The position numbers were made by a program, and so were the translations under genes. Source: Oscillospiraceae bacterium (GTDB lineage: Bacteria; Bacillota; Clostridia; Oscillospirales; Ruminococcaceae). Taken from it: DNA of 64,000 nt. Numbering within the stretch: position 1 is the first letter of the stretch; each line of letters opens with the position of its first letter. The notes under the pieces are model-generated. The model was given only the letters and a program-made list of their open reading frames with translations. It had not been told where the DNA came from and ran no database searches. Location: the NCBI GenBank assembly GCA_021200775.1, contig JAJQGB010000016.1:117684-181683 (forward strand). The letters are read 5' to 3'. Shown piece by piece: positions 1-64,000 of the stretch.

Positions 1-1
1 G

Positions 2-775
2 GATTGTGACGTTTTCGAGTCGGTAGAAGGCTTCGGAGTCAAGGGAGTTATAGAGGAAGACAGCGTTTCGGTGGGAAGAGCCGACGCAATATTTGTCGGT
101 GAATATGAGGGCTACGCCGCTGTCTGCCAGCCTCTTTCAGATGAGGGCAAGACAATAGCCGCCGTCACCAAAAACGGCTCACCGATAGGAGTAATCGCCT
201 TCCAGGACAAGCTCAAACCGACCAGTAAGAACGGTGTTGAACGCCTTGTCAAGCTCGGAATCCGCACAATTATGGTTACCGGCGACAGCCAGGGCACCGG
301 CAAGTCGGTCGCCGAAGAAATCGGAGTTTATGACCACGCCGAGAACGTGACGCCGTCCCAGAAAGCCGATATGATTCGCAAGCTCCGCTATGGCGGAAGA
401 ACCGTCGCTATGGTAGGTGACAGCTCGAACGACGCTCTGGCACTTGCCGCCGCCGATGTCGCAATATCGATGAAGGACGCTTCCGACGTCGCACTCGAAG
501 CAAGCGAGATAATTCTACTTAAAAACGACTTGCGGGACGCTTCAATCGCCGTGAGAATCTCGTCCGAGACGAAAAAGACGATATCGTCGAACTTCCTATT
601 CGGAATGGTCTTTAACGCCGTGACCGTGCCGATAATGGCATTCTCACCGTTCTTCATCTCAAACCCGACAATAGACGCCTTCATCTGCCTAGCCTGCCTT
701 ATAGTCTCCACCATCGCCGTCCTCTTCAATAGCGTCAGAATCAAAAAGATGGACCTCACCGCCACGAAAGACTAA
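2..775 (+). CDS. Heavy-metal P1B-type ATPase, C-terminal part (5' truncated by window)
   Basis: The reading frame is open from base 2, so the gene begins before the window. What remains is the end of the nucleotide-binding/P domain and the last membrane helices. Visible motifs are a GFGVKG segment, MVTGDS (the usual TGD motif), and a hinge motif written GDSSNDALAL where the family normally has GDGxNDxxAL. After the hinge come two hydrophobic stretches (TM7/TM8 of a P1B pump). The TM7 YN and TM8 MxxSS signatures of Cu(I) pumps are not intact: FN is seen in TM7 and no MxxSS in TM8. The protein should use ATP to move a metal ion out across the cell membrane. Which metal cannot be told from this part. 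A terminator follows immediately. Confidence 0.85.
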   Translation, partial: DCDVFESVEGFGVKGVIEEDSVSVGRADAIFVGEYEGYAAVCQPLSDEGKTIAAVTKNGSPIGVIAFQDKLKPTSKNGVERLVKLGIRTIMVTGDSQGTGKSVAEEIGVYDHAENVTPSQKADMIRKLRYGGRTVAMVGDSSNDALALAAADVAISMKDASDVALEASEIILLKNDLRDASIAVRISSETKKTISSNFLFGMVFNAVTVPIMAFSPFFISNPTIDAFICLACLIVSTIAVLFNSVRIKKMDLTATKD

Positions 776-787
776 CTTATAAAAATT

Positions 788-806
788 CCCTCCCAGCTCG
801 GGAGGG
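788..806. terminator. Bidirectional terminator between the P-type ATPase and folA
   Basis: CCCTCCC (788-794) pairs perfectly with GGGAGGG (800-806) around a 5-base loop. A-rich sequence lies to the left and TTA/TTT-rich sequence to the right, so it can serve both converging genes. Confidence 0.8.
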
Positions 807-814
807 ATTATTTA

Positions 815-1285
815 CTATATCCGTTTATACCTAACCTGCCTGAACCCAATTCCATCATCCTCGCCTTCAGCCGAAATCTCAGTCTGATACTTCGCCTTAT
901 CGAATTCCGGGAAGAAGGCATCTGCTTCGGGACACTCATCATCTATTTCGGTGAGCACTAGCTCGTCAGCAAGCTCTATTGCCTGCGAGTAGACCTGCGC
1001 TCCACCGATGATACAGCAGTTATTGTCGCACAACTCAAGCGCTTCTTCGAGTGAATTTGCTATCTCAGCGCCATCAATGCTGAGCGATTTATCCCTTGAA
1101 ATCACGATATTTCTTCTCTTCGGAAGCGGTCTGCCAATCGAAAGGTATGTCAGCCTGCCCATGATGACCGTCTGCCCCATTGTTTCTGCCCTAAAGAGCT
1201 TCATGTCGGTGGGAAGGTGCCATATAAGCTGATTTCCTCGCCCAAGCTCCCGGTTCTTTCCGTCAGCCGCAACAATCTTAATCAT
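815..1285 (-). CDS. folA: Dihydrofolate reductase
   Basis: A 156-residue DHFR reducing dihydrofolate to tetrahydrofolate with NADPH. The N-terminus MIKIVAADGKN, the WHLPTDMKLFR segment (the acidic residue is the folate-binding Asp), VIMGRLTY and the late IIGGAQVYSQAI segment (glycine pair at the cofactor site) are all typical. The start is ATG at 1285 with GAGGAG a few bases upstream. The open frame runs much further upstream, but that part lies inside thyA and is not coding. thyA lies 11 bp upstream on the same strand, giving a thyA-folA operon in which DHFR regenerates the folate oxidised by thymidylate synthase. Confidence 0.95.
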   Translation of the reverse strand: MIKIVAADGKNRELGRGNQLIWHLPTDMKLFRAETMGQTVIMGRLTYLSIGRPLPKRRNIVISRDKSLSIDGAEIANSLEEALELCDNNCCIIGGAQVYSQAIELADELVLTEIDDECPEADAFFPEFDKAKYQTEISAEGEDDGIGFRQVRYKRI

Positions 1286-1296
1286 ATTTTTTCTCC

Positions 1297-2202
1297 TCAC
1301 TGTGCAATCGGAAACGCAATCTTTCCCATGTGACGGTAATCCACGAGCTTGACGTCGAGGCAATCCGCCGAGTTGTCGAACTTGTAGAAATCGTCGACCT
1401 CCGGGTTCAGCCAGAGCTTCGGGGAAGGATACCCTCCGCCGTTCTCGTCGTATCGCCTTATCTGCTCGTCTACGCCGGAAATCTGGTTGACATAGATGTG
1501 CGCATCTTTTATGGACCAGTCGACCGTTCCCGGCTTCAAGCCGGTTACCTGTGCAAGCATACAAAGAAGAACCGAGTACTGAGTTACGTTGAAGGGAAGT
1601 CCTAGTGGCACGTCACAGCTTCTCTGATGAACCCAGGCATTTAGCCTGCCGTCGGTCACGTCCCATTCACTGCTCCATACGCAGGAGGGCAGGACCGCCG
1701 TTTCAAGGTAATCGTTCTGCCAGAGCGACATCACCATCCGCCGGTCGGTCTGATTAGTTTTGAGTTTACCTATAAGCTCGTCAATGAGCCCGAATTTATG
1801 GACAATCCATCCATAGGCTGTTCCAATCGTGTGCGCCCATTCTTTGCCGAATTTTTTTCTGATTTCTTTTTTTATAAGCCCGCCGTTTCCGTCAGGAACC
1901 ATCTGTGTTGCTGTCCAGAAGCCGTCGTCGTCAATCTCCCATTCGTTCCAGATGTTGACGTTTCTCTCTTGAAGCCATCTCACGTCGTTCGACTGTGCCT
2001 GATAAATCCAGAGCATTTCGAGCACTGCCTGCCGGATAAAAAGCTGTTTCGTAGTAAGAATAGGGAACTCCTCGCCGATATCGAGCGAAAAGTGCCAGGA
2101 AGGAATCTTGACGGAATTTACACCTGTGCGGTTCTCGACCTCGACACCATCAGTTCTTATTTTCTTCAGAAGCCGGACATATTCATCGTCCCACATTGAC
2201 AT
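1297..2202 (-). CDS. thyA: Thymidylate synthase (ThyA type)
   Basis: A 301-residue protein methylating dUMP to dTMP with methylene-tetrahydrofolate. Seen in order: RTGV near the N-terminus (phosphate-binding Arg), FPILTTKQ, the catalytic LPSCVWSSEW segment, the QRSCDVPLGLPFN dUMP-binding motif, and DAHIY near the end. The usual PCH around the catalytic Cys reads SCV here, a variant of the motif, not a loss of the Cys. The start at 2202 is chosen because GAGGTG sits 7 bases upstream; an internal ATG two codons later is the alternative. It is co-transcribed with folA. Confidence 0.93.
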   Translation of the reverse strand: MSMWDDEYVRLLKKIRTDGVEVENRTGVNSVKIPSWHFSLDIGEEFPILTTKQLFIRQAVLEMLWIYQAQSNDVRWLQERNVNIWNEWEIDDDGFWTATQMVPDGNGGLIKKEIRKKFGKEWAHTIGTAYGWIVHKFGLIDELIGKLKTNQTDRRMVMSLWQNDYLETAVLPSCVWSSEWDVTDGRLNAWVHQRSCDVPLGLPFNVTQYSVLLCMLAQVTGLKPGTVDWSIKDAHIYVNQISGVDEQIRRYDENGGGYPSPKLWLNPEVDDFYKFDNSADCLDVKLVDYRHMGKIAFPIAQ

Positions 2203-2358
2203 AGCGCACACCTCGCATTCTGTAAGTATTATATCATGACTGGGATTTAAAAGCAATAGTTTTGCCGAAAACGCTGTCAAACGGCGTAGAAACGTGGTCT
2301 AATAGCAATAATTTTTTTAGATTTGTGCAAATTGCCTCTGGAATTTTAGTCGGAAATG

Positions 2359-2367
2359 TGTTATAAT
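2359..2367 (+). promoter_or_regulatory. Extended -10 promoter of the carD-like gene
   Basis: TG-T-TATAAT (TG at 2359-2360, TATAAT at 2362-2367) lies 41 bp before the start codon. No good -35 is seen at 17 bp, which fits an extended -10 promoter. Confidence 0.55.
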
Positions 2368-2408
2368 TAACTCATAGTAATTGAAATACAGACAGTAAAG
2401 AGGTAATA

Positions 2409-2918
2409 ATGATGTTTTGCGTGAATGATTACGTTGTCTATGGCAACGAAGGCGTTTGCATGGTTGAAGACATCGGCAAGCCCTCGATATCAGGGCTGGA
2501 CAAGCAGAAGGAGTATTACACTCTTGTGCCATTTTACAGAAAGGGCAAAATCTACACTCCCACCGATTCAACCATTCTTATGAGGAAGGTTATAACCAAA
2601 GAGAGAGCAGAGGAGCTTATCGGAAGGATAACCGAGATAAGCCCGGAGCTTGACGTCCCCAGAGACTCGAAGCTTGCGATGGAGTTCTACAAAGGTCTTG
2701 TCAAGACCCATGAATGTGAGAACCTCATCAGCATCATCAAGCACGTATTCGAGAAACAGCGTGTCCTTGTCGCCGAGAAGAAGAACGTCCCGGCAGTGGA
2801 CCTTCGGTACATGAAGATAGCCGAAGACATGCTTTATGGCGAACTGGGCTTCGCCCTGAACATCAAACCCTCTGATGTCAGAGGATATATAATCCGCAGC
2901 TGCGAGATGGAAAGCTAA
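2409..2918 (+). CDS. CarD family transcriptional regulator
   Basis: A 169-residue protein of the CarD/CdnL family, which binds the RNA polymerase beta subunit and stabilises open complexes. The N-terminal 60 or so residues match the Tudor-like RNAP-interaction domain: FCVNDYVVYGNEGVC, then the YYTLVPFYRKGKIYTP strand pattern. The rest is a helical DNA-binding region. The first of two adjacent ATG codons is 5 bases behind AGAGG. The gene stands alone between its own promoter and a strong terminator. Family membership is clear; target promoters are unknown. Confidence 0.88.
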   Translation: MMFCVNDYVVYGNEGVCMVEDIGKPSISGLDKQKEYYTLVPFYRKGKIYTPTDSTILMRKVITKERAEELIGRITEISPELDVPRDSKLAMEFYKGLVKTHECENLISIIKHVFEKQRVLVAEKKNVPAVDLRYMKIAEDMLYGELGFALNIKPSDVRGYIIRSCEMES

Positions 2919-2933
2919 GCTGATTTGTAATGC

Positions 2934-2961
2934 AAAAGCCTCCTTAACAGGGAGGCTTTTT
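2934..2961. terminator. Terminator shared by carD-like gene and rlmH
   Basis: AAAAGCCTCC (2934-2943) pairs with GGAGGCTTTT (2951-2960), with A-run on the left and T-run on the right, so it works in both directions. It overlaps the rlmH stop codon. Confidence 0.85.
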
Positions 2962-3442
2962 ATTTATGATACTTAATCCCTGCATTAATCGCCATCGCCC
3001 TATAAACCTGTTCCGTGAGAACCACCCTCGCCAGCTGGTGCGGCAAGGTCATGCGGGACATCGAAATTCTCAATTTGCAGGATTTTTTGACACTGTCCGA
3101 AAGACCATAGGAGCTTCCGATGAAGAAATTGACAGACGAATAGCCGTTCACGCCGGCGGAGTCAATCTCCCTTGCAAGCTCTTCGCTCGAAATCAGCTTC
3201 CCTTCGACGCACATGGCGATGTTATAGGAACCTTTCCTGTCAAGATACGGTTGCATGAGTTTTGCCTCATTCTCAATTCCCGAGAAAATCTCGGCGTCTG
3301 ACGGATTGTCAGAAAGTCTCGACTCGGGAAGTTCAATTATCTCAAAATGCGAGAATCGGGAAATTCTCTTTGAGTATTCGGCGATAGCTTCCCGCCAGAA
3401 GCTTTCCTTCAGCTTCCCGACGGCAACTATTGAGATATTCAT
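2960..3442 (-). CDS. rlmH: 23S rRNA (pseudouridine-1915 N3)-methyltransferase
   Basis: A 160-residue SPOUT methyltransferase modifying helix 69 of 23S rRNA. It has the family N-terminus MNISIVAVGKLKE, the SAM-knot glycine motif FFIGSSYGLS, and the C-terminal RMTLPHQLARVVLTEQVYRA and YHK end seen in RlmH. Length is normal for the family. Its start codon shares one base with the stop of the upstream WalJ-like gene, so the two are translationally coupled. The yycJ/walJ-rlmH neighbourhood is conserved in Firmicutes. Confidence 0.95.
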   Translation of the reverse strand: MNISIVAVGKLKESFWREAIAEYSKRISRFSHFEIIELPESRLSDNPSDAEIFSGIENEAKLMQPYLDRKGSYNIAMCVEGKLISSEELAREIDSAGVNGYSSVNFFIGSSYGLSDSVKKSCKLRISMSRMTLPHQLARVVLTEQVYRAMAINAGIKYHK

Positions 3443-4227
3443 CAGAATGTCACCGCCATTCCGGTGGTTTCGATGGGTGCTATGTAGAGAAGGTAGTCCC
3501 GGTTTCTCCTGAATTCGTCGCCGAGCTCATGTGTCAAAGCATTTTCTGCGATGTGCGGGGTGTTGTTCTCACGACTGAGGTGCCCGAGAATAACCTTTGT
3601 AAGCCCATTTTCAATAAGCCCGTGAAGCTCTTTCGCACTCGCACTGTTTGAAAGATGCCCGTCAGGTGCGGCAATTCTCTGTTTCAGATGATATGGATAA
3701 GGACCGTTTCTCAGCATATTCTCGTCGTAGTTCGACTCCAAGAAGACCAAATCCGCCATCCTCAGATTCTCGTCAACCTCTTTCGTGACGTGCCCCAAGT
3801 CCGTGCAATAGACGCAGGTTTTCCCGTCCGGCATTTCAATCTTGTATCCGACACTTTCGATTGCGTCGTGCGGAGTTTTGAAGGAGGTTATCGCAAAATC
3901 CCCGATGACAACCTCCTCGCCGACCTCCTGCTGACAGCAGTTTCTCGAGAGATATCCGCCGTCGATGAGCCACCTCATCGTCTTCGCCGAAGCATAGACG
4001 GGAACGTCATAGTGCTTGTTAAAGACCTTCAGAGCGGCGATGTGGTCGGTGTGGTCGTGAGTTATGAAAACAGCCTTAATCGCCTCAATTGGGATGTCGT
4101 TCTGAAGTAGTGCCTGATTAAGCCTCCGGCAGTTCAAGCCTGCATCTATGAGAATTCCCTCGCTGGGATTTCCTAAGAAGCAGGAATTTCCCGAGCTCGA
4201 CGAAAAAAGCGGATATATTCTTGACAA
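3442..4227 (-). CDS. walJ: MBL-fold hydrolase, WalJ/YycJ-like
   Basis: A 261-residue metallo-beta-lactamase-fold protein. The metal ligands THDHTDH (HxHxDH) and later TDLGHVT and GHLSREN are present. The start is the TTG at 4227, 9 bases behind AAAGGA; no ATG fits the conserved N-terminus RIYPLFSSSSGNS. WalJ homologues are 5'-3' nuclease-like proteins tied to cell-wall and division control in Bacillus and Streptococcus; here only the family and the coupling to rlmH are seen. The specific function is inferred from homology. Confidence 0.85.
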   Translation of the reverse strand: MSRIYPLFSSSSGNSCFLGNPSEGILIDAGLNCRRLNQALLQNDIPIEAIKAVFITHDHTDHIAALKVFNKHYDVPVYASAKTMRWLIDGGYLSRNCCQQEVGEEVVIGDFAITSFKTPHDAIESVGYKIEMPDGKTCVYCTDLGHVTKEVDENLRMADLVFLESNYDENMLRNGPYPYHLKQRIAAPDGHLSNSASAKELHGLIENGLTKVILGHLSRENNTPHIAENALTHELGDEFRRNRDYLLYIAPIETTGMAVTF

Positions 4228-4265
4228 ATTGACACGTCCTTTACATGCTTTCTGACAAAGAAAAC

Positions 4266-4298
4266 CCTGCGTACATCCCGCAAAAGGAGATACGCAGG
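4266..4298 (-). terminator. Terminator after murA
   Basis: CCTGCGTA (4266-4273) and TACGCAGG (4291-4298) form a perfect 8-bp stem with a 17-base loop. Reading leftwards on the minus strand it is followed by a broken T run, so it ends murA before the WalJ-like gene. Confidence 0.65.
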
Positions 4299-4321
4299 AA
4301 ATTTTTATCGATTTTTAAGAA

Positions 4322-5608
4322 TCAGCCGGTTCTCTTGACGGCTTCGTACTCCCTGACTCTTACTATGTCGGCACCCAAGCCCATAAGCTTGTCCTCGATG
4401 TTTTCGTAACCACGCTCAATGTGGTAGATATTCTCGACGACAGTCGTTCCGCTAGCCATGAGCCCTGCGATAACAAGTGCGATTCCGGCTCTGAGGTCGG
4501 TAGCTCTTACTGCGGCGCCGGTGAGCTCCGGAACGCCCTGAATGACGGCAGTTGTGCCCTCTACGGTGATGTCAGCGCCCATTCGCCTTAACTCGTTTGC
4601 ATATCTGAAACGGTTGTCGAAGATGTCGTCTGTTACAACGCTTGTCCCTTCGGCGATGGTGAGTAAAGTAGAGAACTGCGGTTGCATATCTGTCGGGAAG
4701 CCGGGGTGGGGAAGGGTTTTAAGGGTGGTTTTGAGAAGCGGACCGTCGACATAGACGTGCACGCACTCGTCGTACTCCTCAACCGTCGCACCGACTTTTC
4801 TTAATTTCGCCGTAATCGATTCAAGGTGCTTCGGGATTACGTTTTTAATCCAGACGTCGCCCTTTGTAGCGGCGGCGGCAACCATGTATGTGCCAGCCTC
4901 AATTTGGTCGGGGATAACGGAATAGGTTATTCCCTTCAGATAGTCGACTCCACGAATCTTTATAACGTCGGTGCCGGCACCCATGATGTCAGCTCCCATC
5001 GAGTTAAGGAAGTTGGCAAGGTCGACTATGTGCGGCTCTTTATTTGCGTTCTCAATGATAGTCAAGCCTTTCGCCTTGACAGCGGCACAGATGGCGTTGA
5101 TAGTACCGCCGACGGTGTGCTTGTCAAAGAAAATCTGGCTTCCGATAAGCTCTTTGGCTCTGAGATGGACGATTCCGCCTTCGAGTGAGTACTCAGCTCC
5201 GAGAGCGTTGAACGCCTTGATGTGCTGATCGATAGGTCTGTCGCCCAAATCGCATCCGCCGGGAAGCGGAACGTCGGCTTTCTTGAATCTTCCCAAAAGC
5301 GTGCCCATAAAGTAGCTGGAAGCTCTTATCGAACGGGCAAGTTCATACGGGACAACCGGGTCGGAGATTCCTCTTGTATCTATTCTTATGGTATTTTTGT
5401 CTATTATTTTGATACTTGCGCCCATCTCATAGAGAATTTTGACGCAGATACCAATGTCTCCGATTTCGGGGACATTTTCGAGAGTTACAGGCTCGTCACA
5501 CAGAATTGTGGCGGCAACAATGGCTACGGCTGCATTTTTAGCGCCGCTGATATAGACGTCGCCCTTCAGGGGCTTTCCGCCGTTGATAACTAATTTTTCC
5601 TGATCCAT
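4322..5608 (-). CDS. murA: UDP-N-acetylglucosamine 1-carboxyvinyltransferase
   Basis: A 428-residue enolpyruvyl transferase making the first committed step of peptidoglycan synthesis from UDP-GlcNAc and PEP. The N-terminal GGKPLKGDVYISGAKNAAV segment carries the conserved Lys-Asn pair. The PLPGGCDLGDRPID loop carries the catalytic Cys that fosfomycin alkylates, so the enzyme should be of the fosfomycin-sensitive type. Conserved ITVEGTTAVI and LRAGIALVIAGL segments follow. It has its own promoter and terminator. Firmicutes often have two copies; whether this is MurA1 or MurA2 cannot be told here. Confidence 0.95.
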   Translation of the reverse strand: MDQEKLVINGGKPLKGDVYISGAKNAAVAIVAATILCDEPVTLENVPEIGDIGICVKILYEMGASIKIIDKNTIRIDTRGISDPVVPYELARSIRASSYFMGTLLGRFKKADVPLPGGCDLGDRPIDQHIKAFNALGAEYSLEGGIVHLRAKELIGSQIFFDKHTVGGTINAICAAVKAKGLTIIENANKEPHIVDLANFLNSMGADIMGAGTDVIKIRGVDYLKGITYSVIPDQIEAGTYMVAAAATKGDVWIKNVIPKHLESITAKLRKVGATVEEYDECVHVYVDGPLLKTTLKTLPHPGFPTDMQPQFSTLLTIAEGTSVVTDDIFDNRFRYANELRRMGADITVEGTTAVIQGVPELTGAAVRATDLRAGIALVIAGLMASGTTVVENIYHIERGYENIEDKLMGLGADIVRVREYEAVKRTG

Positions 5609-5700
5609 ATATGTTTATCTCCTAAGAGTAAATAGCAATTTTTAAGTCTTGAAGCGGACTTCCGACACGCAGAAAACACTCCGCCTCATCAATCCATATT

Positions 5701-5729
5701 ATTGTATCACACTTGCAAAGAAATTACAA
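5701..5729 (-). promoter_or_regulatory. Sigma-A type promoter of murA
   Basis: On the minus strand TTGTAA (5729-5724), a 17-base spacer and TACAAT (5706-5701) lie about 95 bp before the murA start. The 5609-5886 gap is a divergent promoter region and holds nothing else recognisable. Confidence 0.6.
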
Positions 5730-5821
5730 TTACAATTTTGTTACAATTTCGTTCCTGATTTGTGCATGTTGCACAAAGTCAATGCATAAAAACAAATCCA
5801 CGAAAGATTTTCTCTTCATGA

Positions 5822-5850
5822 TTGACAAGAAGCACTTTTACGGGTATAAT
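5822..5850 (+). promoter_or_regulatory. Sigma-A promoter of the FGGY kinase
   Basis: Consensus TTGACA (5822-5827), a 17-base spacer and TATAAT (5845-5850), 37 bp before the start codon. Confidence 0.85.
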
Positions 5851-5886
5851 TAAAGGTAACATTTTACTTTGGAGGACTATAGAATC

Positions 5887-7476
5887 ATGACAACTGCAAT
5901 AAATCAGTCTAAAACATTTTTAGGAATAGAATTCGGCTCAACAAGAATCAAGGCAATACTGACCGGCACCAAAGGCGAAGTTCTGGCTTCGGGAGCACAC
6001 GACTGGGAAAACCGCCTTGAAAACGGCATTTGGACATACTCACTTGACGATATCCACACAGGTCTTCAGGACTGCTACGCATCTTTGGCAAGCGATTTTG
6101 AATCGAAGTACGGCGAACCCATCACCACGTTCGGCGCAATGGGCTTCAGCGCAATGATGCACGGCTATATGGCTTTCGACAAGGAAGGAAACCTTCTTGT
6201 CCCGTTCAGAACCTGGCGAAACACCATCACAGCTCAGGCGGCAGGGGAGCTTTCCGAGCTCTTCCATTTCAACATCCCCGAGCGCTGGTCGATAGCGCAC
6301 CTCTATCAGGCAATCTTAAACGGCGAGGAGCATGTTAAGGACATTTCCTATGTCCTCACTCTCGCCGGATATATCCACTATATGCTGACGGGGAACAGAG
6401 TTCTTGGCGTCGGCGAAGCTTCGGGAATGTTCCCGATTGATTCGGAAACCGGCAAGTTCGATTCCGGAATGGTCGCAAAGTTTGACAATCTCGTCAAGCC
6501 ATACGGCTTCACATGGACACTTTCCGAGATTTTCCCCGATATCTTACCGGCAGGTGAAAATGCAGGTTATCTTACCGAAGAGGGTGCTAAGTTCTTAGAC
6601 CCGACCGGCAAGCTTCAGCCCGGAATTCCTCTTTGTCCTCCCGAGGGCGACGCAGGCACCGGAATGGCGGCTACAAACAGCGTCAGAGTGAAGACCGGAA
6701 ACGTCTCGGCGGGAACCTCAGTATTCGCAATGGTTGTCTTGGGCAAGCCGCTTTCAAAGTACTATCCCGAAATCGACATGGTAACCACTCCAGACGGCAA
6801 GCCGGTCGCTATGGTTCACTGCAACAACTGCTCGTCCGACCTCGACGCATGGATGAAGATATTTATGGAGTTTTCGGAGCTTTCCGGGCACCCGATGAGA
6901 AAGCCCGACCTCTACGACCTTCTCCTCACTCATGCAATGACCGGCGATCCTGATTGCGGCGGAGTGTGCTCCTGCAATTATTTCTCGGGAGAGAGTATCA
7001 CAAAGCTCGACGAAGGCAGACCGCTTCTCCTAAGAGTTCCTGACGGCAATTTCACCCTTGCAAATCTCATAAGAAACAATCTCTTCTCGGCGCTTGCAAC
7101 CCTTAAAATGGGTCTCGATATCCTGGCTTCCGAGAAGGTCGAAATCGACCGGATTACCGGGCACGGCGGCTACTTCAAGACAAAAGGCGTCGGACAGAAG
7201 CTCCTTGCTGCGGCGATGAACACCCCCGTTTCTGTTATGGAAACAGCCGGTGAGGGCGGCGCATGGGGAATGGCGCTCTTAGCTCAGTACATGGCTCTTA
7301 AATCCGACGGCGAAACCCTTGCCGATTATCTCGAATCAGATATCTTCTGCGGCGACAACATGAAGTCCACGACCGAAGCTCCGGCTGAAAGTGATATAAA
7401 CGGCTTCAACAGCTACATGAAGAGATATCAGAATATGCTTCCCGCCGAAAGAGCGGCAGTAGAAAACTATAGGTAA
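5887..7476 (+). CDS. FGGY-family carbohydrate kinase
   Basis: A 529-residue actin-fold sugar kinase that phosphorylates a pentulose or related sugar with ATP. The N-terminal phosphate-1 motif reads [13 protein letters not shown], the middle glycine-rich stretch reads [14 protein letters not shown], and the C-terminal half has [12 protein letters not shown] plus a GEGGAWGMA adenosine-type motif. The start is ATG 5887 behind GGAGG; an in-frame TTG six codons earlier overlaps that site and is rejected. The substrate is not decidable from sequence: xylulose is the common annotation for this clade, and the alpha-xylosidase further down would fit it, but that link is inference. It may be read through into the next gene 35 bp downstream. 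Confidence 0.85.
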
Positions 7477-7511
7477 ACTCACTCAAATTGTGAAAGGAGT
7501 AACACTGACTG

Positions 7512-9098
7512 ATGAAAAACAAATGGCTGTTCTACGCCACGGCGTTCTTCTCGGGACTGTCGGTAATGGCGATAGAGCTCGGTGCACAAAGGCTTCTGGC
7601 GCCCTATTTCTCATCATCGCAAATAGTCTGGACGATAGTTATCGGAACAATCATGATTGCGATGGCAATAGGAAACGTCCTGGGCGGCAAAATCGCCGAC
7701 AAGTACAATAACCCCGACCGCCTGTTCGGCTGGCTTTTCGGAGCCGCAACCTGGACGATGCTTATTCCGCTTGTCGGAAAGTTCATCATCGCCGGAGTCG
7801 CACTTGTCCTTGCGATGTTCGTGACGACCAACTATCTTATAGTTGCGGCGTTTGTCTCTTGCATACTGGTCTTCGTTTTCCCATTGCTGGTTCTGGGAAT
7901 GGTAACCCCGAATCTAGTAAAGTATGCGACATCCAGCCTTGAAGAAAGCGGTCGTACAGCCGGAAGAATTGAAGCCTGCGGAACAATCGGCTCCATCATC
8001 GGCACGTTCCTGCCGACATTCGTCACCATCCCGAACATCGGAACAGCGCTGACATTCGTCCTTTTCGCAAGCATACTCTACATCGTTTGCATAGTCTACT
8101 GGATTATGAAGAAAAAGCGCTTCGTCGGCAAAGGCATCGCAATGGTAGTGGTTTTCGCCTTGGGGATTCTCTCAAACAACATCGGCGTCGCTTTCTGGGA
8201 GACGGACATCCTCTATGAGGGCGAATCAATCTATAACTATTTAAGAGTTGAGGAGGACAGCAGTTCGATATATTTGTCGACGAACGTCCTCTTCGGCGTT
8301 CAGTCGGTAAAGATGAAGACGACCGGCTTAACGGGAATGTACTATGACTACGCACTCGCCGCACCTGTAATGGCTGGAGCCGCAGATGATGAGAGTACTT
8401 CCGTCCTGATTCTCGGGCTCGGCACCGGCACATTCGCCACCCAGTGCGAGTACTATTTCGGAATCACCGACATCGACGGCGTCGAAATCGACCAGAAGAT
8501 TATAGACCTTGCCTATGAATACTTCGACCTGTCCGACTGCGTCACCACCTACACTCAGGACGGCAGAGCCTATATCAACCTCACCGACAAGACCTATGAT
8601 GTAATCATGGTCGACGCATATCAGGACATCACAATTCCGTTCCAGATGTCGAGCGTCGAATTCTTCACGGAAGTTTCTGAGCACCTTAACGACGGCGGCG
8701 TGATGGTCGTCAACATGAATATGTATTCAACGGGTGAAGAGGACAGCATCAACGACTACCTCTGCGGGACGATAAAATCCGTCTTCGACAGCGTCTATAC
8801 GGTGGAGACAAATGCGTCGAATATGGTTCTCTTCGCCTCGAACAGCTATGACTGTTACGACCAGCTCGGCGAAAATTTAGACTCCCTTGACGGAACCGTA
8901 AATACCTTCATGACAAGAGTTTATAACCGCATGACCGAAGTCGAGCCGAGCGACTTAATCCTCACCGATGACAAAGCTCCGGTAGAACTCCTCGGAATGA
9001 GAGTCCTCGACGAAATGATATCCTCAGAACTCGAGTACCTCAAAAATATGATGCAAGATATGAGCATCTCTGAGCTGTATCAGTATCTGGTAGCTTAA
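7512..9098 (+). CDS. Membrane protein fused to spermidine-synthase-like domain
   Basis: A 528-residue two-part protein. The first roughly 220 residues are hydrophobic with about seven or eight membrane helices, beginning WLFYATAFFSGLSVMAIELGAQRLLAP, a pattern typical of the SpeE-linked membrane family. The second half is a Rossmann methyltransferase-like spermidine-synthase domain: ILGLGTGTFATQ (SAM-site glycine motif), DGVEIDQKII, then IMVDAYQD. Such fused proteins are common, but aminopropyltransferase activity is rarely shown and the polyamine role is unproven. AAAGGAG stands 12 bases before the ATG. No other polyamine gene lies nearby. A terminator follows. Confidence 0.8.
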   Translation: MKNKWLFYATAFFSGLSVMAIELGAQRLLAPYFSSSQIVWTIVIGTIMIAMAIGNVLGGKIADKYNNPDRLFGWLFGAATWTMLIPLVGKFIIAGVALVLAMFVTTNYLIVAAFVSCILVFVFPLLVLGMVTPNLVKYATSSLEESGRTAGRIEACGTIGSIIGTFLPTFVTIPNIGTALTFVLFASILYIVCIVYWIMKKKRFVGKGIAMVVVFALGILSNNIGVAFWETDILYEGESIYNYLRVEEDSSSIYLSTNVLFGVQSVKMKTTGLTGMYYDYALAAPVMAGAADDESTSVLILGLGTGTFATQCEYYFGITDIDGVEIDQKIIDLAYEYFDLSDCVTTYTQDGRAYINLTDKTYDVIMVDAYQDITIPFQMSSVEFFTEVSEHLNDGGVMVVNMNMYSTGEEDSINDYLCGTIKSVFDSVYTVETNASNMVLFASNSYDCYDQLGENLDSLDGTVNTFMTRVYNRMTEVEPSDLILTDDKAPVELLGMRVLDEMISSELEYLKNMMQDMSISELYQYLVA

Positions 9099-9119
9099 TG
9101 AGAACCGAACATAAAAACA

Positions 9120-9147
9120 GCCGCCCCGAACCTCCGAGGCGGTTTTT
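9120..9147 (+). terminator. Terminator, left copy of a 23-bp direct repeat
   Basis: CCGCC and GGCGG form the stem, followed by TTTTT. Bases 9120-9142 are identical to 10581-10603, so this hairpin is present on both sides of the toxin-antitoxin pair. Confidence 0.85.
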
Positions 9148-9159
9148 GTAAAGTAATTC

Positions 9160-9188
9160 TTGACAAATGCACTCAATGGGTGTATTAT
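9160..9188 (+). promoter_or_regulatory. Sigma-A promoter of the AbiE-type pair
   Basis: TTGACA (9160-9165), 17-base spacer, TATTAT (9183-9188). The expected transcript start near 9195 falls on the GAGGTG ribosome site (9195-9200), so the 5' leader would be only about 12 bases. Confidence 0.8.
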
Positions 9189-9206
9189 ACTGTTGAGGTG
9201 AATTAG

Positions 9207-9857
9207 ATGACAATTCGTGAAATGAGGCGTGGCTTGGGTGACACGCAAAGTGAGTTTGCCGAACGGTATAACATTCCATTTCGCACTATTCAGAATTGGG
9301 AGACAGGTTTGCGCAAGCCTCCCGAGTATATAGTAGAGCTTTTGGAGAACAGATATAGAACTGATATTGTAAACAGGAGAACAGCGAAGCTTCCAGAGTA
9401 TGACTCACAAAAAGTGAACCTTCCCAAGCGAAGCAATTATATCGGAGCAGTTTCCTGGCTTCAAGCTGTGAGCGAATGTATCGGTGAACCGTTTGTGTTT
9501 GCGCTTGACGAGGCTTTGATGTGTCAGGGCAACTTCGGTGGACGAAGTAATGAGTTTGTGGTGTGGGGCTATGGAAGTGACAATCTCTCCCGTTTCAATG
9601 GAATTGCTCTGCTTGGAAATCATGTTAGTTCGTATTGCGTGCAGGAGAAGAATGGTCTTAAATTCACAGATTTCAACCGCACAATTGCCGATGCTCTAGC
9701 AAACGAATTTATTTTGGATATGCAGGGAACTATCGAAGCTCTGAGCAGATACTACTATAGAAACGGTGACAGCTTTGACGGGTTATCAGTAGCTCCGGAA
9801 TATCAACAAGACTTTGAGAAGCTTGCCGAAGCGGCAGTAGATTATTACGGAAGTTAG
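9207..9857 (+). CDS. AbiEi-like antitoxin with XRE-type helix-turn-helix
   Basis: A 216-residue protein. Residues 1-50 form an XRE-like helix-turn-helix (TQSEFAERYNIPFRTIQNWETG). Residues about 150-190 contain FTDFNRTIADALANEF followed by an IEALSRYY helix, resembling the ERTIVD-type segment of AbiEi antitoxins. I infer that it neutralises the downstream nucleotidyltransferase toxin and represses its own promoter, as AbiEi proteins do in type IV systems. Classical AbiEi proteins carry a winged helix; the XRE domain is a variation. GAGGTG is 6 bases before the ATG. The gene looks AT-richer than its neighbours, consistent with acquisition. The middle domain (residues 65-145) is not recognised. 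Confidence 0.65.
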   Translation: MTIREMRRGLGDTQSEFAERYNIPFRTIQNWETGLRKPPEYIVELLENRYRTDIVNRRTAKLPEYDSQKVNLPKRSNYIGAVSWLQAVSECIGEPFVFALDEALMCQGNFGGRSNEFVVWGYGSDNLSRFNGIALLGNHVSSYCVQEKNGLKFTDFNRTIADALANEFILDMQGTIEALSRYYYRNGDSFDGLSVAPEYQQDFEKLAEAAVDYYGS

Positions 9858-9865
9858 GTGTTATT

Positions 9866-10576
9866 GTGATTACCGCAGAAGAAAAGCTGATGTATCAGGT
9901 AATGAAAGCTGTATATGAGAGTGGAATCCCCATTGATTTCAAGGGCTCAATGGTGCTGAAGGCTTGCCTTCTTGAAGCCGGATACGACGAAGAAATCAGA
10001 CACACAGTCGATATAGATGCAAACTGGTATTCGGAAAACTATCCGACAGGTGAGCAGATAACTTCCTCATTACAAAGGGCTCTGGATGGTAGTAAGATAG
10101 ATTTACGGGTAAGTTTATATCGGATGTATGGAGAAAAACGCTCCGCAGGGTTTGAATTAGCGGACAGCTCTACCGGCGAAATACTTTTCTCGATGGACAT
10201 AGATGTCAATCGCCCAACGTCAGCAACCAAAATATACGAAATTGAAGGCTTCCGTTTCAGAGGTGTTTCGCCATCTCAGATGATTGCAGATAAGATTTCT
10301 GCCATATCAACAGATAAAATTTTCTATAGAATCAAAGATGTAATCGATCTGTACTACTTATCAAAAGTGTTTGAATTAAAATATTCTGAGATTACGGAGA
10401 TTCTCGGGAAAAGCGGCAGAGTACTTGGAACATTTGACGGCTTCCTAAATAGACAAGATGATTTGAAGCACGCCTATGATAAATTTCGGCTCACCGGCGA
10501 TGTCTACAAACCGCAGTTCAGCGAAGTATATTCGGATGTCAAAGACTATATCAGGGATTTTCTCCCGAAGAATTAA
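9866..10576 (+). CDS. AbiEii/AbiGii-type nucleotidyltransferase toxin
   Basis: A 236-residue protein of the DUF1814/AbiEii nucleotidyltransferase type. Motifs in order: KGSMVLKACL (the GS signature), EIRHTVDID (RxTxDID with two Asp), MDIDVNRP, QMIADKISAI (the conserved Lys), and RIKDVIDLYYL (the KD..DLY motif). AbiEii toxins transfer nucleotides to targets such as tRNA and stop growth, often during phage infection. The start is GTG 9866 behind TTAGGTG, 8 bases after the upstream stop, so the two genes form a tight operon. The assignment to the fold is firm; the target and any phage role are inferred. Confidence 0.78.
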   Translation: MITAEEKLMYQVMKAVYESGIPIDFKGSMVLKACLLEAGYDEEIRHTVDIDANWYSENYPTGEQITSSLQRALDGSKIDLRVSLYRMYGEKRSAGFELADSSTGEILFSMDIDVNRPTSATKIYEIEGFRFRGVSPSQMIADKISAISTDKIFYRIKDVIDLYYLSKVFELKYSEITEILGKSGRVLGTFDGFLNRQDDLKHAYDKFRLTGDVYKPQFSEVYSDVKDYIRDFLPKN

Positions 10577-10580
10577 AGTA

Positions 10581-10608
10581 GCCGCCCCGAACCTCCGAGG
10601 CGGCATTT
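10581..10608. terminator. Terminator, right copy of the 23-bp direct repeat
   Basis: The CCGCC/GGCGG hairpin at 10581-10603 is identical over 23 bases to the one at 9120-9142 and is followed by CATTTTT. It ends the toxin gene and lies just beyond the 3' end of the converging lipid kinase. Confidence 0.8.
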
Positions 10609-10618
10609 TTATCAGTAA

Positions 10619-11518
10619 TTATTTCTTCTGCACCAGAACCTTAAGTCCCTTCTCCCTGACCTCAATCGTCGTCTCCTTGAACTCTCCGCCCTTTTCGCCA
10701 TCAACCGTCCAGGCAATCGGAGTTTTGCACCGGAGTGTGATTTTCGACGTCTTGAAGCCGTCCATGTACTCGTTATCGAAATCAAGCTTCATGACAGATG
10801 AGATGATATGGTTAAGCTCTGCGGTGTTTTTTGGATTCTTGATGAGAAGCACCTCGAACTTTCCGTCGTCGAGACGGATATTGTCAACTCCACGAATCTT
10901 CATTCCACCGACGTGAACTGTGTTCAGGATAAGCCCCAGGATATAGTCGCCCTTGCCGCACCTTTCTTCCGACTCGAAAGCCAGTTCATAGGAGGAAATA
11001 GACGGAATCGACGCCAGACCTTCCAGGATGTAAGCGCTGAATCCGAGCTGGTTTTTGGCATTCTGAGGAGTGCTGTAGGAGACCTCCGCAAGTGTTCCGA
11101 AAGCCGCAACATAGGTGAAGTACCTGCCGTTCAGGTTCCCGACGTCGCAGACAAACGGCGCACCGTTAATCGCAGTTTTAGCCGCATCAATGGTTCTCGT
11201 CGGAATCCCGACGGATTTTGAAAAGTCGTTCGTCGAGCCGCAGGGAATATAGCCGAAGCTACCCTGAAAATCAGCGGAAATGAACCCGTTGACAGCTTCG
11301 TTCAGAGTTCCGTCGCCGCCGGCGATGACAATCCTGTCGTAATCCATCTTTGAACACTCGGAGACCGTTTCAAGACAGTCAAGCCGCCTTTGCGTCGGGT
11401 GGACGGTGACGGTATAGCCGCCTTTTGTGAAGGTGTCCACAATGTCCGAAAGCTTTTTTGCGATGGTTTTCGTCCCCGAATTGGGGTTGTAGATTAGTAA
11501 CAGCCGTTTATTGTTCAT
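10619..11518 (-). CDS. YegS/DgkB-type lipid (diacylglycerol) kinase
   Basis: A 299-residue DAGK-catalytic-domain kinase. It begins LLLIYNPNSG (the NP-S-G phosphate motif), then IVIAGGDGTLNEAVNGF (GGDGT nucleotide motif) and YIPCGSTNDFSKSV. These enzymes phosphorylate diacylglycerol or related lipids at the inner face of the membrane. The start is ATG 11518 behind GGAGG; an upstream in-frame ATG at 11539 lacks a ribosome site. It is third in a minus-strand operon maf - small unknown gene - lipid kinase. The exact lipid is not known. Confidence 0.87.
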   Translation of the reverse strand: MNNKRLLLIYNPNSGTKTIAKKLSDIVDTFTKGGYTVTVHPTQRRLDCLETVSECSKMDYDRIVIAGGDGTLNEAVNGFISADFQGSFGYIPCGSTNDFSKSVGIPTRTIDAAKTAINGAPFVCDVGNLNGRYFTYVAAFGTLAEVSYSTPQNAKNQLGFSAYILEGLASIPSISSYELAFESEERCGKGDYILGLILNTVHVGGMKIRGVDNIRLDDGKFEVLLIKNPKNTAELNHIISSVMKLDFDNEYMDGFKTSKITLRCKTPIAWTVDGEKGGEFKETTIEVREKGLKVLVQKK

Positions 11519-11551
11519 GAAATCGCCTCCGTTTCTCATTTTCTGAGAATT

Positions 11552-11866
11552 TTATTTTCTGTAGTAGGAATAGTGTGCGGTGACAAAGCGCTTCTCACCG
11601 GTGTAGTCGTCATAGCCTACAATCTCGACGCCGTTTCCGCTGAGTAGTTCGCCCATCGTGGCGTCTTTAATCCGGCATCTGAAGACTTCATGAGCTTCAC
11701 ACATGACTACGATAACATCGCCTAATATTATGATTCCGCCGTCCTTGCCCAAGACCTTCTCCTGACCGTCAATTCTCTCGACGGCATACTGAATCGACTT
11801 GCCGTTGAACTTCGCTAAGTCTTTCTGTGAGAGTGCATACTTGTCTTTCTTCTTGAAAAGTCCCAT
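11552..11866 (-). CDS. Small conserved-looking protein of unknown function
   Basis: A 104-residue protein that I do not recognise. It starts with a basic MGLFKKKDKY segment and continues with a beta-rich body (GGIIILGDVIVVMC, then VEIVGYDD). There is no signal peptide or membrane span. It is in a tight operon, 3 bases after the maf stop and 33 bases before the lipid kinase start, which supports it being a real gene. Confidence 0.7.
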   Translation of the reverse strand: MGLFKKKDKYALSQKDLAKFNGKSIQYAVERIDGQEKVLGKDGGIIILGDVIVVMCEAHEVFRCRIKDATMGELLSGNGVEIVGYDDYTGEKRFVTAHYSYYRK

Positions 11867-11869
11867 CTC

Positions 11870-12445
11870 TCAGTCTCCCGTAAGCTCTATGAGCTTGTCG
11901 ATTTCCCGCTTCAGCTTCGCAATCGGAAGCCCCATCACGTTGTAATAGTCGCCCTTGATTCCTTTTATGAAGAGTGCACCGCCGTCCTGAACGCCATAAG
12001 AACCGGCTTTGTCAAACGGTTTGAACTCGGCTATGTAATCCTTAATTTCGCAGTCCGACAGTGGATAGAACTCGACGGCCGTCTCCTGCGAGAAGGACAG
12101 CGTTTTGCCCTTGTAGCAGATGCACACGCCGCTGACGACGGTATGAGTTCTCCCGGAAAGAGTCCCGAGCATGTCGTAAGCGTTCGCTTCGTCCTTCGGC
12201 TTCCCGAAAATGACGCCATCGAGAATTACAACCGTGTCGCACCCGACAATCATCTCATCTGGATGATTCTTTGCAACGCTTAAAGCTTTCCTGACCGCCA
12301 ACATCTCCGGCACCGAATAGGGCTCAATCCCGTCCGGCAAAACCTCGTCGCAATCGGGCGAAATCACCTCAAAATCTTTCGTGATATACCCAAACAGCTC
12401 ATGCCTTCTGGGTGAACTTGATGCCAATATGTATTTTATAGCCAT
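11870..12445 (-). CDS. maf: Maf family nucleotide pyrophosphatase
   Basis: A 191-residue Maf/YceF protein hydrolysing non-canonical or selected nucleoside triphosphates (dTTP/UTP for the Maf branch). Visible motifs: ILASSSPRRHEL (SxSPRR substrate loop), GCDTVV (the catalytic Asp), FGKPKD, and the C-terminal GSYGVQDGGALFIKGIKGDYYNVMG split motif. The start is ATG 12445 behind GGAGGA; the open frame extends 14 codons further without a ribosome site. It is the first gene of the maf operon. Confidence 0.92.
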   Translation of the reverse strand: MAIKYILASSSPRRHELFGYITKDFEVISPDCDEVLPDGIEPYSVPEMLAVRKALSVAKNHPDEMIVGCDTVVILDGVIFGKPKDEANAYDMLGTLSGRTHTVVSGVCICYKGKTLSFSQETAVEFYPLSDCEIKDYIAEFKPFDKAGSYGVQDGGALFIKGIKGDYYNVMGLPIAKLKREIDKLIELTGD

Positions 12446-12545
12446 ACAGATTCCTCCATAGTACAATCTAAGACTATTGTAGCACAAAAATCAGTGAAAA
12501 TCAACTTGACAGACGTAGGTATTCTAATGTAAAATGATAAGAGTC

Positions 12546-12609
12546 AAAAAGGCTCCCCTGAAAGGGGAGCTGTCGCCGTAGGCGACTGAAGGGTTACCCC
12601 GGAGGGGAG
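12546..12609. repeat. Palindromic intergenic repeat, copy 1
   Basis: A chain of short hairpins: CTCCCCT/AGGGGAG, then GTCGCC/GGCGAC, then CCCC/GGGG. The same modules recur near 14.6, 14.75, 18.0 and 40.9 kb. Its last module supplies the GGAGG used as the ribosome site of the next gene. Confidence 0.75.
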
Positions 12610-12613
12610 TTAT

Positions 12614-13465
12614 ATGGATTTAGTTATAGATGTATTCTTAGACGCACTCATAGACACGGCGAAGATGCTTCCGTTTCTGTTCGGTGCGTACCTGCTGATA
12701 GAGTTTTTGGAACACAAGGCGAGCGACAAGCTTGCAAATTCTCTCCGCAAAATGGGACCGTTCGGTCCGATTGGCGGAGCGATAATCGGCTGTGTACCGC
12801 AGTGCGGATTTTCCGTTGCCGTGACAAATCTTTTTTCGGGAAGACTCGTCAGCCTCGGCACACTGATGGCTGTCTACATCGCCACGAGCGACGAAGCAAT
12901 CCCGATTCTTCTTTCGGGAGGAAATGCCGCAGATGTCGGAAGACTTATCCTGGCGAAGCTCATAATAGCCGTTCTCGCCGGACTTCTTATAGACACGATT
13001 CTTAGATTCTTCCACCGTAAAGGCAACGAGGAGGAAGAACCGTTCAGCGACCTGTGCGAAGGTTGCGGCTGTGAAGAGCACGGAGTCGTTTACTCAGCGG
13101 CGAAGCACACCATCCAGATTTTCATATTCTTGTTCATAACCTCGCTTGTTTTAGGCTTCGCAATCGAGCTTCTCGGTGAGGACAGGCTCGGGAGCATTTT
13201 AATGACCGACAGCATCTTCCAGCCATTTTTAGCCGCACTCATAGGACTCATTCCGAACTGCGCCGCATCGGTGCTTCTGACTAATCTCTATGCCGCCGGA
13301 AGTCTCTCATTCGGCTCGGTGGTTGCAGGACTCTCGACCGGAGCAGGCTTGGGAATCGTGGTCCTGTTCAAGACGAACAAGCGCCTGAAAGAAAACATCG
13401 CAATCCTTCTGCTTCTGTACGCAATCGGCGCACTGAGCGGATTGATAATAAATCTTGTAATGTAA
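12614..13465 (+). CDS. Putative 10-TM metal/arsenical exporter (ArsP_2-like permease)
   Basis: A 283-residue polytopic membrane protein with two internally similar halves. GGAIIGCVPQCGFSVAVTNLF in the first half corresponds to ALIGLIPNCAASVLLTNLY in the second. Each is followed by further helices. This layout matches the PF11449 family (putative heavy-metal exporter; some members are labelled manganese or arsenic efflux proteins). Between the halves lies a cytoplasmic-type loop with an acidic and Cys-rich cluster, CEGCGCEEHG, likely to bind a soft metal. GGAGG from the upstream repeat is 8 bases before the ATG. Transport substrate is not established. Confidence 0.7.
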   Translation: MDLVIDVFLDALIDTAKMLPFLFGAYLLIEFLEHKASDKLANSLRKMGPFGPIGGAIIGCVPQCGFSVAVTNLFSGRLVSLGTLMAVYIATSDEAIPILLSGGNAADVGRLILAKLIIAVLAGLLIDTILRFFHRKGNEEEEPFSDLCEGCGCEEHGVVYSAAKHTIQIFIFLFITSLVLGFAIELLGEDRLGSILMTDSIFQPFLAALIGLIPNCAASVLLTNLYAAGSLSFGSVVAGLSTGAGLGIVVLFKTNKRLKENIAILLLLYAIGALSGLIINLVM

Positions 13466-13481
13466 AATAGGAGGTACACAA

Positions 13482-13757
13482 ATGGACGAACAGCTTAACA
13501 GTGAAGAGATAGAATTCAGGTATGACACCCAGCTCCTGATAGACGGCGAAAATCTCGACGAGGATGAAATCGACGACTACTTTGTCGAGCATTTCAAGGG
13601 AGACTGCCTTCTGGCATATGGCGACGAGGAGACCATCAAGATTCACTACCACACAAACGAGCCTTGGAAGGTTCTCGAATATTGCTCCACCCTCGGAGAA
13701 ATCTACGACATAGTTGTCGAGGACATGGTTCGTCAGGCGAAAGGCTTGAAGGGCTGA
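13482..13757 (+). CDS. Stand-alone FakA/DAK-like C-terminal domain protein
   Basis: A 91-residue protein. Its sequence FRYDTQLLIDGENLDEDEI...GDCLLAYGDEETIKIHYHTNEPWKVLEY resembles the segment of the fatty-acid kinase subunit FakA (YloV) that follows the kinase domain, where the family reads GDSLVVVGDD..VKVHVHTN. The kinase domain itself is absent, so alone it cannot be an active kinase. GGAGG is close upstream and the gene begins 16 bp after the exporter-like gene, suggesting co-transcription. Role unknown; a regulatory or binding role is a guess. Family assignment is by recognised motif only. Confidence 0.65.
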   Translation: MDEQLNSEEIEFRYDTQLLIDGENLDEDEIDDYFVEHFKGDCLLAYGDEETIKIHYHTNEPWKVLEYCSTLGEIYDIVVEDMVRQAKGLKG

Positions 13758-13765
13758 TAAAAATC

Positions 13766-13802
13766 AAAGCGCAGTAATCTTTTATGAGAGTACTGCGCTT
13801 TT
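13766..13802. terminator. Bidirectional terminator
   Basis: AAAGCGCAGTA (13766-13776) pairs with TACTGCGCTTT (13791-13801). A-rich on the left, T-rich on the right, between two converging genes. Confidence 0.85.
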
Positions 13803-13811
13803 GCAAAGGCT

Positions 13812-14528
13812 TTATTTCACCGGCTCGATATATGAAATCGGGTCAATCCACGTGCCCTCATATTTGAGAGCAAAGTGCAGGTGTGACTCCAAATCCGATT
13901 CAATATCCGCCGTGTTCCCGACCGTCCCGATAACCGTGCCGGATGCTACTTTGTCGCCGATGCTTACGGAAATATCATCGCCTAAGCCGCAATAGTAGCC
14001 GATAACCGTGTCGCCGTGATCTACTACGACACAGTTGCCCCAGAGCGTGTCGTTATAGATGTCGGTAACCGTTCCCGAGGTCATCGACTTGACGGCAGTT
14101 CCTTCTGCGGCGGCGATGTCTATTCCGTCATGGGTTTTCCAGACACTCCCCGTCATCTTGACGAGCTCTCCCCAGGAATATTCCGTCAGGATTTCTCCCG
14201 ACACCGGCAGGACTTTCGCCTCCTCATAGAAAAGCGTTTCGAGTTCTTCGGTAATGTCTGCGGCAGTCACTTCCGAAACGGTATCATCTTCAATTATTGC
14301 CTCTTCTTCCGATTTTGCGGCGTCGGTGACAATCGAGTCGACCGTTTCGTACTCGTCAATGTCGGGCAGTCCCATTGTGTCGCTGATATCCGGGATAAGC
14401 GTCTCCGTCAGAGACCCTACCGCCGCCCGGTATCCGACCGCCGTCGCCACCCCGACCGCCAGAATTCCCACGCACAAGGCAATGTACACTCCGCTTGATT
14501 TAAGACTCTTTTTGACTTTATCATTCAT
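13812..14528 (-). CDS. Membrane-anchored M23 (LytM) peptidase, SpoIIQ-like
   Basis: A 238-residue protein with one N-terminal membrane anchor (residues about 13-33), an acidic linker, and a LytM domain from about residue 105. The zinc ligands are present: HDGIDIAA (HxxxD) and HLHF (HxH). It should therefore be an active-type endopeptidase acting on cell-wall peptide bridges outside the membrane. Size and layout resemble clostridial SpoIIQ of the forespore channel, but the usual spoIID neighbour is absent, so a vegetative wall hydrolase is equally possible. The ribosome site is weak. Confidence 0.75.
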   Translation of the reverse strand: MNDKVKKSLKSSGVYIALCVGILAVGVATAVGYRAAVGSLTETLIPDISDTMGLPDIDEYETVDSIVTDAAKSEEEAIIEDDTVSEVTAADITEELETLFYEEAKVLPVSGEILTEYSWGELVKMTGSVWKTHDGIDIAAAEGTAVKSMTSGTVTDIYNDTLWGNCVVVDHGDTVIGYYCGLGDDISVSIGDKVASGTVIGTVGNTADIESDLESHLHFALKYEGTWIDPISYIEPVK

Positions 14529-14613
14529 ACTGAATTTGCACTCGCTTTCTGCCCAAAGGGCGTTCTTTAAAGCTAAGTATTAACAGATTTTTTGGAAATA
14601 TACATGCAAGAGC

Positions 14614-14701
14614 GACTTGGCTGCGCCAAGTCGGCAAGTTCGGCTTTGCCGAACTTGCACCCCTCAGTCGCCTTCGGCGACAGCTCCCCTTTCAGGGGAG
14701 C
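14614..14701. repeat. Palindromic intergenic repeat, copy 2 (four tandem hairpins)
   Basis: Four perfect hairpins with three-base loops lie head to tail: GACTTGGC/GCCAAGTC (14614-14632), GCAAGTTCGGC/GCCGAACTTGC (14634-14658), GTCGCC/GGCGAC (14667-14681), GCTCCCCT/AGGGGAGC (14683-14701). The second recurs at 18074-18098. The 14529-14846 gap is made largely of such repeats. Confidence 0.8.
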
Positions 14702-14742
14702 CTATAACTGCCTCAATCAAAGCCTCTGAGATAACTCAAATA

Positions 14743-14814
14743 GCCTCCCCTGAAAGGGGAGGGGGACCGCCGGCTGAAAGCCGGTGGTGGAGGGGTGTGC
14801 CCCGCCAGGGGCAC
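14743..14814. repeat. Palindromic intergenic repeat, copy 3
   Basis: CTCCCCT/AGGGGAG, then ACCGCCGGC/GCCGGTGGT, then GTGCCCC/GGGGCAC hairpins, similar in module order to the copy at 40.86 kb. Confidence 0.75.
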
Positions 14815-14846
14815 TCGCATGGCAATTACACACAAAGGAGACTATC

Positions 14847-15314
14847 ATGGACAACTCAACTCTTTGCTACATCGAAAAAGACGACTCGTATCTCATGATG
14901 CACCGTGTCAAGAAGAAAAACGACCTGAACCACGACAAGTGGATTGGCATTGGCGGGCATTTCGAGTTCGGCGAATCGCCCTATGACTGCGTCAGACGTG
15001 AAGCCTACGAAGAAACCGGCGTCACTCTCGTGAATCCGAGATACCGTGGCATCGTGACTTTCGTGACGGACGACAACTATGACGAGCAAATGCATCTCTT
15101 CACCTGCACCGACTACGAAGGAGACCTCAATCTCGAATGCAACGAAGGTGACCTCGAATGGGTGAAAAAATCGGAAATAAAAAACCTCCCCATCTGGGAA
15201 GGCGACAAGATATTCTTCGAGCTCCTCGACAGCAACGAGCCGTTCTTTTCGCTGAAACTCAGGTACGAAGGGGATAGGTTAGCGGAAGTCGTGCTGAATG
15301 GTGTTATCATGTAG
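14847..15314 (+). CDS. Nudix hydrolase (MutT/8-oxo-dGTPase-like)
   Basis: A 155-residue Nudix protein. The full Nudix box is present: G-HFEFG-E, seven residues, then REAYEETGV, matching GX5EX7REUXEEXGU. The preceding MMHRVKKKNDLNHDKWIGIGG segment is typical of clostridial 8-oxo-dGTP diphosphatase-like members. It probably hydrolyses a nucleoside diphosphate derivative; the substrate is not shown. The start is ATG 14847 behind AAAGGAG. The frame is open upstream through the repeat block, but that part is repeat DNA, not coding. It stands as a single gene among repeats. Confidence 0.85.
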   Translation: MDNSTLCYIEKDDSYLMMHRVKKKNDLNHDKWIGIGGHFEFGESPYDCVRREAYEETGVTLVNPRYRGIVTFVTDDNYDEQMHLFTCTDYEGDLNLECNEGDLEWVKKSEIKNLPIWEGDKIFFELLDSNEPFFSLKLRYEGDRLAEVVLNGVIM

Positions 15315-15332
15315 GGGCGGATATCATCCGCC
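15314..15332. repeat. GGGCGGAT hairpin
   Basis: GGGCGGAT and ATCCGCCC form a perfect hairpin right after the Nudix stop codon. The same arms recur at 18182-18201. It may act as a weak terminator but lacks a T run. Confidence 0.55.
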
Positions 15333-15375
15333 CGTTCCTTCGGCAACATTTTTTGCAGATAATATCCCAGCCCTC

Positions 15376-15405
15376 TTGACAAGATGGCATAATTTATGTT
15401 ATAAT
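15376..15405 (+). promoter_or_regulatory. Sigma-A promoter of the surface-protein gene
   Basis: Consensus TTGACA (15376-15381), 18-base spacer, TATAAT (15400-15405). It gives a transcript with a leader of about 160 bases. Confidence 0.8.
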
Positions 15406-15472
15406 TAGATGAGGGAATTAAAATAAGTAGCCACTTACTATTTTGATTCCGAAAAGCACTCATTCTGTGGGG

Positions 15473-15572
15473 GGGTAACGCGCTTCGCGCGTTTACCCAA
15501 TAAAAACCTCCATACGACAGTATAGGAGGTTACATCTATATAGCCTCCTGAGAAATACAAGGAGGATTTTTT
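15473..15572 (+). promoter_or_regulatory. Structured 5' leader that can hide the ribosome site
   Basis: Three hairpins occur in order. First GGGTAACGCG/CGCGCGTTTACCC (15473-15498). Second AACCTCC-ATAC with GTATA-GGAGGTT (about 15505-15531). Third CCTCCT (15544-15549) with AGGAGG (15560-15565), the latter being the Shine-Dalgarno of the surface protein, followed by a T-run just before ATG. CCTCC occurs in both of the last two hairpins, so they can exchange partners. This is inferred RNA structure, not a known riboswitch. Confidence 0.5.
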
Positions 15573-17996
15573 ATGTTAAAAAGACTTTTAGCGGTGGTTC
15601 TAAGCCTTTGCTTGCTTGTGAGCACGATGGTGGGGATGACGTTGACGGTGTCTGCCGACACCTGGGACGGCAGTATTGCCACATCTTTTGCCGGCGGTTC
15701 AGGAACAGAGGACGACCCATATCAGATTGCGACAGGCGCACAGCTTGCCTATCTTGCAACTCTCATCAACGGCTCGTCAAACTCGACCTATTGCAGCTGT
15801 TATTATGTCCTGACAGCAGATATTGACCTCAACAATATCAGTTGGACACCGATTGGCAATGCCGCACCACGTTATTTTAAGGGCACATTTGACGGTGATG
15901 GACACACCATCATCAACCTTTATATGTTCTCAACCTCGCTCTATGGCGGTTTGTTCGGAAGGGTGAATCAGGCTACTATCAAAAATGTAACGCTGTCTGG
16001 TTGTAATATTACCGGTTTTACGTACTCAGGTGGTATTGTCGGATATTCATCAAGTTATACTATTATTGAGTCTTGCACCGTCAGCGGGAGTGTTTCTTGC
16101 GTGCAGACATCTTCAACAAGCCCATGTATAGCCGGAGGAATTGTAGGAAACGGCAATTATACATCTTTGATTGGATGTGTAAACAATGCTACCGTCACTG
16201 CCAGTGGTATTGGCAAATTATATGCCGGTGGTTTGGCTGGAAGTCTCAGTAATGGCACAATCAGTTCGTGCTGCAATAACGGTAGCGTAACTGTCTCTTA
16301 TGATGACGCCAAATCTGAATATGTTGGTGGTTTGGTAGGAGATTTATCTTCTAAATCGACCGTCAGCGATTCCTACAATACTGGAAGTGTTACTGCTGAT
16401 TTATCAGGCGTATTAAGCGATGCATATGCTGGTGGATTGTTTGGTCAAGTCGGCACTTCATGTACTGTCACTAAGTGCTACAACGCAGGTGTTGTAACTG
16501 CGACAGCCGCGAGTACGGTTTATGCTGGAGGCTTGGCTGGCGTTAGTAATGCAACCGGTGCTACAATCAGCAATAGCTACAACGCAGGTACCGTTTCCGG
16601 CACCTCAGAGTCTGCATATATCGGCGGTTTAGTAGGCTACAACTACATGAAGAATACCATCCAGAACTGCCACAATGTTGGCACTGTTTCCGGGACAACA
16701 AGTAACGATGTCGGAGGAATTGCCGGAAAAAACGGAGGAACAATAACAAACGCATATTACCTCTCTACATCTGCAAGCACAGGAGTTGGCAATAGTGTTG
16801 GTTCCGGCAGTCCTGTTTCCAAGACCGCTGAAGAATTTGCCTCGGGTGAAGTTACTTATCTGCTCAATGGCAGTGTTTCCGGCGGTACGTCTTGGTATCA
16901 GACTCTAGGCGCAGATAGCTATCCGATATTTGACAGCACTCATCTGCTGGTATATGTCGCCACAACATGTATCGGAACGGTGTCATCTTACAATAATACC
17001 GGCGATGAGACCACTCACTCAAATCTCGTTCACTATGCAGCCGTAGACGCAACTTGTACCACTGATGGAAGTGAGGAATATTGGTACTGCTCAGGCTGTG
17101 ACAAGTATTACAGCGATGCAGACGCTACAACTGAAATCACAAACACTTCTACTCTGACAACAGCGGCAACCGGTCATACCTATGGCGAGCCTGTTTTCAC
17201 TTGGGCTGAGGACTACACCTCGGCGTCGGCAGTGTTTGATTGCGAAAATTGCGACGACAGGCAGACGGTGGTGGCTGAAGTAGGCAGTGAGGCTACTGAG
17301 GCTAAGTGCGAGAGCGAGGGTGTTATTGAGTATACGGCGACGGCTGTATTTAACTCTGTGTCTTATACAGATACTCAGTCGGTAGCTATTTCGGCTACGG
17401 GACATACTGCTGGGGTTGAAACCATTGAAAATGTGGTTGCGGCTACTTGCACTGAAGATGGTTCTTATGACACAGTTACCCGGTGCACGGTGTGCAATGC
17501 GATAATTTCAAGCGTGACGACAGTTGTGCCCGCTACCGGTCATAGTTACGTATATCAGGGCTTCGCCTGGTCTGGAGATTTGAAGTCTGCGACGGCGTCG
17601 TTTAAGTGCTCGGTTTGCGGGGAGATTGAAACCGTAACCGCAACCACGGATGGTACTTCTTCCGCCACCATCACTACAAAGAACATCCTCGGCGTCGTTA
17701 CAAGAACAGCAACCGTCACCTTCAACGGCGAAACCTACACCGATACCTATACCTCCGGCACCAGCCTGCTGGTAATCGGTGCTCTCACTCAGACTGAGGC
17801 TGAAGAAGTTGACTCGGAAGAAGTTGATTCCGAAGAAGTCGAAATCGACGAGCCAATCGAGGACACGAACACCGAATCCGAATCGGACGAGGAGACGCTT
17901 CCCGAAGAGAACCCGACCACCGGAATTTCACTTGTGCTTCTGCCGATGGCAATAGCAGTCGCAACAGCAGTTGCAAGCAAGCAGAAGCTTGCATAG
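15573..17996 (+). CDS. Large secreted GLUG-repeat surface protein with cell-wall anchor-like end
   Basis: An 807-residue exported protein. A signal peptide ends near residue 28 (TVSA|DTW). Residues about 35-420 hold repeated glycine-rich units of the GLUG type (GGLVGYNY..., GGLAGSLSNGTISSC, with following NTGSVTA-like strands), predicted to form a beta-solenoid. Residues about 490-700 hold Cys-pair modules (WYCSGCDKYY, RCTVCNAIISS, KCSVCGEIE) alternating with ATGH segments. An acidic stretch with EVDSE repeats follows. The C-terminus ENPTTGISLVLLPMAIAV...KQKLA looks like a sortase-type signal with an NPxTG motif, a hydrophobic span and a basic end. It probably works in adhesion or envelope structure; no enzyme domain is seen. 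Confidence 0.75.
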   Translation: MLKRLLAVVLSLCLLVSTMVGMTLTVSADTWDGSIATSFAGGSGTEDDPYQIATGAQLAYLATLINGSSNSTYCSCYYVLTADIDLNNISWTPIGNAAPRYFKGTFDGDGHTIINLYMFSTSLYGGLFGRVNQATIKNVTLSGCNITGFTYSGGIVGYSSSYTIIESCTVSGSVSCVQTSSTSPCIAGGIVGNGNYTSLIGCVNNATVTASGIGKLYAGGLAGSLSNGTISSCCNNGSVTVSYDDAKSEYVGGLVGDLSSKSTVSDSYNTGSVTADLSGVLSDAYAGGLFGQVGTSCTVTKCYNAGVVTATAASTVYAGGLAGVSNATGATISNSYNAGTVSGTSESAYIGGLVGYNYMKNTIQNCHNVGTVSGTTSNDVGGIAGKNGGTITNAYYLSTSASTGVGNSVGSGSPVSKTAEEFASGEVTYLLNGSVSGGTSWYQTLGADSYPIFDSTHLLVYVATTCIGTVSSYNNTGDETTHSNLVHYAAVDATCTTDGSEEYWYCSGCDKYYSDADATTEITNTSTLTTAATGHTYGEPVFTWAEDYTSASAVFDCENCDDRQTVVAEVGSEATEAKCESEGVIEYTATAVFNSVSYTDTQSVAISATGHTAGVETIENVVAATCTEDGSYDTVTRCTVCNAIISSVTTVVPATGHSYVYQGFAWSGDLKSATASFKCSVCGEIETVTATTDGTSSATITTKNILGVVTRTATVTFNGETYTDTYTSGTSLLVIGALTQTEAEEVDSEEVDSEEVEIDEPIEDTNTESESDEETLPEENPTTGISLVLLPMAIAVATAVASKQKLA

Positions 17997-18002
17997 AATA
18001 TA

Positions 18003-18201
18003 AAAAGGCTCCCTCTGTCTAGAAGTTCGCAAGCGAACTTCGGGAGCTGTCAGCCGAAGGCTGACTGAGAGGTGCAAGTTCGGCTTCGCCGAACTTGCCG
18101 ACTTGCCGAAGGCAAGTCGTAGTGACACGCAGGGAGCGGCTCGTCAAGGCGACTTCAGTCGCCGCAGACGACTATATGTATGGGCGGATCAATATCCGCC
18201 C
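18003..18201. repeat. Palindromic intergenic repeat, copy 4 (long composite)
   Basis: Consecutive hairpins: GAAGTTCGC/GCGAACTTC (18022-18041), CAGCC/GGCTG, GCAAGTTCGGC/GCCGAACTTGC (18074-18098, shared with copy 2), GACTTGCC/GGCAAGTC, GGCGAC/GTCGCC and GGGCGGAT/ATCCGCCC (18182-18201). It fills the space between two converging genes. Confidence 0.8.
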
Positions 18202-18220
18202 ACTTTTTATGTCCGAAAAC

Positions 18221-20560
18221 TTAAAGCTCGATAGTAACCGAAGTCGACCCTGCCGGGCAGGAGACTGTCTTGTCAGTGTTACTCAGCTTGACGGTGAAGT
18301 CGCAATCGCACTTGTCATAGCTGACGGTAACAGTGTTTCCACTTCTCGAAGCGGTGATTTCGGTAATCTTGACAGCATCCTTGTCGTAAACAACTGCCGA
18401 AGCGGTCTTGCCGTCGTCGAGCTCGTAGATGACTACCTCAGCGTTCTTCATATAGTCATACTCGAAGTCTCTTACGAAGTCGCCCCAGACAATGATGGAA
18501 TTTGGCTTCGCAAGAACCGGCATGTGGAAGTAGTCCATATTTTCACGGTACCACTTCTCGCCCTCGTATACCTTGCCGGAGATGACATCCGTCCACTTTC
18601 CAGCAGGGAGATACCAGAGCGCCTCGCCACGGTCATTCATAATCGGAGCGCAGAGAAGGTTGTCGCCGAGCATGTACTGCATATCAAGAGTGCGGCAGGT
18701 TGGGTCATCGGCATAGTCCATAACCATAGCTCTCATCATAGGAACGCCCTTCTGGTGCGTCTTGACAGCCTGTGAGAAGATGTATGGCATAAGCTTGCCT
18801 TTAAGTTTTGTGAAGAATCCGAGGACGTCGCAAGCCTCGTCGTCAAAGAGCCACGGAACTCTGTAGGAGCTGTTTCCGTGAAGTCTTGAATGGGTCGAAA
18901 GAAGTCCGAATGCGCACCAGCGCTTGTAGATGTCGGGAGTAGCGGTCTGCTCAAATCCGGAAATATCGTGCGAGAAGAATCCGAAGCCGGAAAGCGACAG
19001 AGAAAGTCCGCCACGGAGAGTCTCAGCCATCGAGCTGTACTCAGCCGAGCAGTCGCCGCCCCAGTGAACAGGGAACTGCTGTGAGCCGGCGGTTGCACTT
19101 CTTGCAAACAGGCAAGCCTTGTTCTCGCCGTAGTAGTCTTTAAGGACGTTGAAAACGGTCTTGTTATAAAGATAAGTGTAGTAGTTGTGCATCTTGATGG
19201 GGTCTGCGCCGTTGTAGTAGACACATTCGGTCGGGATTCTCTCGCCGAAGTCGGTCTTGAAGCAGTCAACGCCCATCTCGCAGAGTGCTCTGAGCTTACT
19301 TGCATACCACTCGCAAGCCTCGGGGTTCGTGAAGTCCACGATAGCCATTCCCGGTTGCCACATGTCGCACTGGAATACCGAGCCGTCCGGATTCAGAATG
19401 AAGTAGTCGTTTTCGACTCCCTCATCAAAGAGCTTCGAGCGCTGGGAAATGTACGGGTTAATCCAGACGCAGGTCTTCAAGCCCTTGTCGTCGTGAAGTC
19501 TCTTTAACATTGCCGGCGGGTCGGGGAACTGTTTTAAATCCCACTCAAAGTTGCACCATTCGTACTCCTTCATCCAGAAGCAGTCGAAGTGGAAGACGGA
19601 CAGCGGAATATCTCTCTCAGCCATGCCGTCAATAAACGAAGTGATAGTAGCTTCGTCATACTGAGTGGTGAACGAGGTCGTGAGCCAGAGACCGAACGTA
19701 TAAGCCGGGGGAAGTGCCGGCTTGCCGGTAAGGGTAGTGTAGTTTGAAAGCACCTCTTCAAGATTTTCGCCGCCGATAACGAAGTATTCAAGGCTCTCGC
19801 CGGGGAGAGTAATTGAAACCTTAGAAACGGTGTCGGAAGCCACCTCAAACGAGACGTTGTCGGAGGAATTCACGAAGACGCCGTAGCCGTTGGAGGAAAC
19901 ATAGAAGGGAATCGACTTGTAGGATTGGTCGCAGCAGGTTCCGCCGTCCGAGTTCCACACCTGAACATTCTGACCGTTCTTTACAAACGGGGTGAACTTC
20001 TCTCCGAAGCCGTAGACATATTCTCCGACGTCGAGGGTCAGCTGTTCACGGATGTAGGAGGTGTGGGCGTCCGCCGGATAAGCCCAGAATGTGTCGTCGA
20101 TATGTGTTGCAAGCCTCTTCTCAGCGTGGCTGTTCTGCTCTGTGATATAGCTGAGAGCCCTGTAGCTTCCGCCGGTGAGGTGTCTGTCGCCGTAATAGTA
20201 CTCGATTCCCCAGTTTTCTTTGTTGATAACAACTTTGGTGTTGCCACTTACGATAGTAGCGCACTTTTCGCCGTTCTCAACAACCGGCTTGAAGCCGGTG
20301 TCTTCGTTCAAATCGAACTTCGGCGAATCGTCGAGAGTTCCCTTGAAGTGGACAACCGAGACCTTGATTACATTCTCCATAGTGGAGGTGATTTCAAGCT
20401 CCAGAGTAGGTCCGCCCAGGGTCTGTCCACGGTTCCAGATTTTAGAATTCGTAGCCAGGATTTTTAGACCATTCGGGATTTCGTCGACTTCGTAAGCCTC
20501 ACAGGCATAGTTGACCGAATACCCGACCTGATTAAGCCAATATCCATCTGCAAATTTCAT
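18221..20560 (-). CDS. yicI: Alpha-xylosidase, glycoside hydrolase family 31 (YicI-like)
   Basis: A 779-residue GH31 enzyme. The catalytic nucleophile lies in CFKTDFGERIP and the acid/base Asp in HWGGDCSAEY, both as in E. coli YicI. The KTDFGE form is typical of alpha-xylosidases rather than alpha-glucosidases. An N-terminal beta-sandwich precedes the barrel, and a beta-rich C-terminal domain follows (from about residue 590). There is no signal peptide, so it acts in the cytoplasm on imported isoprimeverose-type xyloglucan fragments. GGAAG is 8 bases before the ATG. It lies 39 bp after the capA-like gene and may share its promoter. Confidence 0.92.
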   Translation of the reverse strand: MKFADGYWLNQVGYSVNYACEAYEVDEIPNGLKILATNSKIWNRGQTLGGPTLELEITSTMENVIKVSVVHFKGTLDDSPKFDLNEDTGFKPVVENGEKCATIVSGNTKVVINKENWGIEYYYGDRHLTGGSYRALSYITEQNSHAEKRLATHIDDTFWAYPADAHTSYIREQLTLDVGEYVYGFGEKFTPFVKNGQNVQVWNSDGGTCCDQSYKSIPFYVSSNGYGVFVNSSDNVSFEVASDTVSKVSITLPGESLEYFVIGGENLEEVLSNYTTLTGKPALPPAYTFGLWLTTSFTTQYDEATITSFIDGMAERDIPLSVFHFDCFWMKEYEWCNFEWDLKQFPDPPAMLKRLHDDKGLKTCVWINPYISQRSKLFDEGVENDYFILNPDGSVFQCDMWQPGMAIVDFTNPEACEWYASKLRALCEMGVDCFKTDFGERIPTECVYYNGADPIKMHNYYTYLYNKTVFNVLKDYYGENKACLFARSATAGSQQFPVHWGGDCSAEYSSMAETLRGGLSLSLSGFGFFSHDISGFEQTATPDIYKRWCAFGLLSTHSRLHGNSSYRVPWLFDDEACDVLGFFTKLKGKLMPYIFSQAVKTHQKGVPMMRAMVMDYADDPTCRTLDMQYMLGDNLLCAPIMNDRGEALWYLPAGKWTDVISGKVYEGEKWYRENMDYFHMPVLAKPNSIIVWGDFVRDFEYDYMKNAEVVIYELDDGKTASAVVYDKDAVKITEITASRSGNTVTVSYDKCDCDFTVKLSNTDKTVSCPAGSTSVTIEL

Positions 20561-20599
20561 TTTCGCATCTTCCTTTCGTATTCAATTATATTTTGGTGT

Positions 20600-21844
20600 T
20601 TATTCTATCGAAAGATATTCTTCCGGAATGTAGCTGAGTACCTTATTTATCGTGTCCTGAGTGAACCCCGAGCACCCGTGCGCCGACAAAAGGTCGTCCG
20701 TGTACGAAGCATACGTCTCAATGTGGATGTTCGAGTAGTTGTAGCCGTACTGTGTGATAATCGGAATCGCCCTGACATTCTCAATGGTGATTTCTCCGGT
20801 GTCCATGTTCTTTGTGATTTCAAGTTTCCCGAGTATTCCGACCATCGCCAGCGGGTCCGCCATCGCAGAAACAAGGTTTCCGAGTCCGTAGAAGACAAAT
20901 GCCTGTCCGCCGTCCGGCTTGTCTATGTACTCCATCGTCTCGACCGTGTGCGCCTGAGTCCCGATGATGAGGTCTGCACCCCATTCAACAAGCTTCGGGG
21001 TAAAAGTCTTTTGCAATGTAGACAGCTCGTTCGAGACCTCCGTCCCGTAGTGAACAGACACAACGACCACATCCGCAATGCTGTCGGCATACCGCACCTG
21101 CTCTTCAATCAAATCCATATTCGCATCGGTGATTCTTATAATCCAGCACTCGGTGTTTGACGGGAGATAGAGTCCGTTAGTGTGCTCGGTGTAACCTAAG
21201 AACGCAAAAGTAATCCCGTTAATTTCGGTGGTGCGGATGTTGTTCATATCATCTTCGCTCTCATAAGCACCGTAGCAGATGACGTCCTCCTGCTCTTTCC
21301 AGTAGTTAAGAGTGGAGATAAGCCCGGTTTCTCCTCTGTCAAGGACATGATTATTGCAAATCGAAATGACATTGAACCCGAGGTCTACCATCTTCCGACC
21401 CAAATCTCCGGGCGAGCAGAAATTGGGATAATCACTCGGTTCGAGCTCGTCGGTGACGATGGTTTCCTGGTTTAAAATCGCAATATCGACGTCTTCAAAA
21501 TATCCTTCGATGCTCTCGTAGACATAATCGAAGTCATATCCATCCTCATCGCCGTTAGCCTTTGCTCTTCTGTGAGCCTGATTGTAGATAGATGAGTGAA
21601 TGAGGTTGTCCCCGGCGCAAAGAAGCGTCACAGTTCTTATGTCCGGTTCCGGCTCAGCAGTAGTGACGGTTGTAGCCTCGGTCGTGACAGTAGTAGGCAC
21701 AGTCGTCGCCTCGGTGGCGGCTGTGGTAGCCTCGGTGACCTCAGCAGTGGTTTCCGACGGGTTGTCCTCAACCAATTTTGTACATGCAACAGTAGTCATC
21801 AGGCAAGCCGCCGCAACTATTGTCGCGAAAATTCTTTTAAGCAT
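20600..21844 (-). CDS. CapA-family lipoprotein (poly-gamma-glutamate synthesis-like phosphoesterase fold)
   Basis: A 414-residue protein with a lipoprotein signal (MTTVAC lipobox, Cys about residue 20), a Thr/Glu-rich linker of about 45 residues, and a CapA/PGA_cap domain. Metallophosphoesterase-like motifs: LLCAGDNLIHS, ILNQETIVT, CNNHVLDRG, SVHYGTE, IGTQAHTVE and FYGLGNLVS. CapA domains occur in poly-gamma-glutamate production but are often of unknown function; no capB/capC is nearby. The start is ATG 21844 behind GGAGAC; the longer frame upstream covers the promoter. It leads the alpha-xylosidase on the same strand. Confidence 0.85.
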   Translation of the reverse strand: MLKRIFATIVAAACLMTTVACTKLVEDNPSETTAEVTEATTAATEATTVPTTVTTEATTVTTAEPEPDIRTVTLLCAGDNLIHSSIYNQAHRRAKANGDEDGYDFDYVYESIEGYFEDVDIAILNQETIVTDELEPSDYPNFCSPGDLGRKMVDLGFNVISICNNHVLDRGETGLISTLNYWKEQEDVICYGAYESEDDMNNIRTTEINGITFAFLGYTEHTNGLYLPSNTECWIIRITDANMDLIEEQVRYADSIADVVVVSVHYGTEVSNELSTLQKTFTPKLVEWGADLIIGTQAHTVETMEYIDKPDGGQAFVFYGLGNLVSAMADPLAMVGILGKLEITKNMDTGEITIENVRAIPIITQYGYNYSNIHIETYASYTDDLLSAHGCSGFTQDTINKVLSYIPEEYLSIE

Positions 21845-21881
21845 AGCTGTGTCTCCATATTTCTTTTCATTTTCAGAAAGT

Positions 21882-21910
21882 ATTATAGCAAAAATCGCTG
21901 CGAAAAACAA
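21882..21910 (-). promoter_or_regulatory. Promoter of the capA-like gene
   Basis: Minus strand TTGTTT (21910-21905), 17-base spacer, TATAAT (21887-21882), 38 bp before the start codon. Confidence 0.6.
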
Positions 21911-21958
21911 TACCGAAGTCACGTTTTACCGCAACTTTTCACAGAAAAAATAAAACAA

Positions 21959-21980
21959 CCGGAGGCGTTTAAACCTCCGG
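21959..21980 (-). terminator. Terminator of the uxuAB operon
   Basis: CCGGAGG (21959-21965) and CCTCCGG (21974-21980) form a 7-bp stem. On the minus strand it is followed by a T-rich tract. Confidence 0.8.
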
Positions 21981-21994
21981 CTAAAAAATTCATA

Positions 21995-23596
21995 TCATCC
22001 GAGATATTCCTGAAGCGTCGCTCTCACAGCTCCGACTCTGGAAATTTCTTTCAGGAAGATTTCAGTAATCTTCTTTGAAAGCCCGTTCGCAACCAGGTCT
22101 GTTCCGAAAATCTGAGCGTTCGAAAGAATACTGTCGAGTTTGTCGCCAACCGTTTCCGGCTTGCCAAGCTCGATTCCTTCAAGATGAGCCTTGAGTTCGT
22201 CCTTCAGCGGGTCGTTGGAAATCTCCATAGCCTCGCCCTTGTCGTCAACGCCCAAAAGATACCTCAGCCATCCTGCAATCGCAAGCGGAACAGCAACGAG
22301 TTTTCCAACATCGCCATTCGCCTCATAGCTCTTGATTGTCTCGCCAAAGCGGATTCCAACCTTTTGCGATGTATCTGTGGCGATTCTCTGCGGAGCGTCC
22401 GGCATAAACGGATTCGGGAGTCTCTCGTTGATAACTTCGTCGATAAATGCCTTCGGCGAGAGAATTCCCGGGTCGGTGACAACCGGCAAGCCTTCGTCAT
22501 ATCCAAGCTTTTTGACAAGCTTGACTAAATCCTCATCCTTCATCTCTTCGCAGATGAGGGTATACCCGAGTAAGCAACCATAAACCGCAAGCGCTGTGTG
22601 AAGAGGATTAAGACAAGTAGTTACCTTCATTCTCTCAACATTATTTACAGTGTCCCTGTCAGTCATATAAACTCCGGCTTTTTCGAGTGCCGGGCGTGAA
22701 TTCGGGAAGCTGTCCTCGATAACTAAGTACTGCGGCTTCTCGGCGTTTACAAACGGCGCAATAAATGTCTTCTTTGAAGTGATGATGGGGGACATCTCCT
22801 CAAGCCCGGCTTCATGAAGGATTGCTTCGACCTTCTCAGACGGTCTCGGAGTAATCTTGTCAATCATGCTCCACGGGAACGCAACAACGCTTTCGCCGCC
22901 CAGATATTCGACAAATCCCTTGTCGGCATATCCATTCTCAACCCAGCCGTTCGCAATCGTCATAACAGAGGACTTCAGCTTCTCGCCGTTGTGCGAGCAG
23001 TTGTCCATGCTGACAAGTGCAACGGGGAGCTTTCCTGAGTGATATCTTTCGAGCATAAGCCCCGTAACAAAGCTCATAGCGTGTCTTGCGTGCTTCGGTC
23101 CTTCCTTGATATCAGCAGTCACCAAAGGAGTGAGCTCTCCCTGAGTGTTTGTGACTGCATAGCCCTTTTCGGTGATGGTAAAGCTAATCATCTGTAACGA
23201 CGGGCTCTTAGCAATCTCATAGAACCTTGCCATTTCGGTATCGTCTGCGATGTCCGCCTTCAGAGCTTCGCAAACGGAAGCGATAACCTCGCTCTCAACC
23301 GAGCCGTCCGGCAACAGACTTGCACTGACCGTCAGGTTGTCGTGAGCCTTGAAAATTCTGTCGATAATCTCGTAGTCGAAGGTATCAGCCGCAATGATTC
23401 CGGTTTCAGAAAGACCTTCGTCGAGCAAGCTCTGCTGCAAGCTCGCAATGAACCCTCTGAAGATGTTTCCGGCGCCAAAGTGGAGCCAGACGGGGTTCTT
23501 GTGCGTATTTTCGGTTACTTTTTCTACGTCATATCCAGGGAGCTTTATCTCTCCCCAAGCGGAAGTATTTTTAAGTGAATCCAAAGAAAGCTTCAT
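21995..23596 (-). CDS. uxuB: Fructuronate reductase (mannitol dehydrogenase family)
   Basis: A 533-residue NAD-dependent polyol/hexuronate dehydrogenase. VWLHFGAGNIFRGF is the Rossmann glycine motif and VTTCLNPLHTALAVYG is the family catalytic segment. With mannonate dehydratase directly upstream, the activity is best read as fructuronate to mannonate, step two of glucuronate breakdown. The start is ATG 23596, 2 bases after the uxuA stop, with GGAG 11 bases upstream; a GTG at 23608 overlaps that site and is rejected. A tagaturonate reductase (UxaB) activity is the alternative but no altronate dehydratase is present in the window. Confidence 0.9.
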   Translation of the reverse strand: MKLSLDSLKNTSAWGEIKLPGYDVEKVTENTHKNPVWLHFGAGNIFRGFIASLQQSLLDEGLSETGIIAADTFDYEIIDRIFKAHDNLTVSASLLPDGSVESEVIASVCEALKADIADDTEMARFYEIAKSPSLQMISFTITEKGYAVTNTQGELTPLVTADIKEGPKHARHAMSFVTGLMLERYHSGKLPVALVSMDNCSHNGEKLKSSVMTIANGWVENGYADKGFVEYLGGESVVAFPWSMIDKITPRPSEKVEAILHEAGLEEMSPIITSKKTFIAPFVNAEKPQYLVIEDSFPNSRPALEKAGVYMTDRDTVNNVERMKVTTCLNPLHTALAVYGCLLGYTLICEEMKDEDLVKLVKKLGYDEGLPVVTDPGILSPKAFIDEVINERLPNPFMPDAPQRIATDTSQKVGIRFGETIKSYEANGDVGKLVAVPLAIAGWLRYLLGVDDKGEAMEISNDPLKDELKAHLEGIELGKPETVGDKLDSILSNAQIFGTDLVANGLSKKITEIFLKEISRVGAVRATLQEYLG

Positions 23597-23598
23597 GA

Positions 23599-24678
23599 TT
23601 ACTTGCACTCCTTTTTTGACTTGTCAATGGCTTCCCAGAGACCGTTAAGGTAGCAAACGCCCAGCGCTCTGTCGTAAAGACCATAGCCCGGTCTGCCGGT
23701 TTCTCCCCAGATCATTCTTCCGTGGTCGGGACGGATGTAGGTGTCGGGGCAGACTTCGTAAATAGCCTTCATAATCTCGTACATGTCGAGCTCGCCGTCT
23801 GATGAAAGGTGGCTTGTCTCACAGAATCTGCGATCTGACCCTAGGTGCTTGATGTTTCTTACATGCATACAGCCGATTTTTCCCATTTCGCCGAAGTGAC
23901 GGATGATGGAGACGACGTCGTTCTGGGTATTGGAACCTAACGAACCTGTGCAGAGGCAAAGGGTGTTGCAGGGGCTGTCAACAAGACCGACAATCTTGTC
24001 GTAGCCTTCCTGAGAATGAGCAAGTCTCGGAAGACCAAAAATCTTCCATCCCGGGTCGTCCGGGTGGCAAGCCATAACGACTCCGCACTCTTCACATGTC
24101 GGGATAATTCCTTCGAGGAAATACTTGTAGTTAGCAAGTAACTTTTCTTCGTCTACATCCTCATAGAGCTTTAAAACTCGCTCCAAATCGGCAAGTCTTT
24201 CCGGTTCCCAGCCGGGGAGGGTGAAGCCGTTTGAATCCTCAGCGGTTTTCTGTACGATTTCAAGAGGAGTCATGTTTCCGAGCTCTTCTTCGTCATAGTA
24301 CATGCTGGTCGAGCCATCGGGATTAGGCTTCGCAAGGTCGGTTCTCAGCCAGTCCAGAACCGGCATGAAGTTATAAACGATGCACTTGACACCGTATTTT
24401 GCAAGGTTGCGAATTGTAATGCAGTAATTTTCGATGTATTTGTCCCTTGTGGGAAGCCCGAGCTTGATGTCCTCATGGACATTTACACTTTCGATAACTT
24501 CGCACTCAAGTCCTGCGGCATGAACCTCGTCCATATAAGTCTTGATTTCCTCTTCGGTCCAGACTTCACCAGCCGCCTTGTAGTCGATTACTCCCATAAG
24601 TCCGCTTACGTTCGGAATCTGGCGAATCTGCGAAAGAGTAACGCTGTCGCTGTCTTTGCCGAACCATCTGAATGTCAT
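23599..24678 (-). CDS. uxuA: Mannonate dehydratase
   Basis: A 359-residue TIM-barrel enzyme converting D-mannonate to 2-keto-3-deoxygluconate. The family N-terminus [21 protein letters not shown] (metal-site His/Asp), HVRNIKHLG and [11 protein letters not shown] near the end are all present, covering the Fe/Mn ligands. The start is ATG 24678; a TTG two codons earlier with GTGAG close upstream is nearly as good and would give the MKMTFRWFG start common in relatives. It forms an operon with uxuB and is divergent from kdgA-kdgK. Confidence 0.94.
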
Positions 24679-24763
24679 TTTCAATTTACTCACAGCCTTT
24701 CGGTATTTTATTAAGCTTTCTGCCCGGAATCCGGGATTCAAGCAATTTTAACTGTTTCATAAG

Positions 24764-24769
24764 ATTATA
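24764..24769 (-). promoter_or_regulatory. -10 element of the uxuAB promoter
   Basis: TATAAT on the minus strand (24769-24764). A TTGAAA lies upstream with a 20-base spacer, longer than ideal, so the -35 is unsure and an activator may be needed. Confidence 0.4.
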
Positions 24770-24846
24770 ATAGCATTTTGCACGACTATTTTCAAGACCT
24801 TTCTGTATTTTTTATGGTCTATTTTGTAATTTTGAAAGAAGTATTA

Positions 24847-24875
24847 TTGACAATTCCCTCGCTAGCATTTATAAT
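24847..24875 (+). promoter_or_regulatory. Sigma-A promoter of kdgA-kdgK
   Basis: Consensus TTGACA (24847-24852), 17-base spacer, TATAAT (24870-24875), 37 bp before the start codon. Confidence 0.85.
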
Positions 24876-24912
24876 TAAGATGTAATAAAATTTCAAAGGA
24901 GCGGATAAAGCG

Positions 24913-25872
24913 ATGTCTTATCAAGCTATTGCAGATAAAATTTATAATCTCGGAATCCTCCCCGTAATCGCCATCGAGGATGCCGACAAGGCTGTTCCTC
25001 TGGCAAAGGCTCTTTGCGACGGTGGTCTTCCTGCGGCTGAAATCACTTTCAGAACAGCATGTGCCAAGGAAGCCATCATGAGAATAAGAAAAGAATTGCC
25101 TGAAATGCTCGTAGGAGCGGGAACAGTTCTTACCAAAGAGCAGGTTGACGACGCTCTCGAAGCAGGAGTCGAGTTCATCGTAACTCCCGGCTTCAACCCG
25201 GAAATCGTCAAGTATGCACTTTCAAAGGGCGCAGTGATTATGCCTGGAACCGCAACTCCCGGCGAAATGGAGCAGGCTATGAGCATGGGTCTCGATATCG
25301 TCAAGTTCTTCCCGGCTGAGCAGAACGGCGGTGTCGCCAAATTAAAGGCTGTAGCGGCACCCTATCAGAAATTAAGATTTATCCCCACCGGCGGAGTAAA
25401 TGCCACAAACCTTGTCGACTATATCAAGTTCAACAAGATAATCGCCTGCGGCGGCACATGGATGGTGAAGAAGGACTTAATCGACGCCGGAAACTGGGCT
25501 GAAATCACTCGCCTTACAAAAGAAGCCGTCCACGCAATGCTCGGTCTCGAATTTGCCCACATGGGAATCAACTGCGACGCTCCCGAGGAAGCACTAAAGG
25601 CGGCAAAGCTTCTTGAAACGATGTTCGGCTTTGGCTATAACGATGGCAATTCTTCCGTCTTCACAGCAGACAAGAAGATTGAAATCTGCAAGACCCCGAA
25701 GCCCGGCAAGTATGGTCACATCGCAATCGCAACCAACTCGACTGCCCGTGCCGTTGCCTACTTCAAGTCACAGGGCTATGAGTTCGCAGACGAGTCCACA
25801 ATCCCGACTGGTGCCGTCTACTTCAAGGACGAATTCATGGGCTTTGCAATTCATCTCGTACAGAAAAAGTAA
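24913..25872 (+). CDS. kdgA: KDPG/KHG aldolase fused to a VOC-type domain
   Basis: A 319-residue protein, about 100 residues longer than the usual aldolase. Residues 1-210 are the class I aldolase: LPVIAIEDAD, AAEITFRT (with the catalytic Glu), VGAGTVLT, FIVTPGFNPE, and DIVKFFPAE, whose Lys is the Schiff-base residue. Residues about 213-319 (HMGINCDAPEEALKAAKLLE..., later GHIAIATNS and GFAIHLVQ) look like a glyoxalase/VOC fold unit of unknown role. It cleaves KDPG to pyruvate and glyceraldehyde 3-phosphate. It is co-transcribed with kdgK 17 bp downstream. Confidence 0.92.
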   Translation: MSYQAIADKIYNLGILPVIAIEDADKAVPLAKALCDGGLPAAEITFRTACAKEAIMRIRKELPEMLVGAGTVLTKEQVDDALEAGVEFIVTPGFNPEIVKYALSKGAVIMPGTATPGEMEQAMSMGLDIVKFFPAEQNGGVAKLKAVAAPYQKLRFIPTGGVNATNLVDYIKFNKIIACGGTWMVKKDLIDAGNWAEITRLTKEAVHAMLGLEFAHMGINCDAPEEALKAAKLLETMFGFGYNDGNSSVFTADKKIEICKTPKPGKYGHIAIATNSTARAVAYFKSQGYEFADESTIPTGAVYFKDEFMGFAIHLVQKK

Positions 25873-25889
25873 TATAGGAGGACACAGTA

Positions 25890-26915
25890 ATGGGAAATAA
25901 AGCGGTAACCTTCGGCGAAATAATGCTAAGACTCAACCCGGAGGGATATTTAAGATTTTTGCAGGCTAACACTTACGAAGCAACCTTCGGCGGCGGAGAA
26001 GCAAACGTAGCGGTATCTCTTGCCAACTACGGAGTTGACGCTTCGTTCGTAACCAAGCTCCCGAAGCATGAAATAGGTCAGGCGGCAGTCAACGAACTTC
26101 GTCGTTATGGCGTCGATACAAGCGACATCATCAGAGGCGGCGACAGAGTCGGAATCTACTTTGCCGAGAAAGGCGCTTCTCAGAGACCTTCAAAGGTAAT
26201 CTATGACAGAGCCTACAGTGCGATTTCTCTTGCAAAGAGGGAAGAGTTCGACTGGGACAAGATTTTTGACGGCGCCAAGTGGTTCCACTTCACCGGCATC
26301 ACTCCGGCTCTCGGCGGCGAGCTCCCGGAAATCTGTTTAGACGCTGTCAAGGCGGCTCACGCTAAGGGTGTAACGGTAAGCTGTGACCTGAACTACAGAA
26401 AGAAGCTCTGGACAAGAGACGAGGCACGTGAGTGCATGTCAAAGATTGTTCCTTACGTCGACGTCTGCATCTCTAACGAGGAGGACGCAAAGGACGTCTT
26501 CGGAATCGAAGCCGAGAACACCGACATCGACTCCGGCAAGCTCAATCACGAGGGCTACATCAGCGTAGCTCGTCAGCTCCACGAAAGATTCGGTTGCAGT
26601 CATGTTGCAATCACTCTTCGCTCCTCAATCTCCGCTAACGACAACGACTGGGCAGGTATGCTCTACACAGGCGACAACGCCTACTTCTCTAAGCAGTACC
26701 ACATGCACATCGTCGACCGTGTCGGCGGTGGCGACAGCTTCGGTGGCGGACTCATCTATTCACTCATGAATGATTACGAGCCCCAGAAGGCAATCGACTT
26801 CGCAGTCGCGGCTTCCTGCCTGAAGCACTCCATCGAGCACGACTTCAACCTCTGCTCAGTTGCAGAAGTAGAGTCGCTCGCCGGCGGCAACGCATCAGGA
26901 AGAGTTCAGAGATAA
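25890..26915 (+). CDS. kdgK: 2-keto-3-deoxygluconate kinase (PfkB family)
   Basis: A 341-residue ribokinase-family enzyme phosphorylating KDG to KDPG with ATP. It starts AVTFGEIMLRLNP, has the FGGGEANVAVSLA sugar-binding motif, and ends with VDRVGGGDSFGGG, where GGGD takes the place of the family's GAGD and carries the catalytic Asp. AGGAGG lies ahead of the ATG. With uxuB, uxuA and kdgA it completes fructuronate to pyruvate plus triose phosphate. An intrinsic terminator follows. Confidence 0.93.
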   Translation: MGNKAVTFGEIMLRLNPEGYLRFLQANTYEATFGGGEANVAVSLANYGVDASFVTKLPKHEIGQAAVNELRRYGVDTSDIIRGGDRVGIYFAEKGASQRPSKVIYDRAYSAISLAKREEFDWDKIFDGAKWFHFTGITPALGGELPEICLDAVKAAHAKGVTVSCDLNYRKKLWTRDEARECMSKIVPYVDVCISNEEDAKDVFGIEAENTDIDSGKLNHEGYISVARQLHERFGCSHVAITLRSSISANDNDWAGMLYTGDNAYFSKQYHMHIVDRVGGGDSFGGGLIYSLMNDYEPQKAIDFAVAASCLKHSIEHDFNLCSVAEVESLAGGNASGRVQR

Positions 26916-26932
26916 TTATTTCTGCTTTAACG

Positions 26933-26973
26933 AAAAGCTCGGACAAGGTTACTCGCCTTGCCCGGGCTTTTTT
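26933..26973 (+). terminator. Terminator of kdgA-kdgK
   Basis: AAGCTCGG-a-CAAGG and CCTTG-c-CCGGGCTT pair around a 6-base loop and run into TTTTTT. Confidence 0.88.
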
Positions 26974-27011
26974 GGATTTACTATGGAGGATGATTGACTT
27001 TTTATATGGCA

Positions 27012-27093
27012 AAACCCGCCGGATGAACACAAAACAGGAAGTGAGGGTGAAACGCTTAGTGGAGAATGTGAGGAATGTCCATCCGGACGGGTT
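27012..27093 (-). terminator. Long-loop hairpin after the Cthe_2159-type gene
   Basis: AACCCG-CCGGATG near 27013-27025 pairs with CATCCGG-a-CGGGTT (27080-27093), a 13-bp stem with one bulge and a loop of about 54 bases. On the minus strand the last arm ends GGGTTTT. It may be the terminator of the operon to its right, or a small structured RNA. Confidence 0.45.
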
Positions 27094-27143
27094 ATACCCG
27101 AAATTAAGTTGTTGCGCTGTTGCGCATTGTATGGAGCGTGGCG

Positions 27144-29408
27144 TCAGCGTGAACCGCCTCGTCCGCCGCCTCCCATGTCGCCGCCTTGATTGCCACCCAT
27201 GTCGCCAATACCCATGTCTCCGCCCATATCGCCGGAGCCGTCAGGTGCTGTCATGCCGCCTGAGTTGTCATCAAAGCCGCCCATGTCCATTTTTCCGCCG
27301 CTTATGTTGCCTCCGCCAATTCCACCCATACCGGTGGTTTCGCTGTAGATAAGGCTGGAAAGGGTAACTGATGTGCTGTTGCTGCCGTAGGTGACAGTAT
27401 ATGTCGAGCCGGTAGTGAGGGAAGGACAGCTGATTAAGATACATGAGTAAGAAGAACTGCATGTGTATGAAACAAGCACGTTACCGCTTGAATCTTTAAG
27501 AGTAATTGTGTCGCCGGAAGAACCGCTTGCCGAGAGAAGCATTGCTCCCTGAGTCGAGCTGTTGGAGAAGTTCTCCTGCATTCCGGAAGCGCCGACTGCA
27601 ATGAGTGTTCCACCGGTGATAGTGCCCGAAGCCTCCCAGTCGACCGGAGCGTCAGCAGAGGTTGTAGGACCTGAGACATATAGCTCGCCGCCGGACATTG
27701 TGAACGTACCGTTCGAGTCGATTCCGTCGCCGCTTGCCTTGACATAGGTGACTCCGCCGGAAATCGTAATGCTTGAAGACGAACTGCCCGATGAGAAGGA
27801 GTCTCCGCCGAAGCCTCCAAAGCCTCCGAAGCCGCTTGAATCTCCGCCGCCAGCGGCATTGATGCCGTCGTCGCTGGCAACCAAATCTATATTGCCGCCC
27901 GAGATAACGACTGTCTCACCCTCCAAGCCTTCATAGCTCTGGGTGATGGTGATGGTTCCGCCGGTAATTTCGAGTGCTTCGTCAGCGTGCATACCGTCGT
28001 CACCGGTTGCGATGTTGAATGTGCCGCCCGAGACTGTGACGTCGCCGTTCGAGTGAACTCCGTCGTCCTCAGAATCTATGGTGAAGCTACCTCCGGAGAT
28101 GGCGACACTGGTTCCGCCCTTCAAGCCCTTGGTGCTTGTGGAATCGTCAGAAGTTGACGAACCGCCCCAATTATCCCAGCTGAAGGCTCCGCCGGAGGTG
28201 TAGGAAGTCGAAACTTCTCCTGCACCGTCAGCAGTGGTGATGTCAAAATCTCCGTCCTCAATCTGCAAGTAAGTTGCCGCACTGATTCCGTCGCCGTCGG
28301 CGGTGATGTTGAACGTGCCGCCCGAAATATAGACGAATCCGATTGAAGTGTCGGTGGAATCCTCAGCGTGAATACCATCCTGAGTGGATGAAACAGTGAA
28401 ACTGCCGTCTGCGATTCTTACGCTCTCGCCGGATGAAATTCCGTGTCCACCGGCTGTTATCTCAATTGTCGCATCCATGACAATCGTCCGGACATCCGCC
28501 CTGATTCCATCATCGACAGAAACAATTGTGAAGTCTCCGCTGTTTATGGTGACGTTGCTCGAAGCACTTATTCCGTCGTCACCGGAGTCGATATCATAGG
28601 TTCCGCCAGCAATGTAGGTATATCCTAAAGACGTGTCGTCCGTATTTTCCGAGTGGATTCCGTCTTTGCCGGCTGATATTGTGAAGGTGCCGCCTGCAAT
28701 TTTGACGCAATCCTTGCCGCTCAGACCGTGGCTTGCCGCATTGATGACGTAGGTTCCGCTTGTGATTACCAAATCATCCTTCGAGACGATTCCGTGCCCG
28801 GCATTAGCATTTATCGTTAGGGTTCCGGCACCGTTGAGGGTTATGTCATCCTTTGAGTAGATAACCGCATCGATATTGTTATCATCAATCGCAACATAGC
28901 TTCCGCCGTTTGTAAGGGTGTTTGAAGTCCCTGAAGCGGTCGTAATGAACACTTTGTCGGCGTTAAGGACGTACAGCGCCGCCGAGGTTTCGCTTGTAAC
29001 CGAAGCGCCGTCAAGGACAATCTGAATCTTGTCCGAGCTGTCTGCGTCGACGATAATCATACCGTCCGAGAGAGTTCCCGAAATTATATAGGTTCCTTCG
29101 TCGGTGATGGTAACCGTGCTTCCGTCAATCGTGACAGAGGACGAAGAACATTCTGCTGAGGTTCCGGTTAAGGTTATAGCGACGCTCGAATCCTCATCGT
29201 AGCCGATTTCATAGTCCCTGTCGGTGAACATTTCGTCGGTGTCGGTACCGGTCGAATCTGCTCCATCAAACATCTCATCCGGGTCGACCTCAACAACAAT
29301 TGCGTCGGCTTCGGCTTCACTTTCAGGAAGCGAACACCCTGTAAAGCATGTAATGAACAGAGCCGCCGACATGATAAGCGACAAAATTCTTTTTGTACTG
29401 TGATTCAT
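27144..29408 (-). CDS. Cthe_2159-type carbohydrate-binding lipoprotein
   Basis: A 754-residue exported lipoprotein (lipobox FTGC, Cys25). From about residue 75 to 600 it is built of repeated parallel beta-helix turns such as SGGTFNIT-ADGDGISA, AGGTYDID-SGDDGISA and SGGSFTID-SEDDGVHS. The DGI(H/S)-type Asp-Gly corners recur about every 20-25 residues. This is the PF14262 (DUF4353) pattern. The founding protein from Clostridium thermocellum binds polygalacturonate and calcium; that is family knowledge. The last 80 residues are Met/Gly/Asp-rich low complexity. It is the last gene of an operon with DUF4956 and VTC proteins. GGAG is 10 bases before the ATG. Confidence 0.85.
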   Translation of the reverse strand: MNHSTKRILSLIMSAALFITCFTGCSLPESEAEADAIVVEVDPDEMFDGADSTGTDTDEMFTDRDYEIGYDEDSSVAITLTGTSAECSSSSVTIDGSTVTITDEGTYIISGTLSDGMIIVDADSSDKIQIVLDGASVTSETSAALYVLNADKVFITTASGTSNTLTNGGSYVAIDDNNIDAVIYSKDDITLNGAGTLTINANAGHGIVSKDDLVITSGTYVINAASHGLSGKDCVKIAGGTFTISAGKDGIHSENTDDTSLGYTYIAGGTYDIDSGDDGISASSNVTINSGDFTIVSVDDGIRADVRTIVMDATIEITAGGHGISSGESVRIADGSFTVSSTQDGIHAEDSTDTSIGFVYISGGTFNITADGDGISAATYLQIEDGDFDITTADGAGEVSTSYTSGGAFSWDNWGGSSTSDDSTSTKGLKGGTSVAISGGSFTIDSEDDGVHSNGDVTVSGGTFNIATGDDGMHADEALEITGGTITITQSYEGLEGETVVISGGNIDLVASDDGINAAGGGDSSGFGGFGGFGGDSFSSGSSSSSITISGGVTYVKASGDGIDSNGTFTMSGGELYVSGPTTSADAPVDWEASGTITGGTLIAVGASGMQENFSNSSTQGAMLLSASGSSGDTITLKDSSGNVLVSYTCSSSYSCILISCPSLTTGSTYTVTYGSNSTSVTLSSLIYSETTGMGGIGGGNISGGKMDMGGFDDNSGGMTAPDGSGDMGGDMGIGDMGGNQGGDMGGGGRGGSR

Positions 29409-29461
29409 ATTTCTTATTCTCCTACAAAGCTCAGCTTAAAAGCTCAGCCTTTATGCTGTAA

Positions 29462-30157
29462 CTATAGCTCCGCAACCTGATTCTCCTGCTTGGATATGGA
29501 GATTTCAAGATTTCCGTTGCGGCAACGAAGCTGGTCGATAAATTCCTTTTCCTTTTCCGGGTCTCTCAAAACAAGGTCGTAAGTAAGACGGTAAAGGCTT
29601 CCCATGTTTGTGGTCTTGACGTGGGTAAGCTCATATTCCGAGGTGTATTCCTTCAGAAGGTCGTCGAACACTCCGGTGTAGTCGAGGTCCTCAGGAATCG
29701 TGATGTGGAGCGTCTTGTATTTCTGTCCTCTTTTTCTGACGCCGAAGTCAAGAGTCGAGTAGAGCATACTGACAGCCCCGAAGATAATCGCACACAGGAA
29801 TCCGAATCCTATGTATCCCATTCCGACGACAAGTCCTGTGCCCATCGCAAGAAAGATAGCGAGTATTTCTTTCGCAGTTCCAGCCGCAGAACGGAATCTT
29901 ACCAAACTGAAAGCTCCCGCAACAGCAACTGCTGTTCCGATATTTCCGTTTACCATCATAATAACAACGCACACAACCGCCGGCAAAAGTGCGATTGTTG
30001 CGACAAAGCTGCGGGAGTATCTGGTCTTGTACATGTAACATAACGCCAGAATCAGTCCTATCACGAGTGCGGACACCACACAGGTTAAAAAGTCGGAAAC
30101 TGTGATTGTTGAAACGGTGTCTGAATCGAAAATACCTTTGAAAAGATTGTTAAGCAT
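29462..30157 (-). CDS. DUF4956 membrane protein
   Basis: A 231-residue protein with about four membrane helices in the first 140 residues (including SALVIGLILALCYMY, FVATIALLPAVVCVVIMM, AIFLAMGTGLVVGMGYIGFGF) and a soluble C-terminal alpha/beta domain resembling an ACT/ferredoxin-like fold (YKTLHITIPEDLDY..., LTYDLVLRD). The SLVRFRSAAGTAKEI loop between helices is the family signature. DUF4956 genes commonly stand beside VTC and CotH genes, but the activity is unknown. The start overlaps the VTC stop by 8 bases, so translation is coupled. GGAGG stands 8 bases upstream. Confidence 0.87.
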   Translation of the reverse strand: MLNNLFKGIFDSDTVSTITVSDFLTCVVSALVIGLILALCYMYKTRYSRSFVATIALLPAVVCVVIMMVNGNIGTAVAVAGAFSLVRFRSAAGTAKEILAIFLAMGTGLVVGMGYIGFGFLCAIIFGAVSMLYSTLDFGVRKRGQKYKTLHITIPEDLDYTGVFDDLLKEYTSEYELTHVKTTNMGSLYRLTYDLVLRDPEKEKEFIDQLRCRNGNLEISISKQENQVAEL

Positions 30158-30902
30158 AAAGACGTCCTCCGGTTGTTACTTGAATTTTAGGTGCGTGATT
30201 GTCGAGCGTGTGCTCCTCAAACATTTTCTGATAGGCTGTGCCGTACTTTGAGAAGGAAGTTTTGAATATTCCGAGCCTGTTGAGCTCGTGACTCATCCAG
30301 AGCGGATATCCTCCCGAGGTTTTGATTTCCATGAGGGTTTTCCCTTCAGGCAGAATCGAAAGCCCATAGGCGTCGCTTCCCAAAGAGAAATCATCCTGCC
30401 GGCAAAGGATATTCTCGTCGAAAGTGACTCTGAAATCGGAGCCGTCGTCCGAATAGAAGGCTTCACGTTCATATGAGATGAACATTGCCGGCTTTAAATT
30501 GCCGTAGTAGTTTCTGAAATATTCAATCTCGTTCGCAATCTGCGAGTGAACGGGAAGGGAAATGCCATGTAGCAGGCAAAGAGTCGCTTCTCCGGCTGGA
30601 AGTTCAAGCCTTCTCTTGTAGACTACCGACTTGTACTTTTTCTTGAGTTCCACAAACGCAGGGTCCTCGGGACCAGCCTTGCGATAGCAACGTAGCCTCA
30701 GCTTCTCTTTGTAGGTCGGGCTTTCGAGCGAGTGCCTTATCAGGCGGTAATTGTCTGTATCAAAATATATATTTCTTATAGTCGTTCTTCCGTACTTGTC
30801 GAGCTCCATGTAGGGTCGCATAGCTTCGAGCATTGCGTATTTCTGGGCACGTGTGAGCATGTACTTGACTTCATATCGTTTGAATGTTGCCTGATAGTCC
30901 AT
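30150..30902 (-). CDS. VTC-domain (polyphosphate polymerase-like) protein
   Basis: A 250-residue VTC domain protein. The tunnel residues known from yeast Vtc4 have counterparts here: R9 and K13 (RYEVKY), R69 and R71 (LRLRCYR), E85 and K87 (VELKKK), R146 (YEREAF), R158 (FRVTFD), E192 and K194 (MEIKTSG). The full basic lining suggests an active phosphotransferase or a polyphosphate-binding protein. There is no membrane span, so the DUF4956 partner may hold it at the membrane. GGAGG is 7 bases before the ATG. It is first in the operon, behind a cluster of response-regulator-like boxes. Confidence 0.87.
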   Translation of the reverse strand: MDYQATFKRYEVKYMLTRAQKYAMLEAMRPYMELDKYGRTTIRNIYFDTDNYRLIRHSLESPTYKEKLRLRCYRKAGPEDPAFVELKKKYKSVVYKRRLELPAGEATLCLLHGISLPVHSQIANEIEYFRNYYGNLKPAMFISYEREAFYSDDGSDFRVTFDENILCRQDDFSLGSDAYGLSILPEGKTLMEIKTSGGYPLWMSHELNRLGIFKTSFSKYGTAYQKMFEEHTLDNHAPKIQVTTGGRLYA

Positions 30903-31049
30903 CAGGTGTCCTCCTTTTTTAAAACTTAAGCTTGGTTTGTGCGATTGCTTCGGCTAAAAGTGGGGGCTCCCCAAGACAAATCCGCCGGTTGGTATTCCGA
31001 AAGGAGTTCAGAAAAAATAACGAACAGGACAGAGATGCCTTGAGGATTG

Positions 31050-31087
31050 CTTAAAGTATACTTTACATTCCTTAAATCTACCTTAAA
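31050..31087 (-). promoter_or_regulatory. Four-part response-regulator box upstream of the VTC operon
   Basis: On the plus strand CTTAAA-like half sites start at 31050, 31061 (CTTTAC), 31071 and 31082, spaced 11, 10 and 11 bases, that is one helical turn each. Read on the minus strand the right pair is TTTAAGGTAGATTTAAGG. The same 18-base pair with one change lies upstream of the response regulator gene. No certain -10 was fixed. The rest of the 30903-31113 gap shows nothing recognisable. Confidence 0.65.
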
Positions 31088-31113
31088 GTGTATGTGAAAA
31101 TAATGTTAAAGTT

Positions 31114-32400
31114 TCATGAAGGAAAAGTGATAGTGATTAAAAGCGATTTCTCGTCAGATGTCGCCGCCGAGATTTTGCCCTTGTGGGCGGTGACGATAGC
31201 CGCGGCAATCGAAAGCCCCAAGCCGTAACCGCCGGTCTGGGAGTTTCTGCTCTCATCCGTCCGGTAGAACCTGTCAAACAGGTGCGGCAGGCTGTCCTTC
31301 GACATATAAGGGCAGGTGTTGAACACCATAAGCCTTATAGTTCCTCTTTGCTGTTCAAGAGTGAGATTGATGGTTCCGTGCTCGTCCGAATACTTCATAG
31401 CATTGTCGAGAAGTACCCCGAGAAGCCTTCTGATTGACTTTTCGTCACCATGTAAGCTTATCATCGGCTGAATTGAGCCGGAAAGATTCTTTTCGTGAGT
31501 CTTTGCAAGCGAACGATACTCTTCGAGAACCTCCTCAACGACATCCGAAAGAGGGAAGTCGATCATCTGATACTGAGGCTCCGGCTCCTCCATCCTTGAA
31601 AGCATTATAAGGCTGTTCGTCATGTCTGTAAGCCTTGTTACCTGATTGCGGATGTCGGTTATCCATTCATTTTCGCCAATATCCATTTCAAGCACTTCAG
31701 CGTCCGCACCGATAACCGTCAGAGGAGTTTTCAAATCGTGCCCTGCGTCGGTGATGAATCTGCGCTGTTTCTCATAGTTTTCCCAGAACGGCTTGACAAT
31801 TCTTCCCGACAGGAAGATCAGAAGCACCAAAACCATCACAAGTCCGACTGCCGAAATGCCCAGACTAGCCGTTATAACAGTTCTGAATGTCGAGAGATTT
31901 CTCGCACAATCCAAAAATACAATCGTGGTTTCAATTTCGCCTTCGTAAACAAGATATCTGTAATCGTCGATAAAGCCTTTTGTCTTGTCTTTTGCAAGAA
32001 CCTTCTCGGCGTATTCGACGGCGGATGAGCTGTCAACAGCGGCAATCTTTCCCGTGTTCACAGAAACGAGATTTCCCGAGCGGATGTTGAAGGTGACGGT
32101 AAAGTATCTTGTTTCATATTCAAGCTCGGGCGATTCGAGAATGTCATTTTGGTGCCTTGAAGCACTGTTACCAGGAGCACCGATATTGTCGTCCCCGGGT
32201 ACTACGGAATCCGAAGGGAACTCGTCAATCTTTTCGGGGAAGCTTCCGCCGTTGTCCGCCAGGAGCGAAAGAACGGCATCTGCATCGTCTATGATTCCCT
32301 GATAGGTGGAAAAAGCGATAACTCCGACGACAACCGAAAGAACTATCAGAAGAGAAAGCATTGTCGCACCGATGAGCTTCAGCCTGAGATTGTTAATCAT
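31114..32400 (-). CDS. Sensor histidine kinase
   Basis: A 428-residue membrane kinase. TM1 lies at about residues 8-30 and TM2 at about 160-185, with an extracytoplasmic sensor of about 130 residues between them. Then comes the DHp helix FITDAGHDLKTPLTVIGAD with the phospho-accepting His, and the ATPase domain with LLDNAMKYSD (N box) and GGYGLGLSIAAAIV (G boxes). A HAMP domain is not obvious. Start ATG 32400 behind GGAGGAG; it overlaps the response regulator stop by 8 bases. It should phosphorylate the regulator next to it. The signal is unknown. Confidence 0.9.
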   Translation of the reverse strand: MINNLRLKLIGATMLSLLIVLSVVVGVIAFSTYQGIIDDADAVLSLLADNGGSFPEKIDEFPSDSVVPGDDNIGAPGNSASRHQNDILESPELEYETRYFTVTFNIRSGNLVSVNTGKIAAVDSSSAVEYAEKVLAKDKTKGFIDDYRYLVYEGEIETTIVFLDCARNLSTFRTVITASLGISAVGLVMVLVLLIFLSGRIVKPFWENYEKQRRFITDAGHDLKTPLTVIGADAEVLEMDIGENEWITDIRNQVTRLTDMTNSLIMLSRMEEPEPQYQMIDFPLSDVVEEVLEEYRSLAKTHEKNLSGSIQPMISLHGDEKSIRRLLGVLLDNAMKYSDEHGTINLTLEQQRGTIRLMVFNTCPYMSKDSLPHLFDRFYRTDESRNSQTGGYGLGLSIAAAIVTAHKGKISAATSDEKSLLITITFPS

Positions 32401-33073
32401 CCGGAATCTCCTCCAGTGCATAGCCGGCATTTCTGACAGCCTTAATCTGGATATTCGCCTTCAGGGCGTCGAGCTTTTTTCTGAGGTAGGAGATGTAAAC
32501 CCAGACGACATTAATCTCCGATTCGCTGTCATAGCCCCAGATTTTCTCCAAGAACCTTTCCGACGGAATGATGGTGCGTGGATTGCTCATAAGAAATTCG
32601 AGCATCTGAAACTCTTTGTTCGCAAGCCTTAGACTTCCCGAAGGAGTCGAAAGCTCGAAAGTCGCCCTGTCCAGAGTGACGTTTCCGAATTTAATCTGCG
32701 AACTCTGGTGCTGGGTAGAAGTCCTCGTCATCGCCCTGATTCTTGCAAGAAGCTCCTGCGAGTTAAAAGGCTTCGTCAGATAGTCATTAGCGCCAGAATC
32801 GAGCCCTGCAACCTTGTCGCTGACCTCCGAGCGGGCTGTCAGCATGAGAACGGGAACGGTGTTGCCCTTTTTCCTGATTTCTTTGAGAACGGTGAATCCG
32901 TCAACCTTCGGCATCATTATGTCGAGTATGACCCCGTCATAGTTGTCCGCTTCGAGATATGAAAGAGCTTCCTGCCCGTCATAGACGGCATCAACCGAGT
33001 AGTTGTTTCGTTCAAGTATTGCAACAAGCGCCTTCGACAGGGCTTTTTCATCCTCAGCCAGAAGAAGTCTCAT
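32393..33073 (-). CDS. OmpR/PhoB-family response regulator
   Basis: A 226-residue regulator. Receiver domain: LLLAEDEKAL (acidic pocket), GVILDIMMPKVDG (phospho-acceptor Asp about residue 51), LTARSE (Thr), TKPF (Lys). C-terminal winged helix: LANKEFQMLEFLMSNP and VWVYISYLRKKLDA. Start ATG 33073 behind GGGAGG; the open frame upstream covers the promoter. OmpR-type regulators bind tandem direct repeats about 11 bp apart, which is what is seen at 33122-33139 and 31050-31087. Confidence 0.92.
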   Translation of the reverse strand: MRLLLAEDEKALSKALVAILERNNYSVDAVYDGQEALSYLEADNYDGVILDIMMPKVDGFTVLKEIRKKGNTVPVLMLTARSEVSDKVAGLDSGANDYLTKPFNSQELLARIRAMTRTSTQHQSSQIKFGNVTLDRATFELSTPSGSLRLANKEFQMLEFLMSNPRTIIPSERFLEKIWGYDSESEINVVWVYISYLRKKLDALKANIQIKAVRNAGYALEEIPDD

Positions 33074-33103
33074 GCCTGGTCCTCCCTTTATGTTCGTATT
33101 TCT

Positions 33104-33139
33104 ATTATAATACAATTCCAACCTAAAATCTACCTTAAA
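33104..33139 (-). promoter_or_regulatory. Autoregulated-looking promoter of the two-component system
   Basis: TATAAT on the minus strand (33109-33104) is preceded by TTTAAGGTAGATTTTAGG (33139-33122), which covers the place of the -35. A regulator bound there would replace a poor -35. Seventeen of 18 bases match the box at 31070-31087. Confidence 0.65.
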
Positions 33140-33177
33140 TTTTGGTGAATGTTTAAAAAAACAGAGGAAAATTTAAA

Positions 33178-33204
33178 GACCGAAGCGGTTTTAGTGCTTC
33201 GGTC
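33178..33204 (-). terminator. Terminator after rqcP
   Basis: GACCGAAGC (33178-33186) and GCTTCGGTC (33196-33204) form a 9-bp stem; on the minus strand TTTAAATTTTCC follows. Confidence 0.8.
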
Positions 33205-33222
33205 CTTTGGTGTAAGGCTTTA

Positions 33223-33465
33223 TCAGGAAATAATCTCGTACTGTCCGGCGGCGGTTTCCTTCGTCGCATACTCCGAAACGGAAAGTACTCTTACCTTCAG
33301 AGGATTCTTCCCAAGATTAATCTCAATGATGTCGCCGACCTTCACTTCATAGGAAGCTCTTGCGGGCTTGCCGTTTGCCGAGATTCTTCCAGCATCGCAG
33401 GCTTCGTTCGCAACGGTTCTCCGCTTTATAAGTCGGCTGACTTTCAGGTATTTGTCTAGTCTCAT
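33223..33465 (-). CDS. rqcP: S4-domain RNA-binding protein RqcP (YabO)
   Basis: An 80-residue S4-fold protein starting MRLDKYLKVSRLIKRRTVA, with GRISANGKPARASYEVKVGD, nearly the same as B. subtilis YabO/RqcP. RqcP binds stalled 50S subunits and helps RqcH add alanine tails during ribosome quality control. GGGAGAG precedes the ATG. The order spoVB - hup - rqcP seen here matches that around yabM-yabO in Bacillus relatives, supporting orthology. Confidence 0.9.
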   Translation of the reverse strand: MRLDKYLKVSRLIKRRTVANEACDAGRISANGKPARASYEVKVGDIIEINLGKNPLKVRVLSVSEYATKETAAGQYEIIS

Positions 33466-33498
33466 TTTATCTCTCCCTTTTAGAATCTAAAAAAACAA

Positions 33499-33516
33499 AG
33501 CCGACAAATGTCGGCT
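33499..33516 (-). terminator. Terminator after hup
   Basis: AGCCGACA and TGTCGGCT form an 8-bp stem with a two-base loop; on the minus strand TTTGTTTTTTT follows. Confidence 0.8.
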
Positions 33517-33526
33517 ATTGTTGTTA

Positions 33527-33796
33527 TCAAACAGACTCCTTCAGAGCCTTGCCGGGCTTGAAAGCAGGAACCTTTCTTGCGGGAATCTGAATCTTCTCGC
33601 CGGTTCTGGGGTTGATACCCTCCTTAGCCTGACGCTCTCTGACTTCAAAAGTTCCGAAACCGATGAGAGAAACCTTCTCACCCTCGGAAAGAGCCTCGGT
33701 GATTGCGGCAACTACTGCCGATACAGCCTTCTCGGAATCCTTCTTTGAGAGACCGGACTTATCCGCAACCTTGCTTACTAATTCAACTTTTGTCAT
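33527..33796 (-). CDS. hup: HU family DNA-binding protein
   Basis: An 89-residue HU. It starts [20 protein letters not shown], contains [24 protein letters not shown] (the DNA-intercalating arm with the conserved RNP-type proline turn) and ends [13 protein letters not shown]. It bends and compacts DNA. GGAGG lies 9 bases before the ATG. It is bounded by its own terminator and an AT-rich promoter gap of about 135 bp. Confidence 0.97.
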
Positions 33797-33931
33797 GATG
33801 ACTTCCTCCGTAATTATTTCGCCTACGCAAATGCAGATCCATAAGCTACATCTGCGCTCGCAAATGCGCCGGTAATAACCGACAAATCGATATACATATC
33901 TTACACTGATTTTTTTAAAAATACAAGAGTT

Positions 33932-35587
33932 TTATTCAAAAATTTGCGACCGAATTCGATTTTTGTGTGTTATGTCCAATAATTCTACCATCAAAATGTA
34001 GGTTATTATAGCAAATATAACAGAAATCATAAGAGAAAGTGCACCGGACAGATATGTTAGTGTGTACTTGTAAATATAAGTCGAGGCAATGCAGGAAACT
34101 GTACCCAAAATTGTGGGTATAACCGCCGAGTATAAGAGCCTGGGTTTTGTTCCTGTAAGCCGGTAGAGAACAATAACAGACACCATGCACATAGCAATAT
34201 ATGACACCACCGTCGCCAGCGCCGCACCCGAAAGCCCCGACCGGAACATCGGAATGAATATCATATTCAGCCCAAGCTTCAGAATCGCTCCGCCTAAGTT
34301 TATTTTAAGGGGAATATCCGTCCGCCCGAGAGCCTGAAGCATCGAGCAGGCGGAGCCAAGAACTGTCATAAACGCCGTCGAGGTGGAGAGTATCGCCAGC
34401 GGCAACCATGATACCGAAACCTCTGCCATCCTTGAAGGGAAGATTAGGCTGAGAATCTGTTTTGAATACAGGCACAGCCCGATTCCAGCCGGAATTGAAA
34501 TATAAAGCGAAAGGCAGATAACTCTTCTTATTTCTTTTGAAACGGCTTCACGGTTTCCTCTGGCGTTGTTTTCGGAAACCGACGGGAACGCACTTCTCCC
34601 GAAAACAGCGCAAAGCGACGGTGCAAGAGTGAATATCGACATCGAAAGCCCGGTGAATGATCCGTAAAGAAAGCTCGGCAGGTCTTTAAGGCTCACTCCA
34701 CTTTCAATAACCAGAGAGTATTCACTGACATATAGCTCCGGATTCTCACGAAGGCTTCTCCCAATCAGCATGACAATCGTCGACAAATCAATGGTGCCGA
34801 GTAAACTTGAAACAACGGATGCGAGTGAAATAGGCGCACAAAGCTTCACCAGTCGTCTGATGATTTCGACCTGCTCGGTTCTTTCCGGATTCTCACAAAT
34901 AACCGTTTTGTCTCTGTGGAACCTTCCGAAAATGATAAGACTGAGCATCCCTGCCATGTCAGCCGCCGCAGTTCCCAATACAGCCGCACAGGCAATAACC
35001 GGCAAAGCAATCTCAATTGCTTCTGCCTCAGTGGAGCAGTAGACCCCGAAAACCGCTTCTCCCGACTCGAAAAGCCCCAGAGCATAGCTCCTCACCGCCA
35101 TCGATAGCCCGAGCCCGACTATGAGCTTCACAATCGCATCGACTGTCTGCGACACCGACGACGGCGTCATATCTCCCAAGCCCTCATAGTATCCCCGAAG
35201 AATTGCCGTAATCGTCCCCAAAAACACGCAAGGCGAAATCGCCATAATCGACAGCTTCGCTTCTGGGATTCCAATCAGTCTCTCTGCTATAAAATCCGAA
35301 AACAAAAGGGGAATGAGCGTCAGCACAAGCCCAACAGCCCCGAAGAATATGACCGAAAGCCGCCTTATAAGTAACATTCTTCGCCTGTTTCCAAAAGCTG
35401 AGCTCTCCGAAACCATCTGAGCGACAGCTATTGACAGACTTCCGGCACACAGCGAGTATAGTGGCATGAATACAGCATAAGCTCCCGAATAATATCCCAT
35501 TCCGGTGCCGCCTAAGAGATTTGTAAGCGGAATTTTTAAAAGAAGCCCTGCCGCCCTCGAAATAACGACAGAGATTAAAAGCACCAT
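33932..35587 (-). CDS. spoVB: SpoVB-like MOP-superfamily lipid flippase
   Basis: A protein of at least 551 residues with about 14 membrane helices, of the polysaccharide-biosynthesis/MurJ-like exporter superfamily. GYYSGAYAVFMPLYSLCAGSLSIAVAQMVSE matches the SpoVB/YabM branch, needed for spore cortex synthesis, and hup and rqcP are next door. The ATG at 35587 has only a weak AGGT site and seems to lack the usual KK-L-G start. The frame stays open upstream through RKKTALAGS, which fits the family N-terminus, but no ATG, GTG or TTG is found there before the stop. See findings for the possible ACG start at 35620. Confidence 0.82.
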   Translation of the reverse strand: MVLLISVVISRAAGLLLKIPLTNLLGGTGMGYYSGAYAVFMPLYSLCAGSLSIAVAQMVSESSAFGNRRRMLLIRRLSVIFFGAVGLVLTLIPLLFSDFIAERLIGIPEAKLSIMAISPCVFLGTITAILRGYYEGLGDMTPSSVSQTVDAIVKLIVGLGLSMAVRSYALGLFESGEAVFGVYCSTEAEAIEIALPVIACAAVLGTAAADMAGMLSLIIFGRFHRDKTVICENPERTEQVEIIRRLVKLCAPISLASVVSSLLGTIDLSTIVMLIGRSLRENPELYVSEYSLVIESGVSLKDLPSFLYGSFTGLSMSIFTLAPSLCAVFGRSAFPSVSENNARGNREAVSKEIRRVICLSLYISIPAGIGLCLYSKQILSLIFPSRMAEVSVSWLPLAILSTSTAFMTVLGSACSMLQALGRTDIPLKINLGGAILKLGLNMIFIPMFRSGLSGAALATVVSYIAMCMVSVIVLYRLTGTKPRLLYSAVIPTILGTVSCIASTYIYKYTLTYLSGALSLMISVIFAIITYILMVELLDITHKNRIRSQIFE

Positions 35588-35622
35588 AGAACCTGCAAGC
35601 GCAGTTTTCTTTCTTGCCGTAA

Positions 35623-35684
35623 AATAACACCCTTTCTTTAAAATAAGCTTTGTACAAGTTTATTTTAAGAAAGGGTGAGTTATT
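35623..35684 (-). terminator. Large hairpin between the YwaF-like gene and spoVB
   Basis: AATAAC..ACCCTTTCTT.AAAATAA on the left pairs with its complement on the right over roughly 23 positions. On the minus strand it ends near GTTATTTT, so it can end the upstream gene, and its last arm carries the only good ribosome site ahead of spoVB. Confidence 0.7.
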
Positions 35685-35686
35685 CG

Positions 35687-36457
35687 TTATTCCGTCTTTT
35701 TCGGCTTCCTTATGTAAGGTATGTAGACGGCTGTTATGCCGACTGCGGCGAAAATAACAATTGCAAGGAAGTATAGCCGCCACTGACTTATGTCGGTAAA
35801 CGTCATCAACCAGCTCTGACTGCCGGTGAAGAAGAAGTTTGTCGCAAAGTCAACACTTATGAGTTCTCCGTTGACATACGTAGGCGAAGCGCAAAGTGCA
35901 TTGATATAGATAGAAGAGAATCCGAAAGTAAAGAACAGTCCCATAGTTGTGGCATACTGCCTTCTTCCAAGGTGAGCCTCCCTCGACATAGGAATGTATA
36001 CTCCTAAGACAAAGAGCATCGAGTGGTAGAGGAAGTACTGATATCCAAGCGGATGAGTGAATGCCTGTGAAGCGTCAATGCTGTAGGTGAATATGGTCGG
36101 GAGCAAAATAGCTCCGACAGCTCCGCCAATGCAGGTAGGATACATGAATCCCAAAGCAGTCCTCCGAAGGCTCTCGTTACTCGTAAGCCTTGCTATGAAT
36201 ATGAAAATAATCTGTAGCGAGCAGGGATTGAAGGGAAGCTGATTGAGCTCCAGATAAGGCGTCATCATTGAGCCGTCGCTCGACGGGACAAGCTTCACCA
36301 TGCTCGTAACCTTCGTAATCTCCGACAGCACCGCTATCACACAGCAAACCGTCAGAACGTTTTTCATCGGCGGTCGGTATTTATGCAAAAGCACAATTGC
36401 GACTGTAATCAGAACGAACGAGATTCCTATCCATATAATGTGATTAAGAGAGAACAT
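35687..36457 (-). CDS. YwaF/TIGR02206-like membrane protein
   Basis: A 256-residue protein with six or seven hydrophobic helices, starting MFSLNHIIWIGISFVLITVAIVLL. The LELNQLPFNPCSLQIIFIFIARL segment resembles the LP-CSL helix of the TIGR02206/YwaF family. Function is unknown in the family. AAAGGA lies about 11 bases ahead of ATG 36457; the longer frame upstream has no ribosome site. It sits 34 bp after the ParC-like gene and may be co-transcribed with it. Confidence 0.7.
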   Translation of the reverse strand: MFSLNHIIWIGISFVLITVAIVLLHKYRPPMKNVLTVCCVIAVLSEITKVTSMVKLVPSSDGSMMTPYLELNQLPFNPCSLQIIFIFIARLTSNESLRRTALGFMYPTCIGGAVGAILLPTIFTYSIDASQAFTHPLGYQYFLYHSMLFVLGVYIPMSREAHLGRRQYATTMGLFFTFGFSSIYINALCASPTYVNGELISVDFATNFFFTGSQSWLMTFTDISQWRLYFLAIVIFAAVGITAVYIPYIRKPKKTE

Positions 36458-36491
36458 TTGCGATGGATTCCTTTCAGTATTGCGACGGGGG

Positions 36492-38738
36492 TTACAGCGT
36501 GTATTGGTTCGGGTCTTCAAGATCCTTTGCGAACGGTCCTGCCGCCGGCAGGGTCTTCGTGCGGTACTTCGAGAGTTCTTTAGCCTTCTCTTCCGTAACG
36601 ATAACCGCCGAATCGATATAGCTTCCTTTAGCTTTTAGAGTCATCGCCTGAACGCCGATTGTGTTCTTCGTCGTCTTCGGGAGAATCATGCCGGTGTTGA
36701 AGAGAATCGCTCTGCCGTTTGAAGAGCGGAGCATAACGTCCGCACCTTCGCCGATATCGAGCATTTCGACAAGCTCCTCTTTATCTGAGTAAGCATTTTG
36801 TAGCATCTTTCTGTTGGTCTTCGTCTGATACGATTCAAGCGGAACTTTTGCAACCTTGCCGTTCTTGTAGACGAATAAGAGACATCCGCTGTAGTCCTTG
36901 GTTACAGCCATTCTGACGACAGTCTCGCCCTCCGAGAATTTGAGCGTGACGGGAATATAGTCTCCCAAGAGGCTCGCCTTCGAGTCTCCGAACTGAGCCA
37001 CCTTCGCCTTATAGACGTTGTGCATATTTGTGAAGAAGAGAAGCTCCGCCGAATTCGTAGTGTCAAACTCCTGCATCATGACGTCGTTCTCTTTGACCTT
37101 CTGCTCGCCGGACATTCGTAAGGACTGCGGAGTAATCTTCTTGAAGTAGCCTTCACGTGTCAGGAACACTCGGCAAGGATAATCCGCAACTGTCTTTTCC
37201 TCCTTCGGGAGCGGCTCGTCGGAAACGTAGATAATCTCCGTCCTTCTCGGCTGACCGTATTTTTCGGCAACTTTTTTCAGCTCGTCGATGATGATGAGCT
37301 TGACTTTTCTTTCAGAACCCAAAATTCCGTTTAACTCGTCGATTTCAGCCTTCAACTGCTCGACGTCAGCAAGACGGTTCAGGATAAATTCACGGTTCAG
37401 ATGTCTGAGCTTAATTTCTGCAACATACTCCGCCTGAATCTCGTCAATCGAGAATCCAATCATAAGGTTCGGAACAACGTCCGACTCCTCTTCAGTCTCC
37501 CTGACAATCTTGATTGCTTTGTCGATGTCTAAAAGTATCTTTTCGAGACCTTCCAAGAGATGCAGTCTTTCGTTCTTTTTCTTTAAATCGAAAGCCGTCC
37601 TTCTCTTGACGCATTCAACACGGAACTTGATCCACTCTCTTATGATGTCGTTGACTCCGAGTACTTTCGGGTAGCCGTTTACAAGGATGTTGAAGTTCGC
37701 CGAGTAGTTGTCCTGAAGCGGAGTCTTCGCATAAAGCTTCTTCATGAGAAGGTCGGGGTCGGTGCCACGCTTGACGTCAATAGCAATCTTCAAGCCGTCG
37801 AGGTCGGTTTCGTCTCTGATATAGGCGATTTCTTTCATGCCGTTTTTGGCAAGGTCGATGACTTTCTCGATGATTGCCTCAACCGTAGTCGTGGGCGGAA
37901 TCTCGGTAATCTCGATGCACCCGGCTTCTTTATCGAATATGTACTTCGCCCTTACTTTTACAGAGCCACGCCCGGTGTCGAAAATCTGCCTGAGCTTGTC
38001 CGGTTCGTTAATCATATATCCTCCGCCGGGGAAGTCGGGACCTTTCATAACTTCCAAAGCATCAAAATCCGGGTCTCTGATGATATTAATCGTAGCTTCG
38101 CAGAGCTCCCTTAAATTGAACGGGCAGACAGAACTCGCCATCGAAACGCCGATGCCGACGTTTGAATTTACGAGTATGGAAGGGAAGGTGACCGGCAGAA
38201 GCTCCGGTTCAAGCATTGTGTTGTCATAGTTCGGAACGAAGTTGACGGTGTCCTTGTCAATATCCCCGAAAAGCTCGTTGCATATCGGTTCAAGCTTCGC
38301 CTCGGTGTAACGTGGCGCCGCAAAAGCCATATCGCTTGAATACGCCTTGCCGAAGTTACCCTTTGAGTCGATGTACGGGTGCAAAAGCGCCTCGTTGCCC
38401 CGGGCGAGTCGAACCATCGTCTCATAAATCGCCTGGTCGCCGTGAGGATTAAGCTTCATCGTTTGTCCGACAATGTTCGCCGATTTGGTTCTCGGACCGG
38501 TAAGAAGCCCCATTTTGTACATAGTATAGAGAAGCTTCCGGTGGGAGGGCTTGAAGCCGTCAATTTCCGGGAAAGCTCTCGAAACGATAACACTCATCGC
38601 ATAGGGCATGTAGTTCTTTTCAAGCGTGACGGTAATCGGTTCGTCGACAACCGTTCCTGCCCCGGCGATATAGGCGTCGTGCTGGCGCTGCGTCAGCTTG
38701 ACCGGCTTGTCCTCGGTCGGCTTTTTCTTTCTTGGCAT
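36492..38738 (-). CDS. parC: Type II topoisomerase subunit A (ParC/GyrA-like)
   Basis: A 748-residue subunit. The breakage-reunion domain carries SRAFPEIDGFKPSHRKLLYTM, the quinolone-region segment NPHGDQAIYETMVRLA, and FAAPRYTEAKL with the DNA-linking Tyr. Several coiled-coil residues (430-500) and a shortened C-terminal part follow. It forms an A2B2 enzyme with the ParE-like protein directly upstream and would untangle daughter chromosomes. The departures from ordinary GyrA (for example NPHGDQ where GyrA has YHPHGD) mark it as the divergent clostridial topoisomerase IV branch rather than gyrase. Confidence 0.88.
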   Translation of the reverse strand: MPRKKKPTEDKPVKLTQRQHDAYIAGAGTVVDEPITVTLEKNYMPYAMSVIVSRAFPEIDGFKPSHRKLLYTMYKMGLLTGPRTKSANIVGQTMKLNPHGDQAIYETMVRLARGNEALLHPYIDSKGNFGKAYSSDMAFAAPRYTEAKLEPICNELFGDIDKDTVNFVPNYDNTMLEPELLPVTFPSILVNSNVGIGVSMASSVCPFNLRELCEATINIIRDPDFDALEVMKGPDFPGGGYMINEPDKLRQIFDTGRGSVKVRAKYIFDKEAGCIEITEIPPTTTVEAIIEKVIDLAKNGMKEIAYIRDETDLDGLKIAIDVKRGTDPDLLMKKLYAKTPLQDNYSANFNILVNGYPKVLGVNDIIREWIKFRVECVKRRTAFDLKKKNERLHLLEGLEKILLDIDKAIKIVRETEEESDVVPNLMIGFSIDEIQAEYVAEIKLRHLNREFILNRLADVEQLKAEIDELNGILGSERKVKLIIIDELKKVAEKYGQPRRTEIIYVSDEPLPKEEKTVADYPCRVFLTREGYFKKITPQSLRMSGEQKVKENDVMMQEFDTTNSAELLFFTNMHNVYKAKVAQFGDSKASLLGDYIPVTLKFSEGETVVRMAVTKDYSGCLLFVYKNGKVAKVPLESYQTKTNRKMLQNAYSDKEELVEMLDIGEGADVMLRSSNGRAILFNTGMILPKTTKNTIGVQAMTLKAKGSYIDSAVIVTEEKAKELSKYRTKTLPAAGPFAKDLEDPNQYTL

Positions 38739-38753
38739 TTTCTCTCCCTCCCT

Positions 38754-40733
38754 TTAACTGATATCAGCCATCTCTAGATAATCGTGTCCGTTGTTATTGA
38801 TGAACTCTTTTCTTGCGGACAGGTTGTCGCCGAGTAACATATCAAACATAAACTTTGTGTGCTCCGCCTCGTCGGGGGACACCTGAATCAGTCTTCTCGT
38901 CTCAGGGTTCATGGTCGTTAAGGACATCATATCCGGCTCGTTTTCACCGAGTCCTTTCGAGCGCTGGATGGTGAACTTCTTGTCGCCAATCATATTCATG
39001 ATTTCAGCTCGCTCGCTCTCGTCGTAGGCAAAATAGGTTCTGTCCTTCGTGTTGATTTCATAAAGCGGCGACTCCGCAATGAACACATATCCCTTTTCAA
39101 TAAGAGTAGGGCAGAGAGTGTAAATCATCGTGAGTACAAGGGTTCTTATCTGGAATCCGTCATAGTCGGCATCGGTGCAGATTATGACTTTATTCCAGCG
39201 GAGATTGTTTATATTGAATGAAGACAGCTCTTTGTTCTTGGCACTCTTGATTTCAACGCCACACCCGAGAACTTTCATGAGGTCGGTTATAATCTCGCTC
39301 TCGAAAATCTTGTTGTAGCTGGCTTTGAGGCAGTTAAGAATCTTTCCTCGAATCGGAATAACCGCCTGAAACTCCGCATTTCTTGCAAGCTTTACTGAGC
39401 CTAAAGCCGAATCGCCCTCAACGATATATAGCTCACGCCTCGAAATATCCTTCGTTCTGCAATCGACGAACTTCTTAACCATGTTCGCCATGTCAAGCTT
39501 CTCGGCATAGAGCTTTTTCGTGTTGATTCTGGTTTTCTCAGCACTTTCACGTGAGCGCTTGTTTATTAAGACCTGGTCGCATATCTTCTGCGCATCGTCC
39601 GGCTTCTCGATGAAATAGACTTCAAGCTGGTGCTTTAAGAACGCAACAGCCGCATCGTATATGAATCTGTTATTGATAGCCTTCTTGGTCTGGTTTTCAT
39701 AGGAAGTCTGCGTCGAGAACGAGCTCGAAACCATGACAAGGCAGTCCTCAATGTCGGTGAACTGAATCTTCGCTTCGTTTTTGAGGTACTTGTTGTTATT
39801 TTTCAGATAAGTGTCGATGTAGGAGGTGAATGCCTGCCGGACAGCCTTCTCGGTCGAGCCGCCATACTCAAGGAAGCTAGAATTGTGGAAATATTCCGCC
39901 TGCTTTATGGTTTTCGAGAACACAAAGGCAAAGTTGTACTTGACCTTGTATTCGTTCATGTCTTCTCTGTCCTTGCCCTTTCTCTCGGCACTCCAGAGCT
40001 GGGGAGTAGTCAGAGCTTCGTCCCCGACAATCTCGGTAACGTAGTCAAGAATTCCGTTCTCGTACAGATACTCTTCCTGCGAGAATCCACCCTCTTCGTC
40101 CTGATACCTGAGGACAAAGGTGATGCCGGGATTGACTATCGACTGCTTTTTCAGCAAATCGGTGAAATACTCTTTCTCGATAGCGATGTCGGTGAAAACG
40201 TCCAGGTCGGGCTTCCATCTAGTCCTGGTGCCGGTTTTTCTGGTCGAGACCTTTTCTTTCTTAAGCCCTCCGATGTTTTCGCCCTTCTCAAAGTGCAGGT
40301 TATACTTGTAACCGTCTCTCAGAACCTCGACGTCCATATATTCGGAGGAATACTGCGTAGCGCATGCGCCCAAGCCGTTCAGTCCCAAAGAATATTCATA
40401 GTTTTCGCCGGAGACGTTGTCATACTTACCGCCGGCGTAGAGTTCGCAATAGACAAGTTCCCAGTTATAGCGGTTCTCGCTCTTGTTGAAGTCGACCGGA
40501 CAGCCTCTGCCCATATCCTCAACCTCAATCGAGAAGTCGTTATATCTGGTGACGGTAATCTTCGAGCCGTAGCCTTCTCTCGCTTCGTCTATGGAGTTTG
40601 AAATTATCTCAAAAACAGAGTGCTTGCAACCCTCCAGCCCATCCGAGCCGAAGATAACAGCAGGTCTTTTCCTTACTCTGTCCGCTCCCTTCAAAGAGCG
40701 TATAGCTTCGTTTCCGTAATCCTTCTTAGGCAT
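38754..40733 (-). CDS. parE: Type II topoisomerase subunit B (ParE/GyrB-like)
   Basis: A 659-residue ATPase subunit. It starts MPKKDYGNEAIRSLKGADRVRKRPAVIFGSDG. The GHKL ATPase has EIISNSIDEA (Mg-binding Asn) and LGLNGLGACA (ATP lid). The TOPRIM part has YIVEGDSALGS, IPIRGKILN and TDADYDGFQIRTL, differing from the usual EGDSAGGS and DADVDGxHI. Start ATG 40733 behind GGAGG; the longer upstream frame covers the promoter. The ParC-like gene begins 15 bp after its stop, so the two form an operon. Confidence 0.88.
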   Translation of the reverse strand: MPKKDYGNEAIRSLKGADRVRKRPAVIFGSDGLEGCKHSVFEIISNSIDEAREGYGSKITVTRYNDFSIEVEDMGRGCPVDFNKSENRYNWELVYCELYAGGKYDNVSGENYEYSLGLNGLGACATQYSSEYMDVEVLRDGYKYNLHFEKGENIGGLKKEKVSTRKTGTRTRWKPDLDVFTDIAIEKEYFTDLLKKQSIVNPGITFVLRYQDEEGGFSQEEYLYENGILDYVTEIVGDEALTTPQLWSAERKGKDREDMNEYKVKYNFAFVFSKTIKQAEYFHNSSFLEYGGSTEKAVRQAFTSYIDTYLKNNNKYLKNEAKIQFTDIEDCLVMVSSSFSTQTSYENQTKKAINNRFIYDAAVAFLKHQLEVYFIEKPDDAQKICDQVLINKRSRESAEKTRINTKKLYAEKLDMANMVKKFVDCRTKDISRRELYIVEGDSALGSVKLARNAEFQAVIPIRGKILNCLKASYNKIFESEIITDLMKVLGCGVEIKSAKNKELSSFNINNLRWNKVIICTDADYDGFQIRTLVLTMIYTLCPTLIEKGYVFIAESPLYEINTKDRTYFAYDESERAEIMNMIGDKKFTIQRSKGLGENEPDMMSLTTMNPETRRLIQVSPDEAEHTKFMFDMLLGDNLSARKEFINNNGHDYLEMADIS

Positions 40734-40788
40734 TAAATCCCTCCGCAAATCTAGCGTCAAATTCGCATACTGAGCACAACATATAGTC

Positions 40789-40817
40789 ATTATAGCACAA
40801 CAAAATCCAAAGTGCAA
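40789..40817 (-). promoter_or_regulatory. Sigma-A promoter of the parE-parC operon
   Basis: Minus strand TTGCAC (40817-40812), 17-base spacer, TATAAT (40794-40789), 56 bp before the start. Confidence 0.75.
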
Positions 40818-40860
40818 TAGTTAATTTAGTGGCTAGTATGGAGTAGGGGAGAATAAAAAA

Positions 40861-40935
40861 AGCCTCCCCTGTCAAGGGGAGGGAACCGCCGCCGAAGGCG
40901 ATGGTGGAGGGGTGCAGTTGCCGAAGGCAACTGCT
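40861..40935. repeat. Palindromic intergenic repeat, copy 5
   Basis: CTCCCCT-type arms with AGGGGAG, a CCGCCGCC..GGCGATGG hairpin, GGAGGGG, and CAGTTGCC/GGCAACTG (40915-40933). It ends against the stop codon of the anti-sigma-like gene. The module order equals copy 3. Confidence 0.75.
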
Positions 40936-42880
40936 ATCCGCTAACCACAATCTTCGTCAGCACCCCATATTCCACCGTCAGCGTTACCGTTCCGAAATCG
41001 CTCTTGACTGTTATGACGCAGTCGTCGCTAAGATTCCTTTCGGTTATGAGCTGTGTGGAGGTCGAGAGCTTTTCTTTTACAGTGTCAAGAGAATCTCCGA
41101 CTGAAATGCCTCTGAACTGGATGTCAAGCGGGCACCCTGAGCTAGTAATCTCAATTTCTGTGACACCGCCCGTGAACGGTGTTTCAGAAGAGAAGGTGAG
41201 GTGACCGCCGACGAACATCGCAGTTGAATTGCCGTCGCCGATAGATGTTCCTGTCATAGAGCTCTGGTAGAGCTCGCCAAGTCTTTCAGCAGAAGTGCTT
41301 TCGTTCATCGAGATGGACTCGCCAGCAGCAGTCAGAACAAAGTAGCTTGTTGAGGAGCCGGCATTCAGGCTGAGCGCCGATTTAGCCTCGCTCACCGTTT
41401 CCTCCTCTTCGGTGTCACTTGTGGTCGAAGTGGTGGTAAATATGCCGTATGAAGCAAGTCCCATGCTGTACTGAGAAATCTTTTCGAGGTCGGCGATGTT
41501 GTAGTTCTCGCCGGTTACCTTACGTCTTATATACCTCGTCAGCTCTCTTGCAGACGCCTTGTGGACGTAGATTGCCGGATTATTAGAGGTGGTTGTGTAG
41601 TATTCACCCTCGCCTGGGAGTATGCCCATGTCGGTACTGCCAGGGTTGACGTTTTCATAAACCCTGTGGTAGGCGATGTCCACGCCATTAAGAGTGTATG
41701 CATCGTAGATGAGCTCGTCAACAACCGTGATGCAACCGTTCTCGCCCAAAATGAGGGAAACGATAAGGTCGTCTCCGACTTCATATGTCGGCATACCCTT
41801 GACCTGGTAGTCCTCAGTTCCCTTAATCCAGACATAGATGTCGATGTCGCAGGAAACAGCATTGAGATAATCATAGCTGATGTTCGCACTGTAGAGCGTG
41901 TATCCTGCACTCGAAGGTGTTGGAACGCCCGAAGCGCTCGGAGTTCCGGTAATCTTAATCCATACGAGGCTTACGCCGATTGTCTCCGACTCGTCGCCCA
42001 TCTGATTGTAGAGAACATCGTAGAAGTTCGACGCCGTTCCGTAGTCGGTCGTAATGGTCGGGAGCGATGAGGAGGACGATGACTCGTAGGATTCATCATT
42101 ATCGACCAAAGTATCTTCAACCGATCCGTCAGCCGGATATCCGAAATCGGCATCCGAACTGTCTTCGACAGGCATCTCGTCATATTCATCTTCACTTGTC
42201 GTGCTAGTTGCGTAGTTGGCATATCCGACATCGGAAGTCAGTGCCGAGAAGGAGCTGTAAACATCCGCTGTGTTGGAAGCGTTAGTGTTGCTTCCGCCAA
42301 GGACATAGTCTTCGGTGTCGTAGTCTCCGTCGTAGTCGTCGGGAGTGTAACTGCTTGCGGGATTGACTCCCATAAGGAGATTTTCTTCACCGGAATCATC
42401 AGATTCAACTTCGGCATCTTCGACCGCCGCTTCTTCAACCGCAATGTCTTCGACAACGTCGTCTTCATAGCTGGCATTGGTGTCTTCGATTTCATCGCCG
42501 TAGCCGTCTTCGACGAGAAGTTCGCTATCTTCTTCCCAGTCCTCAGAACCTGAGCTTGTGTCCTCGATTTCGTATGATTCGATATTTGCGGAATCGGAGC
42601 TTCTCGAAACTGTCGAGAAGACACTCGACATAATCGACGCACCGCCGACAATCGAAACAGCCGCAACCACACATGCCGCAATCGCAACATACCGGTAGAC
42701 CTTCATCTGCTTGTAGATTTTTCCCAACTTCGTTTCAGTAATCTCGGGAGCAGTTTCTTCCTGATTCTCGACCTTGTCAAGTCCAGCCTCTGCAATGCAC
42801 TGCTCTTTAAGCTTCGCCTTGAAATCCTCGCTGAGAGTCAGGCGGCTTAATTCGTTTTTATAGTCTTCAGATAATTTCAT
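40934..42880 (-). CDS. Anti-sigma-factor-like single-pass membrane protein with acidic ectodomain
   Basis: A 648-residue protein. Residues 1-60 are a charged cytoplasmic part (MKLSEDYKNELSRLTLSEDFKAKL), one membrane span lies at about 62-85 (YVAIAACVVAAVSIVGGASIM), and the remaining 560 residues are outside. The first 190 of these are extremely rich in Glu, Asp and Ser; the rest is a folded-looking beta-rich region. It overlaps the ECF sigma gene by 14 bases, so it is probably the membrane-bound regulator of that sigma factor. No known domain was recognised. Start ATG 42880; an in-frame TTG at 42889 is too close to the AAAGGAG site. Confidence 0.7.
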   Translation of the reverse strand: MKLSEDYKNELSRLTLSEDFKAKLKEQCIAEAGLDKVENQEETAPEITETKLGKIYKQMKVYRYVAIAACVVAAVSIVGGASIMSSVFSTVSRSSDSANIESYEIEDTSSGSEDWEEDSELLVEDGYGDEIEDTNASYEDDVVEDIAVEEAAVEDAEVESDDSGEENLLMGVNPASSYTPDDYDGDYDTEDYVLGGSNTNASNTADVYSSFSALTSDVGYANYATSTTSEDEYDEMPVEDSSDADFGYPADGSVEDTLVDNDESYESSSSSSLPTITTDYGTASNFYDVLYNQMGDESETIGVSLVWIKITGTPSASGVPTPSSAGYTLYSANISYDYLNAVSCDIDIYVWIKGTEDYQVKGMPTYEVGDDLIVSLILGENGCITVVDELIYDAYTLNGVDIAYHRVYENVNPGSTDMGILPGEGEYYTTTSNNPAIYVHKASARELTRYIRRKVTGENYNIADLEKISQYSMGLASYGIFTTTSTTSDTEEEETVSEAKSALSLNAGSSTSYFVLTAAGESISMNESTSAERLGELYQSSMTGTSIGDGNSTAMFVGGHLTFSSETPFTGGVTEIEITSSGCPLDIQFRGISVGDSLDTVKEKLSTSTQLITERNLSDDCVITVKSDFGTVTLTVEYGVLTKIVVSG

Positions 42881-43367
42881 CTTCGCCAAACTCTCCTTTC
42901 AGCATTTCGCTAAGTTTCTTTCTTCCGCGCATGAGAAGAGAAAGCACCGTGTTCTGATTGGTGCCTGTAATCTCGGCAATCTCTTTGGTGGGATATCCCT
43001 CAAAGTAATAGAGATAAATCGGTGTCCGGTATTTCTCCGGAAGCTCTCTCACTGCGCTTAAAACCGAACTCTCATGAGCGTATTCGTCCGTTGCGGGAAT
43101 CGTCTCGGACAGCTCGACGCTCGGATGAGTGTAGGCTTTTCTGTTGTAGTTTTTACACATATTGATTGTTACCCTCAGAATCCACGCCTTCTCGTGCTCC
43201 TCCGATTCAAAATCGGGGAGTGAGCGGCATAGCTTCAGAAATACCTCCTGCACGATATCTTCGGCATAGTGGGTGTCGGTTAGCGCGTGAAACGCCGTCC
43301 TGTAAACCATGTCCGAATACTTATCGACCACAGAAGCTATGTACACGTTTACATCCTTCTTTGGCAT
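42867..43367 (-). CDS. ECF-type RNA polymerase sigma factor
   Basis: A 166-residue sigma-70-family protein with region 2 (DKYSDMVYRTAFHALTDTHYAEDIVQEVFLKLC) and region 4 (LPEKYRTPIYLYYFEGYPTKEIAEITGTNQNTVLSLLMRGRKKL). Regions 1 and 3 are missing, as in ECF factors. The ribosome site is weak (GGAAAAG). A perfect 9-bp inverted repeat lies 16 bases upstream. It is coupled to the anti-sigma-like gene. Target promoters are unknown. Confidence 0.9.
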   Translation of the reverse strand: MPKKDVNVYIASVVDKYSDMVYRTAFHALTDTHYAEDIVQEVFLKLCRSLPDFESEEHEKAWILRVTINMCKNYNRKAYTHPSVELSETIPATDEYAHESSVLSAVRELPEKYRTPIYLYYFEGYPTKEIAEITGTNQNTVLSLLMRGRKKLSEMLKGEFGEDEII

Positions 43368-43382
43368 GATTTTTCTTTTCCG

Positions 43383-43409
43383 TTACCGCAACGGAATTCT
43401 TTGCGGTAA
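43383..43409 (-). promoter_or_regulatory. Perfect inverted repeat upstream of the ECF sigma gene
   Basis: TTACCGCAA (43383-43391), 9 bases, TTGCGGTAA (43401-43409). It may be an operator or an RNA hairpin in the sigma leader. It is not the CIRCE sequence although the geometry is the same. Confidence 0.6.
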
Positions 43410-43699
43410 AGAACTCCTTTCATATGTGAAATCGCGCTCTCGAATCATGTTTTCACTACTAATACACATCAGAGCGGCGGATTATTGCATCCATACAAAA
43501 TATTTTATCAGAAATTTTTGAAAAGTAAACCCATTTTCTGCGAATAGCCGAGATTTTTTCTTATAATAGTAGCCCCAGTTCGCACTTTTTGCGAAAAAAA
43601 GATGAAATTAAGACTTTTTTCGCCATGTAGTATTGACAAAAACCAAAAAATATGAGATGATACCAGTGTGTAACTCAAAATCCGAGGGAAGTGTAACAC
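43410..43699. other. AT-rich intergenic region with a partial promoter
   Basis: No gene is supported here. TTGACA at 43633-43638 may be the -35 of the ArgC-like gene, but no good -10 stands at the right distance. An open frame on the minus strand has no ribosome site and a composition unlike coding DNA. Confidence 0.5.
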
Positions 43700-44650
43700 T
43701 TGGACTTAAAGAAAGTTTTAATTGACGGGCACTACGGAGCAGTCAGTCTCAACATCGGTGCAATGCTCGGAGGTCGTGACGATTTGGAGGTAATCCATCT
43801 CGAAGACAGAACAAAATTCACCGAGGAGCAGAGACTAAATCTCTTGAACACGGCTGACATAGTTATTCTCTGCCAGTCTTCAAAGACTGTCACCGAGACA
43901 ATACCCTTAATTTCAAATACAAATACCAAGGTGCTCGACACGTCGAACGCCTACAGAATGTCGCCTCAGTGGGCATATGGTCTGCCGGAGCTTTCGCCCG
44001 ACCACCGCAGAAAGATTGCGCAGTCGAGATTCACGGCTCTTCCAAACCCGATGGCAACCGGTGCGGCTCTTCTTCTCATGCCTTTAGTCAAGGCAAAAGT
44101 CATGCCGCCATATCATCCGCTTATGATAAATTCCGTTATCGGCTACACAAATGGCGGCTCAAACATGATTTCAATGTACGAGAGCTCAACCCGTCCTTAC
44201 GGCTTTTCGTCGGCGAGGATGTATGCTCTGGAGCAGACGATGATGCTTCAGAAGGAACTCATGCACGCAGTCGGACTCTCCTATAAGCCCGCAATCAGCC
44301 CGATTATAGACGACTACCCGAGCGGAGCTCTTATAACAGTGCCTCTGCATCTGAGAACTCTTGCAAAGCGTCTCCATTCCCGTCAGGTCTGGGACTATAT
44401 CGCAAGAGCCTACGAGCACGAGCCGCTTATTGATGTTATGAACTTCGAGTCTTCGATTCAGGATTTGGACGGATTCCTTGAAGCAAACGGAATGGCAGGC
44501 TCCAACAAAATGCAGATTTTCGTCTTCGGCGACAACGACATCTGCCTTCTCGCCGCCAGATATGACAATCTCGGCAAAGGCGGAGCAGGCGCGGCAGTCC
44601 AATGTATGAATTTAATGTTAGGTCTTGATGAACTAACGGGAGTTCTTTGA
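43700..44650 (+). CDS. ArgC-like (type 2 N-acetyl-gamma-glutamyl-phosphate reductase) protein lacking catalytic residues
   Basis: A 316-residue protein aligned by eye with type 2 ArgC along its whole length: VLIDGHYGAVSLNI, GRDDLEVI, DIVILC, VLDTSNAYRMSPQWAYGLPEL, IGYTNGGSNMI, PLHL, and DNLGKGGAGAAVQCMNLMLGL. The active-site NPGCYxTGA of the family reads NPMATGA here (N116-P117-M118), a two-residue deletion that removes the catalytic Cys. The usual HKHVPE segment with its His is also replaced (MLQKEL). It may be a non-catalytic paralogue or have a new role. Start TTG 43700 behind GAGGGAAG. No arginine gene is near. Confidence 0.75.
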   Translation: MDLKKVLIDGHYGAVSLNIGAMLGGRDDLEVIHLEDRTKFTEEQRLNLLNTADIVILCQSSKTVTETIPLISNTNTKVLDTSNAYRMSPQWAYGLPELSPDHRRKIAQSRFTALPNPMATGAALLLMPLVKAKVMPPYHPLMINSVIGYTNGGSNMISMYESSTRPYGFSSARMYALEQTMMLQKELMHAVGLSYKPAISPIIDDYPSGALITVPLHLRTLAKRLHSRQVWDYIARAYEHEPLIDVMNFESSIQDLDGFLEANGMAGSNKMQIFVFGDNDICLLAARYDNLGKGGAGAAVQCMNLMLGLDELTGVL

Positions 44651-44680
44651 ATGTACAATATAAAATGTACAATGTACAAT
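44651..44680 (+). repeat. Three copies of ATGTACAAT
   Basis: ATGTACAAT occurs at 44651-44659, 44665-44673 and 44672-44680, directly after the ArgC-like stop codon. Confidence 0.6.
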
Positions 44681-44685
44681 GATTG

Positions 44686-44704
44686 TGTCCCGCATAGCGG
44701 GACA
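44686..44704 (+). terminator. Hairpin before hflX
   Basis: TGTCCCGC (44686-44693) and GCGGGACA (44697-44704) pair fully and are followed by TAATTTT. It probably ends the ArgC-like transcript. Confidence 0.65.
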
Positions 44705-44727
44705 TAATTTTGAGAGCAGGAGAAAAT

Positions 44728-45969
44728 ATGATAGAAAATAGTCAAGAAAAACCAAGAGTAATACTGGTGTCGGTTGACACCGGCGAATTTGACGCGGAGC
44801 GCAGTATGGAAGAGCTCTGCGCTCTTTGTGACACCGCCGGTGCGGAAGTCGTCGCAACCGTCATCCAGAAAAGACCTTCTATAGAAGGCGCAACCTGCGT
44901 CGGCTCGGGAAGGCTCGCAGAAATCGCTGAACAGTGCGAAGCACTCGAAGTCGACCAGCTGATTTTCGACCGTGAGCTCACCGCCACCCAAATCCGAAAC
45001 ATCGAGGACGCAACAGACACCTTCACCATCGACCGCACTATGCTTATCTTAGACATCTTCGCCCAGCGTGCCACAACCCGTGAAGGCAAACTTCAGGTCG
45101 AGCTTGCACAGAACAAATACCGCTTAACAAGGCTTACCGGAATGGGAATAAAGCTCTCCCGACTCGGCGGAGGAATCGGCACCAGAGGTCCCGGTGAAAC
45201 GAAGCTCGAAACCGACCGCCGCCATATCCGTTCACGAATCACCCAGCTTGAAAAGGACTTAAAAGAAGTCGAACAGCGCCGTGATATTACTCGCAAGCGC
45301 CGCAAAAAGGACGGTGTCCTCACAGCCGCCATCGTCGGCTACACCAATGCTGGCAAGTCGACACTCCTGAATGCCTTGACCGATGCGGGCGTATTATCCG
45401 AAGACAAGCTTTTCGCAACCCTCGAAACAACTTCCCGGGCAATCTTGCTCCCGGACGGCAGAAGCGTCACCCTCATTGACACAGTAGGCTTGATTTCAAG
45501 ACTCCCTCACCAGCTCGTCGAAGCCTTCAAGTCGACTCTAGAAGAAGCCGCCAGCGCTGACCTTCTGATTCACCTGATAGACGCTTCGAGCGAGTATTAC
45601 GAAGAGGAAAAGCACGTCACCGAAGAGCTCCTTCACGACCTCGGCTGTGACGGAATCCCGACCTTGACAGTACTAAACAAGTGCGACCTCGTCCCTGAAA
45701 TAACCGTTCAGGACAACTCAATCGTCTGCATTTCGGCGAAGAACTCGACAGGCTTGGGCTCTCTCCTCGAAGGAATCGCAAAATCTCTTCCGGAAACGGC
45801 AAGACGAATGAATATCTTGCTTCCATATACTGAAGTCGGGCTTCTAGCTGAAATCCGCAAAGACGGTACAGTTTATTCAGAAGAGTATACTCCCGAAGGA
45901 ATCAAAGCCGACGTTCTCGTCGACATCAAGCTATGTAACATGGCAGAAAACTATAGAGTGGACAGTTAA
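44728..45969 (+). CDS. hflX: GTPase HflX
   Basis: A 413-residue ribosome-associated GTPase. The N-terminal HflX domain has CVGSGRLAEI and IFDRELTATQIRNIE. The linker reads RLGGGIGTRGPGETKLETDRR. The G domain has AIVGYTNAGKSTLL (G1), DTVGLISRLPHQLVEAF (G3) and LNKCDLV (G4). HflX splits stalled or idle 70S ribosomes. The start is ATG 44728 with AGGAG 5 bases upstream, not the earlier in-frame TTG. A terminator overlaps its stop codon. Confidence 0.95.
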   Translation: MIENSQEKPRVILVSVDTGEFDAERSMEELCALCDTAGAEVVATVIQKRPSIEGATCVGSGRLAEIAEQCEALEVDQLIFDRELTATQIRNIEDATDTFTIDRTMLILDIFAQRATTREGKLQVELAQNKYRLTRLTGMGIKLSRLGGGIGTRGPGETKLETDRRHIRSRITQLEKDLKEVEQRRDITRKRRKKDGVLTAAIVGYTNAGKSTLLNALTDAGVLSEDKLFATLETTSRAILLPDGRSVTLIDTVGLISRLPHQLVEAFKSTLEEAASADLLIHLIDASSEYYEEEKHVTEELLHDLGCDGIPTLTVLNKCDLVPEITVQDNSIVCISAKNSTGLGSLLEGIAKSLPETARRMNILLPYTEVGLLAEIRKDGTVYSEEYTPEGIKADVLVDIKLCNMAENYRVDS

Positions 45970-45984
45970 AAGCTGTCCACTTTT
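45958..45984 (+). terminator. Terminator of hflX
   Basis: AGTGGACAG and CTGTCCACT pair around a 6-7-base loop that holds the hflX stop codon, followed by TTT. Confidence 0.8.
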
Positions 45985-46042
45985 GAATATTCCGGAATTT
46001 CCTGCTTAACATATTACCAAAACCCTTGAAAGGAACTATGTT

Positions 46043-48190
46043 ATGCAGATAATTATACTTGCGGGAGGAGAAGGAACCAGGCTCCGACCGTTGACTTCTG
46101 ACACCCCGAAGCCACTTGTGCGAGTTCTTGGAATCCCGGCAATCGAACGGCTTACGGCGCTTTTATTCCAAAGCGGCTTCAAAGAGGCGACCATCGCCGA
46201 TTTCTATCTTGCCGACAAACTCGAAGAGACTTTGGGTAGCTTCTCAAACGGAATCAAACTGCGCTATGTCCGTGAGGACGTTCCTTTGGGCACTGCCGGG
46301 TGTGTCCGAAAAGCATGGAACGGCGACGACGTTATGGTTCTCAGCGGAGACGGAGTCTGCGAGTTCAACCTCCCGAAGATAGTCAATTTCCACGAGCGAA
46401 ACGACGCTGACGTGACAATTGTCTCCCACGAAGTGAGCGACCCGAGAGAATATGGTCTTGTCACTTCAGATTCAACCGGCAGGGTAATCGGCTTTTCTGA
46501 GAAGCCTGCCTACGACTCCTGCCTCACCGACTTAGCAAATACAGGCGCATATATTATCTCGAAGGATATCATCTCCCGAATCCCCGAAAACGAGAAGATA
46601 GATTTTGCCTCGGATGTATTTCCAGAAGTGCTGGCAACCGGTGGCAGGATTTTCACCATCCCCGAAACCGGAATCTGGTTCGATATCGGTGACATCTCTT
46701 CGCTTCTCACGTGTCAGGCGGTGCTTCTTGACGAAGAAGGCGAAGATTATCTCATCTTTGAGGGCGCATCGGTCGGAGATGGCACAACCGTCATCGGCGG
46801 AAGCGTAATCGAGCAAGGCGCAACCGTCGGTCGGAACTGCCGGATTCAATCTTCACTCGTGATGAACGGTTCTTCGATGGGCGATGGCTGTGAGCTGAAT
46901 AAGTGCGTCATCTGTGAGGACGTCACAATCGGCAGGGGAGTGCATCTAGGCGAACTCTCAGCCGTCGGAAGTGGAAGCGTAATCGGTTCGGCAGTCACAA
47001 TCGACCCGGGTGTTAAGATAGCTCCGAATTCGAAAATCCCAGCCGGAATCAGAGTCCGCCGGGATGTCACACCTTCCGGCTACAAGCTACTGGAACTCGG
47101 CGAAGGCGGACGTGCCGATGGAATCGAACTTACAACCGAAAATCTCCTGTTTTTAGGCAAAGCCATCGCCAGAGCATTTAATCAGGAGAGCATAACCGTC
47201 GGATATTCAAGTGACAGCACAAGCATGTTTGAAGCACTGTCTTTGGGACTTCGTTCCTGCGGCACGGCGGTGTACTATTTTAATAATGCCACATTCGGAG
47301 AAACTGTCTTCACGGCAAGAAGGCTGAAAACCAGATATTGCGCCTACATTTCGCACGGAAGTGTGAGAATTTTCCGAAGCGGCAACTGCGAGCTTGCTCG
47401 TTCGGAGGAACGAAAGCTTTGCGAAAAGTATAACAGAGCAGAGTTAAACGATTCCGAAACCGCCCCACTCATAAATGCTGACGCAGAAAGAAAGCTGTAT
47501 CTTGATGCACTCAGAAGCGCTCTTCCAAAGCATTTCGCTGGAAGCGTACAAATAAGCCCAAAAGACTCACGGGAAAAAGAAATTTTTTCTGAAGCCATAT
47601 CCAGTTTTGGCTGGTCGGACGGCGAAAATCTGAAATTCACGCTAGGCAAAAGCATAGAAGACACCGCCTGCGAATTTCCAAGCGGCAGACTCACCTATGA
47701 GCAACTGCTTCTTCTCGGTTGTCGTTCGCACTTCTGGGACGGCGAAAATGTAATTCTCCCCGAGCGAGCTCCACTTGTCTGCGACGAATATGCAAAAGAA
47801 TCGGGAAGGGAAGTTTTCAGGATATCTCCACCAGATGATGGCGAGCTGTCCCAGTTTTCTCTGGATCCACTATTTTTAATAGCCGGGACGATTGGATATC
47901 TCGCCAGGAGAGAAATCTCGGCAAGCGTGGCTTTGTCAGAGCTTCCGGATATCTGTTACTACCACAAAACCGCCCGGATGGGCAAAGGGCTTCCGAAGCT
48001 TCTTAACCGTGAATTTGCCGCAAACCGCCACGGTTCTGACATAATTGTCGAATCAGCAGGAGCCCGGGCATATGTCCGACCATTAAAAAGCGGAAAGGAG
48101 CTACGGATGTATGTCGAATCGGTGTCACAAGAAGCGGCAACCGCAATTTGCAACGATATAATATCCCGACTTCGGGCACATCAATCTTGA
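46043..48190 (+). CDS. Sugar-1-phosphate nucleotidyltransferase fused to degenerate phosphomannomutase domain
   Basis: A 715-residue protein. Residues 1-230 are an NTP transferase: ILAGGEGTRLRPLTSDTPKPLV, VLSGDGV, and WFDIGD. Residues about 235-330 are a left-handed beta-helix of hexapeptide repeats (VGDGTTVIGGSVIEQGATVGRN). Residues about 370-715 align with phosphohexomutases (ITVGYSSDSTSMFEALSLGLRSCGTAV), but the TASHNP active-site loop and the DGDGDR metal loop are not there. The first half likely makes a GDP-, UDP- or dTDP-sugar for envelope polymers; the mutase part is probably inactive or regulatory. AAAGGA stands 8 bases before the ATG. Confidence 0.82.
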   Translation: MQIIILAGGEGTRLRPLTSDTPKPLVRVLGIPAIERLTALLFQSGFKEATIADFYLADKLEETLGSFSNGIKLRYVREDVPLGTAGCVRKAWNGDDVMVLSGDGVCEFNLPKIVNFHERNDADVTIVSHEVSDPREYGLVTSDSTGRVIGFSEKPAYDSCLTDLANTGAYIISKDIISRIPENEKIDFASDVFPEVLATGGRIFTIPETGIWFDIGDISSLLTCQAVLLDEEGEDYLIFEGASVGDGTTVIGGSVIEQGATVGRNCRIQSSLVMNGSSMGDGCELNKCVICEDVTIGRGVHLGELSAVGSGSVIGSAVTIDPGVKIAPNSKIPAGIRVRRDVTPSGYKLLELGEGGRADGIELTTENLLFLGKAIARAFNQESITVGYSSDSTSMFEALSLGLRSCGTAVYYFNNATFGETVFTARRLKTRYCAYISHGSVRIFRSGNCELARSEERKLCEKYNRAELNDSETAPLINADAERKLYLDALRSALPKHFAGSVQISPKDSREKEIFSEAISSFGWSDGENLKFTLGKSIEDTACEFPSGRLTYEQLLLLGCRSHFWDGENVILPERAPLVCDEYAKESGREVFRISPPDDGELSQFSLDPLFLIAGTIGYLARREISASVALSELPDICYYHKTARMGKGLPKLLNREFAANRHGSDIIVESAGARAYVRPLKSGKELRMYVESVSQEAATAICNDIISRLRAHQS

Positions 48191-48215
48191 CATTTGCGAA
48201 GATTTGTAGTATGAT
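48187..48215 (+). promoter_or_regulatory. Sigma-A promoter of the RNase J gene
   Basis: TTGACA (48187-48192), 17-base spacer, TATGAT (48210-48215). The -35 overlaps the stop codon of the preceding gene. It gives a leader of about 105 bases. Confidence 0.75.
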
Positions 48216-48327
48216 AGCAGATATATTTGTTTTATCATTCTGGAATCTTATGCACAGGCGAGGCAATGCTGAGCCGAGCCTGGTGCCTACATAAAATATA
48301 AAAAATAACTTTTGAGAAAGGAAATTC

Positions 48328-50307
48328 ATGTCAACAACTGAAGAAAAGAAGATTAAAGCATCAAGAAAAAGCCGCTCTAAGAATGAACAGAGTTCGTCAA
48401 GAGACAGTGCGCTCGATGCCGCAATAGCTACGGCAATATCCGCACCCAAGCCACCGAAGAAAGCGGCACAGTATCAGAAATCAAGAGGCTCACAGCCATC
48501 AAGAAAGAAATCATCACAAGGGGGCGCCAAGAAATCAAAGTCCCAAAGAACCGAATCGCTCCCGCAAAGAGGAGCACAGACACAGGCACCGGTAGCAGTA
48601 CAGCCGGTTTCAAAACCCGCACCGATAGTAAGTAACGCAATAGTCCATGATTCCAAAACTCCGCTTAAAATAATTCCTCTTGGCGGTCTCGGCGAGATTG
48701 GCGAGAATATGACTCTAGTCGAATATGGCAACGATATCGTAATCATCGACTGCGGAATGACATTCCCCGACAGCGAAATGCCCGGTGTCGATATGGTTAT
48801 CCCCGATTTCACCTATGTCGAGAAGAATGCAGACAGAGTCAGAGGAGTACTCGTCACCCACGGTCACGAGGACCACATCGGCGGAATCCCGTATCTTTTA
48901 AAGAAAATCAACGTCCCGGTTTACGCTACACGCCTTACAATCGGTCTTATCGAAAACAAATTCAAGGAGCATAATCTGGGTAAATCCATGCTCCATGTCG
49001 CTTCGCCCTCTGATAAAGTCCAGCTCGGCGCTTTCACAGCTGAGTTTATTAAAGTCAACCATTCGATCCCGGATGCCGTTGCAATTGCTCTTCACACTCC
49101 CGTCGGGACAATCGTCCATATGGGCGACTTCAAGGTCGACTACACCCCGATTGAGGGCGGAATCATAGACCTTCCGAAGTTCGCAAGACTTGGTGATGAA
49201 GGCGTACTTGCCCTTATGAGCGACTCGACCAACTCTGAGCGCCGTGGATTCACTCCGAGTGAAAGAACCGTCGGCGAAAGCTTTGAGCGGCTCTTCAATA
49301 AAGCCGAAGGTAAGCGAATCATCATTGCAACCTTCTCGTCGAACATCCATCGTGTCCAGCAGATTATCAACTGCGCCGCACAGCACAACCGCAAGGTTGC
49401 AGTTTTCGGAAGAAGCATGATTAACGTAATCGGTCTTGCAACCGAGCTCGGTTACCTCAAAGCTCCGGCAGGCGTCATGATTGACATCGCCGAAATGCAT
49501 AACTATTCCGACGGCGAGATTGTCCTGATTACAACCGGAAGCCAGGGCGAACCGATGAGCGCCTTAACAAGAATGGCTACAAACGACCATCGTCAGGTGA
49601 GCATCACATCAAACGATTTTATAATCATATCCGCAAGACCCATTCCGGGCAACGAAAAGTTTGTCGGCAAGGTCGTCAACCAGCTCCTGAAGCTCGGTGC
49701 CGAGGTCGTCTATGAAGAGATGTACGAGGTTCATGTTTCCGGACACGCATGTCAGGAGGAGCAGAAGCTCATCATAAGCCTTGTCCGACCGAAGTTCTTT
49801 ATCCCTGTTCACGGCGAGTATAAGCACCTGACACGCCACGCCGAAACAGCACGTGAAATCGGTATTCCCGAGAAAAATATCTTAATCGCCGATGTCGGAA
49901 ACGTAATCGAGCTCAAATCCAATAGCATGAAAGTTACAGGAAGCGTTCCTGCAGGAAAAGTTATGGTCGACGGTTTGGGAGTCGGAGACGTAGGTGCCGC
50001 AGTCCTGAAGGACAGAAAGCGCCTTGCCGAGGACGGAGTTATTGCCGTTTCTGCCACAATAGATAAGATTGACCGCAAGCTTCTCTCAGGACCGGAGATT
50101 ACATCAAAGGGCTTCGTATACGAAAAGACCAACGAAGAGCTCTTCCAGGAAGTGAAGAAAAAGGCTCGTGAGGTTCTTACGCAGGAGCTTTCCACAAGAC
50201 ACGACTTCACGGCAGTCAAAAACAAGCTCCGTGATGAAATTAGCGACTTCGTCTTCTCAAAGACCAAGCGCAGACCTACAATAATCGTAACCGTTCTGGA
50301 TATCTAA
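48328..50307 (+). CDS. rnj: Ribonuclease J with basic N-terminal extension
   Basis: A 659-residue RNase J, the 5'-3' exo- and endonuclease of mRNA decay and rRNA maturation. Residues about 1-105 are a Lys/Ser/Gln-rich, apparently disordered tail. The nuclease begins at KIIPLGGLGEIGENM and has VTHGHEDHIGG (metal site), HSIPDAVAI, MGDFKVD, MSDSTNSERRGFTPSE (beta-CASP) and HVSGHACQEE, FIPVHGEYKHL. The C-terminal domain completes a normal core of about 555 residues. The tail is likely to bind RNA or ribosomes, which is inferred from its charge. Confidence 0.93.
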   Translation: MSTTEEKKIKASRKSRSKNEQSSSRDSALDAAIATAISAPKPPKKAAQYQKSRGSQPSRKKSSQGGAKKSKSQRTESLPQRGAQTQAPVAVQPVSKPAPIVSNAIVHDSKTPLKIIPLGGLGEIGENMTLVEYGNDIVIIDCGMTFPDSEMPGVDMVIPDFTYVEKNADRVRGVLVTHGHEDHIGGIPYLLKKINVPVYATRLTIGLIENKFKEHNLGKSMLHVASPSDKVQLGAFTAEFIKVNHSIPDAVAIALHTPVGTIVHMGDFKVDYTPIEGGIIDLPKFARLGDEGVLALMSDSTNSERRGFTPSERTVGESFERLFNKAEGKRIIIATFSSNIHRVQQIINCAAQHNRKVAVFGRSMINVIGLATELGYLKAPAGVMIDIAEMHNYSDGEIVLITTGSQGEPMSALTRMATNDHRQVSITSNDFIIISARPIPGNEKFVGKVVNQLLKLGAEVVYEEMYEVHVSGHACQEEQKLIISLVRPKFFIPVHGEYKHLTRHAETAREIGIPEKNILIADVGNVIELKSNSMKVTGSVPAGKVMVDGLGVGDVGAAVLKDRKRLAEDGVIAVSATIDKIDRKLLSGPEITSKGFVYEKTNEELFQEVKKKAREVLTQELSTRHDFTAVKNKLRDEISDFVFSKTKRRPTIIVTVLDI

Positions 50308-50349
50308 AAATGCGTTCTGTTCTCAAATTTTTATGAGAGGTGGGGTATT

Positions 50350-52299
50350 ATGAAAAAACGCTTATCATGGGTAATGGCAGTAGCACTGCTTTTGCTGGGG
50401 ATAACGTCGCTTGCACTTTGCGTTGTGCTCTTTGCTGACGGAAGAACCGCCATGTGCGTTGCCGCAGGGATGGTGCTTCTGTGTGCATTGATTATGTTCA
50501 TAGTCATTGCGGTTATGAACAAGGACATTGCGAAGTATGTCACACGGATGGACAAATCCATCGAAGCGATTAACCGTGAAGCTTTCTATGATTTCCCCGA
50601 GCCGATTGTCATAACCGACAGCGAGGACAGAATCATCTGGTACAACAAGCGTTTTGAAGAAAAGTTCTTTGACGACGACCGTGCCTACGGTCTGCCGCTT
50701 ACAAATCTTGTCGGCAATAACGTCGCAAAAATCTATTCCGATACCGGTGCCTGCGTCAGGATTTTCGACAGGTACTATAACGTCTATGCCAAAAAGTCGG
50801 ACACCGGACCGTTGTCAATAATAAGGCTTACCGACGTAACAGACCGTGTAATGCTCGAAGAGGAGTTCCAAGCCCAGAAGAAGACAGTTCTCATAATGAC
50901 TGTCGACAATTACGACGACGCTTTCCAGAATTCTAAAGAGAGCGACAAGGCAAGTGTTCAGGCTCAGATTGAGCAGATTTTTGAGCAGTTCATCGAGCAC
51001 ACAAACGGCGTTCTCCATAAAATCTCGAACGATCGCTTCTTTGCAATAATCGAAGAGAGACACTTGAAGAAAATCATCGAAGGAAAGTTCGATATCCTTG
51101 ACGAAATCCGTTCTATTCAATTGGGCGGTCGTCCCTGCGTGACGCTTTCAATCGGCGTCGGCAGAGGTGCTAAAACTCTTGCCGAAAGCGAAGTCTATGC
51201 AAAGCAAGCACTCGATATGTGCCTAGGACGTGGCGGCGACCAGGCGGCAGTCAAGACCGACTCAGGATTTGAATTCTTTGGTGGCATATCAAAGGCTGTC
51301 GAAAAGTCAAACCATGTCCGCTCAAGAATTATCGCAACGGCATTAAGAGAACTCGCCGAGAGCTGTGGAACAGTATATCTCATGGGACACAACTTAGCTG
51401 ACTTCGACGCTGTCGGCTCCTGCATCGGTCTTTGCGGAGCATTAAGAAGCGTCGGAAAGCAGGCTTACGTTGCAGTTGACCCAGAAAAGAACCTTGCAAA
51501 GAAGCTTATTGAATACATATCCGCAAGCGGAGAAGGCGACTATTTCAAATCTTGCGAGGAAGCTGTAAACGAAATCGCCGACGATTCACTCCTCATAATC
51601 TGCGACACACACAATCCGAACTTCCTTGACTCTAAAGAGCTTTACGAAAAGGCAAAGACGGTTGTCGTCATCGACCATCACAGAAAGATGGTAAACTTCA
51701 TCGACAACTCGGTAATCTTCTTCCACGAGCCGTTTGCTTCTAGTGCATGTGAGATGGCAACCGAGCTTGTCCAGTATTTCGGAGTCGACTGCAGAATCTC
51801 CGTTGCCGATGCCGAGGCGCTTTTGTCGGGAATTAGCCTTGACACCAAAAACTTTGTCATGCGTGCCGGCACCCGTACTTTTGAAGCGGCGGCATACTTA
51901 AAGAGACTCGGAGCAGATACCGTTACCGTCAAAGGCTTCTTCAATGACTCGCTCGAAACCTATCGTGAGAGAAGCAAGCTCATCCAGGCGGCAGAGCTCT
52001 TCCACGGCTGTGCCATTGCCACTACTGATTCCGAGAAACCGGAGCTCATTCTTGCGGCGGCTCAGGCGGCTGATGAACTCCTTGGTATTAACGGCGTAAA
52101 GGCTTCGTTTGTCGTCTATCATCTTGACGGCAAGAGCCGTGTTTCGGCTAGGTCGCTAGGTTCCTTCAACGTCCAGCTGATTATGGAATCAATAGGCGGC
52201 GGCGGTCACCAGACAATGGCGGGCGCACAGCTCGACTTGTCCGTCGAGGAAACAGTAGACAGAATCAAGTCCGCAATTGAGGACTTTATAATAGCATAA
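50350..52299 (+). CDS. gdpP: Cyclic-di-AMP phosphodiesterase GdpP
   Basis: A 649-residue membrane protein with two N-terminal helices (residues about 7-57), a PAS-like part (FPEPIVITDSEDRIIWYN), a degenerate GGDEF domain (VTLSIGVGRGAKTLAES) and a DHH/DHHA1 module. Metal motifs: GHNLADFDAVGS, ICDTHNP, VIDHHRK, LSGISLDTKNF, and the GGGGHQTMAGAQ end. It hydrolyses c-di-AMP and so controls turgor and wall stress responses. GAGAGGTGGGG precedes the ATG. It leads the conserved gdpP-rplI-dnaB order. Confidence 0.95.
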   Translation: MKKRLSWVMAVALLLLGITSLALCVVLFADGRTAMCVAAGMVLLCALIMFIVIAVMNKDIAKYVTRMDKSIEAINREAFYDFPEPIVITDSEDRIIWYNKRFEEKFFDDDRAYGLPLTNLVGNNVAKIYSDTGACVRIFDRYYNVYAKKSDTGPLSIIRLTDVTDRVMLEEEFQAQKKTVLIMTVDNYDDAFQNSKESDKASVQAQIEQIFEQFIEHTNGVLHKISNDRFFAIIEERHLKKIIEGKFDILDEIRSIQLGGRPCVTLSIGVGRGAKTLAESEVYAKQALDMCLGRGGDQAAVKTDSGFEFFGGISKAVEKSNHVRSRIIATALRELAESCGTVYLMGHNLADFDAVGSCIGLCGALRSVGKQAYVAVDPEKNLAKKLIEYISASGEGDYFKSCEEAVNEIADDSLLIICDTHNPNFLDSKELYEKAKTVVVIDHHRKMVNFIDNSVIFFHEPFASSACEMATELVQYFGVDCRISVADAEALLSGISLDTKNFVMRAGTRTFEAAAYLKRLGADTVTVKGFFNDSLETYRERSKLIQAAELFHGCAIATTDSEKPELILAAAQAADELLGINGVKASFVVYHLDGKSRVSARSLGSFNVQLIMESIGGGGHQTMAGAQLDLSVEETVDRIKSAIEDFIIA

Positions 52300-52315
52300 G
52301 AAAGGATAACTGAAG

Positions 52316-52765
52316 ATGAAAGTAATTCTTTTAAAAGACGTAAAGGGCTCCGGTAAAGCCGGAACCGTTCTTGAAGTAGCAGACGGCTACGCAAGAAACT
52401 ACCTTATCGTCAAGGGTCTTGCAATCGAGGCAACCGCTAAGAACATCAACGACCTTGAAGGCAAAAAGGCGTCCGCCCAGTACAAGCTCGACACCGCAAA
52501 AGCCGAAGCAGAAGCGGCGGCAAAAGCCATCAACGGCGGAAAGATTGTCATCAAATCAAAAGCCGGTCAGAACGGCAAGCTCTTCGGTTCGGTCACCACA
52601 AGCATCATCAGCGACAAGATAAAAGAGCAGTTCGGCGCAACGATTGACAAAAAGAAGATTTCCCTTAACGGTGACATCAAGGCTTACGGCGACTATGAAG
52701 TCGAAGTCAAGATGACTCAGGGCGTCAACGCCAAGCTCACCGTCAGCGTAGTTCCAGAGGACTGA
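52316..52765 (+). CDS. rplI: 50S ribosomal protein L9
   Basis: A 149-residue L9 with the N-terminal RNA-binding lobe [31 protein letters not shown], the long connecting helix ([26 protein letters not shown]) and the C-terminal lobe ([17 protein letters not shown]). GAAAGGA is upstream, 16 bp after gdpP. Confidence 0.98.
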
Positions 52766-52801
52766 AGGGAAGATAAATATTAAAGCAAAGGAGGGAACAA
52801 A

Positions 52802-54163
52802 ATGCCTGTAAATAACCTGACAGCGGCTGACCTGGGCGGAAGAGAGCTTCCCTACAATCTCGAAGCCGAGCAGACGGTCTTAGGAGCGCTTCTTCTTAAT
52901 CCGGATGCACTTCCGATTGCAATAGCCCATTTAAAACCGGAAAGCTTCTACCGTGAACAGCACAGAGAGCTCTATTCGATAATCCTTCGGATGTTCTCAA
53001 ACGGTCAGCGTTCGGACATCATAACTGTCATGAACGAAGCTGTCAACGAAAAGGTCTTTGAGACGCCGGAAATGGCTAAAGTCTATCTCAAAGGCATTAT
53101 GGACAGCGTTCCCTCAACCTCAAATATCGAGTCGTACTGCAAGATTGTCGAGGATAAGTATCTCACCCGTTCCCTTATCAACGCTTCAAAAGAAGTTTTA
53201 GACGCCGCCATCGACGGCTCTGAGGATTCGAGAACCCTTCTTGACATGGCGGAACAGAAAATCTATGAAATCCGTCAGGGCAGGGAAGTCGAAGGACTTA
53301 CCAGGCTCAGCGACATCGTAGTCACCGCCTACGACCAGATTCAGAAGCTTTCGGGCGACGACAAGGATTTATACAAAGGTCTCAGCACCGGCTTCTCACT
53401 TCTTGACAGCTACATATCCGGTCTTAACAAGTCGGATTTGATAATAGTTGCGGCTCGCCCAGGTATGGGTAAATCCGCATTTGCATTCAACGTGGCGGCA
53501 AATGTCGCCAAAAGAAGCCCCGATAAGGCTATCTGTGCCTTTTCTCTCGAAATGAGTAAAGAGCAGATTGGAATAAGAATGTTGAGCTCAGAATCTTTGG
53601 TTCCGAATACAAATCTGACGTCCGGCAAGCTCTCTCCCGAAGACTGGATTAAGCTTGCACAGGCGGCTGAATCCCTCTCGAAGATGAATATCTATATCGA
53701 CGATACCGCCGGTGTGACTGTCCCGCAGATAAAGGCGAAGCTTCGTCGTGTCAAAAATCTCGGACTAGTCATCATCGACTATCTCCAGCTCATGGAATCG
53801 ACCGGCAACCACGCCAGCCGTGTAAATGAGGTCTCGGAAATCACGAGGCAAATAAAGCTCATGGCGAAGGAACTCGACGTTCCTGTAATGCTTCTGTCGC
53901 AGTTAAACCGTTCGGTCGAAGCAAGACAGGACCATCGTCCGCTTCCGTCCGACCTTCGTGAATCCGGCTCAATCGAGCAGGACGCCGACATCATCCTCTT
54001 CATCTACCGTGAGGGCGTCTATAACAAGGAAGAGGAGAACCAGGCGGCAACCGAGTGCATAATCGGCAAGAATCGTCACGGCGGTACGGGAACAGTTCCT
54101 ATGGCATTCATCGGCGAGTACACCCTCTTCAGAAGCACCACACGGGACGACAGCAATGCTTGA
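52802..54163 (+). CDS. dnaB: Replicative DNA helicase DnaB
   Basis: A 453-residue RecA-fold hexameric helicase. The N-terminal domain starts LPYNLEAEQTVLGALLLNPDA. The core has the Walker A motif ARPGMGKSAFAFN, VIIDYLQLM (Walker B), LLSQLNRSVEARQDHRP and DLRESGSIEQDADII, plus KNRHGGTGTV at the end. AAAGGAGGG precedes the ATG. It unwinds DNA at replication forks. The tilS start overlaps its stop by 8 bases. Confidence 0.98.
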   Translation: MPVNNLTAADLGGRELPYNLEAEQTVLGALLLNPDALPIAIAHLKPESFYREQHRELYSIILRMFSNGQRSDIITVMNEAVNEKVFETPEMAKVYLKGIMDSVPSTSNIESYCKIVEDKYLTRSLINASKEVLDAAIDGSEDSRTLLDMAEQKIYEIRQGREVEGLTRLSDIVVTAYDQIQKLSGDDKDLYKGLSTGFSLLDSYISGLNKSDLIIVAARPGMGKSAFAFNVAANVAKRSPDKAICAFSLEMSKEQIGIRMLSSESLVPNTNLTSGKLSPEDWIKLAQAAESLSKMNIYIDDTAGVTVPQIKAKLRRVKNLGLVIIDYLQLMESTGNHASRVNEVSEITRQIKLMAKELDVPVMLLSQLNRSVEARQDHRPLPSDLRESGSIEQDADIILFIYREGVYNKEEENQAATECIIGKNRHGGTGTVPMAFIGEYTLFRSTTRDDSNA

Positions 54164-55472
54164 CTCGATTTCAGATACAATAAAAAAATACAGTATGCTT
54201 TTGCCTGGCGAGAAGGTCTTGGTAGCCCTTTCCGGCGGAGCCGACAGCGTTTCGCTTCTCATAGCTCTAAAAGAGCTCGGATATGAGGTTTTTGCCGTCC
54301 ATGTGAACCATCACCTAAGAGGCGAAGAGAGCGACAGAGACGAAGCTTTTTGCACTGATTTGTGTGAAAGGCTTGGAGTAGAGCTTTTTATCGAACATGT
54401 CGATGTCAGAAGCTACTGCGAAGAATCGGGCAAATCGGTTGAAGAAGCCGCAAGAGTGCTCCGCTATGAAGCCTTGGGTAAGAACGCAAACGGTTGCAAA
54501 ATCGCCACTGCCCACAATCTTGACGATTGCTTCGAGACAACGCTTTTCAATCTCGTTCGTGGTTGCGGAATCGGCGGACTGACTGGTATTCCGCCTGTCA
54601 GGGACAACATAATAAGACCGCTTATTAGCACTTCAAGAGCTGAGATTCTCAGTTTTTTGCAGAGCCGAAATGAGACCTATGTCACCGACAGCACCAACCT
54701 AGAAGACGATTGCTCCCGCAATATAATCCGTCTCAACGTCATCCCCGAGCTCGAAAGAATCAATCCTTCGCTACTAAAAACCTACAAATCAAGTCTTGAA
54801 AACTTTGAGAGTGCCGAAAACTATATCGGTAAAGAAGCCGAAAAGCTTTTGGAAGCTTCTGAGATTGCTTTTCCGGAAGACTGCGACGAGTTTATTCTGG
54901 CAAACGCACTGGGCAAAATTCTTAGAGAAAACGGTGTCGAGCCTTCCAAGCAGAAAATCGACGAGCTCACAGAACTTGTAAAAACCGGCGGCAAGGTGAA
55001 CCTCAAAAAAGGAGTCTATGCCGTCTGCAAAGACAGAAAGCTCAGGATAACCGGTGACAGTGAGCCGGTTCCCGAACAGATTGAACTGCCTCAATCCCAC
55101 ACAGGAAGCTATACCTGGGGGACGCATGTGTTAGAATTCACTGAGATTTCACAATTTGATATATCGACTTATAACAATAGAAGTTTAAAATGGCTGATGG
55201 ATAAAGATAGGCTCACTGGCAGTCTTGTCGTGAGGGCTTATCAGGGCTCCGAAAAGATAAAACTCAGAGGAAATGGCTTTACATCCACGGTCAAAAAACT
55301 TCTCGCCAGTACTCCGGCAGAAAAACGCAAACTTGTTCCGGTTATTTCGGACTGCATGGGTGCGGTTTTCGTAGCAGGATTCGGCGTCTCCGAAAGGGTT
55401 TCATGCACGGATAAAACAATCGTTGCATTGAAAATAGAAATCAGAGAAAAATTTGACAAAAGGGATGTTTGA
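54156..55472 (+). CDS. tilS: tRNA(Ile)-lysidine synthase
   Basis: A 438-residue TilS with the PP-loop ATPase motif VALSGGADSVSLL, VHVNHHLRGEESDRDE, ATAHNLDDCFETTLFNL, and PLISTSRAEI. The C-terminal part (about residues 350-435) is the substrate-binding domain, with LRGNGFTSTVKKLLASTPAEKRKLVPVI. It converts C34 of tRNA-Ile2 to lysidine so that AUA is read as Ile. Its start overlaps dnaB, and hpt begins one base after its stop. Confidence 0.96.
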   Translation: MLDSISDTIKKYSMLLPGEKVLVALSGGADSVSLLIALKELGYEVFAVHVNHHLRGEESDRDEAFCTDLCERLGVELFIEHVDVRSYCEESGKSVEEAARVLRYEALGKNANGCKIATAHNLDDCFETTLFNLVRGCGIGGLTGIPPVRDNIIRPLISTSRAEILSFLQSRNETYVTDSTNLEDDCSRNIIRLNVIPELERINPSLLKTYKSSLENFESAENYIGKEAEKLLEASEIAFPEDCDEFILANALGKILRENGVEPSKQKIDELTELVKTGGKVNLKKGVYAVCKDRKLRITGDSEPVPEQIELPQSHTGSYTWGTHVLEFTEISQFDISTYNNRSLKWLMDKDRLTGSLVVRAYQGSEKIKLRGNGFTSTVKKLLASTPAEKRKLVPVISDCMGAVFVAGFGVSERVSCTDKTIVALKIEIREKFDKRDV

Positions 55473-55473
55473 C

Positions 55474-55998
55474 ATGGAATATTCAGATAATATCAAGGTC
55501 ATGATTACTAAGGAGGAAATCGCCGAAGCAGTCAAGAAGCTCGGAGCAAAGATTTCCGAGGATTACAAAGACAAGGAAATTGAGCTTGTCGGCGTTCTGA
55601 AAGGGTCTTTTGTATTCATGGCAGACCTGATAAGAGCTATCGACCTGCCTATAACGCTTGATTTCATCAGCGCCAAGAGCTATGTTGGAACTCAATCGAT
55701 TGGGGCGGTCAAAGTATACATGGACACAGAGCTCGACGTAGCAGGGAAGAGTATACTTCTTGTTGAGGATATACTCGATACCGGAAGAACTCTCAGTGTT
55801 CTGAAAGAAACTATGCTTGCCCGTGGTGCCAAAGACGTTAAAATAGCCGCATTCATGGATAAGCCATCCCGCAGAACTATCGAAATAACAGCAGACTATT
55901 GTTGCTTTACAATAGAGGACAGATTTGTGGTCGGCTACGGTCTTGACTACAACGAGCAGTACAGAAACCTTGATTACATCGGCGAGGTAATTCTCTGA
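55474..55998 (+). CDS. hpt: Hypoxanthine-guanine phosphoribosyltransferase
   Basis: A 174-residue purine salvage enzyme. VLKGSFVFMADLIRAI, ILLVEDILDTGRTL (PRPP motif) and FVVGYGLDYNEQYRNL are typical of HPRT. The start is ATG 55474 with AGGG 9 bases upstream; earlier in-frame TTG and ATG codons lie inside tilS and are less well placed. The tilS-hpt-ftsH order is conserved in Firmicutes. Confidence 0.96.
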   Translation: MEYSDNIKVMITKEEIAEAVKKLGAKISEDYKDKEIELVGVLKGSFVFMADLIRAIDLPITLDFISAKSYVGTQSIGAVKVYMDTELDVAGKSILLVEDILDTGRTLSVLKETMLARGAKDVKIAAFMDKPSRRTIEITADYCCFTIEDRFVVGYGLDYNEQYRNLDYIGEVIL

Positions 55999-56035
55999 AT
56001 TTGCCGCAAATTCCAATAAGAAATGAGGAGTATAT

Positions 56036-57946
56036 TTGAACCATAGAAATAACCGGTCAAGAGGGCTGATAGCGTACTTCATATTCGCCGCAGTAATTCT
56101 CTTGTTCATGATAATAGCATTCCAGAGCATGATGTCGACAGGAGAGACCTATTCCTATTCGGAGATAATGTCCCACTTCGACAATTACGAAGTAAGCTAT
56201 TTCTCACTTAACCTGGGCTCCGGCGAGCTCGAAATGACGCTTGATTCCGGTGAACAACTGACATATGACGTTCCAAGCGTAAACGCTTTCTATAACGAGC
56301 TCTTCAATGAAACGAGCAACTATCGTGATGAGTACAACGCAATCCATTCGACACCACTTGAATATGATTTGGTTGCCGCTACAGACAGCTCCTTCTGGCT
56401 GAATCTTATCCCGACGCTTCTTATGATTGGCGTTATGATATTCCTTGTGATATCGATGTCGAGAAGCATCTCGTCCGCCGGAAAGATTGGCTCTGTCGGC
56501 AAGGCTAATGTCAAGGTTGAAAACGGCGGTCAGACAAAAGTAACCTTCGATGACGTCGCCGGTGCTGACGAAGAGAAAGCAGAACTTCAGGAAATCGTCG
56601 AGCTCTTGAAAGACCCGAAGAAGTATCAGGATATCGGCGCAAAGATTCCGAAGGGCGTTTTGCTCGTAGGACCTCCTGGTAACGGTAAAACCCTTCTTGC
56701 AAAGGCTGTTGCCGGCGAAGCTGGAGTTCCGTTCTTCTCAATTTCCGGTTCTGACTTCCTTGAACTCTATGTCGGTGTCGGTGCCGCAAGAGTAAGAGAT
56801 TTGTTCGACCAGGCAAAGAAAGCCGCACCGTCAATTATCTTCATCGATGAAATTGACGCAGTCGGTCGTAGAAGAGGCACCGGCTTGGGCGGCGGTCACG
56901 ACGAACGTGAGCAGACCCTCAATCAGCTCCTCGTTGAGATGGACGGTTTTGAAGGAAACTCAAACGTTATCGTAATGGCGGCTACCAACCGTAAGGACGT
57001 TCTGGACCCGGCACTTTTAAGACCCGGACGTTTTGACAGACAGGTTTACGTAAACTATCCCGACATCAAGGGAAGAGAAGCTATTTTGAAGGTTCATTCA
57101 AAGAACAAGCCTCTGGCTCCCGATGTAGATTTGCATACAGTAGCTGCGGCTACCGTAGGCTTCACCGGTGCAGACCTTGCAAACCTCGTGAACGAGGCGG
57201 CACTTCTTGCAGTAAAGGCAGGAAGAAAGGCTATCACCGCCCAGGATTTGAACGACGCATCCATCAAGGTTATTGCCGGTCCCGAGAAGAAGTCGAAGGT
57301 CGTCACCGAAAACGACAAGAAGATTACGGCATACCACGAATCAGGTCACGCCATCTGCCACTACTATTGCCCGACTCAGGATAAAGTTCAGGAAATCTCT
57401 ATTATTCCCCGTGGTCAGGCTGGCGGCTACACAATGGCTTTGCCAGATCACGACAAGGCATACGCAACCCGCAAAGAGATGAGCGAAGAGATTATCACCC
57501 TCCTCGGTGGCAGAGCCGCCGAAAAGGTTGTCCTTGACGACATCTCAACCGGCGCTTCAAACGACCTTGAACGTGCCACCAACATCGCCCGTAGCATGGT
57601 AACCCAGTACGGCTTCAGCGACAAGATTGGTCCCGTTGTTTACGGCAGAGACGATGACGAAGTCTTCCTCGGTCGTGACTACAACTCGAACAAGGCTTAT
57701 TCCGAAGTCATTGCAAGCGAAATCGACCAGGAAGTCCGTTCCATCATCCACGGTGCCTATGACAAGGCTCAGGCAATCCTGACTGAACACATTGCCCAGC
57801 TCCACACCGTAGCAGGATATCTCTATGAGCACGAAAAGGTCACCGGCGAGCAGTTCATGCTTCTCATGCAGGGAATCAATCCCGACGACCCGACACCCGA
57901 GCTCCCTGATAATAATCCCACGCCAGAGCTTGCTCCGGCACAGTAA
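56036..57946 (+). CDS. ftsH: ATP-dependent zinc metalloprotease FtsH
   Basis: A 636-residue membrane AAA+ protease. Two membrane spans lie at about residues 10-32 and 120-142, with a small outer domain between them. AAA motifs: [19 protein letters not shown] (Walker A), [12 protein letters not shown] (Walker B) and RPGRFDRQ (arginine finger region). The protease site is HESGH with the third ligand in [13 protein letters not shown]. It degrades misfolded membrane proteins. It starts at TTG 56036, 5 bases behind GAGGAG. The last 20 residues are Pro/Asn-rich. A terminator follows. Confidence 0.97.
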
Positions 57947-57956
57947 TTGAAATACT

Positions 57957-57989
57957 AAAATCCGTCTTCGCAGTGAAGGCGGATTTTTT
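57957..57989 (+). terminator. Terminator of ftsH
   Basis: AATCCG-t-CTTC and GAAG-g-CGGATT pair around a 5-base loop and run into TTTTTT. Confidence 0.88.
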
Positions 57990-58012
57990 GTCGAAAAATT
58001 TTCAATTTAGTA

Positions 58013-58040
58013 TTGACAAGATACCTCATCGTGTTATACA
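58013..58040 (+). promoter_or_regulatory. Sigma-A promoter of the uracil permease gene
   Basis: TTGACA (58013-58018), 16-base spacer, TATACA (58035-58040). TACAAT shifted by two bases is an alternative -10. Confidence 0.7.
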
Positions 58041-58077
58041 ATAATAACCGAAAAATATGCTTACAGGAGGAAGTATC

Positions 58078-59439
58078 ATGAACCTTACCTACGGAATTTC
58101 AGACAAACCGAAATTCGGTCAGCTCATCGTCTTCGCACTTCAGCAGCTTCTGGCAATACTTGCCGCAACTATCGCAGTCCCTGCAATTGTCGGCAACGGT
58201 ATGTCCCAGTCAGCTGCTCTTTTTGGCGCAGGCGTCGGAACAATCGTCTATTTACTCTTCACCAAATTCAAAAGCCCTGTATTCGTTGGATCGTCGTTTG
58301 CATTCATCGGCTCTATGACAGCCGCATTCGCAGGCGGCGTTTCTATGTCGGTGGGTTATTTGGGTTTAATCATTGGTGCAGTAATGGCAGGACTTGTCTA
58401 TGTTGTTCTCGCAATCATCGTCAAGTTTGCAGGAGTTGGATGGATTTCAAAACTCATGCCGGCAGTCGTAATCGGTCCGACCGTTTCAATCATCGGACTT
58501 TCGCTTGCAGGAAATGCAGTAAGCGATGCACTTGACGCTACATACGACATGAACCTTCACAGCACCATCTGCCTCATCTGTGCTCTTGTCACACTCTTCG
58601 CAGTAGTCATCAGCTCGGTTTACGGCAAGAAGATGGCAAAGCTCATCCCGTTTATTATCGGTATTGCCTGCGGTTATGTCGTAGCGGCAATCTTCACCCT
58701 TATCGGAACCGCCACTGGAAACGAACAGCTCCTCATCATCGACTTCTCGCAGTTCTCCAACATGCAGTGGTACCCCGACTTCACCTTCGTCAAGGCTTTC
58801 AGCGGAAGCTATGACTTCGGCGAAGTAGGAAGCATCGGAGCATACTTAGGAACTATTGCAGTAGCCTATGTTCCCGTTGCACTCGTAGTATTCGCTGAGC
58901 ATATCGCCGACCATAAGAACCTTTCTTCCATCATCGGTCAGGACCTCCTCGAAGACCCGGGTCTTTCGAGAACCCTCCTCGGCGACGGTGTCGGCTCTAT
59001 GGCAGGTGCAATCTTCGGCGGTTGCCCGAACACTACATACGGCGAGAGCGTCGGATGCGTAGCAATCACCGGCAACGCTTCTGTAATCACAATCTTCACG
59101 ACTGCTATCATTGCAATCCTGATTTCCTTCTTCGCTCCGTTCGTAACGCTTCTCGCAACCATTCCGTCCTGCGTAATGGGCGGCGTCTGCATCACCCTCT
59201 ACGGCTTCATCGCTGTATCCGGTCTTAAGATGATTCAGTCAGTCGACTTCGGCGAGAATAAAAACGTCTTCACTGTTTCAGTAATCCTTATCTGCGGTAT
59301 CGGCGGAATGGAACTCACCTTCGGCTCAGTCACCATCACAAGCATCGCTTGTGCATTAATCCTCGGCATCATCGTAAATCTTGTTCTTTCAAGAAAGAGT
59401 GAAAAGACAGGTAAATCTGAAGAGAAGACAGACAAGTAA
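58078..59439 (+). CDS. uraA: Uracil permease (UraA-like, NCS2 family)
   Basis: A 453-residue permease with about 14 hydrophobic spans. LIVFALQQLLAILAATIAVP at the start, the FVGSSFAFIGSM strand, VALVVFAEHIADHKNL (the key Glu of TM8) and GGCPNTTYGESVGCVAITG (TM10 Glu) fit UraA more than xanthine carriers. It imports uracil with protons. GGAGG precedes ATG 58078; seven upstream codons in frame cover that site. The last 20 residues are charged. Confidence 0.88.
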   Translation: MNLTYGISDKPKFGQLIVFALQQLLAILAATIAVPAIVGNGMSQSAALFGAGVGTIVYLLFTKFKSPVFVGSSFAFIGSMTAAFAGGVSMSVGYLGLIIGAVMAGLVYVVLAIIVKFAGVGWISKLMPAVVIGPTVSIIGLSLAGNAVSDALDATYDMNLHSTICLICALVTLFAVVISSVYGKKMAKLIPFIIGIACGYVVAAIFTLIGTATGNEQLLIIDFSQFSNMQWYPDFTFVKAFSGSYDFGEVGSIGAYLGTIAVAYVPVALVVFAEHIADHKNLSSIIGQDLLEDPGLSRTLLGDGVGSMAGAIFGGCPNTTYGESVGCVAITGNASVITIFTTAIIAILISFFAPFVTLLATIPSCVMGGVCITLYGFIAVSGLKMIQSVDFGENKNVFTVSVILICGIGGMELTFGSVTITSIACALILGIIVNLVLSRKSEKTGKSEEKTDK

Positions 59440-59462
59440 TTTTTAAAAACTGTATAAACAAA

Positions 59463-59490
59463 GAGAGGAACCGGCATTTCGGTTCCTCTC
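59463..59490. terminator. Terminator after uraA
   Basis: GAGAGGAACCG (59463-59473) and CGGTTCCTCTC (59480-59490) form an 11-bp stem followed by ATTT. Confidence 0.8.
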
Positions 59491-59546
59491 ATTTATGATA
59501 AAGGGCATGTGGACTGTTGCCCGTCGCAGGTGAGATAATCAGGCGA

Positions 59547-59978
59547 TTATCTTATTTCAAGCTTCTTGGTCTCAGGCTTTACCTCCTGAACCTTCGGCAT
59601 AGTGAGCTTCAGAACTCCGTCTGTGAACTCGGCATCGATGTGCTCGGTGTCAATTCCGGTGGTGTCAAAACTTCTCTGATAAGAGCCATACGAACGCTCA
59701 CAGCGGACGTAGTTGCCCTTCTTGTCCTTCTCCTCATACTCGGAGTGTCTCTCAGCTGTGATTGTGAGGACGTTGTCGGTAAGTTCAAGGTTGATGTCTT
59801 CCTTCTTTACTCCGGGAAGGTCAGCTTCGAGAACATAACCGTCGTCGGTCTCTCTGATATCGGTGGAGAAAGCTGCTCTCGATGCGGGAGTCTCTCCGAA
59901 GAATGCCTTTTCCATTTCATCAATCTCTCTGAACGGGTCGAAAACTGAAACATTGCGTCTGACGTAAGGTACTAACAT
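59547..59978 (-). CDS. hsp20: Hsp20/alpha-crystallin small heat-shock protein
   Basis: A 143-residue small heat-shock protein. The N-terminus is MLVPYVRRNVSVFDPFREIDEMEKAF. The alpha-crystallin domain runs from about residue 38 to 132: DGYVLEADLPGVKKEDINLEL, a YGSYQRSFDTTG strand, then DGVLKLTMPK, the conserved GVL motif. A C-terminal IxI-like KLEIR ends the protein. It holds unfolding proteins without ATP. GGAGG lies 8 bases before the ATG. A CIRCE element overlaps its likely promoter, so HrcA should repress it. Confidence 0.94.
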   Translation of the reverse strand: MLVPYVRRNVSVFDPFREIDEMEKAFFGETPASRAAFSTDIRETDDGYVLEADLPGVKKEDINLELTDNVLTITAERHSEYEEKDKKGNYVRCERSYGSYQRSFDTTGIDTEHIDAEFTDGVLKLTMPKVQEVKPETKKLEIR

Positions 59979-60139
59979 AATAAAATCCTCCTAAAAAATA
60001 TTTTTATTATTTTGCGGCAATTCCGAAGTAATATTCCCTTCGCAATTATTTGCCGTTGCTTTTTTCTTTTGTCTCGGGGCTCTTTCCCTTCAACGATTAT
60101 GATTATAGACCTCATATGTGACGATATGATGTTGAAACG

Positions 60140-60184
60140 ATTATGAAACGGTGAAAATTAGCAGTCAAATTGGTTAAGTGCTAA
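60140..60184 (-). promoter_or_regulatory. CIRCE operator over the hsp20 promoter
   Basis: TTAGCAGTC (60158-60166), 9 bases, AAGTGCTAA (60176-60184) matches the CIRCE consensus TTAGCACTC-N9-GAGTGCTAA with two changes. On the minus strand TTGACT (60168-60163), a 17-base spacer and CATAAT (60145-60140) form a promoter whose -35 lies inside CIRCE. A further TATAAT on the same strand at 60107-60102 has no good -35. Confidence 0.75.
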
Positions 60185-60226
60185 CACTCAGATTTTCACA
60201 GTGCTAAAAATCAGTTTCCGAGGGTC

Positions 60227-60255
60227 TTGCAATCGGACACAAAATGTGCTATCAT
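60227..60255 (+). promoter_or_regulatory. Promoter of the DUF3737 gene
   Basis: TTGCAA (60227-60232), 17-base spacer, TATCAT (60250-60255). The gap 59979-60305 thus holds two divergent promoters and the CIRCE element. Confidence 0.6.
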
Positions 60256-60305
60256 TATAGATTAGAAAAGTATTTATTATGCAAAAACAGGGAGTATCAA
60301 CATTA

Positions 60306-61148
60306 ATGATAACAACAGTAGACAGACAATATTTAACCGGTGAGAGAGCACTCTTCATGAGCCGTGACCTCGCTATCAAGGACACAATTTTTGCGGACGG
60401 CGAATCTCCGCTGAAGGATTCACACAACATTACCCTCGACGGTTGCATGTTCAAGTGGAAATATCCACTCTGGTACTGCAAGGACATCGAAGCGAATAAT
60501 TGCACCTGGTTTGAAATGGCTCGGGCGGGAGTCTGGTACACGGACAACATTTCCGTTACCGACTGTGCAATCGAAGCTCCAAAGAATTTCCGCCGGTGCA
60601 ATAATCTGAGCCTTAAAAATGTCAGCTTCTCCGACGCCAAGGAAACACTCTGGGCATGTAATGACGTAAAAATTCAGAATGTCACCGCCAAAGGCGACTA
60701 TTTCGCAATGAACTGCGACGGGATGGACGTCGACGGCTTGATACTATACGGCAACTATTCATTCGATGGCGCCAAGAACGTGAATATCCGGAACTCTAAG
60801 CTTCTTTCAAAGGACGCCTTCTGGAACGGCGACAATGTCACCGTCACAAATTGCTTTATTTCTGGCGAATACCTCGGATGGAACGCAAAAAATCTCACAC
60901 TCATTGATTGCACAATCGAGAGCCTGCAAGGCATGTGCTACATAGAGAATCTAAAAATGGTGAACTGCAAGCTCATCAATACCACTCTTGCATTCGAGTA
61001 TTCAACCGTCGATGCCGAAATTAACGGCTCAGTCGACAGCGTCATCAACCCGACCTCAGGCAGGATAAAAGCCGACCACATCGATGAGCTTATCTTAGAG
61101 AAGGACAAGATTGACCCCAGCAAAACAATAATCATCGTCAATAATTAA
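60306..61148 (+). CDS. DUF3737 right-handed parallel beta-helix protein
   Basis: A 280-residue protein of the DUF3737 type. It begins DRQYLTGERALFMSRDLAIKDTIFADGESPLK, and the body is a ladder of short strands such as NLSLKNVSFSD, DVKIQNVTAKG, NVNIRNSKLLS, NVTVTNCFISG and NLTLIDCTIES, which predicts a beta-helix. Aromatic residues recur (KWKYPLWYC, FWNGDN). There is no signal peptide. Function is unknown. GGGAG is 11 bases before ATG 60306; an ATG at 60279 lies before the site. It is 15 bp from the MalY/PatB gene and probably co-transcribed. Confidence 0.8.
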   Translation: MITTVDRQYLTGERALFMSRDLAIKDTIFADGESPLKDSHNITLDGCMFKWKYPLWYCKDIEANNCTWFEMARAGVWYTDNISVTDCAIEAPKNFRRCNNLSLKNVSFSDAKETLWACNDVKIQNVTAKGDYFAMNCDGMDVDGLILYGNYSFDGAKNVNIRNSKLLSKDAFWNGDNVTVTNCFISGEYLGWNAKNLTLIDCTIESLQGMCYIENLKMVNCKLINTTLAFEYSTVDAEINGSVDSVINPTSGRIKADHIDELILEKDKIDPSKTIIIVNN

Positions 61149-61163
61149 TAGGAGACCAAAATT

Positions 61164-62351
61164 ATGAACACTGTAAAAGCATACGATTTCGACAAGGTAA
61201 CCGACCGCCGCCATTCCGACTCCGTCAAGTGGGACGTAGGCGAAAACGAGCTTCCCATGTGGATAGCCGACATGGATTTCCCGACTGCTCCGTCTATTAT
61301 CGAAGCTATCAAGACCCGTGCTGACCACGGCATCTATGGCTATACCGAGGTTCCGTCTGAGTGGTACGACTGCTACATAAACTGGTGGAAATCCCGTCAC
61401 GGCTTTGAAATCAAGAAGGAATGGCTCGTCTACTGTGCCGGTGCAATTCCTGCGATTTCCAGCTCCGTGAGAAAGCTCAGCACACCTGCCGAGAAGGTTT
61501 TAATCCAGTCTCCGGTTTACAACATGTTCTATAACTCCACACTGAATAACGGCAGAGTCATCATCGACAGCCCACTTGGCTACAACAAGGAAACAGGCGA
61601 GTTCTATATCGATTTTGAGGATTTGGAGGAAAAGCTTTCCGACCCTCAGACAACCTTAATGATTCTCTGCAATCCTCATAATCCGGTCGGAAGAATCTGG
61701 ACTAAGGACGAGCTTGCGAAGATTGGTGAGCTCTGCTACAAGCACCACGTTACAGTTATTTCAGACGAAATTCACTGCGACATCGTCGAGCCCGGCAAGC
61801 ATTACACTCCATTTGCATCAGCATCCGACATTTGCAGAGAAATAAGCATCACCTGCGTTGCGCCGACAAAGTGCTTTAACATCGCCGGAATCCAGACCTC
61901 CGCAATCATCATCCCGAACGAGGCTATAAGAAACCGTGTTATCCGTGCCATCAACACCGACGAAGTCGCCGAGCCGGACACCTTCTCAGTGTGCACAGCT
62001 CTTGCCGCATTCAACGAAGGCGGACAGTGGCTGGATGACCTGATGGTCTACATTGACGCTAACCGCCACTATTGCGAGGAATATGTCGAGAAGAATATCC
62101 CAGATATCAAGCTCATCAAGGCTGATGCAACATATCTACTCTGGGTCGACTGCTCAGATGTGACGGACGATTCTTTGGAACTCGAAAAGTTCATTCGTGA
62201 GAAAACCGGACTCTATGTCTGCGCCGGCACTATGTATGGCGGCAGTGGCAAATATTTCTTAAGAATCAACATTGCCTGCCCGAGAAGCCTTTGCGAAGAC
62301 GGTATGGCAAGACTGAAAGCGGGAATCGAACAGTACAAAATATCAGGATAA
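61164..62351 (+). CDS. MalY/PatB-family PLP-dependent C-S lyase/aminotransferase
   Basis: A 395-residue fold-type I PLP enzyme. LPMWIADMDFPTAPSIIEAI at the start is the MalY/PatB signature. The cofactor residues follow: NPHNPVGRIW, VISDEIHCDI (Asp pairing the pyridine N), and APTKCFNIAGIQTS with the PLP Lys. Enzymes of this family cleave cystathionine or cysteine to thiols, pyruvate and ammonia. AGGAG precedes the ATG. The link to the DUF3737 protein upstream is only by position. Confidence 0.9.
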   Translation: MNTVKAYDFDKVTDRRHSDSVKWDVGENELPMWIADMDFPTAPSIIEAIKTRADHGIYGYTEVPSEWYDCYINWWKSRHGFEIKKEWLVYCAGAIPAISSSVRKLSTPAEKVLIQSPVYNMFYNSTLNNGRVIIDSPLGYNKETGEFYIDFEDLEEKLSDPQTTLMILCNPHNPVGRIWTKDELAKIGELCYKHHVTVISDEIHCDIVEPGKHYTPFASASDICREISITCVAPTKCFNIAGIQTSAIIIPNEAIRNRVIRAINTDEVAEPDTFSVCTALAAFNEGGQWLDDLMVYIDANRHYCEEYVEKNIPDIKLIKADATYLLWVDCSDVTDDSLELEKFIREKTGLYVCAGTMYGGSGKYFLRINIACPRSLCEDGMARLKAGIEQYKISG

Positions 62352-62376
62352 ATCAATAAGTTGTAAAGAACTGTCA

Positions 62377-62405
62377 TTGCATTATTTGGCTGTGTATAGT
62401 ATAAT
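62377..62405 (+). promoter_or_regulatory. Sigma-A promoter of the MutS-like gene
   Basis: TTGCAT (62377-62382), 17-base spacer, TATAAT (62400-62405), 45 bp before the start. Confidence 0.75.
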
Positions 62406-62450
62406 GAGTAAAAGAGTATTTTCTGTATATGTCTGAAAGGAGGAGTAAAT

Positions 62451-64000
62451 ATGGCAAAGAACACAGAGGAAGTTTCGGATATCGAAGAACTGCATCTTGC
62501 GGATTTATTGTATCCGTCAGCAGAAAAGAAACAGGAACACATGAAGCGGGGAGCGGAGCTCTCAAAATTGCCGCAGGACTACGTCCGGGATTTGGAACTT
62601 GAAACTCTTTCAAGACTTATCTGTCCGGAGAATTCCCTTAACGCCATGCGGGTCTTCACCCAGCTTTCGACAGATGAGGAGACGCTTAACTATCGTCTCG
62701 ACATTCTCGAAGACTTCCTGAACGTCCCGTCGCTCGAAGCAATCCTGTATGAAAACGTCCACAAGCTCTACATCAACGAGCATGTCAACATCCAGAAGCT
62801 CGGGCTTGCCGACAGCTTCTATGCTCTGAACACCCGCTTCAACTCGCTCAAAACCTACATCGAGTGCATCACCAAGTGCCACGAATTCTGCGATAAGTAC
62901 CGTGGCTCATTCAAGTCAAAAGCACTCTGCGAGGTCGCCGACTATTTTGCCTCCGTTTACAATTCCGACTATTTCGCCGAAGTCAAGAAGGAGACGGACG
63001 AGTGCCTTGCAATTCTGGCAAAAGGCGTCAAGAGCGTCACCGTCGGCATCAACTTCGATGACATGATGCGCCCGGTTGAGGCAATGCTTTTAAGCGTCTC
63101 GACTGACACTATAAAGAAAAAGAGCCGCTTCGACTGGCTTTTCAAGCATCTTGATGGCGAGGGCACCCGTGCCATCGGCAGGACTCATTCTCTGTATAAC
63201 GAAAACGGCGGCACCAACGACCTTGAAGCTCCGCTTTTTCGTGAACTTCGTGAAGTCAACAGCGAATACATCACCCATCTTGACCGTGCAGTGAGGGCAT
63301 ATTTCAAGAAGAGCACCGAGGATATTCTGACATTCGAGAGCCAGCTTAGCTTCTACATCGGCGCCAAAAAACTCATCGAAGCCGTCAAGGCAAGAGGTCT
63401 CGACATGGTTCGTCCTCAGTATCTCCCGATGGAAGAGAGAAGACTTGACGCCAGAGGAACCTTTGACCTGTCCTTCTATATTCAGATGACCTCCGAAGAC
63501 CCGATGAGTAAGCTCGATAATAAGATTATCACGAACGACTGCACTATGGACTCGGACGGAAGATTCTTCGTCCTGACCGGCGCCAACAACGGCGGCAAGA
63601 CCACCTATACCCGTGCCATCGGCATTATTCAGGTCTTTGCCCAGGCAGGACTCTATGTCCCTTGCACTCATTGCGAGATAAGCCCGGTCGACTACATCTA
63701 CACCCACTTCCCGAAGGAAGAGGAAGTCGGACTCAATACTTCGAGATTCACTCAGGAGTGCAAACAGTTTAAGGTCACCATCGACAACTGCACCAGTCAT
63801 AGCTTACTTCTTCTTAATGAGTCCATTCAGTCGACAACACCTACTGAGTGCGTCTATATCGCCACCGAGCTTGTAAAGTGCTTCCGTTGCATCGGCGTCA
63901 GAGGCATCTACGCCACGCACCTTCTGGAGCTCGCAAGAAGCCTTGATAAGATTAATTCAGATGTCGAGGGCGACACCAAGCTCGTAAGCATTGTGACAAC
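62451..64000 (+). CDS. MutS-like ATPase lacking the mismatch-recognition domain (3' cut by window)
   Basis: The first 516 residues of a MutS-family ATPase, starting at ATG 62451 behind AAAGGAGGAG. The N-terminus MAKNTEEVSDIEELHLADLL has no MutS domain I (no FxE mismatch motif). Residues about 20-360 look like the helical lever/clamp part. The ATPase has Walker A GANNGGKTT (377-385), SRFTQECKQ, and a Walker B written LLLLNES (N456-E457) where MutS has DE. IYATHLLELA is the switch His motif. It is the short MutS-like type common in Clostridia, probably not the main mismatch repair protein. Confidence 0.85.
   Translation, partial: MAKNTEEVSDIEELHLADLLYPSAEKKQEHMKRGAELSKLPQDYVRDLELETLSRLICPENSLNAMRVFTQLSTDEETLNYRLDILEDFLNVPSLEAILYENVHKLYINEHVNIQKLGLADSFYALNTRFNSLKTYIECITKCHEFCDKYRGSFKSKALCEVADYFASVYNSDYFAEVKKETDECLAILAKGVKSVTVGINFDDMMRPVEAMLLSVSTDTIKKKSRFDWLFKHLDGEGTRAIGRTHSLYNENGGTNDLEAPLFRELREVNSEYITHLDRAVRAYFKKSTEDILTFESQLSFYIGAKKLIEAVKARGLDMVRPQYLPMEERRLDARGTFDLSFYIQMTSEDPMSKLDNKIITNDCTMDSDGRFFVLTGANNGGKTTYTRAIGIIQVFAQAGLYVPCTHCEISPVDYIYTHFPKEEEVGLNTSRFTQECKQFKVTIDNCTSHSLLLLNESIQSTTPTECVYIATELVKCFRCIGVRGIYATHLLELARSLDKINSDVEGDTKLVSIVT

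Follow-up and report, generated by a model that had tools for sequence, protein, structure and literature searches.

The operon for a VTC-domain protein, a DUF4956 membrane protein and a Cthe_2159 lipoprotein, encoded in a 64,000-nucleotide stretch of DNA from an Oscillospiraceae bacterium (the window), is very probably under CiaR-type control, as judged from its promoter and from the DNA-binding helix of the adjacent response regulator. The preliminary description had proposed two-component regulation of this operon in the window; the claim is supported by the promoter sequences and widened beyond this genome. No description of such operon control, or of the CiaR promoter code beyond streptococci, was found among the open-licence PMC matches listed.

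A shared promoter in the window

Domain matches bore out the gene set named previously (Table 1). All five genes lie on the minus strand; the kinase ATG overlaps the regulator stop codon, and the DUF4956 and VTC reading frames overlap by 8 bp. The regulator frame would span 32393–33121 from a TTG start, with an alternative ATG at 33073 behind a GGGAGG stretch. Rfam gave no match in the window at gathering scores.

Table 1. Genes and promoters of the two transcription units in the window.
Feature	Position	Strand	Details
Promoter of regulator–kinase pair	33107..33139	-	TTTAAG-N5-TTTTAG-N10-TATTAT; box 33122-33139, -10 33107-33112
OmpR-family response regulator	32393..33073	-	PF00072+PF00486
Membrane histidine kinase	31114..32400	-	Domain scan; likely extracytoplasmic sensor region
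Promoter of VTC operon	31055..31087	-	TTTAAG-N5-TTTAAG-N10-TATACT; box 31070-31087, -10 31055-31060
VTC-domain polyphosphate-polymerase-like protein, stand-alone catalytic domain	30150..30902	-	PF09359 E 9e-38
DUF4956 membrane protein	29462..30157	-	PF16316 E 3e-14
Cthe_2159 beta-helix surface lipoprotein (putative)	27144..29408	-	PF14262 E 8e-123; lipobox by eye

The 18-bp box reported to be common to both promoters is real (17 of 18 positions identical), but it forms only the upstream half of a promoter, whose −10 hexamer (TATACT or TATTAT) begins 27 nt from the box start in both cases. Neither promoter has a match to a sigma-70 −35 element, and a sigma-70 scan of 26900–33300 lists neither site, which rules against ordinary sigma-70 promoters. 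With up to 3 mismatches allowed, the box pattern occurs twice in the window against 0.05 expected, and none of 100 shuffles contained two copies. At up to 2 mismatches these are the only two occurrences in the 2.06-Mb genome, with one further at 3 mismatches. The promoter search likewise returned only two strong sites in this genome; at up to 3 mismatches it gave 4 sites versus 8 in the control, hence no excess. Chance is ruled out as the origin of the box by the shuffles, its rarity in this genome and the upstream counts in relatives (below). Two 90%-identical relatives, L306 and L307, retain the box and −10 of the VTC operon as a footprint, and the regulator-pair promoter with 2 and 3 mismatches.

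In streptococci, CiaR binds TTTAAG-N5-TTTAAG with the −10 element ten bases downstream (PMC3091779, PMC8317062); this layout, TTTAAG-N5-TTTAAG-N10-TATAAT in full, is that of both window promoters. The streptococcal recognition helix, VVEVYVSKVRKKL, is nearly invariant in that group (PMC3091779); the corresponding helix of the window regulator, VVWVYISYLRKKL, is identical to it at 9 of 13 positions. Among regulators near VTC in the second locus set (see below), 39 of 59 carry exactly VVWVYISYLRKKL. A CiaR-like helix is missing from two of the nine regulators that follow strong sites (L271, 3/13; L238, 4/13), and none of the 28 PDB matches listed is named CiaR. As in streptococcal CiaRH, the system's promoter precedes its own regulator and kinase genes; in relatives, one htrA-like gene and small-RNA candidates may be further targets, as htrA and csRNAs are of CiaR. 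In contrast to CiaRH, the hosts are Oscillospiraceae and Lachnospiraceae, and the main target is the VTC-DUF4956-Cthe_2159 operon, which is not mentioned among CiaR targets in the available excerpts of PMC3091779 and PMC8317062. On balance, we slightly favor an explanation in which the pair regulates itself in the CiaRH manner and serves a dedicated target operon, whose proposed workings are given below.

The promoter in other genomes

The preliminary description would have been refuted by absence of the box upstream of orthologous operons. Roughly half of these operons carry it, a share many times that of the control regions. With up to 4 of 18 mismatches, the promoter precedes VTC in 27 of 55 loci with a Cthe_2159 gene, compared with 4 of 351 control upstream regions; the figures are 8/23 for loci without a partner gene and 6/52 for loci with CotH. 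At up to 3 mismatches the corresponding counts are 18/55, 7/23 and 4/52, with 0/351 in controls. A second locus set, which partly overlaps the first, gave 43/78 versus 4/272 controls at up to 4 mismatches and 21/78 versus 0/272 at up to 3. The promoter is thus absent at 4 mismatches from 28/55 Cthe_2159 loci and from 35/78 of the second set. When spacers were scanned, N4/N10 and N5/N10 tied at 32 each. In Lachnoclostridium phytofermentans KNHs2131 (L381), the VTC-DUF4956-Cthe_2159 genes stand divergent from a regulator–kinase pair, and the boxes there are degenerate, at 4 and 5 mismatches.

Across 148 genomes of the family, 59 strong sites were detected versus 12 for the reversed control. Most of them (43/59) precede VTC operons, separate Cthe_2159 genes, regulator–kinase operons, spoVG, htrA or small-RNA candidates; among them, 14 precede VTC, 10 a further Cthe_2159 gene and 9 a regulator–kinase operon (in one case with another gene in front of the pair), 33 in all. 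The remaining 16 of the 59 fit no recurrent target. The htrA-like gene lies behind a single site, in a relative. The small-RNA candidates (four clear and three looser) are likewise all in relatives. A strict small-RNA sequence pattern gave 7 rows in 5 of the 148 genomes, compared with 3 for the reversed control, and none in the genome of the window; rows in G019, G138 and G117 lie at box sites, and those in G069 and G144 look like chance. L276 was dropped as a small-RNA candidate at z −0.9, and six regulon loci compared with Rfam gave no match at E 1.

Proteins of the operon and a proposed mechanism

The VTC protein (250 aa) consists of one Pfam domain spanning residues 8–228, and a profile built from its family hits structures of VTC4 (E 2.8e-20). 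The earlier statement that all tunnel residues are present holds: residues aligned with those of yeast VTC4 are invariant in 39/39 aligned VTC sequences, although the last two, E192 and K219, depend on a weak second alignment segment. They correspond to basic and acidic residues in the tunnel of VTC4. Tunnel domain and tunnel residues are shared with VTC4, the catalytic subunit of the yeast VTC complex; unlike its yeast counterpart, the bacterial protein is a stand-alone domain that lacks both SPX and fused membrane helices, and its likely membrane partner is DUF4956. Neither PPK1 nor PPK2 was matched in the genome of the window, which leaves the two VTC proteins as its only recognized polyphosphate-polymerase candidates. 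PPK1 is found in 106/148 family genomes, many of which also have VTC, indicating that VTC is more than a PPK substitute. VTC probably makes polyphosphate.

VTC and DUF4956 are adjacent in 127/134 loci, and DUF4956 is quite probably the membrane partner of VTC. Its predicted structure (pLDDT 83) has transmembrane helices and a C-terminal ferredoxin/ACT-like domain in an MgtC-like layout; the structure search effectively covered the C-terminal part, where the fold is too widespread to tell MgtC kinship. PF02308 (MgtC) did not match the window protein at E 0.1, and it matched 13/81 members of the alignment (best 5e-5).

The third protein matches PF14262 with 409 bits (cut-off 25.8) and has a lipobox-like FITCFTGC motif and a Gly/Met/Asp-rich tail. 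It also matches a solved relative, 4peu/4phb (E 5e-40), which the PDB names an uncharacterized protein and which we take to be Cthe_2159 of Clostridium thermocellum. The two share the beta-helix domain; the window protein differs in being longer, lipoprotein-like and encoded with VTC and DUF4956.

In the mechanism proposed, an envelope signal would activate the kinase. At both promoters the phosphorylated regulator would then occupy the direct repeat, which substitutes for a −35 box, and so raise expression of its own genes and of the VTC operon. On the inner side of the membrane, VTC would build polyphosphate from the phosphate of ATP. DUF4956 might anchor VTC and either gate or translocate the polymer, with the ACT-like domain as a sensor. 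Outside, the acid-polymer-binding Cthe_2159 lipoprotein could hold a polyanion at the surface, probably with calcium; this might be exported polyphosphate or an acidic polysaccharide. Passage of polyphosphate itself to the surface and its retention there by Cthe_2159 make up a tentative and rather doubtful step. Phosphate decoration of a surface polymer and polyphosphate–wall coupling, as suggested in the preliminary description, are hypothetical. Still less likely, taken whole, is a wider reading in which a CiaR-type envelope-stress regulon across gut Clostridia includes csRNA-like RNAs bearing C-rich anti-Shine–Dalgarno stretches; its chief output would be a PPK-independent polyphosphate synthase–exporter of VTC and MgtC-like DUF4956, with surface polyphosphate held by calcium-binding Cthe_2159, and CotH, an extracellular kinase and the alternative partner in the sister lineage, might use the same polymer. 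Independently of this wider reading, the control proposed here would carry the promoter code of CiaR, and perhaps the small RNAs as well, from streptococci to common gut bacteria. Because its regulator and promoter are defined, the conserved operon also offers a way to induce bacterial VTC and DUF4956 and to probe their roles.

Partner proteins and alternative explanations

The VTC-DUF4956-Cthe_2159 set is widespread and looks able to make polyphosphate and to place a sugar-binding protein on the surface. The idea that Cthe_2159 stands in for a usual CotH was not borne out: the 134 VTC loci comprise 55 with Cthe_2159, 53 with CotH, none with both and 26 with neither. Partner type tracks VTC phylogeny (3 changes versus a shuffled mean of 35.6), which rules out partner swapping as the source of this exclusivity; Cthe_2159 and CotH are mutually exclusive partners that follow the VTC lineage. 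The window VTC differs in lineage from CotH loci of the same bacterial family. The second VTC-DUF4956 copy of the same genome (L123) groups with the CotH lineage, with no CotH in its 14-kb locus. Separately transcribed Cthe_2159 genes occur in the same regulon, which suggests that this protein can function apart from VTC and counts against the main explanation.

VTC and DUF4956 could instead serve phosphate/ATP homeostasis inside the cell, balancing phosphate or polyphosphate with DUF4956 in an MgtC-like role; Cthe_2159 would then be a separate adhesin, just one more envelope target of the regulator that shares the transcript. We consider this somewhat unlikely, since the co-inheritance of partner and VTC lineage is unexpected from chance transcript sharing, and both partner types look exported yet never occur together near VTC.

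Another option comes from the Gram-positive pel clusters and their accessory genes (PMC7112168, PMC12345266). These genes also combine adjacent VTC and DUF4956 with one exported partner; here the partner is Cthe_2159 and a regulator–kinase pair is attached. The three proteins might tune exopolysaccharide synthesis or attachment in an exopolymer or aggregation module, like the streptococcal trio beside Pel genes. In S. intermedius, deletions of SIR_1592 (DUF4956) and SIR_1594 (CotH) alter the amount of Pel and, in one medium, more than halve aggregation (PMC12345266); binding to cellulose and polygalacturonic acid is known for Cthe_2159 proteins (PMC6712302). In the available excerpts of PMC12345266, the mutants whose aggregation changed do not include the deletion of the related VTC gene, a point that we count against our own main explanation. 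An exopolymer role is nonetheless improbable here: no recurrent polysaccharide synthase was seen among the neighbors of 107 VTC genes, where, as judged at cluster level, no neighbor cluster except CotH reaches more than 6 loci. The linkage to pelDEADAFG and CotH that marks the Pel accessory set is missing here: the 14-kb window locus contains no CotH, and the neighbors scanned are uronate-catabolism genes, a gene for an S4 protein and one for a MatE/MurJ-like flippase, none of them a pel gene.

The uronate-catabolism genes (23599–26915) adjoin the operon, and dockerins are present in three of four scanned Cthe_2159 proteins whose genes are transcribed separately. Both observations would suit adhesion to plant fiber or pectin, with the operon displaying a pectin-binding protein and the VTC part secondary. 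This is the least probable of the alternatives: linkage of uronate genes to the operon was rejected as a general feature, a mannonate-dehydratase neighbor being found in only one further locus among the neighbors of the 107 VTC genes, and the uronate genes nearest to the operon (24913–26915) run convergent with it.

Regulator and promoter

Five minus-strand genes span 27144–33121 of the window, and the preliminary description had reported an 18-bp tandem box that the regulator–kinase pair shares with the VTC–DUF4956–Cthe_2159 operon. A search of the whole source genome with TTTAAGGTAGATTTWAGG, allowing up to 2 mismatches, returned the two places so reported and no others, which bears out that observation. 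At both promoters the −10 hexamer begins 27 nt from the box start, an arrangement identical to that of the streptococcal CiaR site given in PMC3091779 (TTTAAG-N5-TTTAAG, then TATAAT ten bases on); the repeat is also given in PMC8317062. The CiaR helix printed in PMC3091779 is VVEVYVSKVRKKL, and that of the window regulator, VVWVYISYLRKKL, is identical to it at 9 of 13 positions. In two 90%-identical relatives (L306 and L307) the box and −10 lie within a strongly conserved block, and the regulator promoter is retained with 2 and 3 mismatches. CiaR-type regulation of the VTC operon is a well-supported prediction from sequence.

Locations of the features discussed (L numbers, fetched loci; G000, the source genome)
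Feature	Location	Strand
OmpR-family regulator	window, ATG 33073; longer ORF from TTG at 33121	minus
Histidine kinase	window, ATG 32400, overlapping regulator stop	minus
VTC protein	window, upstream of and overlapping DUF4956	minus
DUF4956 protein	window, 8-bp overlap with VTC	minus
Cthe_2159 protein	window, start 53 bp past DUF4956 stop	minus
Second VTC–DUF4956 pair, same genome	G000:C6:170587-171246 (L007, L123)	
spoVG behind CiaR-type promoter	L288 982-1278; L234 about 2400-2700	
Clear small-RNA candidates	L229, L242, L280, L283	
Looser small-RNA candidates	L237 (z −2.3), L232 (z −6.6), L289 (z −4.3)	

Partners of VTC and promoter conservation

VTC is present in 106 of 148 family genomes. 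Among 134 fetched VTC loci, whose neighbours were labelled with profiles built for this analysis, Cthe_2159 was found near VTC in 55, CotH in 53, both in 0 and neither in 26 (in 4 of these 26 the contig ends <1 kb beyond VTC on its downstream side). A tree built from 132 VTC proteins, with 2 short ones left out, shows 3 changes of partner versus a shuffled-label mean of 35.6 (minimum 28), the split node itself being weakly supported (0.306). Regulator and kinase both lie near VTC in 16/55 Cthe_2159 loci, 3/53 CotH loci and 2/26 with neither.

Half-sites at a spacing of 11 (≤3 mismatches of 14) occur upstream of VTC in 24 of 55 Cthe_2159 loci versus 6 of 351 controls; spacings of 10 and 12 occur in 15 and 11 of the 55, and other spacings in 1–5. 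A collection of named genomes held at least 566 relatives, and the best 80 of them formed a second set. It contained Cthe_2159 in 71 loci and CotH in 0, and belongs to the lineage of the window VTC by choice, since it was drawn by likeness to that protein. Regulator and kinase were both present in 56, 52 of which also had DUF4956 and Cthe_2159; at least three loci (L316, L323, L382) are apparently common to both sets, which are therefore not fully independent.

CiaR-type sites across the family

Strong sites (TTTAAG-N5-TTTAAG-N10-TATAAT, ≤1 mismatch of 18) number 59 in 28/148 genomes, compared with 12 for the reversed pattern. The source genome has them only at the VTC and regulator promoters, and at ≤3 mismatches shows no excess (4 sites versus 8 control). 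Inspection of all 59 placed 14 before VTC, 10 before other Cthe_2159 genes (3 of 4 scanned proteins among those separate from VTC carry dockerins), 9 before operons with a regulator–kinase pair (one via a leading 321-aa gene), 2 before spoVG (L288 by Pfam, L234 by sequence only), 1 before an htrA-like protease, 4 before clear and 3 before looser small-RNA candidates, and 16 before other things. The last include a kinase gene without a neighbouring regulator (L298) in genome G056, whose 3 strong sites equal its 3 control hits. The 321-aa gene (L063 7568-8533), between promoter and regulator gene, occupies the place that ciaX has in S. mutans. A ciaXRH operon is named in PMC8317062. Strong promoters also precede two exported-looking proteins with no Pfam match (L230 1249-3099, 616 aa; L292 946-3315, 789 aa).

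The clear small-RNA candidates (70–132 nt, ends set by the analyst) start with GGATT(A/G)A to within a base, contain unpaired C-rich segments, CCCCAATTCCCC for example, and have a hairpin and T run at the end, with folding z-scores of −3.6 to −4.3; the looser ones share just this overall plan. Such short, C-rich, terminator-ended candidates behind strong CiaR-type promoters may be csRNA-like. Some lie between convergent genes, following one that by eye resembles msmX, prfB or a cellulase gene. L229, L232, L237 and L242 had no Rfam match at E 1, and no such candidate was found in the source genome. The candidate beside the msmX-like gene (L237 858-1020) has an extra structured ~90 nt between C-rich part and terminator.

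Probable polyphosphate synthesis and possible surface holding

A profile of the VTC family finds yeast VTC4 structures at E 2.8e-20, and residues aligned with the VTC4 tunnel are invariant in 39/39 aligned sequences representing both lineages, the last of them depending on a weak second alignment segment. Homology makes polyphosphate synthesis by VTC likely. Neither PPK1 nor PPK2 had a match in the source genome (estimated 100% complete), which also holds a second Cthe_2159 gene and, elsewhere, a second VTC–DUF4956 pair that clusters with the CotH lineage; CotH was not found in its 14-kb locus. We infer that polyphosphate might be exported and held at the surface by the Cthe_2159 lipoprotein; calcium sites are a feature of the Cthe_2159 structure. 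Binding of acid sugars and of cellulose by proteins of this family is described in PMC6712302.

The protein families, the promoter code and pel-linked relatives are already known; in the literature searched we found neither CiaR-type control of this operon or its breadth in Clostridia, nor Cthe_2159/CotH exclusivity or the small-RNA candidates.

The Cthe_2159 protein of the window ends in a Gly/Met/Asp-rich tail (27144-27330), and 52 of 127 Cthe_2159 proteins examined have ≥25% Gly in their last 60 residues. Uronate-catabolism genes (23599-26915), namely mannonate dehydratase (minus) and, convergent with the operon, KDPG aldolase and a PfkB sugar kinase (plus), adjoin the gene for this acid-sugar-binding protein, a linkage seen again in one other locus only. 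A PGA_cap (CapA-like capsule) protein gene at 20600-21922 is unrelated to the operon finding.
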